From IMG/VR virus record IMGVR_UViG_3300021960_000047, positions 20,053 to 84,052 of that record: a stretch of 64,000 nucleotides of DNA; one strand, given 5' to 3'. Shown here piece after piece: positions 1 to 64,000 of the stretch. The notes under the pieces were generated by a model that was not told the DNA's origin, did not search any database, and was given only the letters and a program-made list of their open reading frames with translations. Numbering within the stretch: position 1 is the first letter of the stretch; each line of letters opens with the position of its first letter. Source of the stretch: a virus. The translations under genes and the position numbers were made by a program.

Positions 1-356
1 TCATAAATGTCGCCGCTAGAGTCAGCAGCAACTGTTCGATGCCATTCAGCAAAAGCATCTACAGAATCACCTTTATTTTGATAAAGAGTAGTTGTGGTAG
101 AACCTGTAGAGAGAGAACTTCCAGGGTGAGTGCCAACTGCTTCGTTATAAAACGTATCAGTATAAGTGCCTATGGAGGAATTAGTTGCATCTGTAGAAAG
201 GGCACCATAATATGCAGAATCTCCAACCGGAAATTCTGTTGGTATTAATAGAGAACCTTGTTGCCCATAATAACTTTCTTGCGAAGAAGGGATGGCATTC
301 ATGGCACCACCGCCTAATGAAGAAAGTGTTAGCGGTATAGATTTTACTAACGACAT
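1..356 (-). CDS. Virion structural protein, partial (C-terminus outside window)
   Basis: An open frame starts with ATG at 356 and runs leftward off the window edge without a stop. The visible 118 residues begin MSLVKSIPLTLSSLGGGAMN and are rich in Ser, Thr, Gly and Tyr (for example YYGQQGSLLIPTEFP), a composition typical of fibre or adhesin-type virion proteins. It follows the 224-aa structural gene after 13 bases and is last in the tail block as seen here, so a tail or fibre role is likely. The exact family is not recognised. Confidence 0.7.
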   Translation of the reverse strand, partial: MSLVKSIPLTLSSLGGGAMNAIPSSQESYYGQQGSLLIPTEFPVGDSAYYGALSTDATNSSIGTYTDTFYNEAVGTHPGSSLSTGSTTTTLYQNKGDSVDAFAEWHRTVAADSSGDIY

Positions 357-369
357 TATGAAACCTTAA

Positions 370-1044
370 TTATGGGTTTAGCAACACAGAACTTCTATTG
401 TATACGTTTGGTATCCTAGCATTTACCTCGTCAATAGCACCATGAACAGTATTGGCAGAAATCTCGCTGGCGGTTATGCTTCCTGTGCCACTAGATGGAA
501 GGGTGATGCTACCACCGACTGTCACATTACCACTATCAAATGTCATCGCAGTAACAATGCCCGATTTAATTAAAACGTTGCCTGAGTTGTTAGTCAGAGA
601 ACCCCATTCCACAGCGTTGTCTTTAAGGACAATACTGCCTCCATTAGCATCAAGATTTACATTACCTTCAGCATTCAGTATAATTTCATTAGCAATGACC
701 TCAAAGTCATCTGAACCTGCAGTAATATTTTTTGCAGATGCATCGAATACTGCTTCAATCTCGTTGATTGCGCCAACAACCGTCTTTGCTTGTGTGGTTA
801 GATCAGCACCAGAACCACCACCAGATCCGTGTAAGTCTGAATCGAGTTCGTTTAATGCATCTACCAGAGTTCCAGCAGTAAAATCGTCAAGACCACGAAG
901 AGTTTTATTGCCTCCTGGACCTATTGCTGAATCGAGATAACTTAGATCTGAATCGACATTATCGCCATAGTAATTCAGGTCTTGAATTAACTGCTGGAAA
1001 GTGTCAGTAGTTTGAAAAAGTGGGTGTGCGCTATCAAATGCCAT
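370..1044 (-). CDS. Putative tail fibre / virion structural protein (224 aa)
   Basis: The protein starts MAFDSAHPLFQTTDTFQQLI. It has a helical N-terminus followed by a low-complexity, Asp/Ser/Gly-rich beta-type region of short repeated strands (residues about 95-200), as in phage fibre shafts. It contains no Cys. Its start overlaps the end of the 80-aa gene by 11 bases, so the two are probably coupled. A TATAAATA-like late motif lies inside that upstream gene (1198-1205, minus sense), which could give this gene its own late transcript. The function is inferred from composition and position after the baseplate genes. Confidence 0.6.
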   Translation of the reverse strand: MAFDSAHPLFQTTDTFQQLIQDLNYYGDNVDSDLSYLDSAIGPGGNKTLRGLDDFTAGTLVDALNELDSDLHGSGGGSGADLTTQAKTVVGAINEIEAVFDASAKNITAGSDDFEVIANEIILNAEGNVNLDANGGSIVLKDNAVEWGSLTNNSGNVLIKSGIVTAMTFDSGNVTVGGSITLPSSGTGSITASEISANTVHGAIDEVNARIPNVYNRSSVLLNP

Positions 1045-1276
1045 TTTGCTTTCCTACCAATCCTTTTATAAGATCTTTGAGTTCTGAGATCTCGTCTTTA
1101 AGAGAAGCGAATTCGCTTTCTAGTTTCAATTTATTTTCTTTTTGTTCGATTGAAATCGCCTTGCGCCGTCGCGCAAGACGGATCTCCTCTTCATTGGTAT
1201 TTATAACAGTTCCAGTAGCAAGGTTCTTGTATAAACTACTAGAACCTTCTACCTTTTTAAAATGCGCTTCAGACAT
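1034..1276 (-). CDS. Small coiled-coil virion-associated protein (80 aa)
   Basis: The first half, SEAHFKKVEGSSSLYKNLAT, is polar. The second half (residues about 30-72) is a Lys/Glu heptad-rich helix (EQKENKLKLESEFASLKDE) that should form a coiled coil. The start overlaps the stop of the 1896-aa gene in a TAATG, so translation is coupled. From memory, similar small proteins accompany the large baseplate/fibre protein in marine T4-like phages, but the role is not known. It may be a trimerising adaptor. Confidence 0.6.
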   Translation of the reverse strand: MSEAHFKKVEGSSSLYKNLATGTVINTNEEEIRLARRRKAISIEQKENKLKLESEFASLKDEISELKDLIKGLVGKQNGI

Positions 1277-4200
1277 TATATCAGAGCAATAGCGCGAATG
1301 TTACCTAACACTGGTGCTTGACAAGTATTTGTCGATTTAAGCACAACCTTCAGTTGGAAAGAGGTGAAATCGGGAAGAGTACCTGTTTCCCCTCCGATAA
1401 GATATCGATATTCCGTAAAGGTAATATTTTCGTCATTATTCACCCAAGGTGAAGGCGCAGGATCGTTTTGAGCAGTTGCTAAAATCCAAGAATTCTCGTA
1501 CATATTCTCGTCCGCTTCAGCACTTGTCCTATAGTATAGATCAAAACTTGATTGTGGAGGTCTATACATGTCCAAAAGAACTTTAATTCCGTTTGCTGCT
1601 TGTCCTAACTGCACGATCTTAGTTATGTGCTTGGAAGGAGTTGTTCCCAGCGTTGGGTGAGACTCACGGATATAACCTTCAGGACGATTCTCAGCTACTC
1701 CTGCTGCGTCTGAATCGATCGGTTGATTGTCAATAACGTTATTCATAACGACCATACCGATACTTTGCGTATCAATTATAGGCGAAACGTCAGAAACATA
1801 CCCAGAACTCACACCTCCTCGGAAAAGGTCTCCACCAAAAGTCGACTTTTGATTAGTGGTCAACGTTGCGCTAACCACAATAGAAGGTGCTGAAAGAACA
1901 GAATCTTCTTGATTTTGATTGGCAACATATTTTGGTGTTTTAAAGAAATATGGCAAAGTATTTGGCATAGTTGTATTGGTATTGTCTATATTAAACCGTA
2001 CATCAACACCTTGTGTTTGCGAGATTTTAGAATGAGAAGTTCCGCTAACAAAACTTGCGTTGTACACAATACCAGTGTTTTCAAATTCGTGATCTTGGAA
2101 ATTCAACAATGCGCGGTCAATGAAAAATCCTCTATTACTTGCAACAGAATCGCTTCCAAAAGTTCCCACTGAGGTGAAGGCACTATCGAGAGAAATATAA
2201 TATCCTGCTATATCTGGATTTATGACTTTGTTCGCGGAATCCATTATACTAGAACCAAACACACCGTTATACTTGGCCGCAGAATCCAGTCCTGTTATTG
2301 CTGCTAGGTCTCCCCAGCCAAGTCCATGCCCAAGGTGGTCTACTCGCAATCTGTTAAGATTATCTGAGTCTACACGCAAACTCGAAGCATAGTTATGGAT
2401 ATGCCTTTCGAGCGGTTCATTATAAAAGTTTGCTCCACCTGTTTCTTTAAACTTCGCGGTGTAAATCCGATATGGCATGTCTTGATTTTGTTTTGGCGTC
2501 CAAGTAGAACCATTCTGAGAAAGGAATAATGAACCTTTCGATGGTTGTTTTGAAACCCTTTTAGAAGTAGAACCCAACACAAGATCATAGGTTGTCGCAA
2601 CATATGCTTCGTACTTATCGCACTCTGCTAAAAGAACAAAGGCATATTCTTCTCCTGAGCGCAAAAATACTGGTTCTTCAAACTCAAAGGTTACTGGATG
2701 AGCAAGAACAGAAGCCAAAGTTTCAGTCTGTCCTGATATAGCAGTCCTAACAGCAGCAGCAGTTTTATACACTCTGTGTTGTTCGCTGATCACGTCTCTA
2801 TCAGGAACACCACTACTTACTGTCCTTAGTTGCAATTGTAGTGGAACCTGAGTATCTGATACGCTAGGTGCGCTTCGAATAAACGTGTCAATTTTGGTTA
2901 CAAAAACTCCAGGAACACCAGCACCACCGTCGACGGTGAATGTTTGTGCAAGGGGATCCCTTGGTCTCCAATCTTCGCTAACTCCAATAAGTTCTTCACT
3001 CTCAGTAACATACTCATCTTGAACAGTAACCACCCGAGTATGCGCAAAGGTTCTTTCTCTTAATGAAATTCTTCCCCATGCGCTATAAGAAGTTGATGCA
3101 CGGGACAACGCCCCATCAGGGTTATACGTTGATATGTCTAAAAGTTTAACCTGATGCGTTCCACAACGGAACTTCCAACCCATTTCATTCAACGCATTAA
3201 CAGATTTTACCGAACCATATTGTTTTGCATACTTGCGAGAATTTGCAATCCACTGATTCCATTCTTGCTGAGTGTTGAATTGCGTAGAAAGGGGAATAGG
3301 AATCACAGAATTATTAGGAATCCAGAGTTCAAAGAACAATTCTCCGTCGTTATCAGATATCAAAGTTCTTTCAGCATCGCTACCGAATGGGTGACTTTTC
3401 AAACTTACGTTTGTTTGCGCAACTCCTCTTCTGTGATCGCCAGCAGAAATAGAAGAGTTATACTCAGTTTCTGTTCTACTTCGAACCCACTGATTCATTT
3501 GTATTCCATTCATGTAACACCAGTAACGAGTGTTCGGGCGCATTCCTTGTGCCTTAGCAAAAATTCTTCTCTGCCTCATGAAAGGTACTGAAAGAATAGC
3601 AACAGTTCTGTCACCAAGATCGCGAGTGAACGTTTGATCGCTGACAACCTTAGTTCTGACGCTCTGCGTGACTCGATATGTCTCTGTTCTAGTTCCACCT
3701 TGTAAGTCTACCAAATCAAACCAGTTGTCTTCAGTTTGTTGGTTATCACGACCAAGGGCAGTATTGCTAGAACCAAGGAGCGCACCAAAAAGTCCAGCAG
3801 GTCCAGTAGGTTCTGTTCTAGGGCGAGGAACCCAGCGAATAATAACAGAAGTTCTGGAATAAGTAAAAGTTCTTGGTACTAAAGGTTCACCAATTCGACG
3901 GATTATAGTACCGCCATTAATATGCTTGTCTGGCAACCTTCGAGTATCGAACCAAATATCTCTTGATGGGTTCAAACGAAGAATACCTTCTCCCATGAAG
4001 ACGTTAAATGGGTTTACATTATAATATCCAAATTCTTCATAGTTTCCAGTAGATTTCCAAGAAATCATCTCATTTTTCATACTCGTGTCTAAAACGTCTA
4101 TGTAGTCTAACATAAGGTTTTCACCTTTCTTGATTATGTTAGATTTTGTTACACCACGAGAAGAATATAGATTGGCAGAGTCATAATTAAACCCAATATT

Positions 4201-6966
4201 CTCTGCTTCTAACTTACAATGCATAGTGAAGTTACCCTCATCTAAAGATGAGGTAGCAAAAGACGCATCGTCTATAAAGCTGTTGTTAATAATTGAGGCA
4301 GTGAACGCATAACCTTTAGTGAAATCGTCTACAAAGAAACCAGTCTTGGAGCGGATATTACCGTCAGCATCAAGTTCTACGAGGTTAGATGCTTCCTGTT
4401 CAAGAGCAGTCAAAGAAACAGTTTCTTCAAGACGAGCAACTCTTCTCTCAATATCGTGTATGTCGTTCATTTTAAACCCACGATATTGTCGACGGTTCCA
4501 GGACAGGTCAGAAGAACTCTTAGTGTTTCCTCCAAGAGCAACATCAAACAGAACCATTTCTCCCTTTTTCTCTCCTGGAGGTACTGGTTGTAAAGATTCT
4601 TCTCCTTGGTTTACTGCAACCACTGGGCGAAAATCGCCGTCATATTTCAAAACCACATGGTCTAGTCGGTGATTATAAAATTGAACACCGTAGTTTATTT
4701 GATCGTCGTTTCTTGGCAACCTAAAACGATCTCCAGAAGTCATTGCACTAGAATCAGGATCTAGTTTTGATCGGAAGTCTAGGTAGTTGTGTAATGGATA
4801 TATTCGACCGCTTTTATTAGAAACATAATTCGGAATATCGCCGTAGTCAAACCAAGTAGAATCTTCTATGTCATAAGAATTAACAGAGAAAAAGTCTCCG
4901 CCCGATCCCCAAGTAAAGTATGCGACCTTGGCTCTTATATCTGTAACGGCAGCAGCAACCCCGTCTGGGATTAATTTTACAGGTCCGTAATAATTGTCTC
5001 TTTGCCCTGGATCAAAAGCGACTTGGTGCAGAACATTTGAACCAGCACTATCACTATCGTATGCTGCAATCAAAGAAATACCATCATACAATTCATTAGC
5101 AGTAATAGAAAGAGGATCAATAGTAAAGTCACTATCTGGCGAAGTACGAGAAAAATCGAACCAATTTTCTGAATATGTTTTAGACTTTGGTGATGGGTCA
5201 TCAACGCTCACATAATAGAAAATTTCATATCGAGAAGTTGTCCCACTTAGAGTACTAATAGTAGCTGTGTTTCCAACTACTGATATTTTACCGTCAATAT
5301 TCTCTACGGTATTGTTATCCTTTCTAATCGCGATCCATTGCGCCTCATCTGTAAAAGATTCGTCAGCAGCAATTGTGATAGTCACTACACCACCACTTGC
5401 CGTTTTACTCGTCTGTTCTTGAACAGTGAAATTATCCACACTGACTTGTTTGACCCTTCCTCCAGGGACTTCAAAAAGACTGGTATTCGTTTCTGGAGAA
5501 GTTACATAAGTCTGATTATCTTCCCTCAATGGTTTTACTGCTTTTGCAAAATCGGTAGAATCTCCGATAGCAAATACGTCTCTAAAATTATTCGCGCCAG
5601 ACATTTGTATGTCGAAAAGGTGCATTCTGTATCGAGCACTGTCTATAGCAGAACCTCTGTCGACAAGAGATTTCACTCTGGTATAACCAATAACAGCCGA
5701 ATCCGCATCAAATAGAGCAATTTTCTTTTGATTTGTTATTGCGTTCTCAAAATCACTATCTAAGTTGCCCAGAGAACTATCGCCTGAACTTAGGTTGTCA
5801 AAGGCAACGTAGTTTTTGTAAGAAACATTAATGTTTTGATCTGAGTCGGTAACAAAAGAAGTTGGTTTCGGTACAACTAAACTTTTTCCGACTTTATGCT
5901 CTAGGCGGAATCCATCTAAAAATGCTAGTGGACGCACCCCTAACTGTTCAGCAGGAATGTCATAAATCATTTGAGCACTGTCATCGCCTTCTCTAAATTG
6001 TATCTCAAAGTCGTTGACAATAAAGTTTCCATGAGTATCATGGTGGCGATGTGCTAGTCGTTTCTCAAATTGATTAAAATTGTCAGTTCCTTCTTTTATT
6101 TGTACGATTTTAGAAGCACGAACAGTTGCAAAGGAAACAAAATCTTCTGCTACTGCAACCGCGTCTCTCGTAGACAAAGTCATCTGGATTCTATATCGAT
6201 CGGCACCAGGAGCAGACAGATTAGGTCGAGTTCCTTGATTGTCGTACAAAGCATCGTCATCAGCGGTAGTTACCACATCTTGCGTTACTTCAAACCCTAC
6301 TTCTGCATCAACATAAGAACTGTATTTTGATATTGCTAGAGTTTGTTTAGGAACGTATACAAAGTGTCCTTGAACGTAAAATTCTGCTCTTTGTACAGAA
6401 AAGAGGACACCCTTTCCAGTAGAGTTTATCGCCGAACCGCTATGTTTTGTTCGAACAGTAAGACTATTACTACCGTTTACTAACGTTTCTGCATCATCAA
6501 ACGTTAAAGATTCGGTTTGAACGTCTGTGGAAACACTTTGTTGATTAGCAGAGACATACCTTCCATACAAGATATGAATCGTACTCTCACCCGCGTTATC
6601 GTCTTTCGCTTCTTGAATATAACTTATTTGAAACTTTAGTCCGCTCGTTCCTGTTTTTGATTCGCCTGTAAACTCTAACCCAATATAGTCGGCGGCATCA
6701 AGGGCAAAAGATGCGTCTGTGACGATAACATAATCAACGATGTCAGTTCCAGCACCAGATGATTTCGGAGATATAGCAGCACCATCCATGAAGATGTTGT
6801 TTGCCATTCTGGTGATTTGAGTTTGTAAAATAGTCTGTAACTGATTGAGTTCCCTCGCTTGGAGAGCACGTCCAGAATTGAATAGAACCTTATGGTATCC
6901 AGCACTATCTTTAAAATCGTCCCTATATGTATCAGAGAACGTTGTTGATGTAAACTGATTAGGCAT
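1276..6966 (-). CDS. Large baseplate-distal virion protein, DUF4815-type (1896 aa)
   Basis: This is the longest gene in the window. The N-terminus (residues 1-80, with the motif GYHKVLFNSGRALQARELNQ) is the hallmark of the DUF4815 structural protein of marine T4-like phages. The remainder is Ser/Asp/Thr-rich beta structure with internal stretches such as RVARLEETVSLTALEQEASN (about 840-860) that look helical. Its position after gp8 corresponds to T4 gp9/gp10, the outer wedge and fibre socket. It may therefore anchor or form fibres; this is inference. Start is ATG at 6966, 11 bases after the gp8 stop. Confidence 0.75.
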   Translation of the reverse strand: MPNQFTSTTFSDTYRDDFKDSAGYHKVLFNSGRALQARELNQLQTILQTQITRMANNIFMDGAAISPKSSGAGTDIVDYVIVTDASFALDAADYIGLEFTGESKTGTSGLKFQISYIQEAKDDNAGESTIHILYGRYVSANQQSVSTDVQTESLTFDDAETLVNGSNSLTVRTKHSGSAINSTGKGVLFSVQRAEFYVQGHFVYVPKQTLAISKYSSYVDAEVGFEVTQDVVTTADDDALYDNQGTRPNLSAPGADRYRIQMTLSTRDAVAVAEDFVSFATVRASKIVQIKEGTDNFNQFEKRLAHRHHDTHGNFIVNDFEIQFREGDDSAQMIYDIPAEQLGVRPLAFLDGFRLEHKVGKSLVVPKPTSFVTDSDQNINVSYKNYVAFDNLSSGDSSLGNLDSDFENAITNQKKIALFDADSAVIGYTRVKSLVDRGSAIDSARYRMHLFDIQMSGANNFRDVFAIGDSTDFAKAVKPLREDNQTYVTSPETNTSLFEVPGGRVKQVSVDNFTVQEQTSKTASGGVVTITIAADESFTDEAQWIAIRKDNNTVENIDGKISVVGNTATISTLSGTTSRYEIFYYVSVDDPSPKSKTYSENWFDFSRTSPDSDFTIDPLSITANELYDGISLIAAYDSDSAGSNVLHQVAFDPGQRDNYYGPVKLIPDGVAAAVTDIRAKVAYFTWGSGGDFFSVNSYDIEDSTWFDYGDIPNYVSNKSGRIYPLHNYLDFRSKLDPDSSAMTSGDRFRLPRNDDQINYGVQFYNHRLDHVVLKYDGDFRPVVAVNQGEESLQPVPPGEKKGEMVLFDVALGGNTKSSSDLSWNRRQYRGFKMNDIHDIERRVARLEETVSLTALEQEASNLVELDADGNIRSKTGFFVDDFTKGYAFTASIINNSFIDDASFATSSLDEGNFTMHCKLEAENIGFNYDSANLYSSRGVTKSNIIKKGENLMLDYIDVLDTSMKNEMISWKSTGNYEEFGYYNVNPFNVFMGEGILRLNPSRDIWFDTRRLPDKHINGGTIIRRIGEPLVPRTFTYSRTSVIIRWVPRPRTEPTGPAGLFGALLGSSNTALGRDNQQTEDNWFDLVDLQGGTRTETYRVTQSVRTKVVSDQTFTRDLGDRTVAILSVPFMRQRRIFAKAQGMRPNTRYWCYMNGIQMNQWVRSRTETEYNSSISAGDHRRGVAQTNVSLKSHPFGSDAERTLISDNDGELFFELWIPNNSVIPIPLSTQFNTQQEWNQWIANSRKYAKQYGSVKSVNALNEMGWKFRCGTHQVKLLDISTYNPDGALSRASTSYSAWGRISLRERTFAHTRVVTVQDEYVTESEELIGVSEDWRPRDPLAQTFTVDGGAGVPGVFVTKIDTFIRSAPSVSDTQVPLQLQLRTVSSGVPDRDVISEQHRVYKTAAAVRTAISGQTETLASVLAHPVTFEFEEPVFLRSGEEYAFVLLAECDKYEAYVATTYDLVLGSTSKRVSKQPSKGSLFLSQNGSTWTPKQNQDMPYRIYTAKFKETGGANFYNEPLERHIHNYASSLRVDSDNLNRLRVDHLGHGLGWGDLAAITGLDSAAKYNGVFGSSIMDSANKVINPDIAGYYISLDSAFTSVGTFGSDSVASNRGFFIDRALLNFQDHEFENTGIVYNASFVSGTSHSKISQTQGVDVRFNIDNTNTTMPNTLPYFFKTPKYVANQNQEDSVLSAPSIVVSATLTTNQKSTFGGDLFRGGVSSGYVSDVSPIIDTQSIGMVVMNNVIDNQPIDSDAAGVAENRPEGYIRESHPTLGTTPSKHITKIVQLGQAANGIKVLLDMYRPPQSSFDLYYRTSAEADENMYENSWILATAQNDPAPSPWVNNDENITFTEYRYLIGGETGTLPDFTSFQLKVVLKSTNTCQAPVLGNIRAIALI

Positions 6967-6977
6967 TTCTTATTTCC

Positions 6978-8507
6978 TTAAAGGTCTATTACAATCTTAA
7001 TGTCTTCTGTCTGTTCATTATCTCTGGTAACTGGTGACCTGTTGTCTATATAGATCACTTCTCCAGAGAAGTTGTTTACCTCAGCAGGGCGAAGAACGGG
7101 TTGCCCTCCAGCTGGGTTGGGGATAACAGAAATACCACTACCTCCAGCACCAACAGAAACAGTGTCAGAATCTGTGAAAGGTTTAAATCCCGTTTCTCTT
7201 GTTTGATGAACATACAAAATATCGTTCGTCTCGTCAAAATAATCTAGGACTGCTCTTGCGTTAGAAACACTACCTATAACAGTTTCATCACCAAGAATAT
7301 TGGAATAATTCAACCCGCCCGCAACATACAATTTTTTAAGCGCATTAAGTGTAACATCGCTTGCAGCAGAATCTCCAGAAAACCCAGGATATTGTGCAGA
7401 ATCTTTTAGTGGGTTTTTAATAATCCCTATTTGACGGAAATCGTTAGTTACTTGGAAATCGTTATTTTCTGTTCCGTCTAAAGTTGCGTTAAACATTATA
7501 GCAGAAGAGTTTAAATCTTTTATGGGGTTTCCTCCCATACCAGAATCATTAGCAATAATTGCGCGCAGTTTTGCCCCAGTTCCGCCACCTCCAGATACAG
7601 TAATAGAAGCATCAAAATAATTTTTGCCGAAAGTAAACGTGCCTACACTGTCCCCGTCAGTAGAGTCTGCCTTCATAATTACTTCATATATTGATCCATT
7701 ATGAATACGAGCAAATGCTTGCGCTGGAGTAACATCAGAATCTAATTGAGCAGAATCGAACTTTGTTAACGTATTTCTAGAAATTGGTGTAATGGTTATT
7801 GTCGGTTTAGAAGTAAAACCAGAACCACCGCTGTCTACTGCTATTCCGATGATTTGTCCTGGAATCGCATTGTTTTGTAATCCAAATTGTTGTCTACGAG
7901 AAACTGATAAATTATCGAAAGGAATATTTGTTTGAGAAGAGTCTAACACCTTTTCAACAGGCATGTAAGCAGAAGTAATATATTTTCTGGATTCCGCTGC
8001 GCCAATATTGTACATGAACTTCCAGATATATCCATCGTCACCAGCAGAAAAGGGGTTTCCTGAGGTGTCTATTGGTTTATACAGAGATTGTCTAGGAATT
8101 GCTTGAGAGGTATACCCTTTTTGAAGGCAAACATAAACATTATCGTCGTCAGTAAGAACGTAATACGGGTTTTGAATATCGCCAGAAGCAGAAATCGTTG
8201 TATTAGAATTATACTCATCGTCCCATGCTTCATAAAAGTTACCAGCAGTCCAACTGTGCCTTGGTACAACATAGGAAACGTCCGGAACCAATTTCATTGA
8301 CTGGATAGATGCTTGAAAATCTTTAACGGAGCGATTGCTTGGAGTTGGTGCAGGTGGTTCTACGTCAGAATCCCATTCCTCTGATCTTCCAATCGCCAAA
8401 TAAAATCTATCCGAGTCTTGCCCTGAATCTAATCCAACGTTTTGGGTGCTGTTATAGAGATCAGTTAATATATCTCTTTTTAGACTTTCAGTTATAGTAG
8501 CGGCCAT
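6978..8507 (-). CDS. 8: Baseplate wedge protein gp8-like (509 aa)
   Basis: This is a homologue of T4 gp8, which dimerises in each baseplate wedge. The diagnostic region is residues about 70-190: the HSWTAGNFYEAWDDEYNSNT block, then YYVLTDDDNVYVCLQKG and GYIWKFMYNIGAAESRKYIT, all seen in gp8 of marine T4-like phages. At 509 aa it is longer than T4 gp8 (334 aa), with an extended, loop-rich C-terminal half. It sits between the 267-aa structural gene and the DUF4815 gene in wedge-gene order. Confidence 0.8.
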   Translation of the reverse strand: MAATITESLKRDILTDLYNSTQNVGLDSGQDSDRFYLAIGRSEEWDSDVEPPAPTPSNRSVKDFQASIQSMKLVPDVSYVVPRHSWTAGNFYEAWDDEYNSNTTISASGDIQNPYYVLTDDDNVYVCLQKGYTSQAIPRQSLYKPIDTSGNPFSAGDDGYIWKFMYNIGAAESRKYITSAYMPVEKVLDSSQTNIPFDNLSVSRRQQFGLQNNAIPGQIIGIAVDSGGSGFTSKPTITITPISRNTLTKFDSAQLDSDVTPAQAFARIHNGSIYEVIMKADSTDGDSVGTFTFGKNYFDASITVSGGGGTGAKLRAIIANDSGMGGNPIKDLNSSAIMFNATLDGTENNDFQVTNDFRQIGIIKNPLKDSAQYPGFSGDSAASDVTLNALKKLYVAGGLNYSNILGDETVIGSVSNARAVLDYFDETNDILYVHQTRETGFKPFTDSDTVSVGAGGSGISVIPNPAGGQPVLRPAEVNNFSGEVIYIDNRSPVTRDNEQTEDIKIVIDL

Positions 8508-8519
8508 TTCCTTTACCTA

Positions 8520-9323
8520 TTATGCTAATGTGATGCCAGTATCTGTAATCAGATGCCAAGCAGAGTCTGACCAGATTAAAGAACAAGCAGCGTGTTGAGC
8601 GACTTGTATTGTTGTTCCACCCGCCAAATTTGCTGGGGTGATCGTAGCAGTACCAGTATTGATATTTACAAACTTTTTCTCATCTCCTATCGTTACACCG
8701 TCTGGTAGGGCAACCGCAAAAGGTGTAGATGATTTGTTAAGAAAAGAAGTTGGAAGTTTGACGCTGGCAGTAGATCCTGTAGTTGTAATTGTTTCAGTAG
8801 TAAACACAAGTCTGCTGTCTACATGAACTACGCCGTTGTTAAGTGGATGAAGATGAAGATCTACATCGCCTGAATCCCCCGTAACCCCAATGACAACTCC
8901 ATAAGAAGAATCGCCGTTTTTAACTTCAAAATGATTAACTGCGTTTGGAGTACCATTAAAAGAAATAATTGGGTTATCGTTGCTATCGTGAATGTCATCG
9001 GTAATGACGTCAACCAACGTTTTGTTGGTCAGGATATCTGTCGTGTCCTTTAATACAACGGTGCCAGTAGCATTAGGGAGAGTGATAGTTTTATTACTAC
9101 CTGAAGTAGTTGCTGCAACTAATTTTGTATCGTATGTCCCATTTTCAAAAATAATTGAACCGTCAGAATCAAAACTGATGTTTGTGGTCGAAGAGACAGA
9201 ATCCCCAAACAGCAGAAATAAAGACCGAAAATTTGTATTGATCTTATCTGCTGCCTGACGTAAAGTATCGCCAGTACCATCATTGGCAGTAGTACCGTTG
9301 TTTAAAATTTCTCTGGTTGCCAT
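8520..9323 (-). CDS. Virion structural protein with repeat-type N-terminus (267 aa)
   Basis: The N-terminus ATREILNNGTTANDGTGDTL, followed by RQAADKINTNFRSL, is a common phage structural signature in which a short beta unit precedes a helix. Residues about 60-160 contain alternating strands resembling fibre shafts (GSIIFENGTYDTKLVAATTS). ATG at 9323 is preferred over an upstream TTG (9329) because GGAAA lies about 9 bases before it. A late promoter motif TATAAATA at 9353-9360 gives a leader of about 24 bases. Position inside the wedge block suggests a baseplate or short-fibre component. Confidence 0.65.
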   Translation of the reverse strand: MATREILNNGTTANDGTGDTLRQAADKINTNFRSLFLLFGDSVSSTTNISFDSDGSIIFENGTYDTKLVAATTSGSNKTITLPNATGTVVLKDTTDILTNKTLVDVITDDIHDSNDNPIISFNGTPNAVNHFEVKNGDSSYGVVIGVTGDSGDVDLHLHPLNNGVVHVDSRLVFTTETITTTGSTASVKLPTSFLNKSSTPFAVALPDGVTIGDEKKFVNINTGTATITPANLAGGTTIQVAQHAACSLIWSDSAWHLITDTGITLA

Positions 9324-9352
9324 TTCCAAAATTTCCGTTTATTTGTATTGAC

Positions 9353-9360
9353 TATTTATA
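9353..9360 (-). promoter_or_regulatory. T4-type late promoter (TATAAATA)
   Basis: A perfect TATAAATA on the minus strand lies 30 bases before the ATG of the 267-aa structural gene, in the short gap after the gp7-position gene. T4 late promoters consist of this -10 element alone and need a gp55-type sigma. The predicted start site is about 9347. Confidence 0.7.
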
Positions 9361-9380
9361 AGGGTTTTATTCAAAATCAA

Positions 9381-10706
9381 CTATATGTCGCCATTATATC
9401 CCAAAATAGGAGCAGAGTCGCCGTTACCGAGTCCGTCACTATCAACAGAATGCAAATAACTGAAATGCCAAACATCTTCGTCTATCAAATTGATTATATT
9501 AGATAGGTCAGCATAACTATCATCAAGAGTTCTAGCATTTATATCATCCGCGTCAGCGAGAGAACCATATTGCGTGTCCCAATTTGCAATTGTTCTTGGG
9601 TGGAACATATCGTTTGGTCTGGTTCTAATTCTATATCCATCCGGACCAGGAGCAATCTCAGTAACAGAAGAGGTTAGAAGTCCCTTTGTTTCTTGTTTTG
9701 TTGTTATATTAGTTGTTTGCACAATTAATACTGGTGGAGGCGGTTGGATAAGAGCAGGTGGAACCAACCCCAACCCCAAATCAAATACTGAAGTTATGTC
9801 TACCTTTCCTGCAAGGTACATACCTGCTGGGTGAATGAAAGACTTATATGCTCTTTGCCAAACATTAACGGAAAGTGGTGTAGATATCAGCAATCCATAT
9901 AACTGGAAAAACCTATTGTCAGTTATTCTTTTATCCGTAACATCAGAACCAATTGCTGTGTTAGAAGTTTTTTCAGATTCAATTCTAAGTTTTTTTCCTT
10001 GATATAGCAAAGCGTTACTAGCAGCATAATTAAGAGAAACATCAGATGCATATGAAGTTGGGTTGCCTTCTGCATTAACTGCCCAAGAAGGAGTAGAGGT
10101 AGTTTTTAAAGAAACCTTTTTTTCAAAATAATTTAATTCGTAGTCTACACCTTCAACAATTTCTATGAATTCTCCGTCATCTTTTTGCAGAAAGACTGTA
10201 ACTACTGCGTCCGGAAATGTAAAAGAAAAGTTATTACCTGTTGTAACCCCACCACCAATATACTCTAGCGTTTCTAATCTGGGGTCGCCCACATTAAATA
10301 CTCTATCTCTCCCATATTCTACTTCAATATCTACTCCATAAAATATCCTAAAAAACTGTTTTATAGAATATTCTGTTCCTTTAGATCTATAGAGTATGTT
10401 TGAGTATTGTATTGCTGATCTTTTATCGTTGAACGTTTCAAAATAAGGTTCGCCGAGTAAAAGTTCGCTTGCGATAAATGTCAAAAATTCAGTTTTTGTT
10501 TGTACTACATCACGGGATATTAGGAGATCTTGAATATTTGAAACAGGGTTATCCCCTGCTTCAAGACTTTTATAATACTCTTCCAAGAACTTTACTAAAT
10601 TTGGGTACTTATCGTCGAAATGAGACGGCAAAGCATTAAAAACTTCATACCGATCAAAGTCTAGGTCGTATCGATAGATATCGGATGTTGTCTTGTCAAT
10701 TGACAT
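9381..10706 (-). CDS. Baseplate wedge protein at gp7 position (441 aa)
   Basis: The N-terminal 120 residues carry a recurring phage baseplate pattern: F-N-A-L-P-S-H-F then YPNLVKFLEEYYKSLEAGDN, followed by ISRDVVQTKTEFLTFIASEL. Residues about 110-145 (IQYSNILYRSKGTEYSIKQF) match the helical core that T4-like wedge connectors share with P2 gpI-type proteins. The gene lies directly between gp6 and gp8, where T4 has gene 7, but it is less than half the length of T4 gp7 (1032 aa). I therefore call position and probable role, not strict orthology. Confidence 0.6.
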   Translation of the reverse strand: MSIDKTTSDIYRYDLDFDRYEVFNALPSHFDDKYPNLVKFLEEYYKSLEAGDNPVSNIQDLLISRDVVQTKTEFLTFIASELLLGEPYFETFNDKRSAIQYSNILYRSKGTEYSIKQFFRIFYGVDIEVEYGRDRVFNVGDPRLETLEYIGGGVTTGNNFSFTFPDAVVTVFLQKDDGEFIEIVEGVDYELNYFEKKVSLKTTSTPSWAVNAEGNPTSYASDVSLNYAASNALLYQGKKLRIESEKTSNTAIGSDVTDKRITDNRFFQLYGLLISTPLSVNVWQRAYKSFIHPAGMYLAGKVDITSVFDLGLGLVPPALIQPPPPVLIVQTTNITTKQETKGLLTSSVTEIAPGPDGYRIRTRPNDMFHPRTIANWDTQYGSLADADDINARTLDDSYADLSNIINLIDEDVWHFSYLHSVDSDGLGNGDSAPILGYNGDI

Positions 10707-10711
10707 GCTTG

Positions 10712-12622
10712 TTACTCGGTGTCAGTGATAACTGCTTTGGAATACGATTCTTCTGCATCAAACTTTACAATACTGTTTCGGACTGAAGTCACAACAGATT
10801 TATTTGCAGGAATAGCATAAAGTTTTATGTAAGATCTTCCCCCTGGAATAGATTGAACATTTAATCCAGTTATAGTAACTGTTCCAGTAGTTCTATCGTA
10901 GGAACCTATATTGTCTACTACGACGTCACCAAAAGAATCGACTATTTCTAAAACGTTAGAAGGTCTAACTTCAAATACTGCGTCTTGTCCTTCGCCAGAA
11001 ACACGAACTCTTTCGTTCAATTTGTTTCTTATAAACACTGTTTTATTTTTGTAGGTAAACTCGCTGGTATAGACAGTTTTTGCTTGTTGTACAACAGGGT
11101 CTCTTATTGCGACTGGGAATTTTACAACATAATCTTTTATCTGTGTCAATTGAGGAAATACCCTTCTATTAAGAACAATTTCCGCGCGAGAAGAGAGCAC
11201 AGAAGGATCAGTAGCGTCAATATCGGTTAACAGGTTTGACAAACGAAATACTTTACCAAAACTTCCAGTATTTTCTGCAAAATATTCTTCTACAGAAGTG
11301 TTCACAGCTGCTCGTATGTTGGATTGAGTCAATCCTGTCAAAGCAGGATTAAACTGGAAAAACACTTCAGTCGCAATATAAGTTTCTACTGGATCTTGGA
11401 ACCTTAACTGAAAAGATGTTATAGAATATTGTTCTGCTAACTCTAGAATCTTTTGCCTAGTATTAGAAATTGTTTGCGAACTTAGTCCTGCTTTCCAGAC
11501 TATAGAAACATATACTGCTCCAAAATCTGGGTCAAGTTCGTCTTGTCCTCCCCAAGATTGTATGTCACTAATAAAAGAAGAATATTTCTTTAGTATGAGT
11601 GCGGTGTAATCGTTAGCAGTTACCATTCTGTTTTGTGAAGAAAATTGATATGGGGCATTTTTTCTTATAGATTCAATAGACTCAACAGCAGTACCGCCAG
11701 AGGAACTTGTCACCGTTTCGAGATTAACTGTATCTAAATTGGGGTCTACGAGATAACTTCCAATGTAGATGTCAGAAGCAAGAACAAGACTTTGTATTCC
11801 ATTTGCTGTTTCTCCGCTATTTCGAAGATAATTAACAGCAACGACGTTTCCTGCCTTTGGTGAAACACCGAGAGTTGTTCCGTTACCAAAAGACAACTCA
11901 TAAAATCCATTAGGGGATTCTCTAAGAACATACAACCTAGATTCTTCATCAATCGTTGTAGCGTCAACTAGGTTTTGATAAACAGAAAATTCTGAACCTC
12001 CGTCTACCTCAGAGGATGCCTGATCTTCAAACACCCTGACAATGGCAGTGCTTATGTCAACTTCTTTGTCGGGGATAACATAAACAGTATCTAATGAAGA
12101 CCCAACCAAAAAGTCTTGTTGTCTCTCTTCTCCTTCGTAGACGAAAATTGTCCCATCAGGGTCGCCCGCAGGATAAAATTTATACGTCCCATTTTCTAAA
12201 AATGCTTCAACAGTTACCCTATTACTAAATGTATAGTCTACCTCGTCTTTTGTTCCACGAAGGACCAACTCACCAGGAAGTAATTTGACCTGAGTCGCTA
12301 AATTGCTAACCGAGTTTGGAGTTATTGAAAAATTAATAGTGCACTCAGAAGATTTTTTAGAGTCCGGAATATATCCCAAAGATTCCGCTAAAGAGACAAC
12401 AGAAGGTCTTAATTGTGCTGTGACTAAAAACGACTCGTTTAATGCAAAATTGGTCAAAAGTGCATTATAATGAGTGTTATATGCAAGAACGTCTAAAATA
12501 TTGTTTATACCAGAACCGTCGAAATCATAATCATTAAATTGCCCACCATCTTTTAAAAAGTTCTTTAAACTTTCTTTAATGGCATTGAAGTCTAATTCTG
12601 TTGATTTTATTGTGGTTGCCAT
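10712..12622 (-). CDS. 6: Baseplate wedge protein gp6 (636 aa)
   Basis: gp6 forms the inner ring of the T4 baseplate. The N-terminus contains the very conserved run DVLAYNTHYNALLTNFALNE (about 43-62), then SFLVTAQLRPSVVSLAESLG. The middle carries the P2 gpJ-type core (APYQFSSQNRMVTANDYTAL, about 320-345), and the length is close to T4 gp6 (660 aa). The start ATG overlaps the gp25 stop, and gp25 binds gp6 in the T4 wedge, so the two are co-translated partners. Confidence 0.9.
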   Translation of the reverse strand: MATTIKSTELDFNAIKESLKNFLKDGGQFNDYDFDGSGINNILDVLAYNTHYNALLTNFALNESFLVTAQLRPSVVSLAESLGYIPDSKKSSECTINFSITPNSVSNLATQVKLLPGELVLRGTKDEVDYTFSNRVTVEAFLENGTYKFYPAGDPDGTIFVYEGEERQQDFLVGSSLDTVYVIPDKEVDISTAIVRVFEDQASSEVDGGSEFSVYQNLVDATTIDEESRLYVLRESPNGFYELSFGNGTTLGVSPKAGNVVAVNYLRNSGETANGIQSLVLASDIYIGSYLVDPNLDTVNLETVTSSSGGTAVESIESIRKNAPYQFSSQNRMVTANDYTALILKKYSSFISDIQSWGGQDELDPDFGAVYVSIVWKAGLSSQTISNTRQKILELAEQYSITSFQLRFQDPVETYIATEVFFQFNPALTGLTQSNIRAAVNTSVEEYFAENTGSFGKVFRLSNLLTDIDATDPSVLSSRAEIVLNRRVFPQLTQIKDYVVKFPVAIRDPVVQQAKTVYTSEFTYKNKTVFIRNKLNERVRVSGEGQDAVFEVRPSNVLEIVDSFGDVVVDNIGSYDRTTGTVTITGLNVQSIPGGRSYIKLYAIPANKSVVTSVRNSIVKFDAEESYSKAVITDTE

Positions 12623-13146
12623 TATCGTAACCTATTCAAATTTATGGTTGTTGTGACAGTTTCTTCGAAACTTATGTTTTTGATGTTCAAGTCCAGTTTT
12701 ATCCTCAAATCATTAGAAGAATACCTAAGAAGATCAGAAGAACCGCTCTCAATAATTTTTTCTCCTTGAAGATAAGTAATATTTTTTACTTCAACTCTAG
12801 GTTCCCAACGCTGTAGGGTTTTGGTTATTATTCTTGTCACAAAAGGTTCAGAAACTTTGGTACTGCTTTCAAATAAGAGAGATCTCAAATTTCCACCAAA
12901 ACTGGGTTCAAAAGGTTTTTCTTGGGTATTGGTTAACAATATATTTTCGACAGACTGTAGTACAGCAGCAACATCAGTTTTTTTATAAATGTCGCCTTTA
13001 AAATCTTGCCCAACACCAGAACTGTCGTAACTGGTAGGTGTCCCTGGTTTGGCTGTAAAAGACAAATCAACGTCTGAGTTGAATTTTGTCTTTCCTGTAA
13101 GTAGAGTTTTATTTTTTAACCCTGGAAGTACTCTATTCAGTGCCAT
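12622..13146 (-). CDS. 25: Baseplate wedge protein gp25 (174 aa)
   Basis: This is a GPW/gp25 family protein. The core is visible at residues about 55-125: VAAVLQSVENILLTNTQEKP, FEPSFGGNLRSLLFES and ITKTLQRWEPRVEVKNI. T4 gp25 is 132 aa, and this version has a longer N-terminus. ATG at 13146 (MALNRVLPGL) is chosen over the in-frame TTG at 13158, because GGAA sits 6 bases upstream and MALN is a natural start. A TATAAATA late promoter lies 28 bases before the ATG. The gene heads the gp25-gp6-gp7-like run. Confidence 0.85.
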   Translation of the reverse strand: MALNRVLPGLKNKTLLTGKTKFNSDVDLSFTAKPGTPTSYDSSGVGQDFKGDIYKKTDVAAVLQSVENILLTNTQEKPFEPSFGGNLRSLLFESSTKVSEPFVTRIITKTLQRWEPRVEVKNITYLQGEKIIESGSSDLLRYSSNDLRIKLDLNIKNISFEETVTTTINLNRLR

Positions 13147-13173
13147 CGGAGGTTCCAATTAATTTACTTCATT

Positions 13174-13181
13174 TATTTATA
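13174..13181 (-). promoter_or_regulatory. T4-type late promoter (TATAAATA) before gp25
   Basis: A perfect TATAAATA on the minus strand lies in the 41-base gap between the spike gene and gp25. The predicted start is about 13168, giving a leader of roughly 22 bases. Confidence 0.7.
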
Positions 13182-13187
13182 CGCCAA

Positions 13188-15557
13188 TTAATCAGATATC
13201 TCTACCAAATCGTCCTCAGAAAGTATTCTTCTATTAAAGTACGTTCCAACTTTCATTTGAAAAGAAGTTTTAAAACTTGTGTCTACAGTTGGCATAACCA
13301 CAATTAACTGCTGAGACAATATTCCGTCTGGGCGAATAAAGTCGTAATCTAAACTTAATTGATCGTAGAAGAAAGTATCTCTAATATACAAAGAGAGGTC
13401 AAAGGTGGCACTGTAGTCAATCTTGCCCCTTGAGTTGAACAGCGTGTATACAACAGCGCGTCCTTCATACTTCAATTGATTGATTGTTGGTCTGCCTGTG
13501 ATCAAAGAAATTTGCGTCGAACCGCCATCTTCTTTTCTATAGGGTTCTCTCCAATAACGAGCAGTTGGTTGTTCTTTTGATGCATCATATGCTTCCCTGA
13601 TACCGCTGGCAGGGTGATAATATCCTTCTGTAACTTGTAGTCTATGTCGACCAAACTCATTAGAGGAGGCAATACCTTCCATCAACCAAGCATGCAAGTA
13701 CCACTGCCTTGCTAAGTTTTGTCTTTGATCAAACAGCGGCACAAAATCTAGTGAAGTTTTAGATCCAGGTGCACCGAGGAATTTAGAAACAGTACAAGAC
13801 TTAGATAGTTTTGTGTTGCTTGTTATTGGTGTGCTGTTTTTATCTGGATTATAAACTGGATCTGCCAAAATAGTTCTGACAGAAGAAACTTTGTTCTTTG
13901 GCAAAAACGTTTTAGAAGACCTTTCTACAGGGTTCCCGAGTAGACTGTATCCAAACTTTGCTGTAGGTTGTGCCTGTCCTGTCCTCTTAATTTCGTATGG
14001 GGCAGGAGGAAGCGGCAACGTATAGTGAGGGTGTATTCTGTTTTCGTCAAGAAGAGATTGAATACACTTGGCGCCATCGGTCTGTTTCTCTGGCGAAGTT
14101 TGTGCATCGTTAGCACCGTCCATCGTACGCAATTTAGAGCGAATCTCTTGGGTGGTTGGTGTCCAGTTAAAGTAATACGTGTACGAATCAATCTTCGCAA
14201 TCTTATCTTCGATCGTGTTATCTTCGTCAACAAGTACCTTACGAACAGCAAACGGAGACGTCTTCAAGTAAACGTCGTTCCAATCTCCTGTTGTTGAATA
14301 GTTTGGCGAAACGTTAGCACCCACCCTGCCTTCTATTTGCGGTCCAGCAGTGTTTGTGTCGTCGACGTTCCATCCCCAGTCAAATTGATAGGTTGGGTCA
14401 GATGTTAATGTAGGCGAACCATCGTGTGCTGTTGTGCTTGTCGGATCATATCCAACTGCATCAACAGTGCCAGGTACATTACCACCAGGGTCTGCCACTG
14501 GTGAACTTACTGCCTGAAATGCATGGAAACAATACTTAGAAGTATCTGCCTTAGTAGCATAACTCGATCGATGTGCCCAGTGAGACTCGTCTGCGTACAG
14601 AGCAAACTTCGCTGTCCACGCCTCCAGAGCGCGTCCTACAAGGTTTCCTTGGAATACCGTAGCACTACCATTATCGTCGTCTGGACCTGTGTAGAGAGAC
14701 CCTACGAAGTGCATATTAGACCCACCGATCTTTCCTGTTGGGGCAACAACCGTTACATCTTTCGAAGAGAGCACTGCCTGATTTCCTGACGCAACATGCC
14801 AACCGTCCTCTGCTGTCGCCCTCACGTTTCTACCAGCATTGACGATATGATCTTTTTTCGCGATAACTCTAATGTCTTTTTTACCAACAATCTTTACATC
14901 GCTAGAATAAAAATCAAACGTGTCTCCCCAAACTTTTGTGTCCTTGTTACCACGAACAATTGTGCTATGGGTATCACCAGTTTCAGTAATTAACGAACCA
15001 TGAGTTGACTGATTGTAATTTGCGCCGACGTTCACGTTCATAGTCCCGCCAACTTCAACATTATAGTTTCCATTAACAACAAGGTTTAGGTCTCCGTCAT
15101 AGGTTAAATTTCCTTGACCAGAAACTACTAATTCGTGATCAGCACCAGCAACCTGTACTTGGTGCGACCTAGAGACCACAACAACAGAACCGTCCTGTTT
15201 AAGTTCTACTCCAGCACCTGTGTGGTGCTTCAACAGTATTCTTTCGTTCCCTGGAGTATCGTCTATTTCAAACGAATGTCCAGAGGGAGTGGTGTTTGCT
15301 TGATTAAATGGGTAGATTGAAGGCGAAGCATAAGGAACGTCAAAGTTTACGCCAAGAGTAGATCCACCTAAACGAAGGTCGTTTATTTGAATACCACGTG
15401 CTGAAGCACTTACACTAGGAGAGAACCAGTTAGAACGGAGAGGGTATTCGCCTGTTGGATCTGACATACCGTCTCGAGAGATACCAACGCTGAACTCTCT
15501 TTCAACACCGTTTTCTTTTGCCAGACGGTCTTCAATTTTGTTATTTGTTGTTGTCAA
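13188..15557 (-). CDS. Central spike, gp5 C-terminal beta-helix type (789 aa)
   Basis: Residues about 95-300 are a long series of short strands in the VgrG/gp5C style, for example DLNLVVNGNYNVEVGGTMNV, NVGANYNQSTHGSLITETGD, and then DVKIVGKKDIRVIAKKDHIV. This is the pattern that makes the trimeric membrane-piercing needle under the T4 hub. The C-terminal half (about 300-789) is unlike T4 gp5 and has no recognised family. Start is TTG at 15557, overlapping the previous stop (TTGA) with GGAG 8 bases upstream, so translation is coupled to the amidase gene. The spike is encoded separately from the OB-fold and enzyme parts. Confidence 0.75.
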   Translation of the reverse strand: MTTTNNKIEDRLAKENGVEREFSVGISRDGMSDPTGEYPLRSNWFSPSVSASARGIQINDLRLGGSTLGVNFDVPYASPSIYPFNQANTTPSGHSFEIDDTPGNERILLKHHTGAGVELKQDGSVVVVSRSHQVQVAGADHELVVSGQGNLTYDGDLNLVVNGNYNVEVGGTMNVNVGANYNQSTHGSLITETGDTHSTIVRGNKDTKVWGDTFDFYSSDVKIVGKKDIRVIAKKDHIVNAGRNVRATAEDGWHVASGNQAVLSSKDVTVVAPTGKIGGSNMHFVGSLYTGPDDDNGSATVFQGNLVGRALEAWTAKFALYADESHWAHRSSYATKADTSKYCFHAFQAVSSPVADPGGNVPGTVDAVGYDPTSTTAHDGSPTLTSDPTYQFDWGWNVDDTNTAGPQIEGRVGANVSPNYSTTGDWNDVYLKTSPFAVRKVLVDEDNTIEDKIAKIDSYTYYFNWTPTTQEIRSKLRTMDGANDAQTSPEKQTDGAKCIQSLLDENRIHPHYTLPLPPAPYEIKRTGQAQPTAKFGYSLLGNPVERSSKTFLPKNKVSSVRTILADPVYNPDKNSTPITSNTKLSKSCTVSKFLGAPGSKTSLDFVPLFDQRQNLARQWYLHAWLMEGIASSNEFGRHRLQVTEGYYHPASGIREAYDASKEQPTARYWREPYRKEDGGSTQISLITGRPTINQLKYEGRAVVYTLFNSRGKIDYSATFDLSLYIRDTFFYDQLSLDYDFIRPDGILSQQLIVVMPTVDTSFKTSFQMKVGTYFNRRILSEDDLVEISD

Positions 15558-17050
15558 AACTTCTTCTCCATAACGTCTGGATCTTTTTCAAGTGCATCTA
15601 TCTCGGAATTAGTTTCTTCAAGTTTTGCTAAAATATCATCTGGTGTAAACCCTGCTTGATTAATTGGGTCAGTGTACAAACTTAATTTATTAAAGTTGTT
15701 GAAAACGTAAGTCCGAACATCAAACCCTGGATCTTCTTGTGTTGGGTCTATGTCCATATGCCCGAGTGCCTGTCCTCCTGGGAACTGACTAAAAAATACT
15801 CTCATAATTTGATAAAAAGTATTATACTGAGATCTACTAATCGATCTTGTAGAAGCAACTTCGTAAAGGTTTGATGCTCCAGTAGAAACGTTCAACCCCC
15901 CAACGAAACAGATTCCTATTGAGTGTTCGTCATGTCCATTTAGGTCGCAATGCTTTCCTGCTTTATTCAAAGGGACGCCCCTCTCAACAGAACCGTCTCT
16001 ACGAATAATAAGATGATAAGCATTATCACCTGCTCCCGTTAGTTCTGTGAGTTGAGAAGCACTAAGGTTGGCGTTTGTGAAAGTCTCTGACCAATGCACT
16101 ATGACTTCGCTTATGCCTCTCGTGATGCTAGACATCTCTGCCTCAAGTTCTTCTATAGAAGAAATAAAAGAACCTTCTGCGTCTATAGTATCTACGTCAA
16201 TAATATATGGGTTTGGTCCTGGCAAATCGGTCGTGTTGTCAATAGTTCCCGCGATGGTGCCCCTAGTTGACGACATCAAAGACTGCAAAGAACCAGTACT
16301 AGCATTAGTCCCGCTTGCTGCTTTCACATAAGAAGCAGCAAAGGTATCTCTCTGAGAAGGACTTAGGTCGTCAAGGTCTACATTACCCAAAGGATCTGCC
16401 ACAGAGGTCACAAGGTCTTTGATTTCTGGATCTGTGAGAAGGGGGGCAAAAGAAGGAGGAAGATCAGTGAACAGATTTATTTCGCCAGAACCTTTTAAAA
16501 AAGTGGCAACAACTCTTGGTGATATATTAGATAATTCTAACGGAGAGAGCAAGGTGCCCAAAGAAGCATTAATAGACGCTACAACATCTCCTGTAATTTG
16601 TTCTGCTATTTGAGCAAGAGATCCACTGATCCCCAAAGAACCCAAAACTGCGCCAACCCCTCCTGTGACTTCAAGTAATCTTCTTTCATAGTAATTAATA
16701 AAACTGTTTAATGCGTCTGCAATAACCGTATCAAGGTTTAATATTCCTCCTCCAATTTGCCCAAATACAGAATTGGACTTCAATACATCGATCAAGGTGT
16801 TTTTGTTCATAGAAGGGGTGAAGGGAAGCATCAAGTCGGCAACTGTATCATAAATTTCTCCAGGAATATTCCCAGGAATATTTGTATCGATACCTCGCAA
16901 AGCATCAGAAATAATCTTTACAATTTGTGTTCTGACAATATCGGGCATCGACCCACCAGAAAATATACCAAGACTGCTCGACAATCCTGAGGCATTTCTT
17001 ATACCTTCAGCAATGTACTGGTTGTAAGTTGATTGATTAAGAATTGCCAT
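15554..17050 (-). CDS. Tail-associated N-acetylmuramoyl-L-alanine amidase (498 aa)
   Basis: The C-terminal domain (about 312-455) is an amidase_2/PGRP-type zinc amidase, which cuts the bond between muramic acid and the stem peptide. His319 (VIVHWSETF), the block YHLIIRRDGSVERGVPLNKA, and His431 with Asp440 (GHMDIDPTQEDPGFD) are in the expected positions. The N-terminal 300 residues are Leu/Ile/Gly-rich with GGVGAVLGSLGISGSLAQIA and may be an assembly or membrane-contact region. It lies between the hub and spike genes and is therefore inferred to be a virion enzyme acting during DNA entry, separate from the endolysin at 38.4 kb. Confidence 0.8.
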   Translation of the reverse strand: MAILNQSTYNQYIAEGIRNASGLSSSLGIFSGGSMPDIVRTQIVKIISDALRGIDTNIPGNIPGEIYDTVADLMLPFTPSMNKNTLIDVLKSNSVFGQIGGGILNLDTVIADALNSFINYYERRLLEVTGGVGAVLGSLGISGSLAQIAEQITGDVVASINASLGTLLSPLELSNISPRVVATFLKGSGEINLFTDLPPSFAPLLTDPEIKDLVTSVADPLGNVDLDDLSPSQRDTFAASYVKAASGTNASTGSLQSLMSSTRGTIAGTIDNTTDLPGPNPYIIDVDTIDAEGSFISSIEELEAEMSSITRGISEVIVHWSETFTNANLSASQLTELTGAGDNAYHLIIRRDGSVERGVPLNKAGKHCDLNGHDEHSIGICFVGGLNVSTGASNLYEVASTRSISRSQYNTFYQIMRVFFSQFPGGQALGHMDIDPTQEDPGFDVRTYVFNNFNKLSLYTDPINQAGFTPDDILAKLEETNSEIDALEKDPDVMEKKF

Positions 17051-17963
17051 CAGATGGAGTCTCGTTCAGCGGAGAAATATAGTCAAGAATTGCTCTACGG
17101 TTTTCTTGAGAGATAGTTAGTCCGTTATTTGCTTGAGGCGGATATGTGTTATTCAAAGTAACAGGTCCAGGAAGAGTTCCGTCAAACATTCCGTTGTCTC
17201 CGTCAAGGGATTGTAATAAGGTGTTAATACTCTGTGGTTGGCCAGAATTAATGATAATAAATGGATAGTTGTTTCTTTCGTTGTCTAATCCGTAGATAGT
17301 TGCATCGTTAAACTCAGATGGAGTTGTTGAGGTAGCAGCTGCTTCAGCGTTTCTTTTAGTAGAAGTTTCTTTATAAGAACTTGTCTTGGTTGGAGAAGAA
17401 CCTGACCTTATTATCGTATCATACCACCAATGCCCAGATTCGTCGCCATCTCCAGTAGGAGTATCGCTAGAAAAGTTCCACTTATATCCTTGGATAACAT
17501 CACTTCCGTCTTGAGTTTCGTTGAACGTTCCCTTTTGAGAAGTTGTAGCAACCAAAAAATGTTGTCCTGCGATAGTGCTTGCATCTGCTTCTCTTGATGT
17601 TGGCGCAAATTCGTCTCCGACAATAGCATTTCCTGGATTATCTTCGGTGGAAGGAATTTCCATCTCACCATGAATATAAAGAATACCAGTACCATAAGTT
17701 ATATGGTCTATGTCTGGAACTTCTTCAGTAACTGCTTGCCAACCATCTTGTCTTTGGGCAACGTTTGGGTCGCTCGGGTCAGCAGTGTTTAGACTACCAA
17801 ATCTCTCAAAATCTCGGTTAGAATATCTGCCAATATTTGACATATTGGCGATGAACCATTCTCGAATTCTAGCAGCATGACCTTCTCTGAGGTCGTCCAA
17901 TCCGACGCGATCATAGAGGTTGCGAATGTAACTTGAAATTTCAGATAAGTTTAAGAGTGCCAT
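17037..17963 (-). CDS. Hub-region virion protein, unknown (308 aa)
   Basis: This gene is embedded between the OB-fold/lysozyme gene and the amidase gene and overlaps both (1 base upstream, 14 bases downstream). The N-terminal 50 residues form an amphipathic helix (LNLSEISSYIRNLYDRVGLD). The middle has SDVIQGYKWNFSSDTPTGDG and a Ser/Thr-rich linker. The C-terminus contains Pro/Asn-rich NNTYPPQANNGLTISQENRR. No catalytic motif is visible. Synteny suggests a hub or spike accessory that links the pieces of the split gp5. Confidence 0.6.
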   Translation of the reverse strand: MALLNLSEISSYIRNLYDRVGLDDLREGHAARIREWFIANMSNIGRYSNRDFERFGSLNTADPSDPNVAQRQDGWQAVTEEVPDIDHITYGTGILYIHGEMEIPSTEDNPGNAIVGDEFAPTSREADASTIAGQHFLVATTSQKGTFNETQDGSDVIQGYKWNFSSDTPTGDGDESGHWWYDTIIRSGSSPTKTSSYKETSTKRNAEAAATSTTPSEFNDATIYGLDNERNNYPFIIINSGQPQSINTLLQSLDGDNGMFDGTLPGPVTLNNTYPPQANNGLTISQENRRAILDYISPLNETPSDGNS

Positions 17964-18877
17964 TACCTTGCCCCAAGTCCTTTATATATTTCTTCTGCTT
18001 TAGTTTCTGCATCTGATTGGCTGCAAGTTGTAAGAGGGTGCACATAATACTTAACTAAAGCAGCAACTTGGCCATTGCCCTTGGTTTCTATTCCGTCTAT
18101 CTTTTCACCAGTTAGGTTTCCCTTTATCTCTCGTGCGCGCGATATTTTTGTAAGAGCAGTAGACCTTGTGCTTCTCATTTCGTGCATAACATAAATTAAT
18201 TGACCTTCAAAATCGTTTATACTTCGAGAGGGAGCAAGTCTGTTTGTGTATGCAACAAACCTAGAATAACGAGGCGTATTTAGTGGCCAACCAGCAAGTC
18301 CAAAACCATTAGAATTTTGCGCGGGGTCCAGTCCGCTTATTTCTTGTAAGACCCCAGTGATAGAACTTGCCTGCTTTGCGTTTAATCCATTGTCAATAAA
18401 AAACCTAGCAACGTCAGAAGCAGGAAGCGGTCCAGTATCATCAGGTTGTCTTGGATTATAGAAAACTGGGTCTTGTAGTTGTGCATTAGATTGTGTGAAA
18501 ATGTAAGTAAAAGGATTGGTAGACGGGTCTTGCCTGTTGGCTGCCTGAACTGCTGATGGGTACTCTACTCTGGGGAGAGAACCCATAACCAGAGGCAGTT
18601 GTGAATGTGCGCCATCTAAAAACATACCAAAAACTAAAGTTCCTGGAAGTATTTGACAATGAGTCCCTAACCCAGACCCGCCATAAGTATCGCTTGGGGT
18701 CATAACTTGCGCCCAAGGCAAATCGTTCTGAGGGATATCGTTTACGTCTCTTGAATGAATACCGTGCACGCGAATTTTAATTCTTCCCTCATATCCATAT
18801 GGAGGAGAATTGTCTATCACGGTGGCGACAAACCAACGAAAATCGTCGCCATAGTATTCTGTGTTTAAAGGTCTCAT
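17963..18877 (-). CDS. 5: Baseplate hub gp5-like: OB-fold plus phage-tail-lysozyme domain (304 aa)
   Basis: Residues about 10-102 match the OB-fold of T4 gp5, with GRIKIRVHGIHSRDVNDIPQ, NDLPWAQVMTP and HSQLPLVMGSLPRVEYP. This domain bridges the gp27 hub and the needle. Residues about 155-235 resemble the phage_tail_lysozyme (lysozyme2) fold: ASSITGVLQEISGLDPAQNS, then GFGLAGWPLNTPRYSRF and FEGQLIYVMHEM. In that family a Glu normally stands directly before SGL. Here Ile does, with Glu179 one residue earlier, so activity is uncertain. The beta-helix needle of T4 gp5 is encoded separately downstream. Confidence 0.75.
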   Translation of the reverse strand: MRPLNTEYYGDDFRWFVATVIDNSPPYGYEGRIKIRVHGIHSRDVNDIPQNDLPWAQVMTPSDTYGGSGLGTHCQILPGTLVFGMFLDGAHSQLPLVMGSLPRVEYPSAVQAANRQDPSTNPFTYIFTQSNAQLQDPVFYNPRQPDDTGPLPASDVARFFIDNGLNAKQASSITGVLQEISGLDPAQNSNGFGLAGWPLNTPRYSRFVAYTNRLAPSRSINDFEGQLIYVMHEMRSTRSTALTKISRAREIKGNLTGEKIDGIETKGNGQVAALVKYYVHPLTTCSQSDAETKAEEIYKGLGAR

Positions 18878-20256
18878 ACTAGTTTCGGTGGTCTGGTTGC
18901 AATCTTAGAAACGGAAGCAACGATTTCGTGAACCGTGCCTCTGAAAATATTTCTACACTTGTGTATTAAAAATAACCCAGAAAGGTCTTCATTGTATACT
19001 GTTCCGTCGTCTGTATCTACGTCTGAGTTAAGGAAGTCAATATAAACCGTATCCCCGACACTGACGCCAGAATTTCCATTACCTAGTTGCGCAAAAAACG
19101 ATATGCCAGGAATTGTTATGTCAATCATATTCTTGTTAAACATACTTCTGACAGAGGGTGCTCTAAGTTTATTTAATGCTTCAGAAGCATCTTGAACATC
19201 GTGGTAACTATTAAAAGAACCATATGTTCCAAAAGAAGTTATAGTGTTAAAATATCTTGCGTCCAACTGATCTAGAGTTCTAGTATTGTTACCGTATGTC
19301 AATTCTTGTTTTTCGTCAAAAACGTTTTGTTCGGCACCAAAAGGAATAGAACGCATAGTTGATAACCTTTCTAATTGGTCTGTTATCGCATAATGACGAT
19401 CAAATTCTTGTCCCGTATAGGTATCTACAGTTTGCAATCTTGCACCAACAGCACCTTCGTGAACCATTTTCAATGTGTCTTGTATGTTTTCCACTCTCAA
19501 CTTTTTCACGGTAACTGCTTGCTCCGCTAAGGGAAGAGCAGCAACTTTTTGTGCTCGTGCAGCAGAATATATTAAAGGTTTTTCTGGATTAAAAGCAGGA
19601 GCATTCAACATGAACTCGAGACTACCAACCCTTAAAGTGTCTCTGCCTTCTACCTGATCATAGATTGTTTGCCAGATATAGAAAGGCGACCCAATCATAG
19701 TAGTTGCTCTTTGCATTAACCATTCAGCAGATTCTAAGGGACTAATATAAGGTGTAAGAACTTTTACAGGTTTCTGCATAGAAGTCCAGGCACCCATGTA
19801 AGAGATGTCAACATCAACGTCCAAGTGATTTTTTAAGATCCCCATAGCAATATTTTCAAGTTTTCCTGTGTATGCTCTGGAAATTTTGATATTTGCATCT
19901 CTGTAAGCATGGGGAGAAATACAATTCAAATGGTAGATCTCAGACCTATCACCAACTTTGTTGGTTTGTATGATAGAGACTATATTCATAATCATAGTGA
20001 ATCTTAAATCACCAACTGATTGATCTGCTGCTTCAACAGTAAGACGTATTTGTTCTGACCCGCGAATCTTAACTTCATCGAATAACCCTATGTCGTCCAT
20101 ACACACAATCTGTGCGGTAACATACGGTCTTTCTATATCTTCAAAAAAAGAAAGTTCTCCGATATAGTTTGTGATGTTATATTCATCTTGCAACCTTTCG
20201 GCGAAGATAGTTGCCTCACTGATCTTAAATTCTTGAGAATTTACATTCTGCGTCAT
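18874..20256 (-). CDS. 27: Baseplate hub protein gp27-like (460 aa)
   Basis: This is the tail-hub type, which forms the trimeric ring joining tube and spike. The tube-like domain is seen in ITNYIGELSFFEDIERPYVT, then AQIVCMDDIGLFDEVKIRGS. A second block reads YHLNCISPHAYRDANIKISR, with GILKNHLDVDV, PLESAEWLMQRATT and SPFYIWQTIYDQ typical of hub proteins. At 460 aa it is slightly longer than T4 gp27 (391 aa). It lies between gp53 and the gp5 OB-fold gene, and its stop overlaps the next ATG. Synteny and motifs agree, though T4 gp27 itself is very diverged. Confidence 0.75.
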   Translation of the reverse strand: MTQNVNSQEFKISEATIFAERLQDEYNITNYIGELSFFEDIERPYVTAQIVCMDDIGLFDEVKIRGSEQIRLTVEAADQSVGDLRFTMIMNIVSIIQTNKVGDRSEIYHLNCISPHAYRDANIKISRAYTGKLENIAMGILKNHLDVDVDISYMGAWTSMQKPVKVLTPYISPLESAEWLMQRATTMIGSPFYIWQTIYDQVEGRDTLRVGSLEFMLNAPAFNPEKPLIYSAARAQKVAALPLAEQAVTVKKLRVENIQDTLKMVHEGAVGARLQTVDTYTGQEFDRHYAITDQLERLSTMRSIPFGAEQNVFDEKQELTYGNNTRTLDQLDARYFNTITSFGTYGSFNSYHDVQDASEALNKLRAPSVRSMFNKNMIDITIPGISFFAQLGNGNSGVSVGDTVYIDFLNSDVDTDDGTVYNEDLSGLFLIHKCRNIFRGTVHEIVASVSKIATRPPKLV

Positions 20257-20258
20257 TT

Positions 20259-21128
20259 TTATCTCAATTTCAACAACTGGTTGAATTCTGTCACAACCTG
20301 TAACACGACTGGTTTCTTCAGAACTTTTATGGAACGAAGTTCTTCATTAAAATCTCTCATTCTTTGAAAATAGGAAATTGATTGATATGACGAAACACTG
20401 TTCCATTGAAAACGGTAATCGGGGGGTCCATTATAAGTTGGGTACACCCAGTTTCCATCTGCGTCTTCATAATGGTGTATAGCATCCCATTGATTATACG
20501 CTCTATGAATTTCGGTTCTATCATACCTTTTTAGGTATTCGTCGTTGGTTAAAGTTGGTGAAAAATTAGTAAACCCAGAAGTATTAACTGCTTTCGCGTC
20601 ATTTTCAGAAATAGCATACATAAAGGATTCTTCAGCAGGAATGCTTTTTATATCAAGATACAATGTTGCTAAGTTTTGATCAATTCGAAGTATTTTTGCT
20701 GCTACTTTATTGACAGGAAAATAAACCCATTTGCCTGAAGAAAATCCAAGAGACCTTGACATAGGTTTATTCGTTACTGTTTCTTGATTAAACGAAGTAC
20801 CAGTTGTTGTTATCGCGACATTAGGGTAATACTGCTTTGCTTTGTTATAAACCTGAGAATTGTCTATTGGCCAACCACAACGACGGGTTTTTTCGTTTAT
20901 GAGAAAGAACGTCCAATAAAAATCTGTGGTGCCATACAACTCAAAAGAAATTTGATCTGGTCTTTGGTGATCTTTTATTTGATAATTTTGATAGTACGCA
21001 TCAAATTCGCCCAATTGCTCAAACGCATCAATGTATACGCTTAAATTTTGATAATTTACAGGAAGTTCTCCGTCACCAAAACTATATGGAACTTTAGGGA
21101 ACTTTTGAAAAAATTTAGTAACTGCCAT
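20259..21128 (-). CDS. 53: Baseplate wedge protein gp53 (289 aa)
   Basis: gp53 closes wedge-to-wedge contacts around the hub in T4. The diagnostic segment is residues about 45-85: KDHQRPDQISFELYGTTDFY then WTFFLINEK, the motif shared by gp53 proteins. The C-terminal half includes ENDAKAVNTSGFTNFSPTLT and a Tyr/Trp-rich stretch. The length is longer than T4 gp53 (196 aa), as in marine relatives. It overlaps the gp48 stop by 1 base (TAATG), consistent with co-translation. Confidence 0.85.
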   Translation of the reverse strand: MAVTKFFQKFPKVPYSFGDGELPVNYQNLSVYIDAFEQLGEFDAYYQNYQIKDHQRPDQISFELYGTTDFYWTFFLINEKTRRCGWPIDNSQVYNKAKQYYPNVAITTTGTSFNQETVTNKPMSRSLGFSSGKWVYFPVNKVAAKILRIDQNLATLYLDIKSIPAEESFMYAISENDAKAVNTSGFTNFSPTLTNDEYLKRYDRTEIHRAYNQWDAIHHYEDADGNWVYPTYNGPPDYRFQWNSVSSYQSISYFQRMRDFNEELRSIKVLKKPVVLQVVTEFNQLLKLR

Positions 21129-21883
21129 TAGAAACCTGCCTCAATATCTGCCCTGCTGAGTGCTTTAGATTCAGTAAGGGTGAAGTTTATATCGATTTCT
21201 GAGAAATAAGAATTACCGTCTTTAGACTTAAAGAAGGTCTGTGTGCTGGCGTTATAGTTTGAAGAAAAAGAATCGATGTATGCTGGGGCGATTTTTGGTC
21301 CAACCACCTTTCCATCATAAATCATTTCAACCTCAAATCTATCAGGGAAGTTATATCCTAAACTTAGAGTTGTATCGCCAACCGTCGTTTCAATATCGGT
21401 TGGGTACATTTCTTTTCTGAAAAACTGTATTATTTCTTTTATATTCTCTGCTTCTTCTTCAGAAGTAGGAACAAACTTAAAGGCAAAAGCGAAACTTCTG
21501 AGAGAAACCTGCTTAAATAGAGCGCGAGTGTTTGGGTTTGGAGAAATCCTATTTCTTGCTGCTGCAATTTGTCCTGCTTTAGAACTAAATTTGCTTATGA
21601 TATCTCCCAAAAGTTTTTTCTGCACATCTTCAGAAAGTAACGATTCACTAGCGGCACCTTGATCAGTTTGACCTCCGGCAATTGCTGCGCCAACTGCTCC
21701 AAGATCTGCGTTTTCATATTCAACCTTATCTCCTATTTGTAAACCCTGTGGAAGATAAAGTTGAACTTGTTCGATCGCATTCTGGTTTTCATCTCGCCGA
21801 ATAGGGTTTTCATCTTTGTCTACTAAAGTAAAACGAAGTTCTCCCAAATAGGAAGTCCTGTCTACTGGAAATACGAGTGCCAT
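21128..21883 (-). CDS. 48: Baseplate tail-tube cap gp48-like (251 aa)
   Basis: gp48 caps the T4 hub and starts tube polymerisation. Residues about 105-165 carry ARNRISPNPNTRALFKQVSL, RSFAFAFKFVPTSEEEAENI and IQFFRKEMYPTDI, a pattern shared by gp48/gp54-type tube-cap proteins. The C-terminus SEIDINFTLTESKALSRADI is a typical tube-fold strand. It is the first minus-strand gene after the late promoter at 21917-21924, with a leader of about 28 bases. gp54 is the alternative assignment; gp48 is favoured by length and synteny with gp53. Confidence 0.75.
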   Translation of the reverse strand: MALVFPVDRTSYLGELRFTLVDKDENPIRRDENQNAIEQVQLYLPQGLQIGDKVEYENADLGAVGAAIAGGQTDQGAASESLLSEDVQKKLLGDIISKFSSKAGQIAAARNRISPNPNTRALFKQVSLRSFAFAFKFVPTSEEEAENIKEIIQFFRKEMYPTDIETTVGDTTLSLGYNFPDRFEVEMIYDGKVVGPKIAPAYIDSFSSNYNASTQTFFKSKDGNSYFSEIDINFTLTESKALSRADIEAGF

Positions 21884-21916
21884 TTTCTGCCTTCTAAATA
21901 AGGATATCCGTTCAGT

Positions 21917-21924
21917 TATTTATA
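21917..21924 (-). promoter_or_regulatory. T4-type late promoter (TATAAATA) before gp48
   Basis: A perfect minus-strand TATAAATA lies in the 44-base gap between divergent genes gp48 (minus) and gp4 (plus). It ends only 3 bases before the gp4 ATG. It would drive gp48-gp53-hub-spike. A weaker plus-strand motif TCTAAATA (21893-21900) faces gp4 in the same gap. Confidence 0.7.
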
Positions 21925-21927
21925 CCC

Positions 21928-22434
21928 ATGGCAAACAATTATAAAGGAAAATATAAAGTCAAGAACATTTCCAAATACAAAGGAAATACACAAGAGGTGG
22001 TCTATAGGAGTTCTTGGGAACTTGCTGTAATGAAGCATCTAGACAGTAACCCAGAAGTCTCTAAATGGAATAGCGAAGACTTTGTGGTGCGGTATTACTA
22101 TGACGTGGATAAAAAATACCACAACTATCACGTGGATTTTTGGATAAAATACAAAAACGGGAAGGTGTTATTGGTTGAAGTAAAACCAAAGAAACAGACT
22201 TTGCCACCTGCAACAAAGAATCCAAGGTCTAAAAAATCGTTGAACGAAGCATTTGCTTGGATAAAGAACTGCAACAAATGGGAAGCAGCAGGAAAAATTG
22301 CCAAAGACAATGGATACTCTTTTCAGGTTTGGACTGAAGAAGAACTCAAAAAGATGGGTATTCTAAAGAAGCAACCAGGAAAACTAAAGAAGTTAAAACC
22401 GCTAGCACCTTATAAAAAGAAAAAGAAACCTTAG
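21928..22434 (+). CDS. 4: Head completion nuclease-like protein gp4 (168 aa)
   Basis: This is a homologue of T4 gp4, which finishes DNA-filled heads before tail joining. The core is VYRSSWELAVMKHLDSNPEV, then RYYYDVDKKYHNYHVDFWIK and KVLLVEVKPKKQTLPP. The Glu/Asp and Glu-x-Lys (VEVKPK) arrangement is like the PD-(D/E)XK fold, so a nuclease active site is plausible. The C-terminus is a Lys/Pro-rich basic tail. It is one of only two plus-strand genes in the window and converges on the tape measure gene, overlapping its end by 4 bases. Confidence 0.85.
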   Translation: MANNYKGKYKVKNISKYKGNTQEVVYRSSWELAVMKHLDSNPEVSKWNSEDFVVRYYYDVDKKYHNYHVDFWIKYKNGKVLLVEVKPKKQTLPPATKNPRSKKSLNEAFAWIKNCNKWEAAGKIAKDNGYSFQVWTEEELKKMGILKKQPGKLKKLKPLAPYKKKKKP

Positions 22435-24389
22435 ATTGCTCTTCCTCTAAATGCTGCTCTACGGTCTGTTCTGTCACTTTTATCAGTAGCAGATGGCATT
22501 GGTCCAGCGTTAATGGTTTGATTGCTGACGGTTGTGTTAGTGTTCGGTGCATTAATAGCGACTGGAGCACTTGGTTTAGATTCTTCTGCCTTTGCAGCAT
22601 CCAGTTTTGACTGTTCAGAAGACATAGTTTCAGAAAGAGAAACACGGTCTTGTCCAGGTTCTACTACTGGTGCAACTGAAACACTACCCATAGCAGCATT
22701 TGCTTCTACGCGCTTCGCCTTAATTGCGTTTGATGCTGCTGCGCCTTCATCGGTCATTAAGTAATCAAACGCTTCCATATCATCCATGCCTTCTAGTTTG
22801 GCATCTAGATCTGCTTGCATTTTATCTGCTTCTGCTCTCAATGCTTTGCTTTTTTCGGTATCAACTTTCTTGTCAGCAAAGGTGGTCGTTGAACCACCGC
22901 CAGATTCCGATACTTTGGTAGTTACTTTTGTTGTTACATTACCTGCGGAATCACCTTTCAACTTCATAGGTTTTTCATCATAGAAATCATCGCTTCCTTC
23001 TATTGCAGCATCAAACCCAATGTCGTCCTCTAGCGCAGCATCGAATTTATCTGGACCTTTACTCTCTCTAAATTTATCCAGTTCAGCGCGTGCTGTTTTC
23101 AATTCCGCACGAATTTCTGCTTGTCTTTTATCCAAATCAGCAAACGGATAATCAGGGTCTCTTGAATCAGCAGGTACTCTCATACCCTTTGCCAACATTT
23201 CCTGTATAATAGTTTCTTTTTGTGCACTTATATCACGTTGTTCTGCTTGTAACGCACCTACTTTTTCGCTAAGTTCTTGTTCTTTATAGAAATCATCTGC
23301 TATTTTTTTGACTTTTACAGGTTTAGGTTCTTCTGTTGTCGTCGGTTTTACTTTTCCTGACGCAAAATCTTTCTTAAATTGTTCTTGCTGTTGCTTGACG
23401 ACATCAGCAGAAGACGTTTTAACTGGAGAAGGCACGTCACCAATAGTTCTTCCACGCTTACCAGTCTCGGGATCAACTTCAGGTACGCCACTTCCTTTAA
23501 GGTCGTCAACTGCTGCTTGTCCTCTTTCACTAAGTTTGGCACCTTCTTTTCCGGAAGGAATCTCCATTCCGCGTTTAGTAGAGGTTTCCTCTTCTTCTTC
23601 ACTTCCAAGTCCAAAAAACCCCAGAAACCCTTCCTTAACTGCGTTGATCTTGTCTGAGATATAATTTTTTACACTAATGAGAAAATCTCTAATACTGTCT
23701 GTCAATTCGTCAACAAAATCAGTAACAGAAAAATCTGAAAGTGCGTTTTCAATAGTCTCTAGACCCAACACTCCAGCAATTTTCTCCACCACCCAGAGCA
23801 TAGCGTCTATCGGAAGGGTTATGAGTTTAAGAACTCCGTCAATAAAACCCATCATACCTGCTATAATTTTATCGAACAGGGAACCTTCCTGTGCTTTGAA
23901 ATCTTCGACAAAATTCATGACCCCCGAGACAAGAGCTGTAATCGCACCAGCAACAGCGATCATGGGCAAGGTGATTGCACCAAACAAAGTGGTAATAACT
24001 GCTGTGACTTTACCGACGGTCTTTAGAACGTTTCCAATAGAATCCATAACGTTCTTTTTCATTTCGCCAACAGGGTCCGATTTGAACCCTTCCATGAAGG
24101 CACCTTTTAGTGTAAACGGTTCTCTCTCGCTATCCTGTTGTTGCCCTACTTCCTCTTCCCTTTTTTTCTGTTTTGCTTGGGTCTTTTCAAAATCAAGTAA
24201 TGCGTCAAACCCCTGCATAACAGCAGCAGGAACAGTTTGAACAAAACTGTTCATAACAGAAACAAGTTCTTGTATACCAGAGTTAAGAGTAGAAATATTA
24301 TCGTTAATTTCAAAATTTGCTTCAAGGTTGAGATCAACATTCTGGTTGAGTTCTTGTAACTCTGTTACTACCGCTTCTAACGTTGCCAT
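22431..24389 (-). CDS. 29: Tail tape measure protein (652 aa)
   Basis: The tape measure sets tail length and is threaded through the tube. It has a helical N-terminus (ELQELNQNVDLNLEANFEIN), a hydrophobic Gly/Ala/Val segment at about 125-165 (VTAVITTLFGAITLPMIAVA and following) and a second one at about 175-205. Long charged helices follow, and the tail ends NAPNTNTTVSNQTINAGPMP. Its place, directly after the gp26/gp51-like chaperone genes and before gp48, is the tape-measure slot (T4 gp29, 590 aa). Sequence identity to T4 gp29 cannot be judged by eye. Confidence 0.75.
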   Translation of the reverse strand: MATLEAVVTELQELNQNVDLNLEANFEINDNISTLNSGIQELVSVMNSFVQTVPAAVMQGFDALLDFEKTQAKQKKREEEVGQQQDSEREPFTLKGAFMEGFKSDPVGEMKKNVMDSIGNVLKTVGKVTAVITTLFGAITLPMIAVAGAITALVSGVMNFVEDFKAQEGSLFDKIIAGMMGFIDGVLKLITLPIDAMLWVVEKIAGVLGLETIENALSDFSVTDFVDELTDSIRDFLISVKNYISDKINAVKEGFLGFFGLGSEEEEETSTKRGMEIPSGKEGAKLSERGQAAVDDLKGSGVPEVDPETGKRGRTIGDVPSPVKTSSADVVKQQQEQFKKDFASGKVKPTTTEEPKPVKVKKIADDFYKEQELSEKVGALQAEQRDISAQKETIIQEMLAKGMRVPADSRDPDYPFADLDKRQAEIRAELKTARAELDKFRESKGPDKFDAALEDDIGFDAAIEGSDDFYDEKPMKLKGDSAGNVTTKVTTKVSESGGGSTTTFADKKVDTEKSKALRAEADKMQADLDAKLEGMDDMEAFDYLMTDEGAAASNAIKAKRVEANAAMGSVSVAPVVEPGQDRVSLSETMSSEQSKLDAAKAEESKPSAPVAINAPNTNTTVSNQTINAGPMPSATDKSDRTDRRAAFRGRAI

Positions 24390-24577
24390 TATCGCCCCAT
24401 CGCCTTTCTTTGCTCGATTTTTTCGTTCTCTTCCCTAATATGCTCTATAAGAAGAGCAACATAAATCGCCCGTTCCCATGGGAGCATGTTTTCTAGTTCT
24501 GTTAACGAGTAATTGTGGTGCTGCATCAAGGCAAAATTAGTTTTATAATGATTGACCAAATTGTCATGAGACAGCAC
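24389..24577 (-). CDS. 51: gp51-like tail/hub assembly segment (62 aa), possibly only made as a frameshift fusion
   Basis: This is a short helical protein with the conserved-looking core YKTNFALMQHHNYSLTELEN, then MLPWERAIYVALLIEHIREE. It occupies the gene 51 slot after gene 26. The only start is a GTG (24577), two bases after the gp26 stop, with no Shine-Dalgarno sequence nearby; the next in-frame ATG is codon 18. The frame is exactly the -1 frame of gp26, and no stop separates them. It may therefore be expressed mainly as the C-terminal part of a gp26-gp51 fusion. It ends at the tape measure start (1-base overlap). Confidence 0.7.
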   Translation of the reverse strand: MLSHDNLVNHYKTNFALMQHHNYSLTELENMLPWERAIYVALLIEHIREENEKIEQRKAMGR

Positions 24578-24579
24578 TA

Positions 24580-25299
24580 CTAAAAAAAATCGGATAACCC
24601 CTTTAGTTGTAATTCGTTTTCAGTACCGCATTTTTTACAATTAAAAACCGCATCATGTTTCAACGCAGGCATACCTTCCAAAAAAGAAGTCAATTGCTTC
24701 AATTGCGTTGCAGTCATAGACTGTATAAATTCCATCAACTCTTCTTCGCTTTGATCTCTTGCGTCAATTCTCTCGTTTGGTGTAAGAACTGCTACTATAG
24801 ATTTACAAATCATTTTTAAAGCAGAACCCATGTCTTTTTCTGCGTTTTCTACATCCCCGTTGAGTAAAGTAGAATATGTTGGATATCTCATTTCAACAGA
24901 AATACCATCAGTAATTTTTATTATATTCTTACTTTTTGGGACTTCTACGTTCAACGTATCGAGATCAATATGGTATTCGTTTGCCTCTTTACACTCTTGA
25001 TTTTTGCAACGAATCATAATAGTTGAGGTTTCCCCAACCGACTTTGCTCTCAACTGAGTGAACATGTATTCAATGTCAAACGTTGCCAAATCAGAAACAT
25101 TAATATTAGCACTCGGGTCTAGGCAAGAAGAGATAGTATCGCTCATTGCCTGTAAACACATTGAAGTGTCTTTTGACTCAAATGCTTGAAGAAGAACCTT
25201 TTCTTCTTTTACCAAATATGGTCTATACTTTACTCTTTCTCCAGTTGAAGGAATAGTCATATTAAAGTTTAGCGTTTCATTGACACGTGGTAATGCCAT
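24580..25299 (-). CDS. 26: gp26-like baseplate hub / tail assembly protein with zinc-ribbon cysteines (239 aa)
   Basis: This matches the T4 baseplate gp26 family: FNMTIPSTGERVKYRPYLVK, then EEKVLLQAFESKD at the N-terminus. Residues about 95-110 contain Cys pairs (IRCKNQECKEANEYHIDLDT), and the C-terminus has FNCKKCGTENELQLKGLSDF. Together these form a likely zinc ribbon. Length is close to T4 gp26 (208 aa). It ends on a run of eight U residues and a UAG that could cause -1 frameshifting into the next gene. It sits before the tape measure, where tail-assembly chaperones are usually encoded. Confidence 0.8.
   Translation of the reverse strand: MALPRVNETLNFNMTIPSTGERVKYRPYLVKEEKVLLQAFESKDTSMCLQAMSDTISSCLDPSANINVSDLATFDIEYMFTQLRAKSVGETSTIMIRCKNQECKEANEYHIDLDTLNVEVPKSKNIIKITDGISVEMRYPTYSTLLNGDVENAEKDMGSALKMICKSIVAVLTPNERIDARDQSEEELMEFIQSMTATQLKQLTSFLEGMPALKHDAVFNCKKCGTENELQLKGLSDFF
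24583..24589 (-). other. Candidate -1 ribosomal frameshift site (U UUU UUU) at the gp26/gp51 junction
   Basis: In the minus-strand mRNA the gp26 frame ends GAU UUU UUU UAG. The heptamer U-UUU-UUU is an ideal slippery sequence, and the zero-frame stop follows it immediately. Slipping back one base reads UUU UUU UUA GUA GUG CUG and runs into the gp51-like frame, giving a fusion of about 303 residues. This resembles the G/GT tail-assembly chaperone pairs of other phages. No downstream pseudoknot was looked for. A homopolymer length error is the main alternative. Confidence 0.6.
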
Positions 25300-25314
25300 A
25301 ATAATCTCCGATCA

Positions 25315-25884
25315 TCATTTAATCAAATAATTTGAAAATACAAAAGAAACAGTAAGTTCTAGTGCTGCTCCTTGTGCTTGGTTATTTAGTTCGACTTCTG
25401 TTATGGTAGTTGGATATGCTTTTACTAGTTCAACTTCATAAACCTTTTCTCCGTCAGGGACGTTTAAATTCCCTTTGTCTAACTGAATTACAGTTACGCT
25501 TTTCGCATAGTCTGCGTGAAATCCAGCAGAATATGGGGGTGAAGGAGAAACTATACATTCCGACCATTCTTGAAAATATTTTCTGGCACTATAGTCGTTT
25601 GTGAGATAAAATGTCAAGGAGACGTCAGAAGAAGAATACCCATTGACAACCTTTATCGGTTCCATTCCAATTTGCCTATCAAGGAGAGAGAAATTTTTGC
25701 CTGGTATTCTTGCAGCAGTACAAAGAAGGTTCATTTCTCTTGGGGGAATGGGGTCGGTGGCGATTCCCCCTCCAGGTTTAGGTGTTCTGGAAAGAGATGG
25801 CAATATAACAGAGAACCTATTCTGTGAGGCGATTCCTCTTTGGTCGTTGATCAACGAGCGGAGAGTGTCGGTTTTAAATGTCAT
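25315..25884 (-). CDS. Tail tube-fold protein, gp54- or gp19-like (189 aa)
   Basis: The pattern RFSVILPSL, then EMNLLCTAARIPGKNFSLLD and VSLTFYLTNDYSARKYFQEW, is that of the gp19/tube family. The C-terminus ALELTVSFVFSNYLIK is a tube-type strand. T4 gp54, the tube initiator, and gp19, the tube subunit, share this fold. Position in the baseplate block rather than next to sheath and portal favours a gp54-like initiator. ATG at 25884 overlaps the stop of the 199-aa gene (ATGA). Confidence 0.65.
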   Translation of the reverse strand: MTFKTDTLRSLINDQRGIASQNRFSVILPSLSRTPKPGGGIATDPIPPREMNLLCTAARIPGKNFSLLDRQIGMEPIKVVNGYSSSDVSLTFYLTNDYSARKYFQEWSECIVSPSPPYSAGFHADYAKSVTVIQLDKGNLNVPDGEKVYEVELVKAYPTTITEVELNNQAQGAALELTVSFVFSNYLIK

Positions 25885-26480
25885 ACTGGTTTCCTAGCAA
25901 GGATTCTGCTGTCCCTATAAACTCTACTTTGTGGTGCCTTCCTGAACAATGCTGTTGGAAGATGTACGGCAACTTCCCACTCATACGCCGGAACTAAGGC
26001 AACCTTGCCTAGTATTTGGTCGTATCTGTATCTTTTTACGCAAGGTCTGTGCGCCCTCAAAAACGTTTTACCCAAAAGATATGTGTAATTAATTTTCAAT
26101 CTAGTTCTATCAGTAAAAACAGGTTGAGTTGCTCTCGGTAATAAATTGTAATATAGTTTCTGTCTCAGGTCCACCGGAAGATAATGCAAATTCAACCCCA
26201 AAAATCCACCCTTATATTGCTCAAGCATAAACACTAGAGGGAACCTATCGTAATACGGAAGTTCTAGTCTGCCTTTGGGTTTATACCAAAACATGTACAT
26301 TCTTCCGATAAAATAGTTTGCGGCGACTGGTAATCCTCGTTTTAAAGAGTTTCGTTCTATAGGTTCTTCTGCTATTTCTTTTATCTTATCTAAAAACCAG
26401 TCTCGAGAACCTTTCGAGTTGGCATCCAACCCCTCTTCTTCGAGTTGCTGTTTAAATTTGTTGAATACGGATTCTTCCAT
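25881..26480 (-). CDS. Conserved T4-like phage protein, possibly gp2-like (199 aa)
   Basis: The motif block YYDRFPLVFMLEQYKGGFLG, then LNLHYLPVDLRQKLYYNLL, is one I associate with conserved proteins of T4-like phages, some annotated as DNA end protector (gp2). I cannot confirm this assignment. The protein is basic and aromatic-rich (MYMFWYKPKGRLELPYYDR). Its ATG coincides with the start site predicted from the late promoter at 26486-26493, which would make the mRNA leaderless. No other in-frame ATG exists before residue 60. Confidence 0.55.
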   Translation of the reverse strand: MEESVFNKFKQQLEEEGLDANSKGSRDWFLDKIKEIAEEPIERNSLKRGLPVAANYFIGRMYMFWYKPKGRLELPYYDRFPLVFMLEQYKGGFLGLNLHYLPVDLRQKLYYNLLPRATQPVFTDRTRLKINYTYLLGKTFLRAHRPCVKRYRYDQILGKVALVPAYEWEVAVHLPTALFRKAPQSRVYRDSRILARKPV

Positions 26481-26485
26481 GAGTT

Positions 26486-26493
26486 TATTTATA
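26486..26493 (-). promoter_or_regulatory. T4-type late promoter (TATAAATA) with no leader
   Basis: A perfect minus-strand TATAAATA ends 5 bases before the ATG of the 199-aa gene. By T4 spacing, transcription would begin at about 26480, the A of that ATG. It lies just downstream of the terminator at 26514-26543. Confidence 0.6.
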
Positions 26494-26513
26494 CGGATTT
26501 TTTAAAAACCATG

Positions 26514-26543
26514 AAAAAGGGCACCGAAGTGCCCTTAGTTTTT
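26514..26543 (-). terminator. Bidirectional rho-independent terminator
   Basis: An 8-bp perfect stem (AAGGGCAC/GTGCCCTT, 26517-26524 and 26529-26536) has a TTCG loop on the minus strand, followed by TTTTT. On the plus strand it is followed by AGTTTTT. It ends the small secreted-protein gene, whose stop is at 26542. Confidence 0.85.
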
Positions 26544-26736
26544 ATGCCTTGTCATTATCTTCTTTTTTCGAAGCAATATAGTACCAATCTCCCGTAATGG
26601 GATTTTGTTTGTGAGTCTCAGAAAGTTTCTCCATGACGATCTTTACTTGCCTCGCCTTTACGACAACTTCTTCGATTTCATCTGCACTAGCAAACGTGGA
26701 AAGAAAACACAAGGCAATTACTGCCAAGTTTTTCAT
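26542..26736 (-). CDS. Small secreted/periplasmic protein (64 aa)
   Basis: A clear Sec signal peptide is present: MKNLAVIALCFLSTFASADE, with an Ala-x-Ala-type cleavage site around residues 16-18 (FASA-DE). The mature part (about 46 aa) is charged, with EEVVVKARQVKIVMEKLSET and GDWYYIASKK. AGGA lies 8 bases before the ATG. It follows hsp20 by 13 bases and ends in a terminator, so hsp20 and this gene form a two-gene late unit. Export suggests an action in the host periplasm, but no function is recognised. Confidence 0.7.
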   Translation of the reverse strand: MKNLAVIALCFLSTFASADEIEEVVVKARQVKIVMEKLSETHKQNPITGDWYYIASKKEDNDKA

Positions 26737-26749
26737 TTTTGGTCCTTTA

Positions 26750-27169
26750 TTATCCGATTGGAATAACTTTTGGACGCTTCTCTTCTGGGATTTCTACTTT
26801 CAGGTCAATGACCAGTAATCCATCCACGAAGTCTGCTCCGTCAACAACGACGTGTTCTGAGAGTCTAAAGGTGCGCGTGAATTTCTTTGCAGAAATACCA
26901 CGATGGAGATACTCACGATCACTTTCTCCTTCCCCAGTTTTACCTCCAGAGATTACCAAAATGCCGTCCTTGACTTCAACAGTCAGTTCGTCCTTTGAGT
27001 AACCTGCAAGAGCAAGTTCTACTGAGAAATTCTTTTCATCTTTTTTCACAACGTTGTGCGGAGGATAGAGTTTGTTATCTGCCATTTCTGACAGACGCTC
27101 GATCTCCGACCATACGTGGTCAAATCCGATGAAATGTGAACGTGGAAAAGAAAATGCTTTAGATACCAT
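26750..27169 (-). CDS. hsp20: Small heat shock protein Hsp20 (139 aa)
   Basis: This is an alpha-crystallin/IbpA-type chaperone. It has an N-terminal FDHVWSEIERLSEMADN helix, the core KNFSVELALAGYSKDELTVE, then VKDGILVISGGKTGEG and REYLHRGISAKKFTRTFRLS. The usual VDGADFVDGLLVIDLKVEIP strand is followed by the C-terminal I-x-I anchor (VIPIG). Complete domain and typical length. GGAG precedes the ATG, and a late promoter lies at 27235-27242. Phage Hsp20 may help capsid or replication protein folding; the role is not proven. Confidence 0.93.
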   Translation of the reverse strand: MVSKAFSFPRSHFIGFDHVWSEIERLSEMADNKLYPPHNVVKKDEKNFSVELALAGYSKDELTVEVKDGILVISGGKTGEGESDREYLHRGISAKKFTRTFRLSEHVVVDGADFVDGLLVIDLKVEIPEEKRPKVIPIG

Positions 27170-27234
27170 AACGGTTCTCCTTATTAATAAGCAAGATTGT
27201 TGTTAATGCGACCGGACTATCCGCATCGCGAGGG

Positions 27235-27242
27235 TATTTATA
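27235..27242 (-). promoter_or_regulatory. T4-type late promoter (TATAAATA) before hsp20
   Basis: A perfect minus-strand TATAAATA lies immediately downstream of the gp32 terminator and 66 bases before the hsp20 ATG, so hsp20 has an independent late transcript. Confidence 0.7.
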
Positions 27243-27243
27243 C

Positions 27244-27269
27244 AAAAAAAACCCCCCAAAATGGGGGGC
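27244..27269 (-). terminator. Rho-independent terminator after gp32
   Basis: The minus strand shows a CCCCCC-ATTTT-GGGGGG stem-loop (27252-27257 and 27263-27268) followed by eight T residues. It lies 20 bases after the gp32 stop and isolates gp32 from hsp20. Confidence 0.9.
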
Positions 27270-27288
27270 ATAAGACCCAAATGGGGTA

Positions 27289-28203
27289 TTAGTCTGCGTT
27301 TGCTAACTTCTGGAAGTAAGAGAACGCATCATCATCTCCTGCGTCTCCTGCTTCTTCAGCAGTAGCAGCAGCACTACTAGGCACTTCAGGGGCAGCAGCA
27401 ACAGGAGCAGGTGCAGGTTCAGCAACTGTGTCCATTGCAACTTCATGCTTGATAGTGCTCGGGGCGGATTGACCAAGAACTTCGTTCAACTTGCTCTGAA
27501 GTTGTTCATAAGTCTTGTAATTCGCTGGATCAACAAACTGGTTGATATCATGCAACTGGTTTAAGACTGCTTGGAGTTGAACCTCATCGCCTTCAAAAAG
27601 AGGAGAAGGTGCTTTGAACTCTGAGCGGTCATAGTTACGATATCCTTCTACGTTACGAATCTTCAACTGGAAGTCAGCACCGTTCCACAGATCAAATGGA
27701 TCGACTGGAGTCTCTCCTGGGAACTGTGGTTGCATAAGATCTTGAATTTTATCAAAGATCTTTTTACCGAACTGATACATAAAGACTTTGCCTTCATTCT
27801 CAGGGGCAGAAGGATCTGATACTACCAGAATGTTTGTAACGTAGTGAAGTCGACGCTTCTGCTTGCGAACAGTTTCGCGATCTTCTTCGTTACCCGAATT
27901 CCACAACTTGCTGTTGAGTTCACCAAGTGGGTCTTGCTGTCCAAGAGAGGTCAGCGACTTCTCAATGTACCACTTACCAGTTGGACCTTTGAACCCATGG
28001 TCCCAATAACGAACCCAAGGGACTTCGTTATCAGAAGGAAGGAATCGGATGATTGCGTAACCGTTGCCTGCCTTATCGACAGTAGGTTTCCAGATGTTCT
28101 CGTCTTGCTGTCGCTCGGTTTGTTGACCACCACCTGCTTCTTTAGCAGCATTGACGAGTTTGTTGATGTCGTATCGACGTGATTTAAGTGATTGTATATC
28201 CAT
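27289..28203 (-). CDS. 32: Single-stranded DNA-binding protein gp32 (304 aa)
   Basis: This is the T4-type ssDNA-binding protein for replication and recombination. The N-terminal LAST-like basic motif is LKSRRYDINKL. The core includes YAIIRFLPSDNEVPWVRYWD, NSKLWNSGNEEDRETVRKQK, then VFMYQFGKKIFDKIQDLMQP. The Ala/Pro-rich linker ends in an acidic tail (DAGDDDAFSYFQKLA) for partner recruitment. There is no Cys at all, so the T4 zinc site is absent. ATG at 28203 has AAGGA 8 bases upstream; an apparent upstream extension to 28335 lacks these signs. Flanked by its own late promoter and terminator. Confidence 0.92.
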   Translation of the reverse strand: MDIQSLKSRRYDINKLVNAAKEAGGGQQTERQQDENIWKPTVDKAGNGYAIIRFLPSDNEVPWVRYWDHGFKGPTGKWYIEKSLTSLGQQDPLGELNSKLWNSGNEEDRETVRKQKRRLHYVTNILVVSDPSAPENEGKVFMYQFGKKIFDKIQDLMQPQFPGETPVDPFDLWNGADFQLKIRNVEGYRNYDRSEFKAPSPLFEGDEVQLQAVLNQLHDINQFVDPANYKTYEQLQSKLNEVLGQSAPSTIKHEVAMDTVAEPAPAPVAAAPEVPSSAAATAEEAGDAGDDDAFSYFQKLANAD

Positions 28204-28274
28204 TTGTATTTCCTTGTATGACTGAAATATAACACAGTATTGATTATTGTTGAGCAACGTGTTTCGCTCAACTC

Positions 28275-28282
28275 TATTTATA
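28275..28282 (-). promoter_or_regulatory. T4-type late promoter (TATAAATA) before gp32
   Basis: A perfect minus-strand TATAAATA lies in the 92-base gap between the 2OG-oxygenase gene and gp32. The predicted leader of about 67 bases could hold a control site. T4 gp32 represses its own translation, but no pseudoknot was assessed here. Confidence 0.65.
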
Positions 28283-28295
28283 AGTATAGGCATTC

Positions 28296-28868
28296 TCAAC
28301 GAGAAGTCAATACTTTTCCTTCCCGCTGTGCCCAACTAATTAGGACAACGCGACGACCTTGGAGCAACGGAGTTGCTTCATGGAAGTAATATGCGGGAAA
28401 GATGATGGTCTCAAAAGGTTCAAGATCTACAACATAATCTTTCCCCAAAGGAGTCCATATTTTTAACTTGCCACCGACGAGGTCGTCAGATTTTTCAATC
28501 ATCGTGACGGAGGTAAACAAACGATTATGTGCGCTGCCAATCTCGTCTATGTCGTCTGTGTGACACAAAAATTGTTGCCCAACTCCCTCATAACGTATAA
28601 ACTCAAATTGCGCGAACCAAAGATCTTCAGGAAAACTAGGAGAAAGATCTAGTAAAAGTTCTCTAAGCGCAAGAGAAATGTCGGGGAATTCTTTGTAAGT
28701 AAACGGTATGTTTTCACATTTTCTAGTTTCTGAAATAGAAGAAGATTCTAAATTCCTGTCATAAACTTGTGCGGGAGAAAGTTGCGGTTCAAGTTCTTTG
28801 AACTTTGTCAGGAGGGTCTCTTTTTGTTCTTCGTCAAAGATGAACTCTCTGATAAAATAATTATTCAA
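28296..28868 (-). CDS. 2OG-Fe(II) oxygenase, prolyl-4-hydroxylase type (190 aa)
   Basis: The double-stranded beta-helix core is in the C-terminal half. The Fe ligands are His-x-Asp in FLCHTDDID and the distal His in YYFHEATPL. The 2OG-binding Arg is in GRRVVLISWA, and the conserved DLVGGKLKIW strand lies between. Length fits phage P4H-like proteins. The substrate is unknown (protein, nucleic acid or small molecule). It overlaps gp33 by 8 bases at the end of an early operon. It is one of four putative Fe-dependent oxygenases in the window. Confidence 0.85.
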   Translation of the reverse strand: MNNYFIREFIFDEEQKETLLTKFKELEPQLSPAQVYDRNLESSSISETRKCENIPFTYKEFPDISLALRELLLDLSPSFPEDLWFAQFEFIRYEGVGQQFLCHTDDIDEIGSAHNRLFTSVTMIEKSDDLVGGKLKIWTPLGKDYVVDLEPFETIIFPAYYFHEATPLLQGRRVVLISWAQREGKVLTSR

Positions 28869-29103
28869 AAGGAAGTTCTGCCTTTCTTTCTATGTAATTT
28901 AAACTCATCGCCTCTGCTTCGAGTTTGCTCTTGATGACATTTGATACATATTTTTTTGAGTCTTCAAGATCTATTCCGTTTTGCTCGCAGGCATACAAGA
29001 CAGCATCAATGTATGATAAAGATTTTTCTAAAGAAACCTGTTCGACAATTTTGCTAAACTTTGCTTTAGTCATAAACTCTAAAGGAGATTCTTCAGTCGT
29101 CAT
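28861..29103 (-). CDS. 33: Late transcription co-activator gp33 (80 aa)
   Basis: gp33 bridges the gp45 clamp and RNA polymerase at T4 late promoters. The all-helical sequence MTKAKFSKIVEQVSLEKSL, then SYIDAVLYACEQNGIDLEDS and KLEAEAMSLNYIERK, fits marine T4-like gp33. GGAG is 8 bases before ATG 29103; Met11 is an alternative start. It is preceded by the 55-aa gene in a coupled overlap. Its product should act on the TATAAATA promoters noted across the window. Confidence 0.8.
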   Translation of the reverse strand: MTTEESPLEFMTKAKFSKIVEQVSLEKSLSYIDAVLYACEQNGIDLEDSKKYVSNVIKSKLEAEAMSLNYIERKAELPFE

Positions 29104-29260
29104 CTGATGTCTCCTCTTCTTTTGATTCTACAGATATTATCTGTGCGACTTCCTTCAATTCAGCAATCAGGTTGTGAACTTCTTTATATGGTCTAGACAT
29201 TAAATAGTTGGTCACTGAATTGAAGGTTTCTGAAGGCAACCCAATTAAAGAGTCGTTCAT
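29093..29260 (-). CDS. Small conserved-type protein upstream of gp33 (55 aa)
   Basis: The start ATG overlaps the stop of the 191-aa gene (ATGA), and the stop lies inside the beginning of gp33. The sequence begins MNDSLIGLPSETFNSVTNYL and continues with MSRPYKEVHNLIAELKEV, a helical protein with an acidic tail (EEETSDDD). From memory a small protein with the pattern METY...RPY.EV precedes gp33 in cyanophages. The function is unknown; position suggests a link with late transcription. Confidence 0.7.
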   Translation of the reverse strand: MNDSLIGLPSETFNSVTNYLMSRPYKEVHNLIAELKEVAQIISVESKEEETSDDD

Positions 29261-29832
29261 TTGTTATATTCCTTTGCTAGTTCTTGCGTCCAAACCTGTC
29301 CAAGATCAGAATAATAGACGCCTTGTGTTCTTTTGATCGAACCATCTGAATGACGTGCTGGAGTCACACAAATATACTCCATTTTGCTTTCGCGTTTTGC
29401 ACCATATTTATGGTCGAGATAAACACCATCTCGAACCCAAATACCAAGGTTTTTAACATACGTTTCGGCGACCTGATATTCTTGTCGCTGAGAAGATTCT
29501 TTAGAATCTTTTTGATGGCGGATACTTTTAAGTTTGTCTCGCCAAAACTTTAGATTCTCTTTAGAGTTATTGTACGATAAAGGATGATCGGGGTCAAGTT
29601 CTAGCACACGAGAATGCGCGCTTGGTTCTTTACCTGCGTTTTTCTTTGCCCTTGCAATAGCGAGTCGCTCTGCTGCTGCTTCGCGTTGTTCTTCGGTCAT
29701 CTTGCGACGAGTGCGCTTGATCTTGGTGGGTTTAACGGTAATGCCGATCTCTTCAAGCATCGCCTGCTTCTTTGCCTCTTTCTTCGCTGCACGTTTCTGC
29801 GCTGGCGTGAGTAAGTGGTCCATATCAGACAT
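29257..29832 (-). CDS. Conserved hypothetical protein with basic N-terminus (191 aa)
   Basis: Residues 10-70 are strongly basic and helical (QKRAAKKEAKKQAMLEEI, KRTRRKMTEEQREAAAERLA), suggesting nucleic-acid binding. The C-terminal half has a compact Tyr/Trp-rich region (YVKNLGIWVRDGVYLDHKYG, then RTQGVYYSDLGQVWT) that looks conserved. It lies in the early operon leading to gp33. It does not resemble T4 gp59, which occupies a nearby slot in T4. Confidence 0.65.
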   Translation of the reverse strand: MSDMDHLLTPAQKRAAKKEAKKQAMLEEIGITVKPTKIKRTRRKMTEEQREAAAERLAIARAKKNAGKEPSAHSRVLELDPDHPLSYNNSKENLKFWRDKLKSIRHQKDSKESSQRQEYQVAETYVKNLGIWVRDGVYLDHKYGAKRESKMEYICVTPARHSDGSIKRTQGVYYSDLGQVWTQELAKEYNK

Positions 29833-30103
29833 TACGAATCTTTCCCTTATATTCCTTTAAGGTGGAAATGTTAAAAGACCTCCAACCGACTTGATCGACG
29901 TCCCAGCAGACCACTAGATCGGGAGAGTTTGTAGGAGGATTAGGACTAGTTTCTTTATGGAATCTAGAGTCGATTTGACTAGAGACAAGAGTAGCATTCA
30001 TCTCTCTTATTTCTCCGTCTTTTTTAGTAAAAGAAAAATTGACGATACCCGACTTCATATCGCCGATAATTTTTTCCTTTGTCGGTAACTGATTCTTTTT
30101 CAT
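29825..30103 (-). CDS. SH3-like WYL_2/DUF2693-type protein (92 aa)
   Basis: The pattern KDGEIREMNATLVSSQID, then DLVVCWDVDQVGWRSFNIST, matches the small phage proteins grouped as DUF2693/WYL_2 (a predicted SH3-fold domain). Residues FSFTKKDGEIREMNATL form the first sheet, and W-R-S-F-N closes the domain. It is probably a small nucleic-acid or protein-binding modulator. ATG at 30103 overlaps the previous stop (ATGA). Confidence 0.6.
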   Translation of the reverse strand: MKKNQLPTKEKIIGDMKSGIVNFSFTKKDGEIREMNATLVSSQIDSRFHKETSPNPPTNSPDLVVCWDVDQVGWRSFNISTLKEYKGKIRNV

Positions 30104-30258
30104 GACACTTCCTTTTCAACAATGTACCATTTTCGGTTGGGGTATTGCCCTTCCATTTCTTCGATCATTTCAAGTGCGGCACTATAGGTGGGAAACCTGA
30201 GTTCTTTTTCATAATCGCACCCTTCATAGGTTACGATAAAAACAATCGCGTCCCTCAT
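30100..30258 (-). CDS. Small hypothetical protein (52 aa)
   Basis: The ORF begins MRDAIVFIVTYEGCDYEKEL and ends RKWYIVEKEVS. It is bounded by ATGA overlaps on both sides (30255-30258 and 30100-30103), a strong sign that it is a real coupled gene. A beta-strand (AIVFIVTY) followed by a helix (AALEMIEEMEG) suggests a small alpha/beta fold. No known family recognised. Confidence 0.65.
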   Translation of the reverse strand: MRDAIVFIVTYEGCDYEKELRFPTYSAALEMIEEMEGQYPNRKWYIVEKEVS

Positions 30259-30410
30259 CGAGTTTTCCTTCCTTCGACCATCTGCGAGTATTCATACTCA
30301 CGCTTCTCGATCATCTCTGCAATATCACGAAAAACGTCTTTGCTGAACAGTCCTTCCTGCTCATACATGTAGTACAGATCTTCTAGGATGATTTCAAGTA
30401 ATTCATGCAT
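30255..30410 (-). CDS. Small helical hypothetical protein (51 aa)
   Basis: ATG at 30410 (MHELLEIILEDLYYMYEQEG) overlaps the end of the 70-aa gene and its stop overlaps the next ATG. A longer frame extending to 30545 is rejected because it would lie wholly inside the 70-aa gene. The product is a single acidic amphipathic helical hairpin (FRDIAEMIEKREYEYSQMVE). Function unknown. Confidence 0.65.
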   Translation of the reverse strand: MHELLEIILEDLYYMYEQEGLFSKDVFRDIAEMIEKREYEYSQMVEGRKTR

Positions 30411-30615
30411 AGCGAGTTGCCTTCTTGTTGATAGTGTAACCACGGATGGTGAACATCCCTTTGTTTTCCCAAGAGAGATTATACGCTTTTTTTCGGGCAA
30501 GGTCAAACACACCCTTACCAGCAGGCATGGACCAAACTTCTTCATCGTCGAGATAGATGGTGACGATGTTCGTGGACATATCGTTGACCACGTCGATTTT
30601 ACGCTGACACTTCAT
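30403..30615 (-). CDS. Small hypothetical protein (70 aa)
   Basis: The product has a basic start (MKCQRKIDVVNDM), then beta-type MSTNIVTIYLDDEEVWSM, and a C-terminal helix followed by GMFTIRGYTINKKATRYA. The ATG overlaps the stop of the 160-aa gene (TAATG). It is the second gene after the IHF-type promoter at 31.1 kb. Function unknown. Confidence 0.65.
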   Translation of the reverse strand: MKCQRKIDVVNDMSTNIVTIYLDDEEVWSMPAGKGVFDLARKKAYNLSWENKGMFTIRGYTINKKATRYA

Positions 30616-31097
30616 TACGCTGCCTCTCGCGCCTGATACTCGGCATATGTCAACAGACTACCATCGTCTGCCATCTCATACATCAACTTGTAGTCTCCCT
30701 TCTGTCCACCTTCGAGTTGAACCCACTGCTCTAACCGAGCAGAAATATCTGTTTGGAACAACTCTGCCTTGGTGTAGCGAGTGGCGAGCAGACGACCGCC
30801 AGCAAAAGAAAGGTTGATGGGGGAATCCCACTCAGGAAGGTGGTCGGACTCCACATAGTCGACATCGTCGACCAGCACATCGGAAATGATGTACTCCTGC
30901 CAAGATTCGTTGCGCTCGGTGATATGACGACGCAGAGTGTCCCAGATCTCGGAACCCATCGCCTGTTCGATGGACACGCCATGGAGCACGTAGGTGTTAC
31001 CACCCTTGGGTTTCCAGTACTGCGGGCACTCGCCCGTACCGTCCCAGTCGTGGGCACCGTAGTTTTCTAGGATTTGGGTTTGCATAACAATTTTCAT
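30615..31097 (-). CDS. Early protein of unknown function (160 aa)
   Basis: This is the first gene behind the early promoter at 31123-31184, with a good Shine-Dalgarno sequence (GAGGAGATTGATATG). It starts MKIVMQTQILENYGAHDWDG and has many Trp/Tyr and acidic residues (QYWKPKGGNTYVLHGVSIEQ, then GSEIWDTLRRHITERNESWQ). No motif is recognised. Its GC content is clearly higher than its neighbours, suggesting recent acquisition. As the leading early gene it is a candidate host-takeover factor. Confidence 0.7.
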   Translation of the reverse strand: MKIVMQTQILENYGAHDWDGTGECPQYWKPKGGNTYVLHGVSIEQAMGSEIWDTLRRHITERNESWQEYIISDVLVDDVDYVESDHLPEWDSPINLSFAGGRLLATRYTKAELFQTDISARLEQWVQLEGGQKGDYKLMYEMADDGSLLTYAEYQAREAA

Positions 31098-31122
31098 ATC
31101 AATCTCCTCAACCAGAAATACT

Positions 31123-31184
31123 ATTATCGCTCAAAACAGGCACAAAGTAAAGTTTGAAAAACTTGAATAAAATCAACAACTTAC
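31123..31184 (-). promoter_or_regulatory. Early promoter with upstream IHF-type site (copy 1)
   Basis: On the minus strand: -10 GATAAT (31123-31128), 17-base spacer, -35 TTTACT (31146-31151), 14 bases with a T tract, then the box GTAAGTTGTTGATTTTATT (31166-31184). Read on the plus strand, the box contains AATCAACAACTTA, a full match to the IHF consensus WATCAANNNNTTR, with an A5 tract 9 bases to its left. The box includes the stop codon of the 69-aa gene. It drives the operon 31097 to 28296. Confidence 0.8.
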
Positions 31185-31390
31185 GAAAACACCTGTTCTA
31201 CGTCTTTATGATCTACGATAACAGTGTCTCCCGCTGCCCTGTAGACGCAGAGATCCTTTATCTCGTGGTCGAGGCGGACGTGGTGAGAAACCCCACCACC
31301 GTATTTCACCCGAGACAGGGTGACTTTTCCGGAAACAGGGATGTCTCCGAGATAGGTTGCTTTGACTGATTCGCCTTCAAGATTCCACAT
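31181..31390 (-). CDS. Small early protein (69 aa)
   Basis: ATG at 31390 follows GAGGAGAATACT in the standard promoter unit; the longer upstream frame would run through the promoter and is rejected. The sequence MWNLEGESVKATYLGDIPVS, then GKVTLSRVKYGGGVSHHVRL, predicts a small beta-barrel. No family recognised. It lies alone between two IHF-type promoters, and its TAA stop is the first part of the copy 1 box. Confidence 0.7.
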   Translation of the reverse strand: MWNLEGESVKATYLGDIPVSGKVTLSRVKYGGGVSHHVRLDHEIKDLCVYRAAGDTVIVDHKDVEQVFS

Positions 31391-31415
31391 AGTATTCTCC
31401 TCAACCAGAAATACT

Positions 31416-31477
31416 ATTATGCTATAATTCTTGCATAAAGGCAAGTAGTAAAAACTACTGTAAAATCAATAACTTAC
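31416..31477 (-). promoter_or_regulatory. Early promoter with upstream IHF-type site (copy 2)
   Basis: -10 CATAAT (31416-31421), 17-base spacer, -35 TTGCCT (31439-31444), a 14-base spacer forming a small inverted repeat GTAGT-TTTT-ACTAC, then the box GTAAGTTATTGATTTTACA (31459-31477). The plus-strand reading contains AATCAATAACTTA (IHF consensus) with an A5 tract 9 bases to its left. The box includes the stop of the glycan-operon terminal gene. Drives the 69-aa gene. Confidence 0.8.
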
Positions 31478-32100
31478 ATTTTAGTTACAAATTCTACGTT
31501 TGGAGGTGTTTGTATTTTTGAGTTCGGATGCTTGTGGTACAGGAAAAATTTAATGTGCTTGAACTCGTTAAAGATATTTGCCCAGATAGGACGCCAAATG
31601 TCGAGCAGGCGAAGGTTGTTTCTGCCAGTTCGATCACTGCTCAAGACGGTATCAGTATAAGACCTCATGTTGTGGTCAAAGATAGAGTCAAACCCAAACA
31701 TATGAATCTCGTCAGGTTTGTGTCTAGTAGAAACGTAATGTGTCGCCATGTGCCCGCAATTAAAGTTTGTTGCGCCTTGATTGCCCTTTCCGGCATAACT
31801 AGGGACGTGCGTATAGAACTCTCTTATCTGCGCTGACTTCATCATATAAAAACTAGGACGAGAATCCATCCACGCTTTAGGACGATTACCGCAAACCCAA
31901 TAGTATGCGTCAAGGTTTATAGAACCTTCGGTCAATGCTGCCATCATTTTAAAGTCGACAATACAAGTCGCGTACACATTTTGTACTTCAAACGGAGGTT
32001 GGTTGCAAATTATAAGTTTGCCTTCTCTCTTGTATCTAACGGACTCTGGCATCATTTGTGCCATGTCGCCATTGCCTAAAATATAAACTTTCTTAGTCAT
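31474..32100 (-). CDS. Putative glycosyltransferase, sialyltransferase (GT29)-like (208 aa)
   Basis: The N-terminus MTKKVYILGNGDMAQMMPES has a Rossmann-like G-N-G loop. IICNQPPFEVQNVYATCIVD, then YYWVCGNRPKAWMDSRPSFY and GHMATHYVSTRHKPDEIHMF with GFDSIFDHN, recall phage and bacterial proteins annotated as GT29-type sialyltransferases. I cannot verify catalytic residues. It is the last gene of the glycan operon and overlaps the GT-A gene by 8 bases. A CMP-sugar donor is possible but not demonstrated. Confidence 0.5.
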   Translation of the reverse strand: MTKKVYILGNGDMAQMMPESVRYKREGKLIICNQPPFEVQNVYATCIVDFKMMAALTEGSINLDAYYWVCGNRPKAWMDSRPSFYMMKSAQIREFYTHVPSYAGKGNQGATNFNCGHMATHYVSTRHKPDEIHMFGFDSIFDHNMRSYTDTVLSSDRTGRNNLRLLDIWRPIWANIFNEFKHIKFFLYHKHPNSKIQTPPNVEFVTKM

Positions 32101-32761
32101 GATTCAATTGTCTACGAATTTCTTCTTTACCTTTCTGTCCCGTCCAGTGTTTTATAATTTGCTTAGACGGAACCCTCTCTTGTAGAATATCCAATCGCAA
32201 AACATTAAAGCGATGCGGTGCTTCTGAAATATGTATAACGCGGTTCATGGCGTCCTGATTCAACAACCAATACAATGCTTCTTGATCTCCTCTGTGGATG
32301 CCTTCTTTTTTCACCTCATTAAACCAGTGTTCTAGGATAATAGGTCTCCCTTCAAACGCAACCACGCCAGTGTTGTACCACGGACCACAATTTCCCTGTG
32401 GTGTCCAAGGAGACCCATTGGCAGTCCAAGGATGATCTATCACAGCAGTAAGTTTATTATGCTCAACATAGTTAAAGATACCTGAAGGGTCTGCCATGAT
32501 CTCGCAGTCAGTATCAACCCAACAGTATTTTCCTTGGAACCAATGCTTCATCTTCCACATCGTTTCTACTTTGGAAAACCAACCGTTTGACTGAACGCCA
32601 ACCACAAAATTACAATTTTCCTTTGCAAACTTCTTACCTTCTGGCGAAAGTCCAAAGTCTGCGATAACTAGTTCGTCGTCGCAATGTTTGTGAAAGTTTT
32701 TGGTGAACCATGGTAATTGCCATTCTGTGTTTTTATCACAACCAGTTACAAAGTAATTCAT
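32093..32761 (-). CDS. Glycosyltransferase, GT-A fold (222 aa)
   Basis: YCWVDTDCEIMADPSGIFNY contains the Asp-x-Asp (DTD) metal-nucleotide-sugar motif of GT-A enzymes. CGPWYNTGVVAFEGRPIILE is the usual acceptor-side loop of GT8-like proteins, and HRGDQEALYWLLNQDAMNRV is the R-x-D-Q helix. The C-terminus (IKHWTGQKGKE) supplies the final His often bound to metal. Coupled by ATGA to the GT25 gene. Donor and acceptor are unknown. Confidence 0.75.
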   Translation of the reverse strand: MNYFVTGCDKNTEWQLPWFTKNFHKHCDDELVIADFGLSPEGKKFAKENCNFVVGVQSNGWFSKVETMWKMKHWFQGKYCWVDTDCEIMADPSGIFNYVEHNKLTAVIDHPWTANGSPWTPQGNCGPWYNTGVVAFEGRPIILEHWFNEVKKEGIHRGDQEALYWLLNQDAMNRVIHISEAPHRFNVLRLDILQERVPSKQIIKHWTGQKGKEEIRRQLNHD

Positions 32762-33399
32762 ATCAATTCATATGCCTCGCTGTAGTTGTGTTTTGCTTGA
32801 CAACCCAGTTCTTTTTGTATGGTAGAAAATGAGTCGCGTGCCTCTACCGGCCAAGGATAGTATTCTTCTATAAAGTCAAAGTTGTTGTTGTTTATGAATA
32901 TGTCAGTCGGCGCAGCGGCAACCTTCGCCTTTTCAATTAATTTTTCTGCTGCTTTTGGCGTCACTGCATATGCGTGCGCACCTGGAAGATATTGCTTTGA
33001 TATGAGTTTATTTTTGCCTAGTGTGCTGGGTGCTATCCATCTACCATAAGAAGGACGCCCAAAAGACAATACCCCATCAAATTGAACATTAGGAATCTGG
33101 TCTACAAAATATGCATCATGTTCTAGAACAAGAAGAGTTTCTTTATCTTCTACTGATTTTTTCCAAAGTCTATAATGAGAAGTGAAAGCGGCAATACAGT
33201 TGTCAAAGCGAGAATACTCTTCAACAAACCCTCTGGTTCCTATTCCTTCTTTTGAGAGGAATTCTCCAGGGTTATCCTCTGGTGTAGTTGCTTCGAACTT
33301 TTCTACCTCAAATCCAACCCTACCAGCAGAACGAATACAACGCTCTGCTGCCTGTAAGGATTGCTCTATAGAACTAATTGTGATCACATAACCTTTCAT
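32758..33399 (-). CDS. Glycosyltransferase family 25 (LPS-type) protein A (213 aa)
   Basis: GT25 enzymes transfer sugars to lipopolysaccharide or collagen-type acceptors. Visible motifs are KGYVITISSIEQSLQAAERC, FTSHYRLWKKSV, TLLVLEHDAYFVDQIPN (the Glu-His-Asp nucleotide-sugar site) and LPGAHAYAVTPKAAEKLI. ATG at 33399 is used rather than a TTG at 33405, because AGGAATTT precedes it. It is a paralogue of the next upstream gene. Confidence 0.8.
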   Translation of the reverse strand: MKGYVITISSIEQSLQAAERCIRSAGRVGFEVEKFEATTPEDNPGEFLSKEGIGTRGFVEEYSRFDNCIAAFTSHYRLWKKSVEDKETLLVLEHDAYFVDQIPNVQFDGVLSFGRPSYGRWIAPSTLGKNKLISKQYLPGAHAYAVTPKAAEKLIEKAKVAAAPTDIFINNNNFDFIEEYYPWPVEARDSFSTIQKELGCQAKHNYSEAYELI

Positions 33400-33401
33400 T
33401 A

Positions 33402-34124
33402 TCAAATTCCTGTGGTTGTCGATACTCCTGATTGCACTACGGTGTAGTATGGATAGACAACCTTTAGATCAGTTGGAAATAGTTGACGACACATAATAGC
33501 GTCGTTTGGCCACATTCCAACTCTCTCCACCTCTTCCAAAAGTTTCTTGGCAAAATAAGGTTTAATGATGTATGCGCTGTTTCCAGCGATTCCCATCGGT
33601 AGAGGTGGGTCAGTCGGTTCATCGATGACGGGTACTCGTTGAATTCCCTCCCCGTACTTCTCGATTAAACTATGGAACAATCGTCCCTTGCGCGTATTAC
33701 CTCGCGGGTCATTCAACCCGACTGCGCCCCATTTGTCGGAGAGATCCTCAACAGAGAATTCCCTCACGAACCTTGCATCGTGCTCAAGAACAAGAATTGG
33801 TCCTTCTTGTTCAGCACATAACTTCCATAATCGATAGTGACTTAATGCGCAAGCAACTACTCGATCTTGTGCTTTTGCTGGATAGTATTTCTTATACAAC
33901 CCAGTCGTTAAATCTAATCCGTCTTGGTTAGGAGAACTTGGCCATGTCCAAGGAACCTGTTTGCCAAATACTTCCCCTGTATGATTATATATATTTTTCG
34001 GTTGTGTCGCTTCAAAGAACTCAACAGCGATATTCGCGCAATGTTCTTTCACAGATTCAGCGGCAACCTCTGCTCTACTCACAGAAGAATCATTGTCGCT
34101 CATTGTGATGATATATGCTCTCAT
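33402..34124 (-). CDS. Glycosyltransferase family 25 (LPS-type) protein B (240 aa)
   Basis: This has the same architecture as the adjacent GT25 gene: MRAYIITMSDNDSSVSRAEV, ACALSHYRLWKLCAEQEGPI, then LVLEHDARFVREFSVEDLSD and GIAGNSAYIIKPYFAKKLLE. The two share the SHYRLW and LVLEHDA blocks and likely arose by duplication, then diverged in the loop regions. ATG at 34124 overlaps the methyltransferase stop (ATGA); the annotated-looking upstream extension has no ribosome site. Confidence 0.8.
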   Translation of the reverse strand: MRAYIITMSDNDSSVSRAEVAAESVKEHCANIAVEFFEATQPKNIYNHTGEVFGKQVPWTWPSSPNQDGLDLTTGLYKKYYPAKAQDRVVACALSHYRLWKLCAEQEGPILVLEHDARFVREFSVEDLSDKWGAVGLNDPRGNTRKGRLFHSLIEKYGEGIQRVPVIDEPTDPPLPMGIAGNSAYIIKPYFAKKLLEEVERVGMWPNDAIMCRQLFPTDLKVVYPYYTVVQSGVSTTTGI

Positions 34125-34684
34125 TTTTGCCCTATGAATACGTGATCTTTCCAACGAGCAGAGCGTTCAACTCCAGGAGATATCCACTGAGCATCCGGAC
34201 TTTGTTCCCATTCTTTACCATCATCAATCCAATCAGCAATCACCTTTAAGTCGCACTCTTTTGCAATTGCTTTAAACGAGTCTCTATAAAATCGCCAACA
34301 GTCTGGGTTGTCGTGAGTGGGTCCACTAGAAGGTGCGATAATCACCATGTAATGCTCTGGTTTGAGAACTCGAGTCAATTCTGCTGCTGCCCTAAATGGA
34401 TTGTAGATATGCTCAAATGTTTGCCCCGATACAATAAAGTCTATCGAATTGTCTTCAAAAGGTAACTCATACGGTCCAGGCATTTTGTGAGTAACATTAC
34501 CACCCTCGTTTATATCTGCGATGTAATAGTTTTCGCAAACATCTTCGAATATTGGTCGATAAGTGCGGTCTTGTCCAGGTTTTATATTTCTACCGCCAAG
34601 GTCTAGTATCGTCAACCCACTACCGAGTCGAGAACCTAAAAGGTCTCTCGCCCTCTTCATATTTTCTCTAGAAGAAGGGTGCAC
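34121..34684 (-). CDS. SAM-dependent methyltransferase, class I (187 aa)
   Basis: Motif I is SGLTILDLGGRN and motif II YYIADINEGG. Post-I/IV is PYELPFEDNSIDFIVSGQTF followed by EHIYNPFRAAAELTRVLKP. This is the methyltransf_11 layout. Start is GTG at 34684, overlapping the previous stop (TAGTG), with AGAGG 7 bases upstream. It is embedded between glycosyltransferases, so the likely substrate is a sugar of the phage-encoded glycan. Confidence 0.8.
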   Translation of the reverse strand: MHPSSRENMKRARDLLGSRLGSGLTILDLGGRNIKPGQDRTYRPIFEDVCENYYIADINEGGNVTHKMPGPYELPFEDNSIDFIVSGQTFEHIYNPFRAAAELTRVLKPEHYMVIIAPSSGPTHDNPDCWRFYRDSFKAIAKECDLKVIADWIDDGKEWEQSPDAQWISPGVERSARWKDHVFIGQK

Positions 34685-35289
34685 TATAGAACCTCTATAC
34701 TGAATTGTGTTGTTGCACCTTCCTGAATTATTTTCAAATTATACTTCTTCACAAATTCGTCAACAGCAGCAGTTACACCTGCCTTGCCGTGTTTTTGAAA
34801 TGGCCACTGATAGTCGTCGCCTAGAATCAGTCCGCCTGATTTAACAACTCTAAAAGAGTTTTCTAAGTCGCGCAGGCAACCTTCATATGAATGATCTCCG
34901 TCAACGTAGATCCAATCTAGAGAGTTTTCTTCTCGTTGGTCGAACCACTCGTCTGAAGACATTCGGTGTATATGTACGTTAGATAGTTCTTTAAACCTCT
35001 TTACGACTCCTCTATAGACCGAATCGTATTTTTGCTGAAACTGCTCTTCAGTATTCCCGCCACAAACACTAGAATACCGTTGCAAATAGTTTTCATAAGA
35101 TCCATGTTCCGTACTTTCTTTGTATGGTTCTATGCTCCAAGAATCTACAAGGTGAAGTTCTGCTGGGTTTTTATTTGCAAAGTTTATAGAAGTGTTTCCC
35201 ATCCACACCCCGATCTCTGCACCAACGGTTCCCTCTTTCACAAGATAGAGAATATCTTTTGAATCTCTGTTTGTAGTAGATCCCATCAT
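34684..35289 (-). CDS. SAM-dependent methyltransferase, methyltransf_24 type (201 aa)
   Basis: Motif I is EGTVGAEIGVWMGNTSINFA and the acidic motif ELHLVDSW. LDWIYVDGDHSYEGCLRDLE, then VKSGGLILGDDYQWP, is the signature of methyltransf_24 enzymes, which include O-methyltransferases of sugars and polyketides. ATG at 35289 has GGAG at a 9-base spacing and is preferred over TTG 35304. It lies two bases after the sulfotransferase stop. Confidence 0.8.
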   Translation of the reverse strand: MMGSTTNRDSKDILYLVKEGTVGAEIGVWMGNTSINFANKNPAELHLVDSWSIEPYKESTEHGSYENYLQRYSSVCGGNTEEQFQQKYDSVYRGVVKRFKELSNVHIHRMSSDEWFDQREENSLDWIYVDGDHSYEGCLRDLENSFRVVKSGGLILGDDYQWPFQKHGKAGVTAAVDEFVKKYNLKIIQEGATTQFSIEVL

Positions 35290-35291
35290 AA

Positions 35292-35984
35292 CTATTTTCT
35301 CCAATAGTTCTTTTGTGCGCCAGTATCAAAGTCATACCCAAAGAAATCGATATCTTCTTTGTACCAGTCTGCCACGATCTGAATTGTTTTGTCGGTGTAA
35401 ATATCTCGGTAGGTGCCTTTATTCAAATCGGTGACGTTACGTGCTCGAGACATTTCTGGAATATCGAAGTATGCACAAAGATCTTCGTTGAGATTTTCAA
35501 ATCTCATCATGTCACATTTAAGATTGCCACTAGCATCGCAAACGTGATCGACAGCAGGAAACCAACCACGTATGGCGCGGTGCCAATAATAATCCTTTCC
35601 GCCCCACTCAAATCGTTCCTCGAGGAAAGACTCGAATGAGTCGATTCGGTGCTTACCAATTGGTTCTTTCTTTTCAACCTCAATGACTTTCTTTGCAAAG
35701 AAGTAACGAGATACAACTCTGTCCCAGGGATTGCGTGCCACGGCGAATGCTTGATATAAGTTTCTGACTGCTGGTTTGATATCTCTCCATCTCGCGTGTT
35801 CATTACCATGATGATCTCCACTTTTCCTCATCGCTTTATGAAGTTCTTTTGTGTATTGCTCTGACTTATGATTATTTGGAGTTGCGACAACCAGATAAGG
35901 AGCAAGTTGAGGACTCTTGCGTATTGTCATTCCCGCACACTTGGGGATATGAATGAATAATCTTTTCTGATTCTCGAATACCAT
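35292..35984 (-). CDS. Carbohydrate sulfotransferase, Sulfotransfer_2 type (230 aa)
   Basis: The 5'-phosphosulfate-binding loop is LFIHIPKCAGMTIRK (residues about 9-23). The 3'-phosphate motif is FAVARNPWDRVVSRYFF (about 80-96). Both are the canonical PAPS-binding elements of Sulfotransfer_2 enzymes. MMRFENLNEDLCAYF is the usual downstream helix. The donor should be host PAPS. Its operon of glycosyltransferases points to sulfation of a glycan. Confidence 0.85.
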   Translation of the reverse strand: MVFENQKRLFIHIPKCAGMTIRKSPQLAPYLVVATPNNHKSEQYTKELHKAMRKSGDHHGNEHARWRDIKPAVRNLYQAFAVARNPWDRVVSRYFFAKKVIEVEKKEPIGKHRIDSFESFLEERFEWGGKDYYWHRAIRGWFPAVDHVCDASGNLKCDMMRFENLNEDLCAYFDIPEMSRARNVTDLNKGTYRDIYTDKTIQIVADWYKEDIDFFGYDFDTGAQKNYWRK

Positions 35985-36772
35985 TACGCAATGTCCTTCA
36001 TCAATGCTTCGACGTTTTCCCCACTATTTGGCAACTTGTCTTTCAAGAAGAAATGAACGAAATTTGCCTCAGGGATATATTCGTCCTTTACACCTTTATA
36101 TAGTGCGTTCCATTTCCAGTCCATATCTTTGATATTCAGACCTTCTTTTTTCACCCACCAATTTAAAAGTGTTTGGTCGGTAGACCATTTCCAGTTTCCC
36201 ATACCATCAATAAATTTTTGAAACTCGGGTCGCCCTAAAAATTGTCTCGCGGTTTGTCCTTTGAAATAAGGAACGATAGACTTATTCATAATCATCATTC
36301 CCATATTATAAAATTTGGCACCCCAGTCTTGCCAGTCCCAGTCAACATTACCGAGACTAGCATACTGCATATTGGAGTAGTTCTTTATCTTCATGGCGTA
36401 TGCACCAGAGATTGGCATGTCTCGTTCGACGCATGCACCAAAGTCATGTTCTGTGCCAAAGTCTTCAAAAATATTCGGTGCTTCCGAACGAACATAGATG
36501 TCGGCATCTATGATTGCAATTTGATCATAACCTTTCGCAAAATAATCAAATGCGTTTTCTTTTTCATATATTGGCAAAAATCCTCCGTGCTTTTCGTACG
36601 ACTCTACGGAGCGATTAGTTACAAAGATATCTGGTTTGATTCTTAAGATTGGAGTTTTCTGTACGACATGATCAATGCCGTACTTTTCGCAATAAGCGGC
36701 AACAGATTCTATGCAATGCTTATAGAGTTGAGAAGGTTTCCCAACAGATACTTGATAAATTAAACGTTTCAT
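35984..36772 (-). CDS. Glycosyltransferase-like protein, GT-A type (262 aa)
   Basis: GYDQIAIIDADIYVRSEAPN contains the Asp-x-Asp (DAD) motif at the end of a Rossmann-type strand. AKFYNMGMMIMNKSIVPYF and WSTDQTLLNWWVKKEGLNIK resemble the acceptor loop and D-Q helix of GT8-like enzymes. PEANFVHFFLKDKLPN near the end supplies a conserved-looking His. ATG overlaps the previous gene region by coupling (TAATG with the sulfotransferase at its other end). Substrates unknown. Confidence 0.7.
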   Translation of the reverse strand: MKRLIYQVSVGKPSQLYKHCIESVAAYCEKYGIDHVVQKTPILRIKPDIFVTNRSVESYEKHGGFLPIYEKENAFDYFAKGYDQIAIIDADIYVRSEAPNIFEDFGTEHDFGACVERDMPISGAYAMKIKNYSNMQYASLGNVDWDWQDWGAKFYNMGMMIMNKSIVPYFKGQTARQFLGRPEFQKFIDGMGNWKWSTDQTLLNWWVKKEGLNIKDMDWKWNALYKGVKDEYIPEANFVHFFLKDKLPNSGENVEALMKDIA

Positions 36773-36787
36773 AATGATACCAAAGGG

Positions 36788-38341
36788 TTATGATGTAAAA
36801 ACCTTTACCCCATATTTTCGTTCAAACTGAGCAGCGTGTTCAACAGTATTAACCATCGGCATGCGTCGAATATTCAAAGAAGTGTTTAACAACATAGGCA
36901 CACCAGTTCTTTCATAATAGCATTCAATTATTTTCCGAAAAACCGATTTCGAATCTTTTGGCACTAATTGTACGCGACCAGTACCATCGACATGAGTAAC
37001 AGAAGAATACTGGTGTTTTGCCTTAGCAGCATATTGCATCCATCGATTCATTGGTCCTTCGAAATAATCTGCTGCATGTTCTTCTAAAATAGCAGGAGCG
37101 AAAGGTCGATATTTCTGCCTACGTTTTACCATGTTAACTGTATCTTTAACATCGAATCTAACATCTGCAATAAGTGATCGGTTTCCATATGCACGATAAC
37201 TAAACTCTGCTGGACCGTTTGCGACTCCGCAATATCGCTCTTTGAGGAGATGATCAACAACCATTTCTGGGTCTAAGTCTCCTTCGATACAGTGACCAAG
37301 ATAAGGGTGTTCCCAATTAATTCTATCCTTGCCAGTATCTCTCATATAAGAAAAAGCAGCTGCACCGAGACTAGCACCTCCATCTCCAGGATTCAAATCT
37401 ACCCACATATCGTCAAATAGTTTGCTCACCTCATTATTTGTGACAATATTCTGTGCAACTCCGCCGGAATAGCAAAGTTTGCTTCCGTACTTTCTTGCCT
37501 TTTTCATAAACTCTAAAATAACGAGGGTTGTACATGCTTGAAGAGATGCAGCTGCATCCTCTACAGATTTACATTCTTTCATAAGCATCTGTACGATTTT
37601 TCGCAAGTACATTAACTTTAAGTCATAGAAATGTTTCCAGTTCACGTAACTTCCTTCTTCCCTTTTTTGTATTGCTTCTTCAATCAACCATTCGGGAATA
37701 GAACTAAACATCTCATAAGTTTTTTCAGTATGAGTAGGTTCGCCATAACTCGACAATCCCATGATCACATATTCATCTTCGTTTGCGGTCAAACCGAGTC
37801 CGCAACCTTCTGTAAAGGCAGCATAAAGATATCCGATAGATTTAGGGAATGTTATCTCTTCAATAATATTAAAATTATGATCAAGAATTGCACCAGAACG
37901 ATGCTCCCCAATACCATCAATTGTTACAATAACGCAATCTTCTTTATCGAAAGATTTTGGTCTTGTGGCAAAAGCAGCATATGCGTGCGAAATATGGTGC
38001 CCAGTAGGTTTTGCGTTTATTTTTTGAGTATACATCGAAGGATGTATGTTCTGTATAGGGCAATCCAATTTGAAAATATCAGGAAACTTTTTCCGAGTTA
38101 ATGCAACTTCACCTCCACGAAGTTCTTCTCTCGCCTCCCAATCGTCATTCATTGTAACGATTAGGTTTTCTCCTTTATTCGGGTGATACAATAAGTCCCA
38201 CAAACCAGAGGGGATTCTAGAATCGTGCTTCACTTGAGTGAATCTTTCTGTCTGACTCGCAAAGACAATATTGCCTTGGTCATCAATCAACGTCATGCCA
38301 GCATCGTGGAGTTGTGCTCCACTAATACCCAAATATTTCAT
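36788..38341 (-). CDS. O-carbamoyltransferase, NodU/TobZ family (517 aa)
   Basis: The N-terminal Kae1-like domain shows MKYLGISGAQLHDAGMTLID, the Fe-site motif GHHISHAYAAF (His115/116 and His119), and TIDGIGEHRSGAILDHN. The SGGVAQNIVTNNEVS and NPGDGGASLGAAAF blocks follow. The C-terminal Carbam_trans_C domain has RSLIADVRFDVKDTVNMVKR, then RQKYRPFAPAILEEH. All are hallmarks of enzymes that put a carbamoyl group from carbamoyl phosphate on sugars or antibiotics. Length is slightly below NodU (about 560-600). It is adjacent to sulfo- and methyltransferases. Confidence 0.9.
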   Translation of the reverse strand: MKYLGISGAQLHDAGMTLIDDQGNIVFASQTERFTQVKHDSRIPSGLWDLLYHPNKGENLIVTMNDDWEAREELRGGEVALTRKKFPDIFKLDCPIQNIHPSMYTQKINAKPTGHHISHAYAAFATRPKSFDKEDCVIVTIDGIGEHRSGAILDHNFNIIEEITFPKSIGYLYAAFTEGCGLGLTANEDEYVIMGLSSYGEPTHTEKTYEMFSSIPEWLIEEAIQKREEGSYVNWKHFYDLKLMYLRKIVQMLMKECKSVEDAAASLQACTTLVILEFMKKARKYGSKLCYSGGVAQNIVTNNEVSKLFDDMWVDLNPGDGGASLGAAAFSYMRDTGKDRINWEHPYLGHCIEGDLDPEMVVDHLLKERYCGVANGPAEFSYRAYGNRSLIADVRFDVKDTVNMVKRRQKYRPFAPAILEEHAADYFEGPMNRWMQYAAKAKHQYSSVTHVDGTGRVQLVPKDSKSVFRKIIECYYERTGVPMLLNTSLNIRRMPMVNTVEHAAQFERKYGVKVFTS

Positions 38342-38359
38342 AACGAACCTATGAATTAA

Positions 38360-38812
38360 TTAATAAGGTACTTCTTCCATTCTAGACATAAGTCGCTCAG
38401 CACGATTAGTCACTTGGCGATACCAAAGAGAATCACGACCTTCGGTTGCAGCTTTTTTCCAATCATGGTCAAGAATAGCAGCATTGAAGTTTTTAAATTT
38501 TGAAAGTCGAGTACGTCCCATATTGAACATCATATTAACCAAAATCTGCTGGACCTCATCAGGTAAGTTTCCAAATTCCCCTTTGCCGTATAGAGCGTCA
38601 CACTCTGCGATGGAGAGGTCGAGGTCTGCTTCGAAACACTCTCGGACTCTTTCTTCGGATACTGGCGTGCCCACATCAAGACCGTTCTCGGCGTCGGTTT
38701 CCAATACCAAATGCCCAACTCCGAATGTTGGATATCCAAGGTGGTCTTTGTAAATTTCATAGACAACACCTTCGTCGATTTTTAGTTGTTCGAATACTGC
38801 TTCTCTGTTCAT
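38360..38812 (-). CDS. e: Endolysin, T4 lysozyme type (GH24 muramidase, 150 aa)
   Basis: FEQLKIDEGVVYEIYKDHLG, then YPTFGVGHLV, aligns with T4 lysozyme. The catalytic Glu14, Asp23 and Thr29 correspond to T4 Glu11, Asp20 and Thr26. DEVQQILVNMMFNMGRTRLS and the C-terminal W-Y-x-Q-x-x-N-R-A segment are also conserved. It lacks a signal peptide, so it needs a holin. It lies between the carbamoyltransferase and phoH, away from the spanins. Confidence 0.92.
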   Translation of the reverse strand: MNREAVFEQLKIDEGVVYEIYKDHLGYPTFGVGHLVLETDAENGLDVGTPVSEERVRECFEADLDLSIAECDALYGKGEFGNLPDEVQQILVNMMFNMGRTRLSKFKNFNAAILDHDWKKAATEGRDSLWYRQVTNRAERLMSRMEEVPY

Positions 38813-38813
38813 T

Positions 38814-39521
38814 TTAATTTCCCTTTTTGAACATTTCTTTAGTCATTATATAGTCGCGAACGAAATCCGAACGAATAATATCTTTCCAACCAAACTCAAT
38901 TATAGAGAAATTTCTCATAATTTCTATAATACTTATAAACTCTCTCAGTCCGTTCTTATCGCCCTGCTTCACAAAGTCTGATTGATAGTAGTCCCCAGAA
39001 AAAATAATTCTAGAGTCCAGTCCAACACGAGTAATTACTGAGTCTAATTCATGAAAGGTCAAGTTCTGCATTTCATCAACGATGATGATTGCGTTGTCGA
39101 AAGTTGTTCCTCGAATAAAAGAAGTAGAATGAAACTCTACGCTTCTCTGTTCTACAAGTTGCTGATATGCGCCACTAGTATCAAACAAGTCATCGCATAT
39201 AGAAATATAAGGTGTAATAAAGGGAAGCAACTTTTCTTCTGCTGTTCCTGGTAAAAACCCGACTTCTCTGGTAGGAACAACTGAACGAATTATGTGCACA
39301 GTTTCCCATGGGGTATTTTTATCAAGGACATCTTGCAGTGCTAAGTACAACGCAGTAAAAGTCTTACCCGTACCCGCACTGCCACTGAGAACTAGATGAT
39401 CTCCATCTTTCCAAGATTCTCTAGCAACTTTTTGAGTTTCTGTTAAAGGGTCGAATACACCAAGGTCGTCTATACGCAACTTTCGTTGAGACTCAAACTT
39501 CTGACGTTTTGTTTGGGTCAT
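38814..39521 (-). CDS. phoH: PhoH-like P-loop ATPase (235 aa)
   Basis: Walker A is VLSGSAGTGKTFTALYL (Lys53) and Walker B is NAIIIVDEMQNLTFHELDSV. IRSVVPTREVGFLPGTAEEK and GLDSRIIFSGDYYQSD are diagnostic of PhoH proteins, which are frequent in marine phages. Function in phages is unsettled; roles in RNA handling or phosphate stress have been proposed for relatives. It overlaps the 78-aa gene by 1 base and follows the promoter at 39.8 kb. Confidence 0.92.
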   Translation of the reverse strand: MTQTKRQKFESQRKLRIDDLGVFDPLTETQKVARESWKDGDHLVLSGSAGTGKTFTALYLALQDVLDKNTPWETVHIIRSVVPTREVGFLPGTAEEKLLPFITPYISICDDLFDTSGAYQQLVEQRSVEFHSTSFIRGTTFDNAIIIVDEMQNLTFHELDSVITRVGLDSRIIFSGDYYQSDFVKQGDKNGLREFISIIEIMRNFSIIEFGWKDIIRSDFVRDYIMTKEMFKKGN

Positions 39522-39757
39522 TATGTTTTTATAGTATTACCACGACGACCAGTGTTCTTCTTCATATTCTTAAGAAGATCTTTCCAACCATCTGAAGTTT
39601 TAGATAAAGTGCCGTTAACATGAGTCACTAATGCTGCACTGCTCTTATGGACCTGTACCCATTCTCCTGCATCTACTTTCTCTTTCAGAGCAGTATAAGT
39701 ACACATGACTTCTTTCTCTTCTCCAGTAGAAGTGTCTCTTACGTCGTAAAAAGGCAT
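39521..39757 (-). CDS. Small phoH-associated protein (78 aa)
   Basis: ATG at 39757 (MPFYDVRDTSTGEEKEVMCT) has GGAG 9 bases upstream. The N-terminus MPxYDVRDTxTGEE recalls FmdB-like small regulatory proteins that sit beside phoH in cyanophages, though the CxxC pair of FmdB is absent. The C-terminus is basic (LLKNMKKNTGRRGNTIKT). First gene of the long transcript that includes PhoH, endolysin and the glycan genes. Confidence 0.65.
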   Translation of the reverse strand: MPFYDVRDTSTGEEKEVMCTYTALKEKVDAGEWVQVHKSSAALVTHVNGTLSKTSDGWKDLLKNMKKNTGRRGNTIKT

Positions 39758-39807
39758 TAATGGTTCTCCATAAAAGTAGTATATCACTGGGGGCAGCGAC
39801 AGATTCT

Positions 39808-39835
39808 ATTATACTTATTTCTTTTCAAAAGTAAA
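39808..39835 (-). promoter_or_regulatory. Sigma70-type promoter for the phoH-endolysin-glycan operon
   Basis: On the minus strand: -10 TATAAT (39808-39813), 16-base spacer, -35 TTTACT (39830-39835). It lies between a terminator and the 78-aa gene. No IHF-type box is present upstream, so this promoter is of a different kind from the five early units. Confidence 0.6.
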
Positions 39836-39845
39836 GCAAAACGAT

Positions 39846-39865
39846 GCCCTATTCGAAAATAGGGC
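39846..39865 (-). terminator. Terminator hairpin with UUCG loop
   Basis: The minus strand reads GCCCTATT-TTCG-AATAGGGC, a perfect 8-bp stem, followed by ATCGTTTTG, a weak U tract. It stands 22 bases after the stop of the 58-aa gene and separates the two transcription units. Confidence 0.75.
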
Positions 39866-39886
39866 ACGAGATACTGATCACCTTCC

Positions 39887-40063
39887 TTATTGGTTAACCG
39901 CGAGGGAGTTCTGAATTTCTAGAATGTAGTCGTCTAGAAACTGTCTCTTTTTTTCAACCTTATGTGCTAGTTCGTTTTTTCCTTTTCTATTAAGTTTGTG
40001 GACGTAATGCCCTAACTCTGCGCTATCCTTGCGTAACCTTTCTAACTGATTTGTCGATACCAT
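39887..40063 (-). CDS. Small helical protein (58 aa)
   Basis: ATG at 40063 has GGAG 7 bases upstream. The product starts MVSTNQLERLRKDSAELGHY and is an almost uninterrupted charged helix (KGKNELAHKVEKKRQFLDDY), probably a coiled coil. It ends the RNR-to-DUF6433 transcription unit just before the terminator. Function unknown. Confidence 0.65.
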   Translation of the reverse strand: MVSTNQLERLRKDSAELGHYVHKLNRKGKNELAHKVEKKRQFLDDYILEIQNSLAVNQ

Positions 40064-40084
40064 AGGCGACTCCTTGGTTAAAAT

Positions 40085-40537
40085 TTAGGAAGTCATAATC
40101 AAGTTGGGAACTGCCTCCTTCACTGTTTCAACTGACAACCCTTTTGGCGGCGTCTTGGACAACATGTCGCAAAGCAGTTCCGCGTCAGCAGGGTGTACAG
40201 ATTCTAGCACTCCAATAAACATAGTCTCCCTTTTTAGCGGGTGCATATGATCCGCTTTGAGACCTTTTACAAAGTATTGGAGTTTGGTGTTTTGCTTGTG
40301 CCAACTAGAAGGAAATTTGTCCTCTTCAGCAGGGGTGAATGGCGGACGTCCTTCTGGCAGAAGAAGTTGGATTCGATCATCAAAGAGGCATCTAAGATAA
40401 TCGGAAAAAGAAGAATACATTTTTGAGTATTCGCGAATCAATTCTACTCTCTTACTTTCATCAGACTTTTCGATGAGTTCAACGATTTCGTACAATTCCA
40501 ACCTGGACTTCTTACCTTGTTGAAGTTCAGTTATCAT
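40085..40537 (-). CDS. DUF6433-type conserved phage protein (150 aa)
   Basis: FSDYLRCLFDDRIQLLLPEG, then RPPFTPAEEDKFPSSWHKQN and HPLKRETMFIGVLESVHPAD, match the DUF6433 proteins that recur in marine T4-like phages. Residues AELLCDMLSKTPPKGLSVET and VKEAVPNLI close the domain. Function unknown. The stop codon of the upstream GIY-YIG gene lies within a TATAAT-like string just before this gene, but no -35 was found. Confidence 0.7.
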   Translation of the reverse strand: MITELQQGKKSRLELYEIVELIEKSDESKRVELIREYSKMYSSFSDYLRCLFDDRIQLLLPEGRPPFTPAEEDKFPSSWHKQNTKLQYFVKGLKADHMHPLKRETMFIGVLESVHPADAELLCDMLSKTPPKGLSVETVKEAVPNLIMTS

Positions 40538-40555
40538 AATCTCCTCGCTACAATA

Positions 40556-40987
40556 TTATATAGGATTATCAACATTACTACTTAGGTGTTTTCTAGAGAT
40601 ACGACAATTTATAATTCCATTGTAGTATTCGTCATTTAAAAGGACTTCTCTATCGAACTGCTCTTTTGCTTCGTAGTACGAGCAGTCACCTTTGGTTTTA
40701 CACAACCTGATTATTTCTCGTTTGAAAGCATCGGCACCTTTCTGTTCTAATAAAAGTTTTACCGCTTCAGAACTACCGAAATAACCTTTCCAGTCTGATT
40801 CTACTCGCATATGTTTCCTACGCTTTCGACTTTTAGTCACTGGCAGTGTTTTCTTTTTGTGAAAAAATTTTTTGCCGACATACTTCATACCTGTTTCTAT
40901 TTCAGTTATGACGTACACAAACCCTGTCCATTCTTGGAGCGATTCGTATTCTGGGTCAAAAACTTTTCCTTCGTAGTGCCAAGTCAT
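40556..40987 (-). CDS. GIY-YIG-type endonuclease-like protein (SegE-like, 143 aa)
   Basis: GFVYVITEIETGMKYVGKKF has the Y-V-I ... Y-V-G core of GIY-YIG nucleases (here as YVI and YVG). KRRKHMRVESDWKGYFGSSE, then DAFKREIIRLCKTKG and YYEAKEQFDREVLLNDEYYN, supply the expected Arg/Lys, Glu and Tyr residues of SegE-like proteins. It could be a free-standing homing endonuclease or a repair nuclease. No interrupted gene is next to it. ATG at 40987 overlaps the 41-aa gene (ATGA). Confidence 0.65.
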   Translation of the reverse strand: MTWHYEGKVFDPEYESLQEWTGFVYVITEIETGMKYVGKKFFHKKKTLPVTKSRKRRKHMRVESDWKGYFGSSEAVKLLLEQKGADAFKREIIRLCKTKGDCSYYEAKEQFDREVLLNDEYYNGIINCRISRKHLSSNVDNPI

Positions 40988-41109
40988 GCTTCTACTGGAG
41001 ACGCGCACATAGGACAATACGCTGGTTCAGCATCACAATTTTCATCTAAAATTATTTCACAGTGAGATTCGCAGACGTCGCAAATAACGTCAAACACATA
41101 CTCTTCCAT
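40984..41109 (-). CDS. Small zinc-ribbon protein (41 aa)
   Basis: MEEYVFDVICDVCESHCEII contains Cys-x2-Cys and a third Cys; PAYCPMCASPVEA has the second Cys-x2-Cys. This is a minimal four-cysteine zinc ribbon. ATG at 41109 lies two bases after the SNase stop, and the stop overlaps the next ATG (ATGA). Too short for routine gene calling. Possibly an RNA polymerase or nuclease binding peptide. Confidence 0.7.
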   Translation of the reverse strand: MEEYVFDVICDVCESHCEIILDENCDAEPAYCPMCASPVEA

Positions 41110-41111
41110 TA

Positions 41112-41543
41112 TTAATCTCTCGCTATCTTTCCTGTTTCGTACAGATATTCTCTATTAGTTATATGCTCTTGAGCAATGTCGTCTTTTGATTGCCCGAAAT
41201 ACCTAACCCCGAGTTTGTTTTCAATCATAATTTCGTTCACGGGGCGATATGCGTCTTTTGAAGCATCGTACACGATAAACTCTCCCAAGATTCGACCATA
41301 CTTTCCCTTTCCGTCTTTCCTAGTTCGAAGAACCGCTTCTTCACCCAAAGAGTTTACCAGATAATCTTTTGCGAGCAACCCACACTTTTTCTCTTCGAGG
41401 TTTCTCGTTCTAGACTCTGGAGTATCGATGCCATAGAGTCTAACCCTTTGTTTCTTTAACCAAACGCCAAACCCGAGATCGATATCAACATCAACCGTGT
41501 CTCCGTCGACAACCTTTATTACTTTGCAATTATATTCGAACAT
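41112..41543 (-). CDS. Staphylococcal nuclease (SNase)-type thermonuclease (143 aa)
   Basis: The OB-fold nuclease core is VIKVVDGDTVDVDIDLGFGV, then VRLYGIDTPESRTRNLEEKK and DGKGKYGRILGEFIVYD. The catalytic Arg (VRLYG), Glu (TPES) and Arg (YGRILGEF) of staphylococcal nuclease are all present, and DGD plus D in DTPE supply Ca ligands. No signal peptide, so it acts inside the cell, perhaps in host DNA or RNA turnover feeding the RNR below. Confidence 0.88.
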   Translation of the reverse strand: MFEYNCKVIKVVDGDTVDVDIDLGFGVWLKKQRVRLYGIDTPESRTRNLEEKKCGLLAKDYLVNSLGEEAVLRTRKDGKGKYGRILGEFIVYDASKDAYRPVNEIMIENKLGVRYFGQSKDDIAQEHITNREYLYETGKIARD

Positions 41544-41782
41544 TACAGCACCTTTTTAAGATGATAACCCACAGGTTGTAAAAGTTTGAATGTATTTTTA
41601 CAACCTTCTGTGTCAATAAACACAAAGTGGGTTTCGGATATTTTTTTAATTTTTTTAACCTTAAAGGTTTGTGGGTTTCCCTTGGATACTTTGGTTCCGT
41701 CTGGTTGTTCTACTGTTTCTCCTGGGAAAAATATAGTCAACTCCCACTCGTCATGTAACCATTTTTTTATAGACTGCTTCAT
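41543..41782 (-). CDS. Conserved-type small beta protein (79 aa)
   Basis: Mostly beta with Lys-rich turns: SIKKWLHDEWELTIFFPGET, then PQTFKVKKIKKISETHFVFI and KLLQPVGYHLKKVL. Similar small proteins appear in cyanophages beside SNase, from memory. It begins three bases after the pqqA-like stop with a poor separate ribosome site, so it is probably coupled to that peptide gene. Confidence 0.6.
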   Translation of the reverse strand: MKQSIKKWLHDEWELTIFFPGETVEQPDGTKVSKGNPQTFKVKKIKKISETHFVFIDTEGCKNTFKLLQPVGYHLKKVL

Positions 41783-41785
41783 ATC

Positions 41786-41857
41786 TTACCGTACACTAAA
41801 ATACATGGTCACTTCGAACCCAGCACGGATAACGATTGCTTCTGGTTTGTTCCACAT
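41786..41857 (-). CDS. pqqA: PqqA, precursor peptide of pyrroloquinoline quinone (23 aa)
   Basis: A 24-codon ORF (ATG 41857, TAA 41786) encodes a 23-residue peptide starting MWNKP, with R11 and the block GFEVTMYF at 13-20. Canonical 23/24-residue PqqA peptides begin MW-x-KP and carry R-x-G-[FL]-EVT-x-Y. Glu15 and Tyr19, the residues cross-linked by PqqE to make PQQ, are exactly in place. A strong ribosome site (GGGGAAAGG) precedes the ATG. No pqqB-F genes are in the window, so the host would have to process it. I recall such short ORFs in other marine T4-like phages. Confidence 0.85.
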   Translation of the reverse strand: MWNKPEAIVIRAGFEVTMYFSVR

Positions 41858-41868
41858 ACCTTTCCCCT

Positions 41869-42378
41869 TTATGCGATAATACTTATTGATGTTCTTTCGT
41901 CAGAAAGAACATCGACCTTGTGAGAAACTCCTTTTGGCATAAAAAATATATGCCCAGGTTCTACTATTTGTTCTCTTATTTCCCCTCGGTGCCCTTCTGC
42001 CCCCGAAATCTCAAACCAAGTCCATTTTGTGACACCAAGTATGTTAAATGCCCAAACCTCATAATTGTCAACGTGCCAACCAAGACTAGAGTTTGCCCCT
42101 TCGTGAAGTCCAATAAACATAGAAATGTTTATACATTTATGGTACTCCATCATCTCCTTAAAAACTTTTGGGAACGTCTTTTTATCTTTATCGCACCAAC
42201 CATAATGCCTATAGACTGTACTGGAGTCTACTCGACTTTTCATTTCTGAGTGCCATTTACCAGGAGCTTCTGACATGATATAGTCAGTATCGGGAAGAGC
42301 ATCAAACCATTTTTTGGGCATAGTCTGGTAAGAAGTCCCCCATTGTGCGTTTGGTTTATCATAATATTTAGGTTCCAA
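41869..42378 (-). CDS. Cupin/JmjC-like Fe(II) oxygenase (169 aa)
   Basis: The HxD...H set is visible in SSLGWHVDNYEVWAFNILGV (His-Val-Asp) and IFFMPKGVSHKVDVLSD. The intervening strand TKWTWFEISG and the EPGHIFFMPKG turn are typical of cupin-type hydroxylases (the family of ribosomal oxygenases and JmjC proteins). Start is TTG at 42378 with GGAG 9 bases before. It lies between nrdB and pqqA. A peptide substrate is possible but not shown. Confidence 0.7.
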   Translation of the reverse strand: MEPKYYDKPNAQWGTSYQTMPKKWFDALPDTDYIMSEAPGKWHSEMKSRVDSSTVYRHYGWCDKDKKTFPKVFKEMMEYHKCINISMFIGLHEGANSSLGWHVDNYEVWAFNILGVTKWTWFEISGAEGHRGEIREQIVEPGHIFFMPKGVSHKVDVLSDERTSISIIA

Positions 42379-42379
42379 A

Positions 42380-43357
42380 TTATGCCGCTCCCCAAACCTC
42401 TTTCCAGTCTCCAGTTAATGCCCCGCGAGCATAATCTGTAGCACGGTTCTCAAAAAAGTTTGTGTGTGTTGGCGCGTTAATCATTTCTTCGACCCAAAGT
42501 AAAGGGTTCTTCTTCACTTTAAAGATACCCTTCATGCCCAAAGAGATAAGGCGACGATCTGCGATGTACCGAATATATGCCTTAACTTCTTCTTGAGTAA
42601 GTCCTTCCATTGGACCCATGGCAAACGCCAGATCGATAAACTTGTCCTCGAGTTCTACCATCTTTTCTGCAATAGAGTAGATCGTTGATTTCAACTGATC
42701 GTTCCAAATCTCGATATTCTCTTCTATGTAGGTTCGGAATAGTTTGATCATAGACTCGGCGTGCATAGTCTCGTCGACGATAGACCAAGTTACAATCTGT
42801 CCCATGCCCTTCATCTTACCATGACGCGGAAAGTTGAGTAGCATGATGAAAGAACTGAACAGTTGCATACCTTCGGTGAAGGCAGAGAACGCGGCGATAT
42901 TAGCAGCAACAGATTCTTTGGTGCCGTTATTTGCGGAAAGGTTTAGAAAATACTCGTGCTTCTCTCGCATTGCCTCGTACTCGAGGAACTCGTTGTATGT
43001 AGACTCAGGCATACCCAAGGTCTCTATCAAATGCGAATAAGCAGCAACGTGGAGTGCTTCTCTCGCGGCGAATCCCATAAGCATCATACGAACTTCTGGT
43101 TGTGGGAAATAAGGAAGATAGTTCGAAACATATCCACCCGCAACATCGATATCACCCTGAGTAAAAAATCGAAAAATATTGGTCAAAAATGCTCGCTCTT
43201 CAATAGTGAGTTTTCTTTGCCAATCCTTTACATCTTCTGCCATTGGAACTTCCGTGTGTAACCAATGAGACTGCTCGTGTTTCAACCAAGCATCATATGC
43301 CCATGGATAGTTGAAAGGTTTGAAGTGATCCCTGTTGTCCGTAATTGATAGTTGCAT
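42380..43357 (-). CDS. nrdB: Ribonucleotide reductase small subunit NrdB, class I (325 aa)
   Basis: NrdB holds the diiron-tyrosyl radical that starts ribonucleotide reduction. Metal ligands: Asp in FRFFTQGDIDVAGGY, Glu and His in GFAAREALHVAAYSHLIETL, Glu in FSAFTEGMQLF, and Glu/His in IVDETMHAESM. The Tyr three residues after the His (REALHVAAYSH) is the radical Tyr position. The C-terminus (ALTGDWKEVWGAA) docks on NrdA. ATG 43357; separated from nrdA by one oxygenase gene. Confidence 0.95.
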   Translation of the reverse strand: MQLSITDNRDHFKPFNYPWAYDAWLKHEQSHWLHTEVPMAEDVKDWQRKLTIEERAFLTNIFRFFTQGDIDVAGGYVSNYLPYFPQPEVRMMLMGFAAREALHVAAYSHLIETLGMPESTYNEFLEYEAMREKHEYFLNLSANNGTKESVAANIAAFSAFTEGMQLFSSFIMLLNFPRHGKMKGMGQIVTWSIVDETMHAESMIKLFRTYIEENIEIWNDQLKSTIYSIAEKMVELEDKFIDLAFAMGPMEGLTQEEVKAYIRYIADRRLISLGMKGIFKVKKNPLLWVEEMINAPTHTNFFENRATDYARGALTGDWKEVWGAA

Positions 43358-43360
43358 GCA

Positions 43361-43915
43361 TTATCCTTTGTTTTCTGTTTTGTTGAACCAAGTTACTAGT
43401 ACGATTCTATGACCATCATAAACTTTGCTCACTCCATGAGTCAAGTTTGGACCATAAACTAAACTTTCACCATCATCAACTTTCACCACATCCATTATAA
43501 TTTGCTGACCATAGGGGGGAGCATCTTGTTCGCGAGAATGCCGCGCCACCTGATTTCCCATTGGTCTGCTCTTTAATTTATACTCTGCTCTAACTAAAGA
43601 TTCTCCACCAACCAACTCCTTTGTTTTTAGTAAAGTAACAATTGTCAAATCCGAGTTGTTGTCTTCGTGCATTCTTGTAAAAGAATCTTTTTCATACTTT
43701 AAAAAATATGCCCCCTTGTCTCCTGGCATCTTTGAATACTTTTTCAAAGTATTATAGAAACCGTATTGTAGTGGGGTTGGAACATCTCTTCTTTCAACAT
43801 CAAACAAGTTGTAGTTTTGATGCCAAAAAACAGGAGAGAGACTTTCGTATATTTCTAGTGCTTCTTTTATTTCATCACCGGAAAGAATTCTTTCCTTAAT
43901 ATAACCACTCACCAA
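43361..43915 (-). CDS. 2OG-Fe(II) oxygenase, P4Hc type (184 aa)
   Basis: The iron site is in SFTRMHEDNNSDLTIVTLLK (His-x-Asp) with the distal His in VYGPNLTHGVSKVYDGHRIV; the Arg after DGH should bind 2OG. KELVGGESLVRAEYKLKSRP fits the core strand. It lies between nrdA and nrdB and ends 4 bases before the nrdB ATG. Its substrate is unknown, and the RNR location may or may not be functional. Confidence 0.8.
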   Translation of the reverse strand: MVSGYIKERILSGDEIKEALEIYESLSPVFWHQNYNLFDVERRDVPTPLQYGFYNTLKKYSKMPGDKGAYFLKYEKDSFTRMHEDNNSDLTIVTLLKTKELVGGESLVRAEYKLKSRPMGNQVARHSREQDAPPYGQQIIMDVVKVDDGESLVYGPNLTHGVSKVYDGHRIVLVTWFNKTENKG

Positions 43916-45718
43916 TTATCCCTCGCAAGCGATACACTCTTCATTATTAACGATAGCAACCATATCAATTTCTTTGATTGCTTCTCTTTCGATCTTCTTA
44001 GAAACGCGATCTGCCTTTCCAAGTTTTTCAGAGCGACAATAGTACAAAGTCTTCAACCCTTTCTTCCACGCCAAGAAATGGACAGCATGCAAGTAAACGA
44101 TATTCGCGTCTGGTCTAAAGAACAGATTCAAAGACTGCGCTTGATCGATAAACTGTTGCCGATCAGCAGCGTGCTCAATAACCCAACGTTGATCAATTTC
44201 CATAGAGGTCTTGAATACGTCTTTTTCTTCTTGGGTCAGAAACCGAAGATGCTGAGCAGAACCATCGTTAGCAATAATGCTTGACCAAATTTCATCATAG
44301 TCTTGCTTTGTTTCGCCCGACTGAATTTTTGCTTTTATGAGTTGATCCAAATATCGGTTTTTATTTAAATGTGAACCAGACAATGTATCCTGACGGTATG
44401 CGTTTGCTCGCCAAGGTTCTATAGAAGGAGAAGTATTGCCCATAATGATAGAGGAACTAGCATTAGGCGCAACAGCCATAACATGAGAAAATCTCTTTCC
44501 AGTTCCTTCTGCGTCTGGTGCTTCTCCTCGTTCTTTACCGATCTCGAGGTTTGCTTCATCGAGTTTCCTCCGGATGAGAGAAAATATCCTGTTGTTAGTA
44601 ACCTTTGCCATGGCACAATCCCATGGTAGGTTTTTCTTTTGTAGATAAGCATGAAACCCAAGGGCACCGATACCGATCGAACGCTCTCGCATTGCGGAGA
44701 ACTTAGCACGAGCAACTGTATCTGGCGCGTTGTCAATAAAAAATTGCAACACGTTGTCCAACATCTCTGCCATGTCTTTCAAAAACAATTCGTTCTTGCT
44801 CCAAGCATCATAGTGCTCGAGGTTTACTGAAGAAAGACAACAAACAGCAGTTCGTTCTTCATTAGTTGGCAGGATAATTTCTGAACAAAGATTAGACTGA
44901 TGAATCTTTAATCCCAGTTCTTTTTGAAAAGCAGGCATCATACGATTGCTGGTATCGATGAAGTGCAGGTATGGTTCGCCTGTCTCCATGCGTAGTTCCA
45001 GAATCTTCTGCCACAGAGACTTTGCTGAAATAGTATCGCGGATTTCGCCTGAGTGCGGATCAATTAGATTCCAACCATCATCTGCGTCGGCGTCTTGCAT
45101 ACAACGTTCAATCAACTCCATGAACCGATCGCTGATATTGATACCATGATGCAAGTTTAAACAACGGCGATTTTGGTCGCCTGTTGGTTTGCGCATTTCA
45201 AGAAACTCAATCACGTCTGGGTGAGAGATATCGAGGTATGCTGCATATGAACCACGCCGAGTCTTACCCTGACGATAAGCAAGGGAAGAAGCGTCATAGG
45301 TTTTAAGGTGCGGGATTACACCAGTGGACTTATCGTCAGAAGAACGAATACCAAAACCGATCCCTACACCACCACCCATCATAGACAACCAGTTAGTCTC
45401 GGATAGGTTGCTCACCAATCCTTCAGCTGTATCCTCGATGAAGTTGAGGAAGCAAGAGATTGGCATACCCTTTCCCGTGCGCCCATACGCGAGGATAGGG
45501 GTAGAGTAGGATAACCAGTGTTTAGAAGAGTATTCGTAGAGACGTTGAGCGTGCTCAGGGTTTGAAGAGAATTTTTGAGAGACAAAAGCGAATCGATGTT
45601 GAGGCGACTCTTCGTCGTCTCGCATATATGATTCTTTAAGTCTTTGGATTCCTAATTTGTCGAAGAGTTCATCACGAGAGAGATCGATTTCTATACCAAG
45701 ATATTGCTGCTTTGCCAC
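43916..45718 (-). CDS. nrdA: Ribonucleotide reductase large subunit NrdA, class Ia (600 aa)
   Basis: Active-site residues are all present: Cys89 (PISCFLN), the Asn-x-Cys-x-Glu loop (SNLCSEIILP), Cys in TAVCCLSSVNLEHYD, the Tyr-Tyr pair in TLYYCRSEKLG, and the C-terminal Cys-x2-Cys (NEECIACEG) that accepts electrons from thioredoxin or glutaredoxin. The usual N-terminal ATP-cone (about 90 residues) is missing, so dATP feedback inhibition is probably absent. Start is GTG at 45718, with AAGGA about 11 bases upstream. Confidence 0.95.
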   Translation of the reverse strand: MAKQQYLGIEIDLSRDELFDKLGIQRLKESYMRDDEESPQHRFAFVSQKFSSNPEHAQRLYEYSSKHWLSYSTPILAYGRTGKGMPISCFLNFIEDTAEGLVSNLSETNWLSMMGGGVGIGFGIRSSDDKSTGVIPHLKTYDASSLAYRQGKTRRGSYAAYLDISHPDVIEFLEMRKPTGDQNRRCLNLHHGINISDRFMELIERCMQDADADDGWNLIDPHSGEIRDTISAKSLWQKILELRMETGEPYLHFIDTSNRMMPAFQKELGLKIHQSNLCSEIILPTNEERTAVCCLSSVNLEHYDAWSKNELFLKDMAEMLDNVLQFFIDNAPDTVARAKFSAMRERSIGIGALGFHAYLQKKNLPWDCAMAKVTNNRIFSLIRRKLDEANLEIGKERGEAPDAEGTGKRFSHVMAVAPNASSSIIMGNTSPSIEPWRANAYRQDTLSGSHLNKNRYLDQLIKAKIQSGETKQDYDEIWSSIIANDGSAQHLRFLTQEEKDVFKTSMEIDQRWVIEHAADRQQFIDQAQSLNLFFRPDANIVYLHAVHFLAWKKGLKTLYYCRSEKLGKADRVSKKIEREAIKEIDMVAIVNNEECIACEG

Positions 45719-45786
45719 GGTAATTCACGTCCTTATTCAAATATATTTCAGGGGTGCTTTTATATAGGGCAGGACGAAATTGAAAA

Positions 45787-45951
45787 CTATTTCATTTGTT
45801 TCTTTATTTTTCCCATGACCTCAATAAAGCGTCTTGTTATAGGGTACTTCCTTTTTCTCTTGGGACCCATGTTTGCTGTATCGTGAGGAATACCAGCGTC
45901 AGCAGCAGTAGTCGTCTCTTCGTTGGTTAGGTATTCTTTAAACTTTTTCAT
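45787..45951 (-). CDS. Small basic protein with capsid-targeting-like N-terminus (54 aa)
   Basis: The product begins MKKFKEYLTNEETTTAADAG and ends IEVMGKIKKQMK. The MKKFKEYL start resembles the N-terminal capsid-targeting sequences of T4 internal proteins (for example MKTYQEFIAE), and related starts occur in genes at 50.8 and 52.0 kb. The rest is basic (PKRKRKYPITRRF), as expected of a DNA-associated internal protein. ATG 45951 overlaps the previous stop (ATGA). Confidence 0.6.
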   Translation of the reverse strand: MKKFKEYLTNEETTTAADAGIPHDTANMGPKRKRKYPITRRFIEVMGKIKKQMK

Positions 45952-46529
45952 CGTCTCAGTTCTCCGACAGCGACGTAGATTTTCTGATTAGTAGGAACAT
46001 GAATTGCTTCAAATAAATCTAAACCCAAAAGGTTGTCAATAGGAAAGGCATCTTGTTCAACCCTTACCTTGTCGCCTGCTCTGCAAATTTCTTCACAGGT
46101 AGAGTTTACCATCTTAGGATTTGCCAGTTTGTAAATTCCAGGAGTAAGCATACCATCTTTGGTACAGAACCACTCTTTGCTTTCGTCCAGAGAATGCAGA
46201 GGGTCTACTCCACAACGCTCTACAATCTTTTGTACAGAACTATCCCCAAGGTTCAGGTGCTCCTTTATTAACAAGAGAGCAGCAGCATAGGAGGCGAGAC
46301 GAGAACTGCCACCTGGAACCTTCGCTAAGAGTTTTTTAAGATTAAACGCAAGACGATGAAAAGTATTATAGGCAGACTTTTCATCTGTGGTTTGGGGGGA
46401 CTTTAGTTTCTTACCTTCTTTATCGATAAGACCAAGTTTGAAGGCAGTGGTATCTTCGAACTGCGTAGTAAGCAAACGCAGAAAGCGAAGGGTGTATACT
46501 AGATCGCCTGTTCTGCTTAAAATGCCCAT
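45948..46529 (-). CDS. Conserved T4-like phage protein (193 aa)
   Basis: GDLVYTLRFLRLLTTQFEDT, AFKLGLIDKEGKKLKSPQTT, then EKSAYNTFHRLAFNLKKLLA and GGSSRLASYAAALLLIKEHL, is a block I recognise as strongly conserved in marine T4-like phages, without a known role. The C-terminal region has a beta pair (KIYVAVGELRR). It starts the coupled set with the 120-aa gene (TAATG). Possibly head-related from its neighbours. Confidence 0.65.
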   Translation of the reverse strand: MGILSRTGDLVYTLRFLRLLTTQFEDTTAFKLGLIDKEGKKLKSPQTTDEKSAYNTFHRLAFNLKKLLAKVPGGSSRLASYAAALLLIKEHLNLGDSSVQKIVERCGVDPLHSLDESKEWFCTKDGMLTPGIYKLANPKMVNSTCEEICRAGDKVRVEQDAFPIDNLLGLDLFEAIHVPTNQKIYVAVGELRR

Positions 46530-46891
46530 TAAATTGCTTCCAACTTTTTAACCACGAAAGGGTCAACTTCGACTCCCTCGAAATCTTCTTCTTTAATGGC
46601 GCATAAGAATATTAAAAACGGTTTTAATATTTTTAAGTTGTTCGCGCCAACTTTGTACATAAGCATTAGTATTCCAGGTTCATTACCAAAAACATTAAGG
46701 ATAATGGTAATGTGGTTCAGGAGTAACCTCTCACAAAGATCTCCTCCACGGTTGTACCTGTTGATCAATCTGTTTATGTACTTAAAACGATTCAACTCGT
46801 CGTAAAATTCTTCCGCGTCTATGCAGCGAGGACTGTAATAGTTTTTCGCTGCATAGATGAGGAAGTTCTGGTCATTTAATTCTGTAATCAC
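46529..46891 (-). CDS. Conserved phage protein, DUF7207-like (120 aa)
   Basis: NFLIYAAKNYYSPRCIDAEE, FYDELNRFKYINRLINRYNR and LCERLLLNHITIILNVFGNE are the recurring elements of a small helical marine-phage family (DUF7207, assigned from memory). About 70 per cent predicted helix. No catalytic motif. It follows the membrane/SAP gene after a 44-base gap. Confidence 0.55.
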   Translation of the reverse strand: MITELNDQNFLIYAAKNYYSPRCIDAEEFYDELNRFKYINRLINRYNRGGDLCERLLLNHITIILNVFGNEPGILMLMYKVGANNLKILKPFLIFLCAIKEEDFEGVEVDPFVVKKLEAI

Positions 46892-46935
46892 TGAATAGAT
46901 TCCCTATAATTCAGAGTTATCTATTCTTAAAGTAA

Positions 46936-47199
46936 TTACTTCTTTTGATGACTTTCAATCGCAGAAATCAGTTCGTCTTTCTTTTTGCGAAGGTCTAACT
47001 CAATTCCGATCTCACGCCCATATGCCTCGAGATCTTTCTTGGTCATTTTGCTCAGTTGTGCTTTGGTGACAGCAACTTTCTCTTCTTTTACCTCTACAGG
47101 TTCTGGAGTATTTGTCTCGAGTTTAGTAGGTTTCCGAGAAAAATACCAAACCCCAACAGCAAATGCCGCAATTAGACCCCATACAATAACAAGTTCCAT
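46936..47199 (-). CDS. Membrane-anchored SAP/Rho_N-like protein (87 aa)
   Basis: Residues 4-20 (VIVWGLIAAFAVGVWYF) form one transmembrane segment with a basic stop-transfer (SRKP). A Pro/Glu/Lys linker leads to a C-terminal helix-turn-helix (AQLSKMTKKDLEAYGREIGI, then ELDLRKKKDELISAI) resembling SAP or Rho_N DNA/RNA-binding domains. The arrangement would tether a nucleic-acid-binding domain to the membrane. It precedes the 120-aa conserved gene. Confidence 0.6.
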   Translation of the reverse strand: MELVIVWGLIAAFAVGVWYFSRKPTKLETNTPEPVEVKEEKVAVTKAQLSKMTKKDLEAYGREIGIELDLRKKKDELISAIESHQKK

Positions 47200-47212
47200 T
47201 ATGAATTCATCC

Positions 47213-47857
47213 TCATTTTACTGGTTTGTTGTCTCCGCCTTTCAGGTTATCACCACGACGTGCTGGCGATTGAGACTTAACGGCACGTCCTGCTTTGGCC
47301 ACATCATCATGACCCTTTTCTTCTTTGTCTTCAAATTCCTTGTCAGACTTTTTATGGGCATCCGCAAACTCTTTCGACTTTGGGGATTCTTTATCCATGA
47401 TGCCTTCTGGTTCGGTAGCACCCTTGGTGTGCTTGTCTTTCTTTTCCATAACTGCTTCAAGTTGATTCAACTTATCAGCAAGGTTTGCTAACCAATCTGC
47501 TTCTTCTTTCTTCAATTCTGATGGTTGTGCATTTGACTTGTCACCCTTACGAGCAGGTGCCTTTTTGATTGGGTCAGCAGGTGCTTCTTCTTTAACGTGA
47601 TAACCAGTATCATCGCAATGGTCACAACCCTTACCCTTACACTTAGGGCACTCTACCCTTTCTTCCTTACGCATCTTTCCACAAGAAGATTCTTCGACTT
47701 CTTCGTTCTCTTCTTTCCGGAGGGCAGCAAGGTCAGAGGCATCGATGTCTCCGTCCTTGTCTTTGTCCATGTGCTTCTTTTGAGCAGGAGAGAGTTTCTT
47801 CTTTTCTTGAACCTCTTGGAATGCTCTCCAGATGTTCTCAATTACTTTCTTGTCCAT
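47213..47857 (-). CDS. EF-hand plus DnaJ-like zinc-motif protein (214 aa)
   Basis: MDKDKDGDIDASDLAALR (about 30-47) is a clean EF-hand loop (Asp-x-Asp-x-Asp-Gly-x-Ile). Residues about 68-86 hold CPKCKGKGCDHCDDTGYH, the CxxCxGxG core of a DnaJ-type zinc finger. The rest is low-complexity, very Lys/Glu-rich (EFADAHKKSDKEFEDKEEKG). It may be an internal-head or scaffold-like protein. A late promoter at 47892-47899 lies inside the upstream spanin gene. Confidence 0.65.
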   Translation of the reverse strand: MDKKVIENIWRAFQEVQEKKKLSPAQKKHMDKDKDGDIDASDLAALRKEENEEVEESSCGKMRKEERVECPKCKGKGCDHCDDTGYHVKEEAPADPIKKAPARKGDKSNAQPSELKKEEADWLANLADKLNQLEAVMEKKDKHTKGATEPEGIMDKESPKSKEFADAHKKSDKEFEDKEEKGHDDVAKAGRAVKSQSPARRGDNLKGGDNKPVK

Positions 47858-48270
47858 TATTCGTTCCCCTTGGGAGTTTCTTTTGTTTCCTTATTTATAC
47901 CAGACGCCTTCTCGGATATCTCGGTTTCATAATAAAGAAGCAAAGATTGCTGTTGCTCCACGTATCGACGAATCTCGTCTAGATTGAGAGACATATTTTC
48001 GTAGTGCGGAACAGAAACAGCAAAGAACACAACGTTGCCGTTCACTTTACTAAATTCTTCGAGAAACTCTTCTAAATTGTCTCGAGTGACAGCATACCAT
48101 CGAACTTCATGAAGTTCGACAGGACGTGGTGGTTGCTTGATGGGAATAGTAGGTTGTTGTACAACAGTCCTAGTTACTATCACTTCCTTCGGTTTCATCC
48201 ACCCGCAACCCGTCATCAGGAGGATTGCCAGTAATAGACTCAAATGCGTCAAATGCTTTTTGGGTGCCAC
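47857..48270 (-). CDS. Outer-membrane spanin lipoprotein, Rz1-like (137 aa)
   Basis: The N-terminus LTHLSLLLAILLMTGCGWMK is a lipoprotein signal with lipobox LMTG-Cys. A Pro-rich stretch (QQPTIPIKQPPRPVELHEVR) follows, as in Rz1-type proteins. It overlaps the i-spanin gene by about 100 bases in another frame, the classic Rz/Rz1 arrangement. At 137 aa it is longer than most o-spanins and has a C-terminal coiled coil (SLNLDEIRRYVEQQQSLLLY). Acts in the last step of lysis by fusing the two membranes. Confidence 0.7.
   Translation of the reverse strand: MAPKKHLTHLSLLLAILLMTGCGWMKPKEVIVTRTVVQQPTIPIKQPPRPVELHEVRWYAVTRDNLEEFLEEFSKVNGNVVFFAVSVPHYENMSLNLDEIRRYVEQQQSLLLYYETEISEKASGINKETKETPKGNE
47892..47899 (-). 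promoter_or_regulatory. T4-type late promoter (TATAAATA) for the EF-hand gene
   Basis: A perfect minus-strand TATAAATA lies within the end of the o-spanin gene, 34 bases before the EF-hand gene ATG. Predicted start site about 47886. Confidence 0.6.
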
Positions 48271-48592
48271 TATTTACTCTCTTTTCAATAAGTCCAGGTT
48301 TTTTCAAAGTCAGAACAGTTAAATCGTGCCTTCGAAAAGTGCTGATCAACTGATTCCTTCTGGTTTCTGACTCTTGTAATTTTGAGTTTAACTCATTAGA
48401 CAACTCATTACTGCGCTCAACATTTTCTTGCAAAGTCTCAATAGTTCTTTGATTGTCCTCTGCTACAATTTTCAACTGAGCATTATTCGCTTCTAATTGG
48501 CGGATAGTTGCTTGAGTATCTTTGTAATAGAAATACCCACCACCTGCGACGGAACCAAACATCAATATCAACATTAGAAGTATGTAGGGCAT
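48170..48592 (-). CDS. Inner-membrane spanin, Rz-like (140 aa)
   Basis: An N-terminal transmembrane segment (PYILLMLILMFGSVAGGGYF) is followed by a long periplasmic coiled coil (TQATIRQLEANNAQLKIVAE, then QRTIETLQENVERSNELSNE). This is i-spanin topology. Its 3' end contains the start of the lipoprotein gene in a different frame. The C-terminal 30 residues are acidic and unstructured. Partner of the 137-aa lipoprotein. Confidence 0.75.
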   Translation of the reverse strand: MPYILLMLILMFGSVAGGGYFYYKDTQATIRQLEANNAQLKIVAEDNQRTIETLQENVERSNELSNELNSKLQESETRRNQLISTFRRHDLTVLTLKKPGLIEKRVNSGTQKAFDAFESITGNPPDDGLRVDETEGSDSN

Positions 48593-50155
48593 TTATTTCG
48601 CCTTCGCTCGCAACGCTCTAATCAGTTGGACCTTCAGTTTGCGCTTGTCTTCAGGTTTCTGCAAAGAGTCGTGCTTTGCAAGTGCCTTGTTGACCAGCGA
48701 CGTAGGAACACTGACAGTAGACTTTGGTCCAACTTTGATATTATGCATCTTTCTGCCAGATGCCTTCGCTGCATCCTGTGCCTTGCGCATTTGCATGAAG
48801 ATATTTTGATCTGCTGGATCAGCACGACCAGTGTGGGTCTTACCCTTTGCAGTCTTGGTAGTAACCACTGGTTTGGGTGCTGCCTTCTTCTTTGCAGAGT
48901 CTTTCTTGAGTTCGTCTTGTGCGCGTTTCTTCAGTGCACGGAACTCTGCGCCACGAGGCATCTTGTCTGGACCACCAACAAGGTCTTGCATCTTCTTGAT
49001 GAGTTTCTGCGATGCTTCATGAATCTTAACTTCTGGTTTCTTGTCTGGATGCTTACCAAACTCAGAAGTACCTGCTTTCTTACGCTTCTTTGCCATCATA
49101 GCAGCATAGTTGGAAGGCACTTTTGCTTCATCTGTCTGCTCGACTTCTTCGATTACAGATTCAGCAACATCACCCTTACCATATGAGTATAGCGTCTTGA
49201 GATAGTCGTTTGCTTTGGTGAGTTTGTTCTGAAACCACTCCTCCATATCGCCTTCTTTCTTGACACGAGACTCAATTCCGTCAAGGAAGTGACGCATAGC
49301 AGCAATCTGTTTTACTGCCATATTTGTTTCTTCTGCCCCGCCAGTATCAGCAGGATCTACTGCTTCTTTAGCATATATCCCAGTCTTCTTCTTAGGACTG
49401 CCATACTTCTTATCAAGTGCTCTAAAGATATCTGCTTTTGAAGATGGTTTGTTGGACTTCTTGGCAACACCAACCGAAGGTTTGTCTTGCTCAGGGTGAC
49501 CGCGACCATACATCTTATTTGCCGCATGACTTAGGGCAGAAGCAGCGCGGGGGTTGTATGCTTCACCAAGTTTAGCACGATGTGCCTCATAATCTTTGCT
49601 AGAAACAAAATTCTTGTAATGAGGGACCTTATGCTTCTTGCCGTCCATATGATAGGTAATATGGTTGTTGTCTTGACTAATCTTTTTTCCGCCTGCTTTT
49701 TCAATTTCTTTACGCACCGTACCAGTTGCAACAGCACCTTCAGAAACAGACTCTTTTTTAGTGCCACGCTTGGCATCAAGATAAGCAGCGATTGCCATCT
49801 CTTTACGTTTCTCAGCAGACTTGCCTTGAAACTGAGGGGCATCAGACTTTTGAAAATCGTCGATGTATTTCTTAATACCCTGAGAAGGATCTAACTTTTC
49901 GTTTTGCACATCTTTGTGAACGGGAACCATGCGAACTTTAGTCTTGCCTGTTTCTGGGTCGACATAGTTTTGAGGTTTCTTTGCAGCTGCATTCGTACGA
50001 TTGCTAGTATCGGTCTGCTGCTCGTCATCCTTCAAGATGCTCTTCTTATGCTTGACCTCTCCCTTTTTCATTGCCTTTTTCCTATCTGTATGCGTAGCAG
50101 GTTTGTTATATTTATTTAGGTTTTTTGCCACAGGGTTTGATTTGTCTCTTTTCAT
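48593..50155 (-). CDS. Large basic internal-head-type protein with repeated processing-like sites (520 aa)
   Basis: The sequence is Lys/Ala-rich and low in structure, with DNA-binding character (KKRKKAGTSEFGKHPDKKPE, DELKKDSAKKKAAPKPVV). Several Glu-Ala/Gly/Ser junctions (SVSE-GAVA, LGE-AYNP, TDE-AKVP, IHE-ASQK) resemble T4 gp21 prohead-protease sites, which cut after I/L-x-E. This suggests a polyprotein-like precursor cut into internal peptides. ATG at 50155 is preferred; a frame extending to 50242 overlaps the previous gene. Function is inferred. Confidence 0.6.
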   Translation of the reverse strand: MKRDKSNPVAKNLNKYNKPATHTDRKKAMKKGEVKHKKSILKDDEQQTDTSNRTNAAAKKPQNYVDPETGKTKVRMVPVHKDVQNEKLDPSQGIKKYIDDFQKSDAPQFQGKSAEKRKEMAIAAYLDAKRGTKKESVSEGAVATGTVRKEIEKAGGKKISQDNNHITYHMDGKKHKVPHYKNFVSSKDYEAHRAKLGEAYNPRAASALSHAANKMYGRGHPEQDKPSVGVAKKSNKPSSKADIFRALDKKYGSPKKKTGIYAKEAVDPADTGGAEETNMAVKQIAAMRHFLDGIESRVKKEGDMEEWFQNKLTKANDYLKTLYSYGKGDVAESVIEEVEQTDEAKVPSNYAAMMAKKRKKAGTSEFGKHPDKKPEVKIHEASQKLIKKMQDLVGGPDKMPRGAEFRALKKRAQDELKKDSAKKKAAPKPVVTTKTAKGKTHTGRADPADQNIFMQMRKAQDAAKASGRKMHNIKVGPKSTVSVPTSLVNKALAKHDSLQKPEDKRKLKVQLIRALRAKAK

Positions 50156-50171
50156 TTTGCGTACCAAGTTC

Positions 50172-50531
50172 TCACCACGCCTTACATGACCAATATCTTG
50201 CTTTGGTCTTTGGTCCAGGATTGTCGCAATTGTGACGCGCACGGAAAGACTTACGTCGAGCAGGAATACTCTTTTTTATCTTCATATTCTTGTCACCGAA
50301 GTTTACTTTCTTCACATTACCAGTTTGTGGATCTTTTACATAGACCTTAGACTTCTTCACGTCTCCCGCCATTGGTTTGTTCAGGGTTACTTCCCTGCCC
50401 TGATACTCTGCCTCAGAAAACTGCTTAAACCTTTTCATTTTCTTTTTCCCCTCTCCAGGAGTCAATTCTTTTGCGTGCTTGGTAGAAGCATCTGTTCCCC
50501 ACTCATGTTTTTGCGGAGAATACTTACTCAC
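50172..50531 (-). CDS. Head-associated basic protein, DUF5872-like C-terminus (119 aa)
   Basis: The C-terminal half (NVKKVNFGDKNMKIKKSIPA, then RRKSFRARHNCDNPGPKTKA and RYWSCKAW) is a block I recognise from DUF5872-type phage proteins; two Cys residues may bind metal. The N-terminus has KHEWGTDASTKHAKELTPGE. An internal Met32 starts MKRFKQFSEAEYQ, like the targeting motifs of its neighbours, with its own good ribosome site. GTG 50531 overlaps the previous stop (GTGA). Two start forms are possible. Confidence 0.65.
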   Translation of the reverse strand: MSKYSPQKHEWGTDASTKHAKELTPGEGKKKMKRFKQFSEAEYQGREVTLNKPMAGDVKKSKVYVKDPQTGNVKKVNFGDKNMKIKKSIPARRKSFRARHNCDNPGPKTKARYWSCKAW

Positions 50532-50764
50532 GCGAGATCCTTATCGTGGTTTAGACCACCTTTCTTTTTCTTGACAATAAACGCATTGACGCGAGCATGA
50601 CCCCACTGCTGTGGTGTAGTTCCAGGACGATGACCTCCCTTCCATGCAGCAACGCCACGATTGTAAACCTTACGCAAAGTTCCGACAGAAATACCTGACT
50701 TATCTGCTTTTTTTGCCAGAGAAGATCCAGCGTCCTCTTCTAAGTAGTTTTTAAACTTTAACAT
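50528..50764 (-). CDS. DUF5824-type small protein with targeting-like N-terminus (78 aa)
   Basis: It begins MLKFKNYLEEDAGSSLAKKA. KADKSGISVGTLRKVYNRGV, then AAWKGGHRPGTTPQQWGHAR and VNAFIVK, is the DUF5824 signature, which often appears fused to head proteins of phages. The conserved Arg/His/Trp pattern suggests DNA contact. The MLKFKNYLEED start matches the MINSFKNYLVEED of the next gene upstream. Confidence 0.75.
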   Translation of the reverse strand: MLKFKNYLEEDAGSSLAKKADKSGISVGTLRKVYNRGVAAWKGGHRPGTTPQQWGHARVNAFIVKKKKGGLNHDKDLA

Positions 50765-52028
50765 TGGTCGCCTTATTCTTTGCTCTTGTATCTTTGAGTC
50801 TTGCTCGGTCTAGCATACGGTCGTGTTTCAATTTATCCGTTTGCTTTTCCTTTTTGATCTTTTCTTTAGCAGCATCGAAAGCAGCAGTTTCTTCACCATA
50901 CATCTTCTTAAATGCCTTCGTATATTTTGAAGGTCTGGTCTTTGCTTTTGCGTCTCCAGGAGCAGGTTTGTATGCGCTTGGATTGCTATCGCTTTTCTTC
51001 GCGTTTTTCTGAAAGTGCGCGTCGCGACGGTTTTTCATCGCCTTAGAGAGACCCTTGTGATACTTTGCAGGTTGGGAACCCTTACGGTCTTTGATGTCAG
51101 AGTCTTGCCTAACCTTAGTGTTGTCCTCTTCTGGCACACAGTTAGGGACCATTTTACCACCTTTAGGTTTCATACCCTTTTGGGTATAACCTTGCCAGCA
51201 TGCTTCGTCAAGTTTTTCGACAGCATCTAACCATTTACGAACGCTTTTATTTTCGCCGAGTTGGACAACAACATAGTTACTACCCAAGTGAGTTATTACA
51301 CCAACCTCTTCAGATTCTTTTACAACAACGGTGTCTCCTAGATCAAACAGTTCACCTTTGACAAACTTCTCGCGAGTTTCAGAAACCGTTTCAAGTTCTA
51401 CATGACGTTTAAACTCTGATTCTTCTTTTATACCCATGCCAGAGCGAACGTCAAGGAACAACTTCTTAGAATCTTTATTATTCAAAGATGAACCAAGACC
51501 CTGAGAAAAATTGGCAAAGTCGTTACTTGCGGCATACCCTCTAAGTTTAGAAGCAGACATACCCTCAACGCCTTCGGCATCTGGGTCGCGCTCGCCAGCA
51601 GAAGCAACGGAGATAGACTTGAAGTTGTAGAATCCGTGATTGCCCTTTTTACCGTTGTACTTGTTGAGAAGAGTTTCAAATTCTCTAACTCGGTCTGATC
51701 CAACAACCATTACAATGCTTTTGAATCCCTGTTCAAACAGATACGAAGCAGCATCAAAGGCAGTTCGCACCTTCTTGTTTATCAACACGCTGCGAGCATG
51801 ACGCGGAAACATTTTCCTCACATGCTTTACTTTTGCTGTATAGTTTAGAGGATTCTTTTTAGCATCTTGAGATTGAGACAAAAACACATAGTATGGGTTC
51901 TTGCCCGACTTCTTGGAAAGATTGTCTAAAAGTTTTTCATGACCAACGGTTAGGGGGTTCATTCTCCCAAACGTGAAATACGCAACCTTGTCTTCTTCGA
52001 CTAGATAATTTTTGAAAGAATTAATCAT
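50751..52028 (-). CDS. Nucleotidyltransferase (HIGH-type) with phage C-terminal domains (425 aa)
   Basis: It starts MINSFKNYLVEEDKVAYFTF. GRMNPLTVGHEKLLDNLSKK contains the Thr-x-Gly-His motif of cytidylyl/adenylyltransferases. GMSASKLRGYAASNDF is the second (I/S-S-x-x-x-R-like) motif. Residues about 210-280 form a small beta domain (LFDLGDTVVVKESEEVGVIT). ACWQGYTQKGMKPKGGKMVP and AHFQKNAKKSDSNPSAYKPA are modules seen in phage head proteins. Probably packaged with the DNA; substrate unknown. Confidence 0.75.
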   Translation of the reverse strand: MINSFKNYLVEEDKVAYFTFGRMNPLTVGHEKLLDNLSKKSGKNPYYVFLSQSQDAKKNPLNYTAKVKHVRKMFPRHARSVLINKKVRTAFDAASYLFEQGFKSIVMVVGSDRVREFETLLNKYNGKKGNHGFYNFKSISVASAGERDPDAEGVEGMSASKLRGYAASNDFANFSQGLGSSLNNKDSKKLFLDVRSGMGIKEESEFKRHVELETVSETREKFVKGELFDLGDTVVVKESEEVGVITHLGSNYVVVQLGENKSVRKWLDAVEKLDEACWQGYTQKGMKPKGGKMVPNCVPEEDNTKVRQDSDIKDRKGSQPAKYHKGLSKAMKNRRDAHFQKNAKKSDSNPSAYKPAPGDAKAKTRPSKYTKAFKKMYGEETAAFDAAKEKIKKEKQTDKLKHDRMLDRARLKDTRAKNKATNVKV

Positions 52029-52516
52029 TCTTTATTTGCCTTACTCGCCTTTCTTTCTCTATCTTTTTTACGAACAACAGGAATCAGTTTTCGAGCGAGT
52101 CTGTCTATTCGAGGTTTCATTTTATCTAGTCGCTTTTCTAACTCAGTTCTTTTCTGAAAAGATAGGTCGTCTTTGCTAACACCCCTAGTGAGTTTTTTCA
52201 GGAGTTGTAACCTTGCTTGACGTTTAGCACGTTTCTTTACAACCGACATGTCTGGCGTTTTTCTAAGTGCACGCTGCCTTCCCAACTTAATACGGGACTT
52301 CATTTTTCTCATTCGAATAGACGCTTTTATACGCTGTGCGTGCGACAATGCTTCTTCAACCTTTTCACCTTCAGGTTGATAAGAAGCATACTCTGCGTTA
52401 GAACCAGCACCTTGCTGCTTGTGACGTTTTTTGGATTGGTAACTGATGTAGTCCCCAGTACCTGGAAGGTAATCAACTACCAGAAAGTCTTTGAACGATA
52501 GTGGTTTCTTTGCCAC
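52025..52516 (-). CDS. Very basic head-region protein (163 aa)
   Basis: It starts MAKKPLSFKDFLVVDYLPGT, then becomes an Arg/Lys helix-rich protein (SHAQRIKASIRMRKMKSRIK, ARLQLLKKLTRGVSKDDLSF). The basic helices would bind DNA or RNA. A similar protein occurs in related marine phages by my recollection. The LSFKDFLVVD segment fits the targeting-like motif of neighbours. Coupled by ATGA to the ligase-like gene region. Confidence 0.6.
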   Translation of the reverse strand: MAKKPLSFKDFLVVDYLPGTGDYISYQSKKRHKQQGAGSNAEYASYQPEGEKVEEALSHAQRIKASIRMRKMKSRIKLGRQRALRKTPDMSVVKKRAKRQARLQLLKKLTRGVSKDDLSFQKRTELEKRLDKMKPRIDRLARKLIPVVRKKDRERKASKANKE

Positions 52517-52518
52517 AA

Positions 52519-53754
52519 CTATTTCCTTGTAGGTTTATCCCATCCTTTAAGTATATCGGGCGAAAAGTTGTTATAGGAAAACTCCATCCTATCAACTAGT
52601 TTCACCGCATCACCACCAATGGTATCTATGGCAACAAAACCTTCTTGTCCTGTTACCTTGTACCCTTTTCTAGTTTTTACGAACGTGTCTATATTCGACA
52701 AGTCGTTGAGTTTATTTATAAGAATTATTTTTGCTAATACTATATTGCGTTGCAATTCAAACATCGCTATAAGAGCAGCGGTGTTCTTCTTTGAGAAGAA
52801 AGACATAAGTGCGTCCCTCTTCTGTTTCTGTGCTGCCTTTCCCTTTTCGCTTTTGCGAGCATCTATAACCTTTTGATACTTGTCCGTCAACCAACGCTGT
52901 AGTCCAATTACGTGGCGACGAGAATCTGGTATGATACTCCCAGCACGAACAAAAGTGTTGTTATATTGCTCGATCAATTGCGGTAGTTCTGGGTGTGTTT
53001 CTAATTGTCGGAGGACCGAACCAGATATCTTCTGAAAAAGCGAACCAGCATTAGAAAGATACTCATTCACGAGAGCAGTCTGTTTTGTAGATAGCGTTGC
53101 CGCCGAGACGTTTCGTAACATTGCATCCTGAGACCAAACCTTGCTAACCTTCTTCAATTTGCTGACATCCACTCCGTACGATGCTTTCATCGATTCGAAC
53201 GAACTGCCCTTGTAAGTGGTATGCCATACAATGCCGATGCGTGCTCGGCGAATCTGTTTCGCTGCTTCACTGCCAGAAGGAATAGCATAAACAATCGTGT
53301 TAGGATGGAAAGTAACATACTTTTCACCTCCTATGTTTTTGTTTTGGATATCTCCTGGACCAAACAGGAAGTCTCCTTGAATGACACCTTTAATACCAAG
53401 TGCTGGTAATTCTTCGAGTGCCGCATTGAGTTTTACGTTTAGATCACCAGAAGTATCAGCATCAACATCTGCTTTAGTCTTATACACCTTTGGGTTCTTG
53501 TTAAAAATACCTTTCTTGGCAACAAAGAACTCGCCGTCTCTTGGGTCGATGCCAGCAAAGATCGCAGGAGCACCGTCCCACTTCACAGAAATATCTCCCT
53601 TATGCTTTCCTTGAAGCATGTCGCGAAGAGCACGTAAAGCATTGATTGCTTGGCGAGTTCCATCAACTCCACCATAGAGGACTTTATCCTCTATGTGAGT
53701 CATGTGAGTGTTCTTCTGCTCAGAGAGAAATTGTTGTGTCAAAAAAGAATCCAT
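52519..53754 (-). CDS. Ligase-fold protein, DUF6267-type (411 aa)
   Basis: ISVKWDGAPAIFAGIDPRDG (about 55-75) contains Lys-x-Asp-Gly (Lys58), the nucleotide-acceptor motif I of DNA/RNA ligases and capping enzymes. Near the C-terminus, GYKVTGQEGFVAID (Glu-Gly-Phe-Val at 371-374, motif IV) and DAVKLVDRMEF (Lys385, motif V) follow in order. GEFFVAKKGIFNKNPKVYKT may form motif III-like strands. This fits DUF6267 proteins of marine T4-like phages. Whether it joins nucleic acid is not shown. Confidence 0.65.
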   Translation of the reverse strand: MDSFLTQQFLSEQKNTHMTHIEDKVLYGGVDGTRQAINALRALRDMLQGKHKGDISVKWDGAPAIFAGIDPRDGEFFVAKKGIFNKNPKVYKTKADVDADTSGDLNVKLNAALEELPALGIKGVIQGDFLFGPGDIQNKNIGGEKYVTFHPNTIVYAIPSGSEAAKQIRRARIGIVWHTTYKGSSFESMKASYGVDVSKLKKVSKVWSQDAMLRNVSAATLSTKQTALVNEYLSNAGSLFQKISGSVLRQLETHPELPQLIEQYNNTFVRAGSIIPDSRRHVIGLQRWLTDKYQKVIDARKSEKGKAAQKQKRDALMSFFSKKNTAALIAMFELQRNIVLAKIILINKLNDLSNIDTFVKTRKGYKVTGQEGFVAIDTIGGDAVKLVDRMEFSYNNFSPDILKGWDKPTRK

Positions 53755-54536
53755 TAGTTATTGTCCACCAATATCAAATCAAAGATTGCACCGTTACCAC
53801 AGGTGCCGCCTGTTACAACATCTACTCTCAGATCAGTCTTTTCAGCAAATACTAGAGGCACAGGATAATCATAGTCTACTGAGTTACCACCTTGTGTGCC
53901 CCACTGCCCCTTCAGATTGAAACCGTTTCCAAATGGTCTTGCAAACAACTTAAACTTTACTGGAGCATTTGACTTGTCCATGCTTCCCTGAAACTTCAAC
54001 AGGTATCCAGTCTTGCCAGCAGGGATCGTGTAGACTGCCATAAGAGTCTGCCCGTTTCCAGTAAGAATCTTTGCTGCTAGATTACCGCCTTGATTAATTG
54101 TAACATCACCAGCATTGCTCACACTAGTCATACGTGCACGAAAGATACGAGAAAACGTCACCGCACCAGTCGAACCGATATTGACATTTTCTGTAACTTG
54201 GTTATAGTCCCCATCAAGTCCTTGAATCTCTACTTCTGCTCCTGTATCCCCACCAGCAGTAGAAGTCATCGTTACAACTCCAGCAGCAGGATAAGGATAG
54301 ATCGCAGTGGTGTTGTTTGCATCCCAAACTGTGGCAGTTCCGTTCTGATCTGTGCCAGTATAACCGAACTTGTTGATATGAGAATAACCGTCTACTTCGC
54401 CAGCAGCAATAGGGATATTAGATGCTGATCCAAAAGAGTTGATGATATTACCATCTTTGTCGGATAACATAACAACTTCATAGATATGACTGTTATTACC
54501 GACTAGTCTCTGAAATAGTTTACTGAACTGTGCCAT
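53754..54536 (-). CDS. Virion structural protein, beta-rich (260 aa)
   Basis: It begins MAQFSKLFQRLVGNNSHIYE, then a Gly/Thr/Asn-rich beta fold (GEVDGYSHINKFGYTGTDQN, VTMTSTAGGDTGAEVEIQGL) and ends DLRVDVVTGGTCGNGAIFDL. It resembles head or neck decoration proteins of marine phages. The ATG overlaps the 426-aa gene stop by 1 base. No enzyme motif. Confidence 0.6.
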   Translation of the reverse strand: MAQFSKLFQRLVGNNSHIYEVVMLSDKDGNIINSFGSASNIPIAAGEVDGYSHINKFGYTGTDQNGTATVWDANNTTAIYPYPAAGVVTMTSTAGGDTGAEVEIQGLDGDYNQVTENVNIGSTGAVTFSRIFRARMTSVSNAGDVTINQGGNLAAKILTGNGQTLMAVYTIPAGKTGYLLKFQGSMDKSNAPVKFKLFARPFGNGFNLKGQWGTQGGNSVDYDYPVPLVFAEKTDLRVDVVTGGTCGNGAIFDLILVDNN

Positions 54537-55816
54537 TACATTACCTTTGCATATGGTCCTGAAAGTTGAGACTCGGAAGCAGCATAGTTTACCATACCAG
54601 ATACAAATTCATTCCTTTGCTTCTTCGTTGCGTTTGCTACAATCGCCATTAATTGCGCGGTTAATATTTTCGAGACGAACCAATTTTGATCCTTCTTCTT
54701 AACTTCTTTGTAGAATTCGTACTTATCCATATCAGCAGTATCTTCGCATTGAGTATACCACTCGTAGAATTGATCCATGGTTGCATCGTCTTGCTTCAGC
54801 AACTCACGTTGCGGGACGAAGTCAACCTTGAAATACTCTTTGACGAATCCAGCGACTGGACCGCCCGAAACCTTACCCATGTTCGCGTTCTTGCCCTTGA
54901 GTTCTCCTTGCCAAGTAGAACCGAACTTACGGAACTGTGCCTTACCGCCATTGAACATAATGTATCCGTCGTTAGATAGGAAAAACCCACGCAGACCAGT
55001 GGTGGCACTGACAAACTCGTACTGATTACGCACCGTTGTAATATTGAGTTCTTTAAACTGGACAGTACCGCGCATCTTTTTCAGAGAGATACCAACGATG
55101 TCTTTGGACTTGTATGCTTTGAGCATCATCTTGTTAAGGTCGACAAGGGTCTTCGCTTTGGTCAGGTCGATGTTCTTGCCAGTGCTGGAAACGATATACA
55201 TATCAGCAGGCGACCACTTGTTCAGGTTGGTGAACGGTTTGCCTGCTTCGTTGTTGAGGTCTTTCCAGTGATTCTCCAGCGCAGATACCCACGCCGAACC
55301 ACGGTGGGCGACATAGTTCTTACCAGAGTTTGGGAACTTCTTCGCGATCATCTCTGCGCCGAGTTTGGAAGATTCAATCCAGTCGTCGGTGATCTTGTCG
55401 TTGATGCGCTTCAGTGTATCGGAAACGTCGTAGTTCGCCTTGCACTCGGCGAGGGATTTATGATCGTACTTGCCTGCCTTCTTGTACTTGGCAGCGAGAT
55501 AGACGCACTGTGCTGATTCGGCGAGTTCGGTAATGTCAGAACCTGCGCCTGAACCACCGCCACCTTTTATCTTACACTCAACGTAGTAACCACCAGCACA
55601 CTCGGTGCGACCAACAGAGGATTGCCCACCCGATGGATTATACTTTGCACCATATGACTTGAGTTTATCTGCAACGTGACGGAGGACACCTTCTCGGTCT
55701 CCCCCTTTCGGCAATTGAACCACAGCAGTCTTTGAAGTCTTGCCATCAGCAAGGTCAGTATAACCGCACTTGTCCAATTGTATCTTTAATTCTTCTCTTG
55801 ACTTGAACGTAGGCAT
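54536..55816 (-). CDS. Late gene product of unknown function (426 aa)
   Basis: It starts MPTFKSREELKIQLDKCGYT. A segment about residues 205-250 (WSPADMYIVSSTGKNIDLTK, then LNKMMLKAYKSKDIVGISLK) has the form of a restriction-endonuclease-like core with an Asp and a Ser-Leu-Lys end, but the acidic pair is not clear. The C-terminal 90 residues are helical (MDKYEFYKEVKKKDQNWFVS). GC is higher in the middle. Expressed from the late promoter at 55839-55846 with a short leader. Confidence 0.6.
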   Translation of the reverse strand: MPTFKSREELKIQLDKCGYTDLADGKTSKTAVVQLPKGGDREGVLRHVADKLKSYGAKYNPSGGQSSVGRTECAGGYYVECKIKGGGGSGAGSDITELAESAQCVYLAAKYKKAGKYDHKSLAECKANYDVSDTLKRINDKITDDWIESSKLGAEMIAKKFPNSGKNYVAHRGSAWVSALENHWKDLNNEAGKPFTNLNKWSPADMYIVSSTGKNIDLTKAKTLVDLNKMMLKAYKSKDIVGISLKKMRGTVQFKELNITTVRNQYEFVSATTGLRGFFLSNDGYIMFNGGKAQFRKFGSTWQGELKGKNANMGKVSGGPVAGFVKEYFKVDFVPQRELLKQDDATMDQFYEWYTQCEDTADMDKYEFYKEVKKKDQNWFVSKILTAQLMAIVANATKKQRNEFVSGMVNYAASESQLSGPYAKVM

Positions 55817-55837
55817 TACAGATCCTTTTATATGGAT

Positions 55838-56272
55838 CTATTTATACCCAGTCAACTTGTACCATTTGTCAAAGATTGGTTGCTCTACCGCATATGCTTG
55901 CTTTTCCCAAGGCATTTCGTTTTCGTTCCTTGGGTCGTAAGACAAGTTCCTTCCTCGCCAACGGGAAACGTATCCGTCGACATCAGACGCTTGGAGTTCT
56001 CTTTTCAAGTATTGCTTGGCGTGGACTAGTTCGTGCGCAAGAGTCTTGAGTTTATCCTCTTTAGAAATAGTCATACCCCATTGCCTGCTTGCGATATGAA
56101 CCTCTGCTTCTCGGTTGTCGCCCCAACAAAGACCGAAACAGTTACCTTCGAGTTGGGGTTTCAAGACGATGGTGACATCTCCACGGAGACGATCAAGACC
56201 GATTTCTTTAGCAGCGAAGTGAGCGAACACTCGCATGTACTTCGGCATATTGTTTGAAAATAATAATCTCAT
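55838..56272 (-). CDS. Zinc metalloprotease-like protein, HExxH (144 aa)
   Basis: DKLKTLAHELVHAKQYLKRE contains the HELVH zinc motif on a helix. MPWEKQAYAVEQPIFDKWYK near the end supplies the third-ligand helix seen in SprT-like and related phage proteases. REAEVHIASRQWGMTISKED forms the active-site strand. Compact (144 aa) with no signal peptide. Early expression from the 56.6 kb promoter is likely. Targets unknown. Confidence 0.75.
   Translation of the reverse strand: MRLLFSNNMPKYMRVFAHFAAKEIGLDRLRGDVTIVLKPQLEGNCFGLCWGDNREAEVHIASRQWGMTISKEDKLKTLAHELVHAKQYLKRELQASDVDGYVSRWRGRNLSYDPRNENEMPWEKQAYAVEQPIFDKWYKLTGYK
55839..55846 (-). promoter_or_regulatory. T4-type late promoter (TATAAATA) overlapping a stop codon
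   Basis: A perfect minus-strand TATAAATA forms the Tyr-Lys-stop end (TAT AAA TAG) of the metalloprotease gene and lies 23 bases before the 426-aa gene ATG, giving a late transcript of the head block. Confidence 0.7.
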
Positions 56273-56282
56273 TTCTCAGTCC

Positions 56283-56606
56283 TCACCAAGTTCCCAAAAC
56301 ATCGCCCATTTTGTTTCCTGCCTCGTAGATCTGACGACCAATGGCATTGGTGATCGTAGACTCGACTTCACGTGTGCCTGTTTTGACGGTGTAATCGAAA
56401 ATACGCTCGACCATATTGGGGTCGCGTTTGTTTCGCATACGATAAGAACGGGGAACGTAGAGAGTCCCGTTGACGACAACGGGTTCCTGAATACTCAGGT
56501 CCGTCTCTTCAATGGTCTCATAAGGTTGCCCGTTAAAGACGTGCGTCTCGGCGAGGGAACCAACTGAAAATACTACCAAAAATGCTAATAAAAATGCCTG
56601 TTTCAT
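56283..56606 (-). CDS. Secreted early protein (107 aa)
   Basis: A signal peptide is evident: KQAFLLAFLVVFSVGSLAET with cleavage after SLA. The mature part (HVFNGQPYETIEETDLSIQE, then VNGTLYVPRSYRMRNK) is beta-rich with a helical end. It is the first gene behind the early promoter unit at 56634-56695 and has a strong ribosome site (AGGAGATTGTAAC). An early exported protein suggests an envelope role, such as blocking a second infection, but this is a guess. Confidence 0.7.
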   Translation of the reverse strand: MKQAFLLAFLVVFSVGSLAETHVFNGQPYETIEETDLSIQEPVVVNGTLYVPRSYRMRNKRDPNMVERIFDYTVKTGTREVESTITNAIGRQIYEAGNKMGDVLGTW

Positions 56607-56633
56607 AGTTACAATCTCCTATCCAACAGATAT

Positions 56634-56695
56634 ATTATCGCCTAAATGGGGTCCAAACACAACTGTAAAAAACCCTAATAAGATCAATAACTTAC
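56634..56695 (-). promoter_or_regulatory. Early promoter with upstream IHF-type site (copy 3)
   Basis: -10 GATAAT (56634-56639), 17-base spacer, -35 TTGTGT (56657-56662), 14-base spacer with T6, box GTAAGTTATTGATCTTATT (56677-56695). On the plus strand GATCAATAACTTA fits WATCAANNNNTTR except for the first base, with an A6 tract 9 bases to its left. Here the box does not overlap a coding stop because the neighbour gene is divergent. Confidence 0.78.
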
Positions 56696-56707
56696 GGTTA
56701 TATGCAT

Positions 56708-56721
56708 TATTTATATAAATA
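56708..56721. promoter_or_regulatory. Overlapping divergent TATAAATA late motifs
   Basis: The 14 bases TATTTATATAAATA hold TATAAATA on the minus strand (56715 down to 56708) and on the plus strand (56714-56721). The plus motif lies 63 bases before the coiled-coil membrane gene. The minus motif would give a late start for the secreted protein and protease genes, in addition to the early promoter. Confidence 0.6.
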
Positions 56722-56784
56722 GAAGTGGTGAGGTGATTTAGTTATAAGTATGGATTCGGTCGTTTCACCAGAAGAGGAAAGTTT

Positions 56785-57180
56785 ATGACGGACGAAAGAA
56801 TATCCGAAGTCGAGACTAAACTTTATACACACGAAGGTAGAATCAAATCTACCGAGCAAAACATTCGTCAGATTACTGATAACATCGACAGGATAGAATC
56901 TCATCTTCTCAGGGGTTCTTCAAAACCACTTCCAGTCAGCACCATCGTTTCCATAATTGTGGGGTTCTTGGGTGCCTTTGGAACAACATTTTTTGCCATG
57001 ACAAATTACGTCGATCTTCAGGTTGATAACCTGAGAGAATCCGACAGAGCAAACGAAGAAAGGATAATAGAAAATCATAGTCATATTAAAGAATTCAATT
57101 CAGAAATTCGAGAACGACTTGGTCGCCTCGAAGAAAGATCTAAGTCTCATGAAGAGGACATAAGAGAACTTAGAAAATAA
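56785..57180 (+). CDS. Coiled-coil membrane protein, holin candidate (131 aa)
   Basis: One transmembrane segment at about 52-72 (VSTIVSIIVGFLGAFGTTFF) is flanked by two charged coiled coils (EVETKLYTHEGRIKSTEQNI at the start, EERIIENHSHIKEFNSEIRE later). It is one of two plus-strand genes and has a late promoter and a good ribosome site (AGAGGAAAG). Late timing plus membrane topology make it a holin or antiholin candidate, the missing partner of the endolysin and spanins, but no holin family is recognised. Confidence 0.6.
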   Translation: MTDERISEVETKLYTHEGRIKSTEQNIRQITDNIDRIESHLLRGSSKPLPVSTIVSIIVGFLGAFGTTFFAMTNYVDLQVDNLRESDRANEERIIENHSHIKEFNSEIRERLGRLEERSKSHEEDIRELRK

Positions 57181-57185
57181 ATCTC

Positions 57186-57205
57186 GTGGGGCAATTCTGC
57201 CCCAC
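57186..57205 (+). terminator. Hairpin after the coiled-coil membrane gene
   Basis: A perfect 8-bp stem GTGGGGCA/TGCCCCAC with ATTC loop lies 5 bases after the stop. No U tract follows, so it may act as a weak or factor-aided terminator, or as an mRNA end protector. Confidence 0.6.
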
Positions 57206-57212
57206 ACTCTTC

Positions 57213-57280
57213 GGTTACAACCCCATCTATCTGGTGGACGATAGACCAATCAGGACAACCTGCATCGTGCCCTTGTAACC
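57213..57280. ncRNA. Candidate structured RNA element between convergent genes
   Basis: An outer 8-bp perfect stem GGTTACAA (57213-57220) / TTGTAACC (57273-57280) encloses a second stem ACGAT (57238-57242) / ATCGT (57264-57268) and a terminal hairpin CAGG-ACAA-CCTG (57251-57262). An alternative inner hairpin CTATC/GATAG is also possible. It is tRNA-sized (68 bases) but lacks T-arm and anticodon features. The strand is unknown; it ends directly at the stop of the 85-aa gene. Confidence 0.4.
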
Positions 57281-57538
57281 TCACCCTTCCCTCTTCTTAA
57301 CCTTTTCCCTTTGCTTGAACAGATAATCTTGATGATCTAGATTAATTGGATCCTTGTCAAAAGCATCCATCATCTTACACATGTCTTCATAAAGTTCTTC
57401 AGAAATATCGCCATGCGCAGATATAGGATTCGCCGAATAGAATTTGATGCTGCCATCCTCTTCATAATACACTTCATGTATTTGAAACCCACCACCAACA
57501 ACTGATGGTCTATGACATACCCTGTAATTCCAACTCAT
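57281..57538 (-). CDS. Small conserved-type protein (85 aa)
   Basis: SWNYRVCHRPSVVGGGFQIH, then EVYYEEDGSIKFYSANPISA, is a small beta domain with a helical C-terminus (EELYEDMCKMMDAFDKDPIN). Similar short proteins beginning M-N-Y-R-V and containing HEVYY are common in phages and bacteria, without a known role. The start overlaps the nuclease gene end by 29 bases. Last gene of the early transcript from 59.2 kb. Confidence 0.65.
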   Translation of the reverse strand: MSWNYRVCHRPSVVGGGFQIHEVYYEEDGSIKFYSANPISAHGDISEELYEDMCKMMDAFDKDPINLDHQDYLFKQREKVKKREG

Positions 57539-58202
57539 ATTGGTCTCTTAAATCTATGAACTCTCCGATCCAATCATCACGGTGCTCAATGAACACCTGA
57601 CACTCTCCTTCCTGAGAGACAACTACCGTAACCAACTGCGTGATTGGTTGCCCTGTCATCTCTTCAAACATTACAGCATAAGCAGATTCCTGCTTAAAGT
57701 AATTATATATTCTTGAACGGGTTTTTCGCTTTGCGGAAGTTTTCCAGTCAATCACAGAAAGAATACCGTCGAACTCGGCAATCATGTCAACAGTGCCTGC
57801 TGCACGCAGATGATTCGAATACATGAGACCTTCTACCACTCGAATATTGTCAATCCGTTTATCGGCGACTTGCTTCAAAAGAAAGAACATCTCGAGAGCA
57901 TTGGGCATCACTTTGCCTTCTCCCCTCTCCTTGTTCAGGCAATAATCCTCGATCAGTTGGTGAACTGACGTGCCTCGAGTAGATGCCTGCGTGGATATCT
58001 TCTGCGCAGTTTCTTTTCCTACTCTTTTCTGCCATTCAAACAATGCTCGTTTGGTTTTCTTACAAGAACTCAGAATGGTAGTGACGGAAGGGTAGGGAAT
58101 TGATGCCGTTCCATCCTCCATCACATAGTGGCGTTTGCCCTCTACATTAACACGTTTGATCTTTGGCAAATCTACCAAATTTAAATTGAATGTCTTGTTC
58201 AT
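57510..58202 (-). CDS. PD-(D/E)XK nuclease, Cas4/exonuclease-like (230 aa)
   Basis: RAAGTVDMIAEFDGILSVID, then WKTSAKRKTRSRIYNYFKQE, contains the Asp...Asp-x-Lys (DWKTS) core of PD-(D/E)XK nucleases. QASTRGTSVHQLIEDYCLNK supplies the His/Glu helix before it. QESAYAVMFEEMTGQPITQL fits the C-terminal Gln-x3-Tyr motif of RecB-like nucleases. ATG at 58202 has AGGAT before it; the frame upstream of it overlaps the deaminase gene and is not used. Likely DNA-end processing in replication or recombination. Confidence 0.8.
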   Translation of the reverse strand: MNKTFNLNLVDLPKIKRVNVEGKRHYVMEDGTASIPYPSVTTILSSCKKTKRALFEWQKRVGKETAQKISTQASTRGTSVHQLIEDYCLNKERGEGKVMPNALEMFFLLKQVADKRIDNIRVVEGLMYSNHLRAAGTVDMIAEFDGILSVIDWKTSAKRKTRSRIYNYFKQESAYAVMFEEMTGQPITQLVTVVVSQEGECQVFIEHRDDWIGEFIDLRDQYELELQGMS

Positions 58203-58206
58203 AATA

Positions 58207-58683
58207 CTATCCTGATTTTTGCCCTCTGGTTCCGCGCAGAGTCCATTCAGGATCAACGTGGTGCGTGATAACCTTGTTTCTTTCCAATAAAGGTATGCCG
58301 CTCTCAATGTGCCCTGTAAACTTCTCACCATAATAAACCTTCTTGATTCCACTGGCAACGATCATCCTCGCGCACTTAACGCAAGGAGAATGGGTCACAA
58401 ACATCAATGCACCTTCAGCAGAGCAGTTTGATCTCGCAAGTTTGGCAATTGCGTTTTCTTCAGCGTGCAATACCTCTTCTTTGGTCCACATAATGTTGCC
58501 CTGAGCATCGTGCTCTTCGCAACAATTGTCCTCGCCTGGAAGTGTTCCGTTGTATCCAACAGAAATGATCGCGCCAGTTTTTGGATCAACAATAATCGCG
58601 CCAACCTTCAACCGTTTCGCCGTAGAGCAATTGGCAAAAGATTCTGCTGTCTCCATATAAGCATTGGTCAGTTTAGTCTTCAC
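58207..58683 (-). CDS. cd: dCMP deaminase (158 aa)
   Basis: It makes dUMP from dCMP for dTMP synthesis. The zinc site is VLHAEENAIAKLARSNC (His-Ala-Glu) and THSPCVKCARMIVASG (Pro-Cys-x2-Cys). The N-terminal RLKVGAIIVDPKTGAIISVG, then YNGTLPGEDNCCEEHD, is typical of the phage enzyme. Length is normal. The stop is four bases before the nuclease ATG region; ATG 58683 overlaps the stop of the 105-aa gene. Confidence 0.93.
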   Translation of the reverse strand: MKTKLTNAYMETAESFANCSTAKRLKVGAIIVDPKTGAIISVGYNGTLPGEDNCCEEHDAQGNIMWTKEEVLHAEENAIAKLARSNCSAEGALMFVTHSPCVKCARMIVASGIKKVYYGEKFTGHIESGIPLLERNKVITHHVDPEWTLRGTRGQKSG

Positions 58684-59000
58684 TAGTTTCTCCGCATTGT
58701 AGCGATATCTTTCATTTGCTGTTCGTCAATAATCGGCACAGCGTTTGACTTGTGCATGGTGCCAATACCTTTCACCAAAGTGCCAGTGTATTGTTTCTTC
58801 TCTGGGGCAGCACACACGCCACTGCCTGCGCTGTCAGCAGACTTATACACAACACCTTCATCGCGGCGATACGGTGCAGGACTGGACTGCATCGGAGTAA
58901 AAGGTGGGGGTGTATATTTCTTGAACGTTTCACCTTTCGCTTTCTTTTTCTTGATCTTGCGACCAGAGAAATCGTGACGCATTGAACCGTAGACTGGCAT
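58683..59000 (-). CDS. Conserved marine-phage protein (105 aa)
   Basis: MPVYGSMRHDFSGRKIKKKK, then KGETFKKYTPPPFTPMQSSP, then APYRRDEG, is a pattern I recall from T4-like cyanophages: a Lys/Pro-rich, apparently unfolded protein. No catalytic motif. It lies between dCMP deaminase and a 43-aa gene in an early operon, suggesting a replication-related role by association only. Confidence 0.65.
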   Translation of the reverse strand: MPVYGSMRHDFSGRKIKKKKAKGETFKKYTPPPFTPMQSSPAPYRRDEGVVYKSADSAGSGVCAAPEKKQYTGTLVKGIGTMHKSNAVPIIDEQQMKDIATMRRN

Positions 59001-59131
59001 TATACCCCCCCTTCCTCGTAAACTATAAGTCCAAAATCTATTTCTACTTCGGTTACTTTATAACCTAGTGCTCTGAGTCTCTTGATCTCGCTTTTAATCG
59101 CGGTTAGGGTGTTGTCTACTACTGTAATCAT
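59000..59131 (-). CDS. Small early protein (43 aa)
   Basis: ATG 59131 follows the promoter unit with ribosome site GAGGAGAACGCCTA. The sequence MITVVDNTLTAIKSEIKRLR, then ALGYKVTEVEIDFGLIVYEE, predicts one helix and a beta hairpin. The stop overlaps the next ATG (TAATG). First gene behind promoter copy 4. Function unknown. Confidence 0.65.
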   Translation of the reverse strand: MITVVDNTLTAIKSEIKRLRALGYKVTEVEIDFGLIVYEEGGV

Positions 59132-59158
59132 TAGGCGTTCTCCTCAACCAGAACACCT

Positions 59159-59220
59159 ATTATGCCCTAAACTCAGTCAAAAGACAACCCTGAAAAATCC
59201 TAATAGAATCAATAACTTAC
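59159..59220 (-). promoter_or_regulatory. Early promoter with upstream IHF-type site (copy 4)
   Basis: -10 CATAAT (59159-59164), 17-base spacer, -35 TTGTCT (59182-59187), 14-base spacer with T5, box GTAAGTTATTGATTCTATT (59202-59220). The plus strand holds AATCAATAACTTA (IHF consensus) with A5 nine bases to its left. The box contains the stop codon of the 77-aa gene. Drives the 43-aa gene, dCMP deaminase, nuclease and 85-aa genes. Confidence 0.82.
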
Positions 59221-59450
59221 GTGAGGTAGAATGGATATATGTCGAGCATATCGATTATACAAAATAAATCTTCCTTGCATAGTTGTCGACTTTGCACAGT
59301 GAGTTCGGTCCCCTTTTCATTAATAGCAAAAGCATCGCCTTGTGTCAACAAACACAGAACTGCTCTGATCGGAGTTTTGTCTCCGGTGAAACTCCAGATG
59401 GTTGATCCGTCTTTTTGTTTCCGTTCTTCAATATTGAGTTCGTTTTTCAT
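59217..59450 (-). CDS. Small early protein (77 aa)
   Basis: NELNIEERKQKDGSTIWSFT, then PIRAVLCLLTQGDAFAINEK and QLCKEDLFCIIDMLDIYPFY, gives a mixed alpha/beta protein with three Cys. No known family seen. ATG overlaps the oxygenase stop (ATGA), and its own stop TAA is the beginning of promoter box copy 4. It is the last gene of the operon that starts at 63.6 kb. Confidence 0.65.
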   Translation of the reverse strand: MKNELNIEERKQKDGSTIWSFTGDKTPIRAVLCLLTQGDAFAINEKGTELTVQSRQLCKEDLFCIIDMLDIYPFYLT

Positions 59451-60046
59451 CTAGAGACTGGTCTTCCAAAGTTAAAAGAAATTGCTATCCTAGACCGCGA
59501 ATACGGTATTTTCTTTTGAACTGCTATTGAATGTTCTAACCAAGGTGGCCAAACTAAAATGTCTCCAGTTTCTGGTTGGTGTTCATATCGCGTCAAGTTG
59601 GGGGGAGCATACGGTTCCGACATCATAATGGTATTCAATGCTGGGTTCCTGAACCTTATTGGGGTTGAATCTGAATCAGCGTATGGGTAATATGTTCCTG
59701 CTACTGCTGCGCCAGGATGTTGGTGCAGGCAATGACTTTCTCCTGTGGTGTATACAGAAAACCAGTAGTACACGTCATAGTTTTCAAATTTTTCAACAGG
59801 AGCATCTCGCATTCTCAACCATTCCAGTGCCATATGTTTTGCCGCTGATTCAAATTCTTTCCTGAACGGCATACCTTCCACCACTTCTTTATTATACTTA
59901 TTGTCATAGTATGTGGTGTATGATTCTATGTTTTTTAATTTATTTCTTACATACGACTCAATCTGTTTATGGTCTAAATCTAGAGACCTTTTAAATATAG
60001 GGACATGGAATAGACCAATCTTTTCTTTCTTGCCAGAGAAAGTCAT
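59447..60046 (-). CDS. 2OG-Fe(II) oxygenase, Oxy_5 type (199 aa)
   Basis: HCLHQHPGAAVAGTYYPYAD has the His-x-His iron/2OG region seen in the 2OG-FeII_Oxy_5 family. GDILVWPPWLEHSIAVQKKI supplies the distal His, and SRSRIAISFNFGRP carries the 2OG-binding Arg. The N-terminus GLFHVPIFKRSLDLDHKQIE is typical. Fourth oxygenase of the window. Coupled by overlaps to the RHH and 77-aa genes. Substrate unknown. Confidence 0.8.
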   Translation of the reverse strand: MTFSGKKEKIGLFHVPIFKRSLDLDHKQIESYVRNKLKNIESYTTYYDNKYNKEVVEGMPFRKEFESAAKHMALEWLRMRDAPVEKFENYDVYYWFSVYTTGESHCLHQHPGAAVAGTYYPYADSDSTPIRFRNPALNTIMMSEPYAPPNLTRYEHQPETGDILVWPPWLEHSIAVQKKIPYSRSRIAISFNFGRPVSR

Positions 60047-60285
60047 TAGAAATCTTCGCCATGTTTGTATTGGTTTCTAATATCTGATAACGGGTCAAAT
60101 TCAACGTTATCTTTGGTTTTGATTATTGCCTCTTCTTCACCATTGACAACTCGTTCCATATACCCAATTAACAAGTTTGCCATAGTAACATCCATCTCTT
60201 GTGCTTTTTTCTTGAATTGACCATGAAGGTACTCAGGGACTCGAATATTAAACATACGAGTGTTACCCTTACGATATTCAGACAC
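60046..60285 (-). CDS. Ribbon-helix-helix DNA-binding protein (79 aa)
   Basis: TRMFNIRVPEYLHGQFKKKA, then QEMDVTMANLLIGYMERVVN, is an Arc/MetJ-type ribbon-helix-helix: a beta strand (FNIRV) followed by two helices. Start GTG at 60285 comes one base after the glycosylase stop, with GGAG 8 bases upstream. Upstream ATGs (60402/60405) would put 119 bases inside the glycosylase gene. Likely a transcription repressor; its target may be the early promoters. Confidence 0.7.
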   Translation of the reverse strand: MSEYRKGNTRMFNIRVPEYLHGQFKKKAQEMDVTMANLLIGYMERVVNGEEEAIIKTKDNVEFDPLSDIRNQYKHGEDF

Positions 60286-60286
60286 C

Positions 60287-60856
60287 TTATGCTCCTTGAG
60301 TTGCCCACCATTCAGGAGTGGGTCGTTTTGACCAAACAGCGAAACTTGCCTTATCTTCTTTGTAGAAGTTTCGATAAGACTCGACAACGTCGACTTCGCC
60401 ATCATTATCTTTTACAATGCAGTGCGGGAACTGCTTCATGGCAACATATGGCATTTTAAACTTACCTGACTTCAGTCCTCTAGGAGGAGTTGCCAGTCTC
60501 TCTGCCAACTTCTGGTGGCACGTATGCACTTTGCCATATCTGTATGTATACTCTTCGCCGAGAGCAACCCAGAGTTCGTACAACCACATGTACTGCTCGA
60601 CGTTCTCGCGACACCAGATAGCAGATGGATGACTTACGTGACACGCCTTATAGATCAGGTCTTCATCGTCACCTTCAAGTCGCCAACGTTTGACTCGCTG
60701 CCCGCGTCTTCCTCTGCCTATGTATTCTTCACCGTCAATGACACGGTGAGCAGTAGAAAGGAGTTGGGGATACTCTACGTTCATCTTGACCACGTGCTTG
60801 TCGACGTGTTCCATTGCTGACGCAATAGGAGATTTTTGTACAGGAAATATGTTCAT
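60287..60856 (-). CDS. Putative pyrimidine-dimer DNA glycosylase-type protein (189 aa)
   Basis: MEHVDKHVVKMNVEYPQLLS, then HPSAIWCRENVEQYMWLYEL, GEEYTYRYGKVHTCHQKLAE and VESYRNFYKEDKASFAVWSK with RPTPEWW, is a family often annotated as pyrimidine-dimer DNA glycosylase in phages. The conserved His/Lys/Trp set fits, but I cannot locate a catalytic residue with certainty. Sequence is richer in GC than the neighbours. Confidence 0.5.
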   Translation of the reverse strand: MNIFPVQKSPIASAMEHVDKHVVKMNVEYPQLLSTAHRVIDGEEYIGRGRRGQRVKRWRLEGDDEDLIYKACHVSHPSAIWCRENVEQYMWLYELWVALGEEYTYRYGKVHTCHQKLAERLATPPRGLKSGKFKMPYVAMKQFPHCIVKDNDGEVDVVESYRNFYKEDKASFAVWSKRPTPEWWATQGA

Positions 60857-60864
60857 AATATAAA

Positions 60865-61914
60865 TTAACCTCTAGTGCTTAACCAAGGGTTGTTCCTTAT
60901 AGGTTCAGTTGGATCTTCTTCCAAGGCAATGCCATGCCCATCGTCGATCACTTCCATATCTTCCATCTCCTCTTCGGGTGGAAGGTCTTCAATCTCTTCG
61001 TATTTGCTCATGACATTGGCAGCGTCATCTACTGCGCTCGGTTTATCTGGGAACGATTTTCGTAATGGTTCGTCAACTATTGGTTGTTCTTTAGGTATTA
61101 TTTCGTCAACGTCCATAACCCTGCTCGGATCAACTTTGAGGTTGCCGTCATCGTAAAACATTTTAGAGAGTTTCTTTTTGTTTAAGTCTCGAGTTGAGAC
61201 CAGAAGCAAGGCAATTGCAAGTGGATCAAATACAAAGATCAATAGGATAATAACAAACCTGACCGCCTCATCAAAGTAGTCTTGTGCTTCATCGCCGTAG
61301 ATCAGTTCCGCGATATATTTTAGGGGTCCAACTTCCACCTCAATAGATAACTGTTCTTGCTTGAGCGGAGCGAGTGCATCTTGTATTTCTTCGATAGATT
61401 GGATCGCATTATCGATCTGCGAGTTAAGACTTTCCCTCTCTCCTCTTTGCGCCTCGCGGACCGCGATCGCACCATCCTTCCCCCTGATTCGATCATAATC
61501 GATAAGTGTCTGTACTGATTCGTCAAGTTGAGAAAGGACGCTCTCTGCATCTGTGATAACACGTTGCTGATTCGCAATTCGCCTTTCCAAGTTCTGGATT
61601 TGAAGCGCATTGTTTCCTCCTACTGATACTGAGTGTTCAAGGTGTGCTTTGGAAAGATACCCAAAGATTCCTAGCGAAGTGATGAACATAAGCACAACCA
61701 CTGCGCTCGTTAGATAAACTTTCAACCAAAGTTGTAACCCTTTCCAGTTAGAATGCAACCAAGAGGCAGTTACAAGTTTACCGACTTCCAGCACTCCACC
61801 CATTATGGCAATAGGTACTGCTGCACCTGCAAAGATTGCCATGAGTCCGACAATAGAATACCATGCCGCAACCCCAGCAATCGACAGGGAAGTTAAGAGT
61901 GTTACCCAGAACAT
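60865..61914 (-). CDS. Conserved phage membrane protein (349 aa)
   Basis: Four predicted membrane segments: LLTSLSIAGVAAWYSIVGLM and AIFAGAAVPIAIMGGVLEVG, then AVVVLMFITSLGIFGYL, and after a long coiled-coil loop FVIILLIFVFDPLAIALLLV. The loop (LQIQNLERRIANQQRVITDA, DYDRIRGKDGAIAVREAQRG) is strongly helical. The acidic C-terminus (PPEEEMEDMEVIDDG) is cytosolic. From memory it is widely conserved in T4-like marine phages without a function. Confidence 0.7.
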   Translation of the reverse strand: MFWVTLLTSLSIAGVAAWYSIVGLMAIFAGAAVPIAIMGGVLEVGKLVTASWLHSNWKGLQLWLKVYLTSAVVVLMFITSLGIFGYLSKAHLEHSVSVGGNNALQIQNLERRIANQQRVITDAESVLSQLDESVQTLIDYDRIRGKDGAIAVREAQRGERESLNSQIDNAIQSIEEIQDALAPLKQEQLSIEVEVGPLKYIAELIYGDEAQDYFDEAVRFVIILLIFVFDPLAIALLLVSTRDLNKKKLSKMFYDDGNLKVDPSRVMDVDEIIPKEQPIVDEPLRKSFPDKPSAVDDAANVMSKYEEIEDLPPEEEMEDMEVIDDGHGIALEEDPTEPIRNNPWLSTRG

Positions 61915-62183
61915 TAATCCTCGCTTGTAGTCTCCGCGATCATTCCGATCTTTTTAAGATCCTCGACTTCGCCAGACATTACAAAGGTTCTCCCATCGGG
62001 AATCATCACGTGGATAAAAGTCTTCAGGATGCGGTAATATTTAGGATGAGGAAAGGGTCGCAATTCAACATGGACAACTTCGCCATACAACTTATCCGAA
62101 GGAGAATTCGGGGGGTACCAAGAAACCTTACGTCCTGGAACATCAACTGGGGGCGGAATTACTTTCTTCTTTACTCTAGGCAT
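61914..62183 (-). CDS. Small early protein (89 aa)
   Basis: MPRVKKKVIPPPVDVPGRKV, then SWYPPNSPSDKLYGEVVHVE and KYYRILKTFIHVMIPDGRTF, form a small basic beta protein. ATG 62183 (next to GTG 62186) overlaps the previous gene end. Stop overlaps the membrane gene ATG. No family recognised. Confidence 0.6.
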   Translation of the reverse strand: MPRVKKKVIPPPVDVPGRKVSWYPPNSPSDKLYGEVVHVELRPFPHPKYYRILKTFIHVMIPDGRTFVMSGEVEDLKKIGMIAETTSED

Positions 62184-62373
62184 CACTCGGGGTTCCTTCT
62201 ATGATCGTGCCGTCTTTGTTCTGGACATAATTGCCAGTGTTATAAGAATCCATTGTCGAAACATACATCTCTGTATTTCCGATGTTACGGATTAGAAATT
62301 CTTGACCAATTTTATCAGCGTACCAATAAGAACTGTCGCTGCACTTTTCAATACGAACATACAACTCTTTCAT
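62176..62373 (-). CDS. Small early protein (65 aa)
   Basis: MKELYVRIEKCSDSSYWYAD, then KIGQEFLIRNIGNTEMYVST and GNYVQNKDGTIIEG, is predicted to be a small beta-barrel, possibly OB- or SH3-like. The ATG overlaps the previous gene stop by 1 base (TAATG). Function unknown. Confidence 0.6.
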   Translation of the reverse strand: MKELYVRIEKCSDSSYWYADKIGQEFLIRNIGNTEMYVSTMDSYNTGNYVQNKDGTIIEGTPSDA

Positions 62374-62642
62374 TACATGTATGCCTCGAGGGAATTGTAG
62401 GAAACATTATCCCAAGGATCTGGGGTGAATGGTTTGATGAACTCGGTGGGGATTGGTTCTTTCAGTTTGGTAAAAGACCGCCACCTTTTGCTGAACTGCT
62501 TGGGTGCGCTGAACTTCTGCCAATGTTCATCACCAAACTTACGAATTGCGATCAAGCGACCGTCTTCCTGCAACAAGTAATCCATGTTGGTCACTCGGTG
62601 CTTCGCTTTTGCCCAATCGGTTTTTTCACGTAGCATTTGCAT
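62373..62642 (-). CDS. Small early protein (89 aa)
   Basis: MLREKTDWAKAKHRVTNMDY (from Met3), LLQEDGRLIAIRKFGDEHWQ, then KFSAPKQFSKRWRSFTKLKE, gives a basic, Trp-rich alpha/beta protein. TAATG overlap at 62642 couples it to the next gene upstream. No motif recognised. Confidence 0.6.
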   Translation of the reverse strand: MQMLREKTDWAKAKHRVTNMDYLLQEDGRLIAIRKFGDEHWQKFSAPKQFSKRWRSFTKLKEPIPTEFIKPFTPDPWDNVSYNSLEAYM

Positions 62643-62881
62643 TATGCAGATTCCTTAAAAGTTTGTCCAATAGGTTTTTGTTTCCTATTGTTCCAAATAT
62701 AATAAATTTTCGGGACATCGTTGTCATCAACCATCAACGCAGACTTAAAAGACTTTCCGTCAATATACAACGGACCTTCCTTGATCGCCACAATAGAATT
62801 AGGATATTCTATACTATCTGATGGTGCAAAGTCAACTATTTTTTCTTTGCTGAAAGCAGAATCAAAATACAAAAATTTCAT
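62642..62881 (-). CDS. Small early protein (79 aa)
   Basis: MKFLYFDSAFSKEKIVDFAP, then SDSIEYPNSIVAIKEGPLYI and VDDNDVPKIYYIWNNRKQKP, is beta-rich with Tyr and Asp clusters. Coupled through overlaps on both sides (62878-62881). Function unknown. Confidence 0.6.
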   Translation of the reverse strand: MKFLYFDSAFSKEKIVDFAPSDSIEYPNSIVAIKEGPLYIDGKSFKSALMVDDNDVPKIYYIWNNRKQKPIGQTFKESA

Positions 62882-63039
62882 TCAACACACCTCATGTGAT
62901 AGGGGGCATTAACCAATATCGCAGAACACTCCTTTTTTGGCGAGCGTTCTGGGAATTGTATTTCAGAGCAAAATAGGGCATAGGCGATTATCCCATACCC
63001 CAAGAGTAAAAGGTCTTTGTAATACTCCTTCTTCTTCAT
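62878..63039 (-). CDS. Small membrane protein (53 aa)
   Basis: ATG 63039 (TAATG with the previous stop) gives MKKKEYYKDLLLLGYGIIAY, then ALFCSEIQFPERSPKKECSA. One transmembrane segment (about 9-23) with a basic N-terminus indicates an inner-membrane peptide; the remaining 30 residues include three Cys. The longer frame to 63072 is not preferred. Function unknown. Confidence 0.6.
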   Translation of the reverse strand: MKKKEYYKDLLLLGYGIIAYALFCSEIQFPERSPKKECSAILVNAPYHMRCVE

Positions 63040-63398
63040 TACAGGTACTCTGGACCAGTCCAGCGTACCCATGAGAAGTCACCCTGAAGGATGTTGCCAC
63101 GCGGTTTGTTGCGCGCTGGTGCCGACCAACCTGCTGGCTTGAGAATATCTCCTGCCTTGAAGTTCGCCTTGCCATCCTTCTCTGGTTCGTCTTCCTTGAC
63201 GATGAAACCCCAAACCATCGTTTGGTTGCCCAACTTCTTGGTCACCTTGATGTACTTTCGCCCTTCTTCAAAGTCGATGCCAGCGTGGAACAGGTCAACT
63301 TGACTTCTGTCCTCTGGATTAGGTCGCGCACGACGAGCATAGTCGTCAACGATCCAGTCTACGAGGTTATCCAGTGCTTCATTCATTTGATCGGTCAT
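63039..63398 (-). CDS. Conserved-type early protein (119 aa)
   Basis: GRKYIKVTKKLGNQTMVWGF, then IVKEDEPEKDGKANFKAGDI and LKPAGWSAPARNKPRGNILQ, WVRWTGPEYL, is a beta-rich domain I associate with small proteins found in several phages. GC is higher than the neighbours. ATG 63398 overlaps the stop of the 76-aa gene. Confidence 0.65.
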   Translation of the reverse strand: MTDQMNEALDNLVDWIVDDYARRARPNPEDRSQVDLFHAGIDFEEGRKYIKVTKKLGNQTMVWGFIVKEDEPEKDGKANFKAGDILKPAGWSAPARNKPRGNILQGDFSWVRWTGPEYL

Positions 63399-63628
63399 TA
63401 GAAGTTCTCCTTGTTACCAGTCTTCAGATCACGCATTTCAAGCACCACGTAATCCACGTCCACATTCTGAGTCGCGAGTCCCGCCCAAGTGCAGGCATCG
63501 TCCCATGACATGAAACCCATCTTGTCAGTTTGGGTGGTGCCTTCGAGAGTTCCGCTCAGGAAGTATCGGTCGAACTCCACTTGACAAGGGTACGCGCTCA
63601 CAGGGGTATTCACTACAAAGTTAGACAT
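63398..63628 (-). CDS. First early gene of the 63.6 kb unit (76 aa)
   Basis: ATG at 63628 (MSNFVVNTPVSAYPCQVEFD) has AAGGAG before it; a frame extending to 63682 would pass through the promoter and is rejected. LSGTLEGTTQTDKMGFMSWD, then DACTWAGLATQNVDVDYVVL, predicts a compact alpha/beta protein. As leader of the largest early operon it is a candidate early regulator. Function unknown. Confidence 0.65.
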   Translation of the reverse strand: MSNFVVNTPVSAYPCQVEFDRYFLSGTLEGTTQTDKMGFMSWDDACTWAGLATQNVDVDYVVLEMRDLKTGNKENF

Positions 63629-63653
63629 ATCACTCTCCTTAACCATTACAGAT

Positions 63654-63715
63654 ATTATCCCGCAAATGGGGTCCAAACACAAGTTTGAAAAAAGTGAATA
63701 AAATCAATAACTTAG
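63654..63715 (-). promoter_or_regulatory. Early promoter with upstream IHF-type site (copy 5)
   Basis: -10 GATAAT (63654-63659), 17-base spacer, -35 TTGTGT (63677-63682), 14-base spacer with T6, box CTAAGTTATTGATTTTATT (63697-63715). The plus strand holds AATCAATAACTTA (IHF consensus) with A6 eight bases to its left, like the lambda H' site. The spacer TTGGACCCCATTT is shared with copy 3. The box includes the stop of the preceding gene. Drives about 12 genes. Confidence 0.83.
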
Positions 63716-64000
63716 GAAAACAGGGTAACTCTTCCCTCTTCTACTCTAGCATGAGCATGGAAGGATATTCTAGATTCGCCTGTCTCGCAGACGATATCGC
63801 TAGTTCTGTGGGGGGTCATCGCCTTCCAATGGACTAAAGAACCGACTGTGTAGACGTGTTCTTTTTCTTCCCCGTCTTCTTCATAATAAATTCCAGTCGG
63901 GTGCTTTGGCAGGTTTATCGGGCAGACCCAAGATTCTATCGTTGTGCCGCGAAGTTCTTCAACGGTGGGGAATATGTCTACATGTGGGGGGAGACACAGC
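63712..64000 (-). CDS. Partial early protein (5' end outside window)
   Basis: A frame open from the window edge ends with TAA at 63712-63714. The visible 96 residues include VEELRGTTIESWVCPINLPK, then HPTGIYYEEDGEEKEHVYTV and GSLVHWKAMTPHRTSDIVCE, ending FHAHARVEEGRVTLFS. It looks beta-rich. His/Asp positions are not clearly those of an oxygenase. The family is not recognised. Its stop codon is part of promoter box copy 5. Confidence 0.65.
   Translation of the reverse strand, partial: LCLPPHVDIFPTVEELRGTTIESWVCPINLPKHPTGIYYEEDGEEKEHVYTVGSLVHWKAMTPHRTSDIVCETGESRISFHAHARVEEGRVTLFS

Follow-up and report, generated by a model that had tools for sequence, protein, structure and literature searches.

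The locus raises the question of whether its gp26-like and gp51-like reading frames are two neighbouring genes, or a single gene that is read in two ways. We studied it in a stretch of 64,000 nucleotides (the window), which is part of an 84,052-base virus record from a marine-type T4-like phage. The evidence favors the second reading: with a probability of about 0.93, the window carries a real, conserved −1 frameshift through which one gene would yield two tail assembly chaperone isoforms.

The gp26 gene and its 3′ end

The features at the junction are as follows.

24580..25299, minus strand: gp26 homologue, predicted short tail assembly chaperone isoform, 239 aa (PF12322, phrog_150)
24583..24589, minus strand: slippery heptamer U UUU UUU in the zero frame (from the sequence; U UUU UUN in 108/111 homologues)
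24389..24583, minus strand: −1 frame extension of 64 codons and a stop, the predicted C-terminal domain of the long isoform (the "gp51-like" ORF; phrog_634, phrog_150)

The 3′ end of gp26 is GGT-rich and closes with GAT TTT TTT TAG (GAU UUU UUU UAG in the RNA), giving the protein tail ...GLSDFF. Its run of eight T's occupies 24582-24589 on the minus strand, and the UAG stop (24582-24580) lies directly 3′ of the heptamer. Past the slip, the −1 frame reads TTA GTA GTG CTG ..., that is, LVVLSHDNLV..., and continues to a TAA at 24391-24389; this stop and the ATG that opens the following gene overlap (TAATG at 24389). The fusion would therefore read ...SDFF-LVVLSHDNLV..., with 64 aa added to 239 aa for a total of 303 aa. 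This is the arrangement of a programmed −1 frameshift (−1 PRF): an X XXY YYZ heptamer in the zero frame, here U UUU UUU, followed by an open −1 frame, here of 64 codons. The gp26 coordinates, the frame, the U7 heptamer and the product of about 303 aa in the original prediction were re-derived exactly (239 + 64 aa).

The short product matches the Pfam profile PF12322 (T4_baseplate) with 187.9 bits against a cut-off of 24.5 (E = 2.7e-55, residues 11-239), and it matches positions 5-232 of the 282 positions of PHROG 150 ("baseplate hub"). The end of the same PHROG (positions 231-278) is matched by the −1 extension, which also matches PHROG 634, "baseplate hub assembly catalyst" (E = 9.9e-29). As deduced from the two overlapping frames, the short and long isoforms share their N-terminal domain.

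Conservation among relatives

Searching with tblastn returned 930 phage records at E ≤ 1e-5 (1156 at 0.01), none of them above 60% identity, and no DNA-level relatives were found in the phage collection. We sampled 18 phage regions and 94 IMG/VR loci and checked every frame at the gp26 3′ terminus, which was readable in 111 homologues. All 111 have an open −1 frame past the gp26 stop; it runs for 52 codons or more (median 62), against a median of 5 codons for the +1 frame. When the 165-nt tail is shuffled, it remains open in 1.3% of trials. Judged by these counts, the −1 relation of the two frames is not due to chance, and no relative has the two frames in any other relation.

The slippery site is nearly as constant as the frame. 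T TTT TTN stands in register at the last two conserved codons in 108 of the 111 homologues (U7 in 60, U6C in 35, U6A in 10 and U6G in 3), often without a long U run. The context T|TTT|TTN occurs in all 87 non-redundant sequences. Elsewhere in these 87 gp26 ORFs, the six-U motif is found in the zero frame at 8 of 20,288 other codon positions. The position of the stop varies among the relatives, lying 0, 3, 6 or 24 nt past the heptamer.

The three exceptions are the Ackermannviridae Vi01 and KP6 and the vibriophage D503, which keep the −1 junction with a site of only UUUUC. The extension is retained in Salmonella phage Vi01 (L030:3179-3245), KP6 (L033) and Vibrio phage D503 (L026), and in Vi01 and KP6 it is not annotated. 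The sites in the Ackermannviridae and D503-like vibriophages read GAA ATT TTC ATT TAA and CTT TTC AAG TAA, with no U UUU UUN heptamer.

The extension itself bears the mark of a translated sequence from its beginning. In pairwise comparisons of 79 sequences, the difference rates at the three codon positions are 0.33/0.18/0.53 over the first seven codons past the slip and 0.38/0.23/0.56 over codons 8-30. Coding constraint thus sets in at the first post-slip codon, ahead of any start codon in most relatives. Conservation covers site, frame and product alike (108/111 sites, 111/111 frames and the codon-position bias), which supports the programmed −1 frameshift mechanism that had been predicted for this locus.

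Possible stimulatory elements

Two further putative elements flank the heptamer.

24598..24604, minus strand: AAAGGGG, an internal SD-like stretch and putative frameshift stimulator (anti-SD duplex energy)
24518..24582, minus strand: possible downstream hairpin region (local folding signal across relatives)

The end of AAAGGGG is separated from the heptamer by 8 nt. Across the 87 relatives, the anti-SD duplex energy falls to a mean of about −6 kcal/mol in windows −16 to −8 before the heptamer; the observed value is −6.15, compared with −4.92 (sd 0.15) under synonymous codon replacement. An SD-like tetramer is present upstream in 71/87 relatives, where 50 are expected. The purine-rich, anti-SD-complementary stretch about 8-16 nt upstream therefore exceeds the synonymous expectation. 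E. coli dnaX is an example in which internal SD sites, similarly spaced, promote −1 shifting.

Folding on the 3′ side of the site exceeds that of dinucleotide shuffles, with a mean z of −1.0 to −1.2 at 0 to +15 nt and about zero elsewhere. RNAalifold found no consensus downstream RNA structure in 74 sequences. Partial covariation is seen for a hairpin at columns 28-36/43-51, whose best register differs between lineages, and we therefore limit the claim to a local folding signal.

Alternative explanations

The original prediction treated the gp51-like ORF as a gene of its own, and the two proteins could in principle be translated separately, with a small gp51 initiated at the GTG at 24577, possibly by termination-reinitiation. 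This GTG lies three bases past the gp26 stop, and a short gp51 coding sequence is annotated here in public records; if started there, the second ORF in the −1 frame would have 62 aa (24577-24389). It is the sole early start candidate of the extension and has no properly spaced SD; the original prediction had likewise noted that it lacks a ribosome site. The SD-like element is located about 8 nt ahead of the U run and not at the proper distance from a start. Among the 87 non-redundant relatives, 65 have no ATG, GTG or TTG within the first eight extension codons, although these codons are conserved, and most have no start codon ahead of the conserved LSHD stretch. An SD-like tetramer ahead of a start within twelve codons was found in only five cases. 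Since the early codons are constrained while start codons and SD elements are mostly absent, separate initiation of gp51 is unlikely. The slippery codons, moreover, are fixed at the junction, and T4 gp51 carries the equivalent domain within a single reading frame. We consider separate translation highly improbable. The conserved −1 frame and the coding constraint from the first post-slip codon indicate that there is no separate gp51 gene here: by its conservation and its homology, the "gp51" ORF encodes the long chaperone isoform's C-terminal domain. Public records do not reflect this. The join is marked in none of the 15 annotated records of the frameshift type, and gp51 is either truncated at its start or missing.

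Two other explanations concern the homopolymer itself. RNA polymerase slippage on the T8 run could yield a −1 product, and eight T's are found both in the window and in 43 of the 87 relatives. However, the run is seven T's long in 6/87 and only six in 38/87, where it is broken by C, A or G and yet retains the register T TTT TTN. It is the codon register that is conserved, not the run length, and a homopolymer route needs neither this register nor the upstream SD-like element. The short runs in 38 of the 87 relatives favor the ribosome over the polymerase; slippage is probably ribosomal, and the polymerase route has very little probability left. A sequencing or assembly error that splits an ordinary gene of 300 aa would agree with T4 gp51, a single in-frame gene of comparable length. 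Against such an error, a second IMG/VR contig, L005, has exactly the same 1100 bp around the site, a relative at 86% protein identity retains U8, others carry UUUUUUC/A/G with the frame relation kept, and relatives at 86%, 64% and lower identity retain that relation with different bases. The same junction is present in finished phage genomes of many genera, including non-homopolymer variants. Because relatives replace the run and still keep the frame relation, homopolymer error, which the original prediction had flagged for checking, is excluded for practical purposes. A −1 frameshift by the ribosome thus remains our preferred reading. All the refutation tests in the original prediction that sequence data can address had outcomes in its favor.

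Neighboring genes and proposed mechanism

The genes on either side of gp26 are listed below.

25315..25884, minus strand: tail tube protein gene, directly upstream of gp26 (phrog_45 tail tube, E = 9e-29)
22431..24389, minus strand: next gene, 652 aa, at the tape measure position (position; weak phrog_4200 match, E = 9e-4)

In phiM12 and HTVC008M, the genes standing where the 652-aa gene stands are annotated as tape measure, and other members have matches to tape measure families. The position of the 652-aa gene and its weak phrog_4200 match suggest that it is tape-measure-like. The order is then tail tube, gp26/51, tape-measure-like gene, as in G/GT-type chaperone pairs. Like the heptamer, the open and conserved −1 frame, the SD-like element and the single gene copy, this order is read from the sequence.

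Records of C48C1 (L001:4891-6369), Syn19 (L002:4959-8708) and P-HM2 (L004:4881-6713) call the gene found at the tape measure position a peptidase or endolysin; such a gene may encode a tape measure protein that also has an enzymatic domain. The window also encodes, all on the minus strand, a small heat shock protein adjoining the tail genes (26750-27169; HSP20/alpha-crystallin, E = 1.4e-16), a 2OG-Fe(II) oxygenase family protein (28296-28868; PF13640, E = 1.1e-7), a Nol-like carbamoyltransferase, an auxiliary gene (36788-38341; phrog_1601, E = 7.7e-75), and a protein of 1896 aa in an unknown-function PHROG (1276-6966; phrog_358, E = 1.4e-245).

We propose that most ribosomes would terminate at the UAG and release the short form, gp26, of 239 aa. 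A minority would slip back by one base on U UUU UUU and read 64 further codons, giving the long form, gp26-51, of 303 aa. Pairing of the anti-SD with AAAGGGG just upstream probably aids the slip. If the system works like lambda gpG/gpGT and P2 E/E+E′, the domain common to both forms would coat the tape measure protein made from the following gene, and the C-terminal domain, present only in the scarce long form, would bring in subunits of the tail tube or hub. We infer the occurrence of slippage, its efficiency and the chaperone role from the arrangement of the locus. A lambda-like division of labor is the best reading for gp26 and gp26-51.

The AlphaFold model of the short form has a mean pLDDT of 82. 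A PDB search with it gave no match below E = 0.001; the solved chaperone HK97 gp13 (2ob9) appeared with a non-significant E of 2.0 (probability 0.28, 71 columns at 5.3 Å). A viral structure library returned family members only, and a search by sequence found no solved structure of the family. The GenBank record of phage Konradin names gp26, gp51 and gp28 as tape measure protein assembly chaperones.

Relation to T4 gp26 and gp51

PMC3004832 places T4 gp26 and gp51 among the hub assembly chaperones and gives gp51 as needed for assembly and absent from the virion. Their genes are separate, as had been stated, and lie on opposite strands (26 on minus, 51 on plus). Both proteins share PF12322. T4 gp26 corresponds by homology to the short isoform, and its C-terminus lies at the matching position (GLKEFFELL followed by the stop). 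Unlike the window, its end, gag ttc ttt gag, has no slippery site, and T4 would therefore not use a frameshift. T4 gp51 (249 aa) is an in-frame homologue of the entire 303-aa fusion, matched by PF12322 over 1-201 and by phrog_150 over 3-248.

The number of gene copies also differs between the two types. Searches of whole records found one PF12322 gene in 16/16 phage records with the frameshift and two in 6/6 T4-type phages without it (T4, KP15, JSE, Konradin, VP8 and F48). The window contig, an 84-kb fragment, has one. In Klebsiella phage KP15 (L115:2501-3795), genes 51 and 26 stand in tandem on one strand with a 4-base overlap, whereas those of T4 are divergent; the KP15 arrangement may reflect an original tandem duplication.

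In a tree of 37 proteins, the T4-type gp26 sequences form one group, with weak support (86/58), and the gp51 sequences another (100/99); the frameshift proteins lie beyond a branch supported by 97/95. The frameshift members include other Straboviridae (Ah1, Aer65 and VS2), and a single duplication in the T4-type line is for this reason the simplest reading of the tree, which is unrooted and has long branches. A wider account, which we hold tentatively and at somewhat less than even odds, is that a complete bacterial-type recoding cassette underlies the frameshift of this family across marine and other T4-like phages; its parts would be a conserved internal SD-like element about 8-16 nt upstream, U UUU UUN and lineage-specific downstream hairpins. 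The T4-type phages would have lost the cassette after a single gene duplication, with the short form passing to gene 26 and the long form to gene 51, and the Ackermannviridae and some vibriophages would keep the −1 junction with only UUUUC.

If these readings are correct, the annotation of one gene is corrected across a very large group of phages. T4 genes 26 and 51, long filed as a hub subunit and an "assembly catalyst", then have a simple reading: they encode one chaperone in its short and its long form. A rule may be offered, by which phages with the frameshift would have one such gene and phages lacking it would have two.

Comparison with known systems

The link of T4 gp26/gp51 to the G/GT and E/E′ systems had been presented as new in the original prediction; it has probably been published already. 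Short and long tail assembly chaperones of T4-like phages are the subject of Vladimirov, Gautam and Davidson (2022, Virology 566:9-15), which PMC10885494 and PMC12846349 cite for both T4-like routes; judging from these citations, this kind of system was published for T4-like phages in 2022. According to PMC12846349, the T4-like phages of that study have polyT slippery sites in the short-form gene, as is the case here. In the accessible literature we did not find the conserved internal SD-like element, the strict one- or two-copy split or the UUUUC variant stated, some of which Vladimirov et al. 2022 may contain. The locus is absent from the main text of the PRFect and GeneTack papers.

Family searches gave no sequence match to the lambda G/GT or P2 E/E+E′ chaperones. 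The P2 slip site is U UUU UUG, and that of lambda is GGGAAAG. Lambda gpG and gpGT, the latter arising by the −1 shift, both bind the tape measure protein; recruitment of the tail tube protein is the task of the T domain (PMC5009743). The resemblance to the window lies in the arrangement: in lambda (PMC5009743) and in P2, short and −1 extended isoforms are encoded between the tail tube and tape measure genes, as they would be here. A similar case has been described in the Vandenendeviridae and Andersonviridae, where a conserved −1 frameshift occurs at a T-rich site ahead of the tape measure gene and the downstream ORF has been misannotated as a gene. These are other phage families, and their invariant motif is GTTTTT (PMC12846349).
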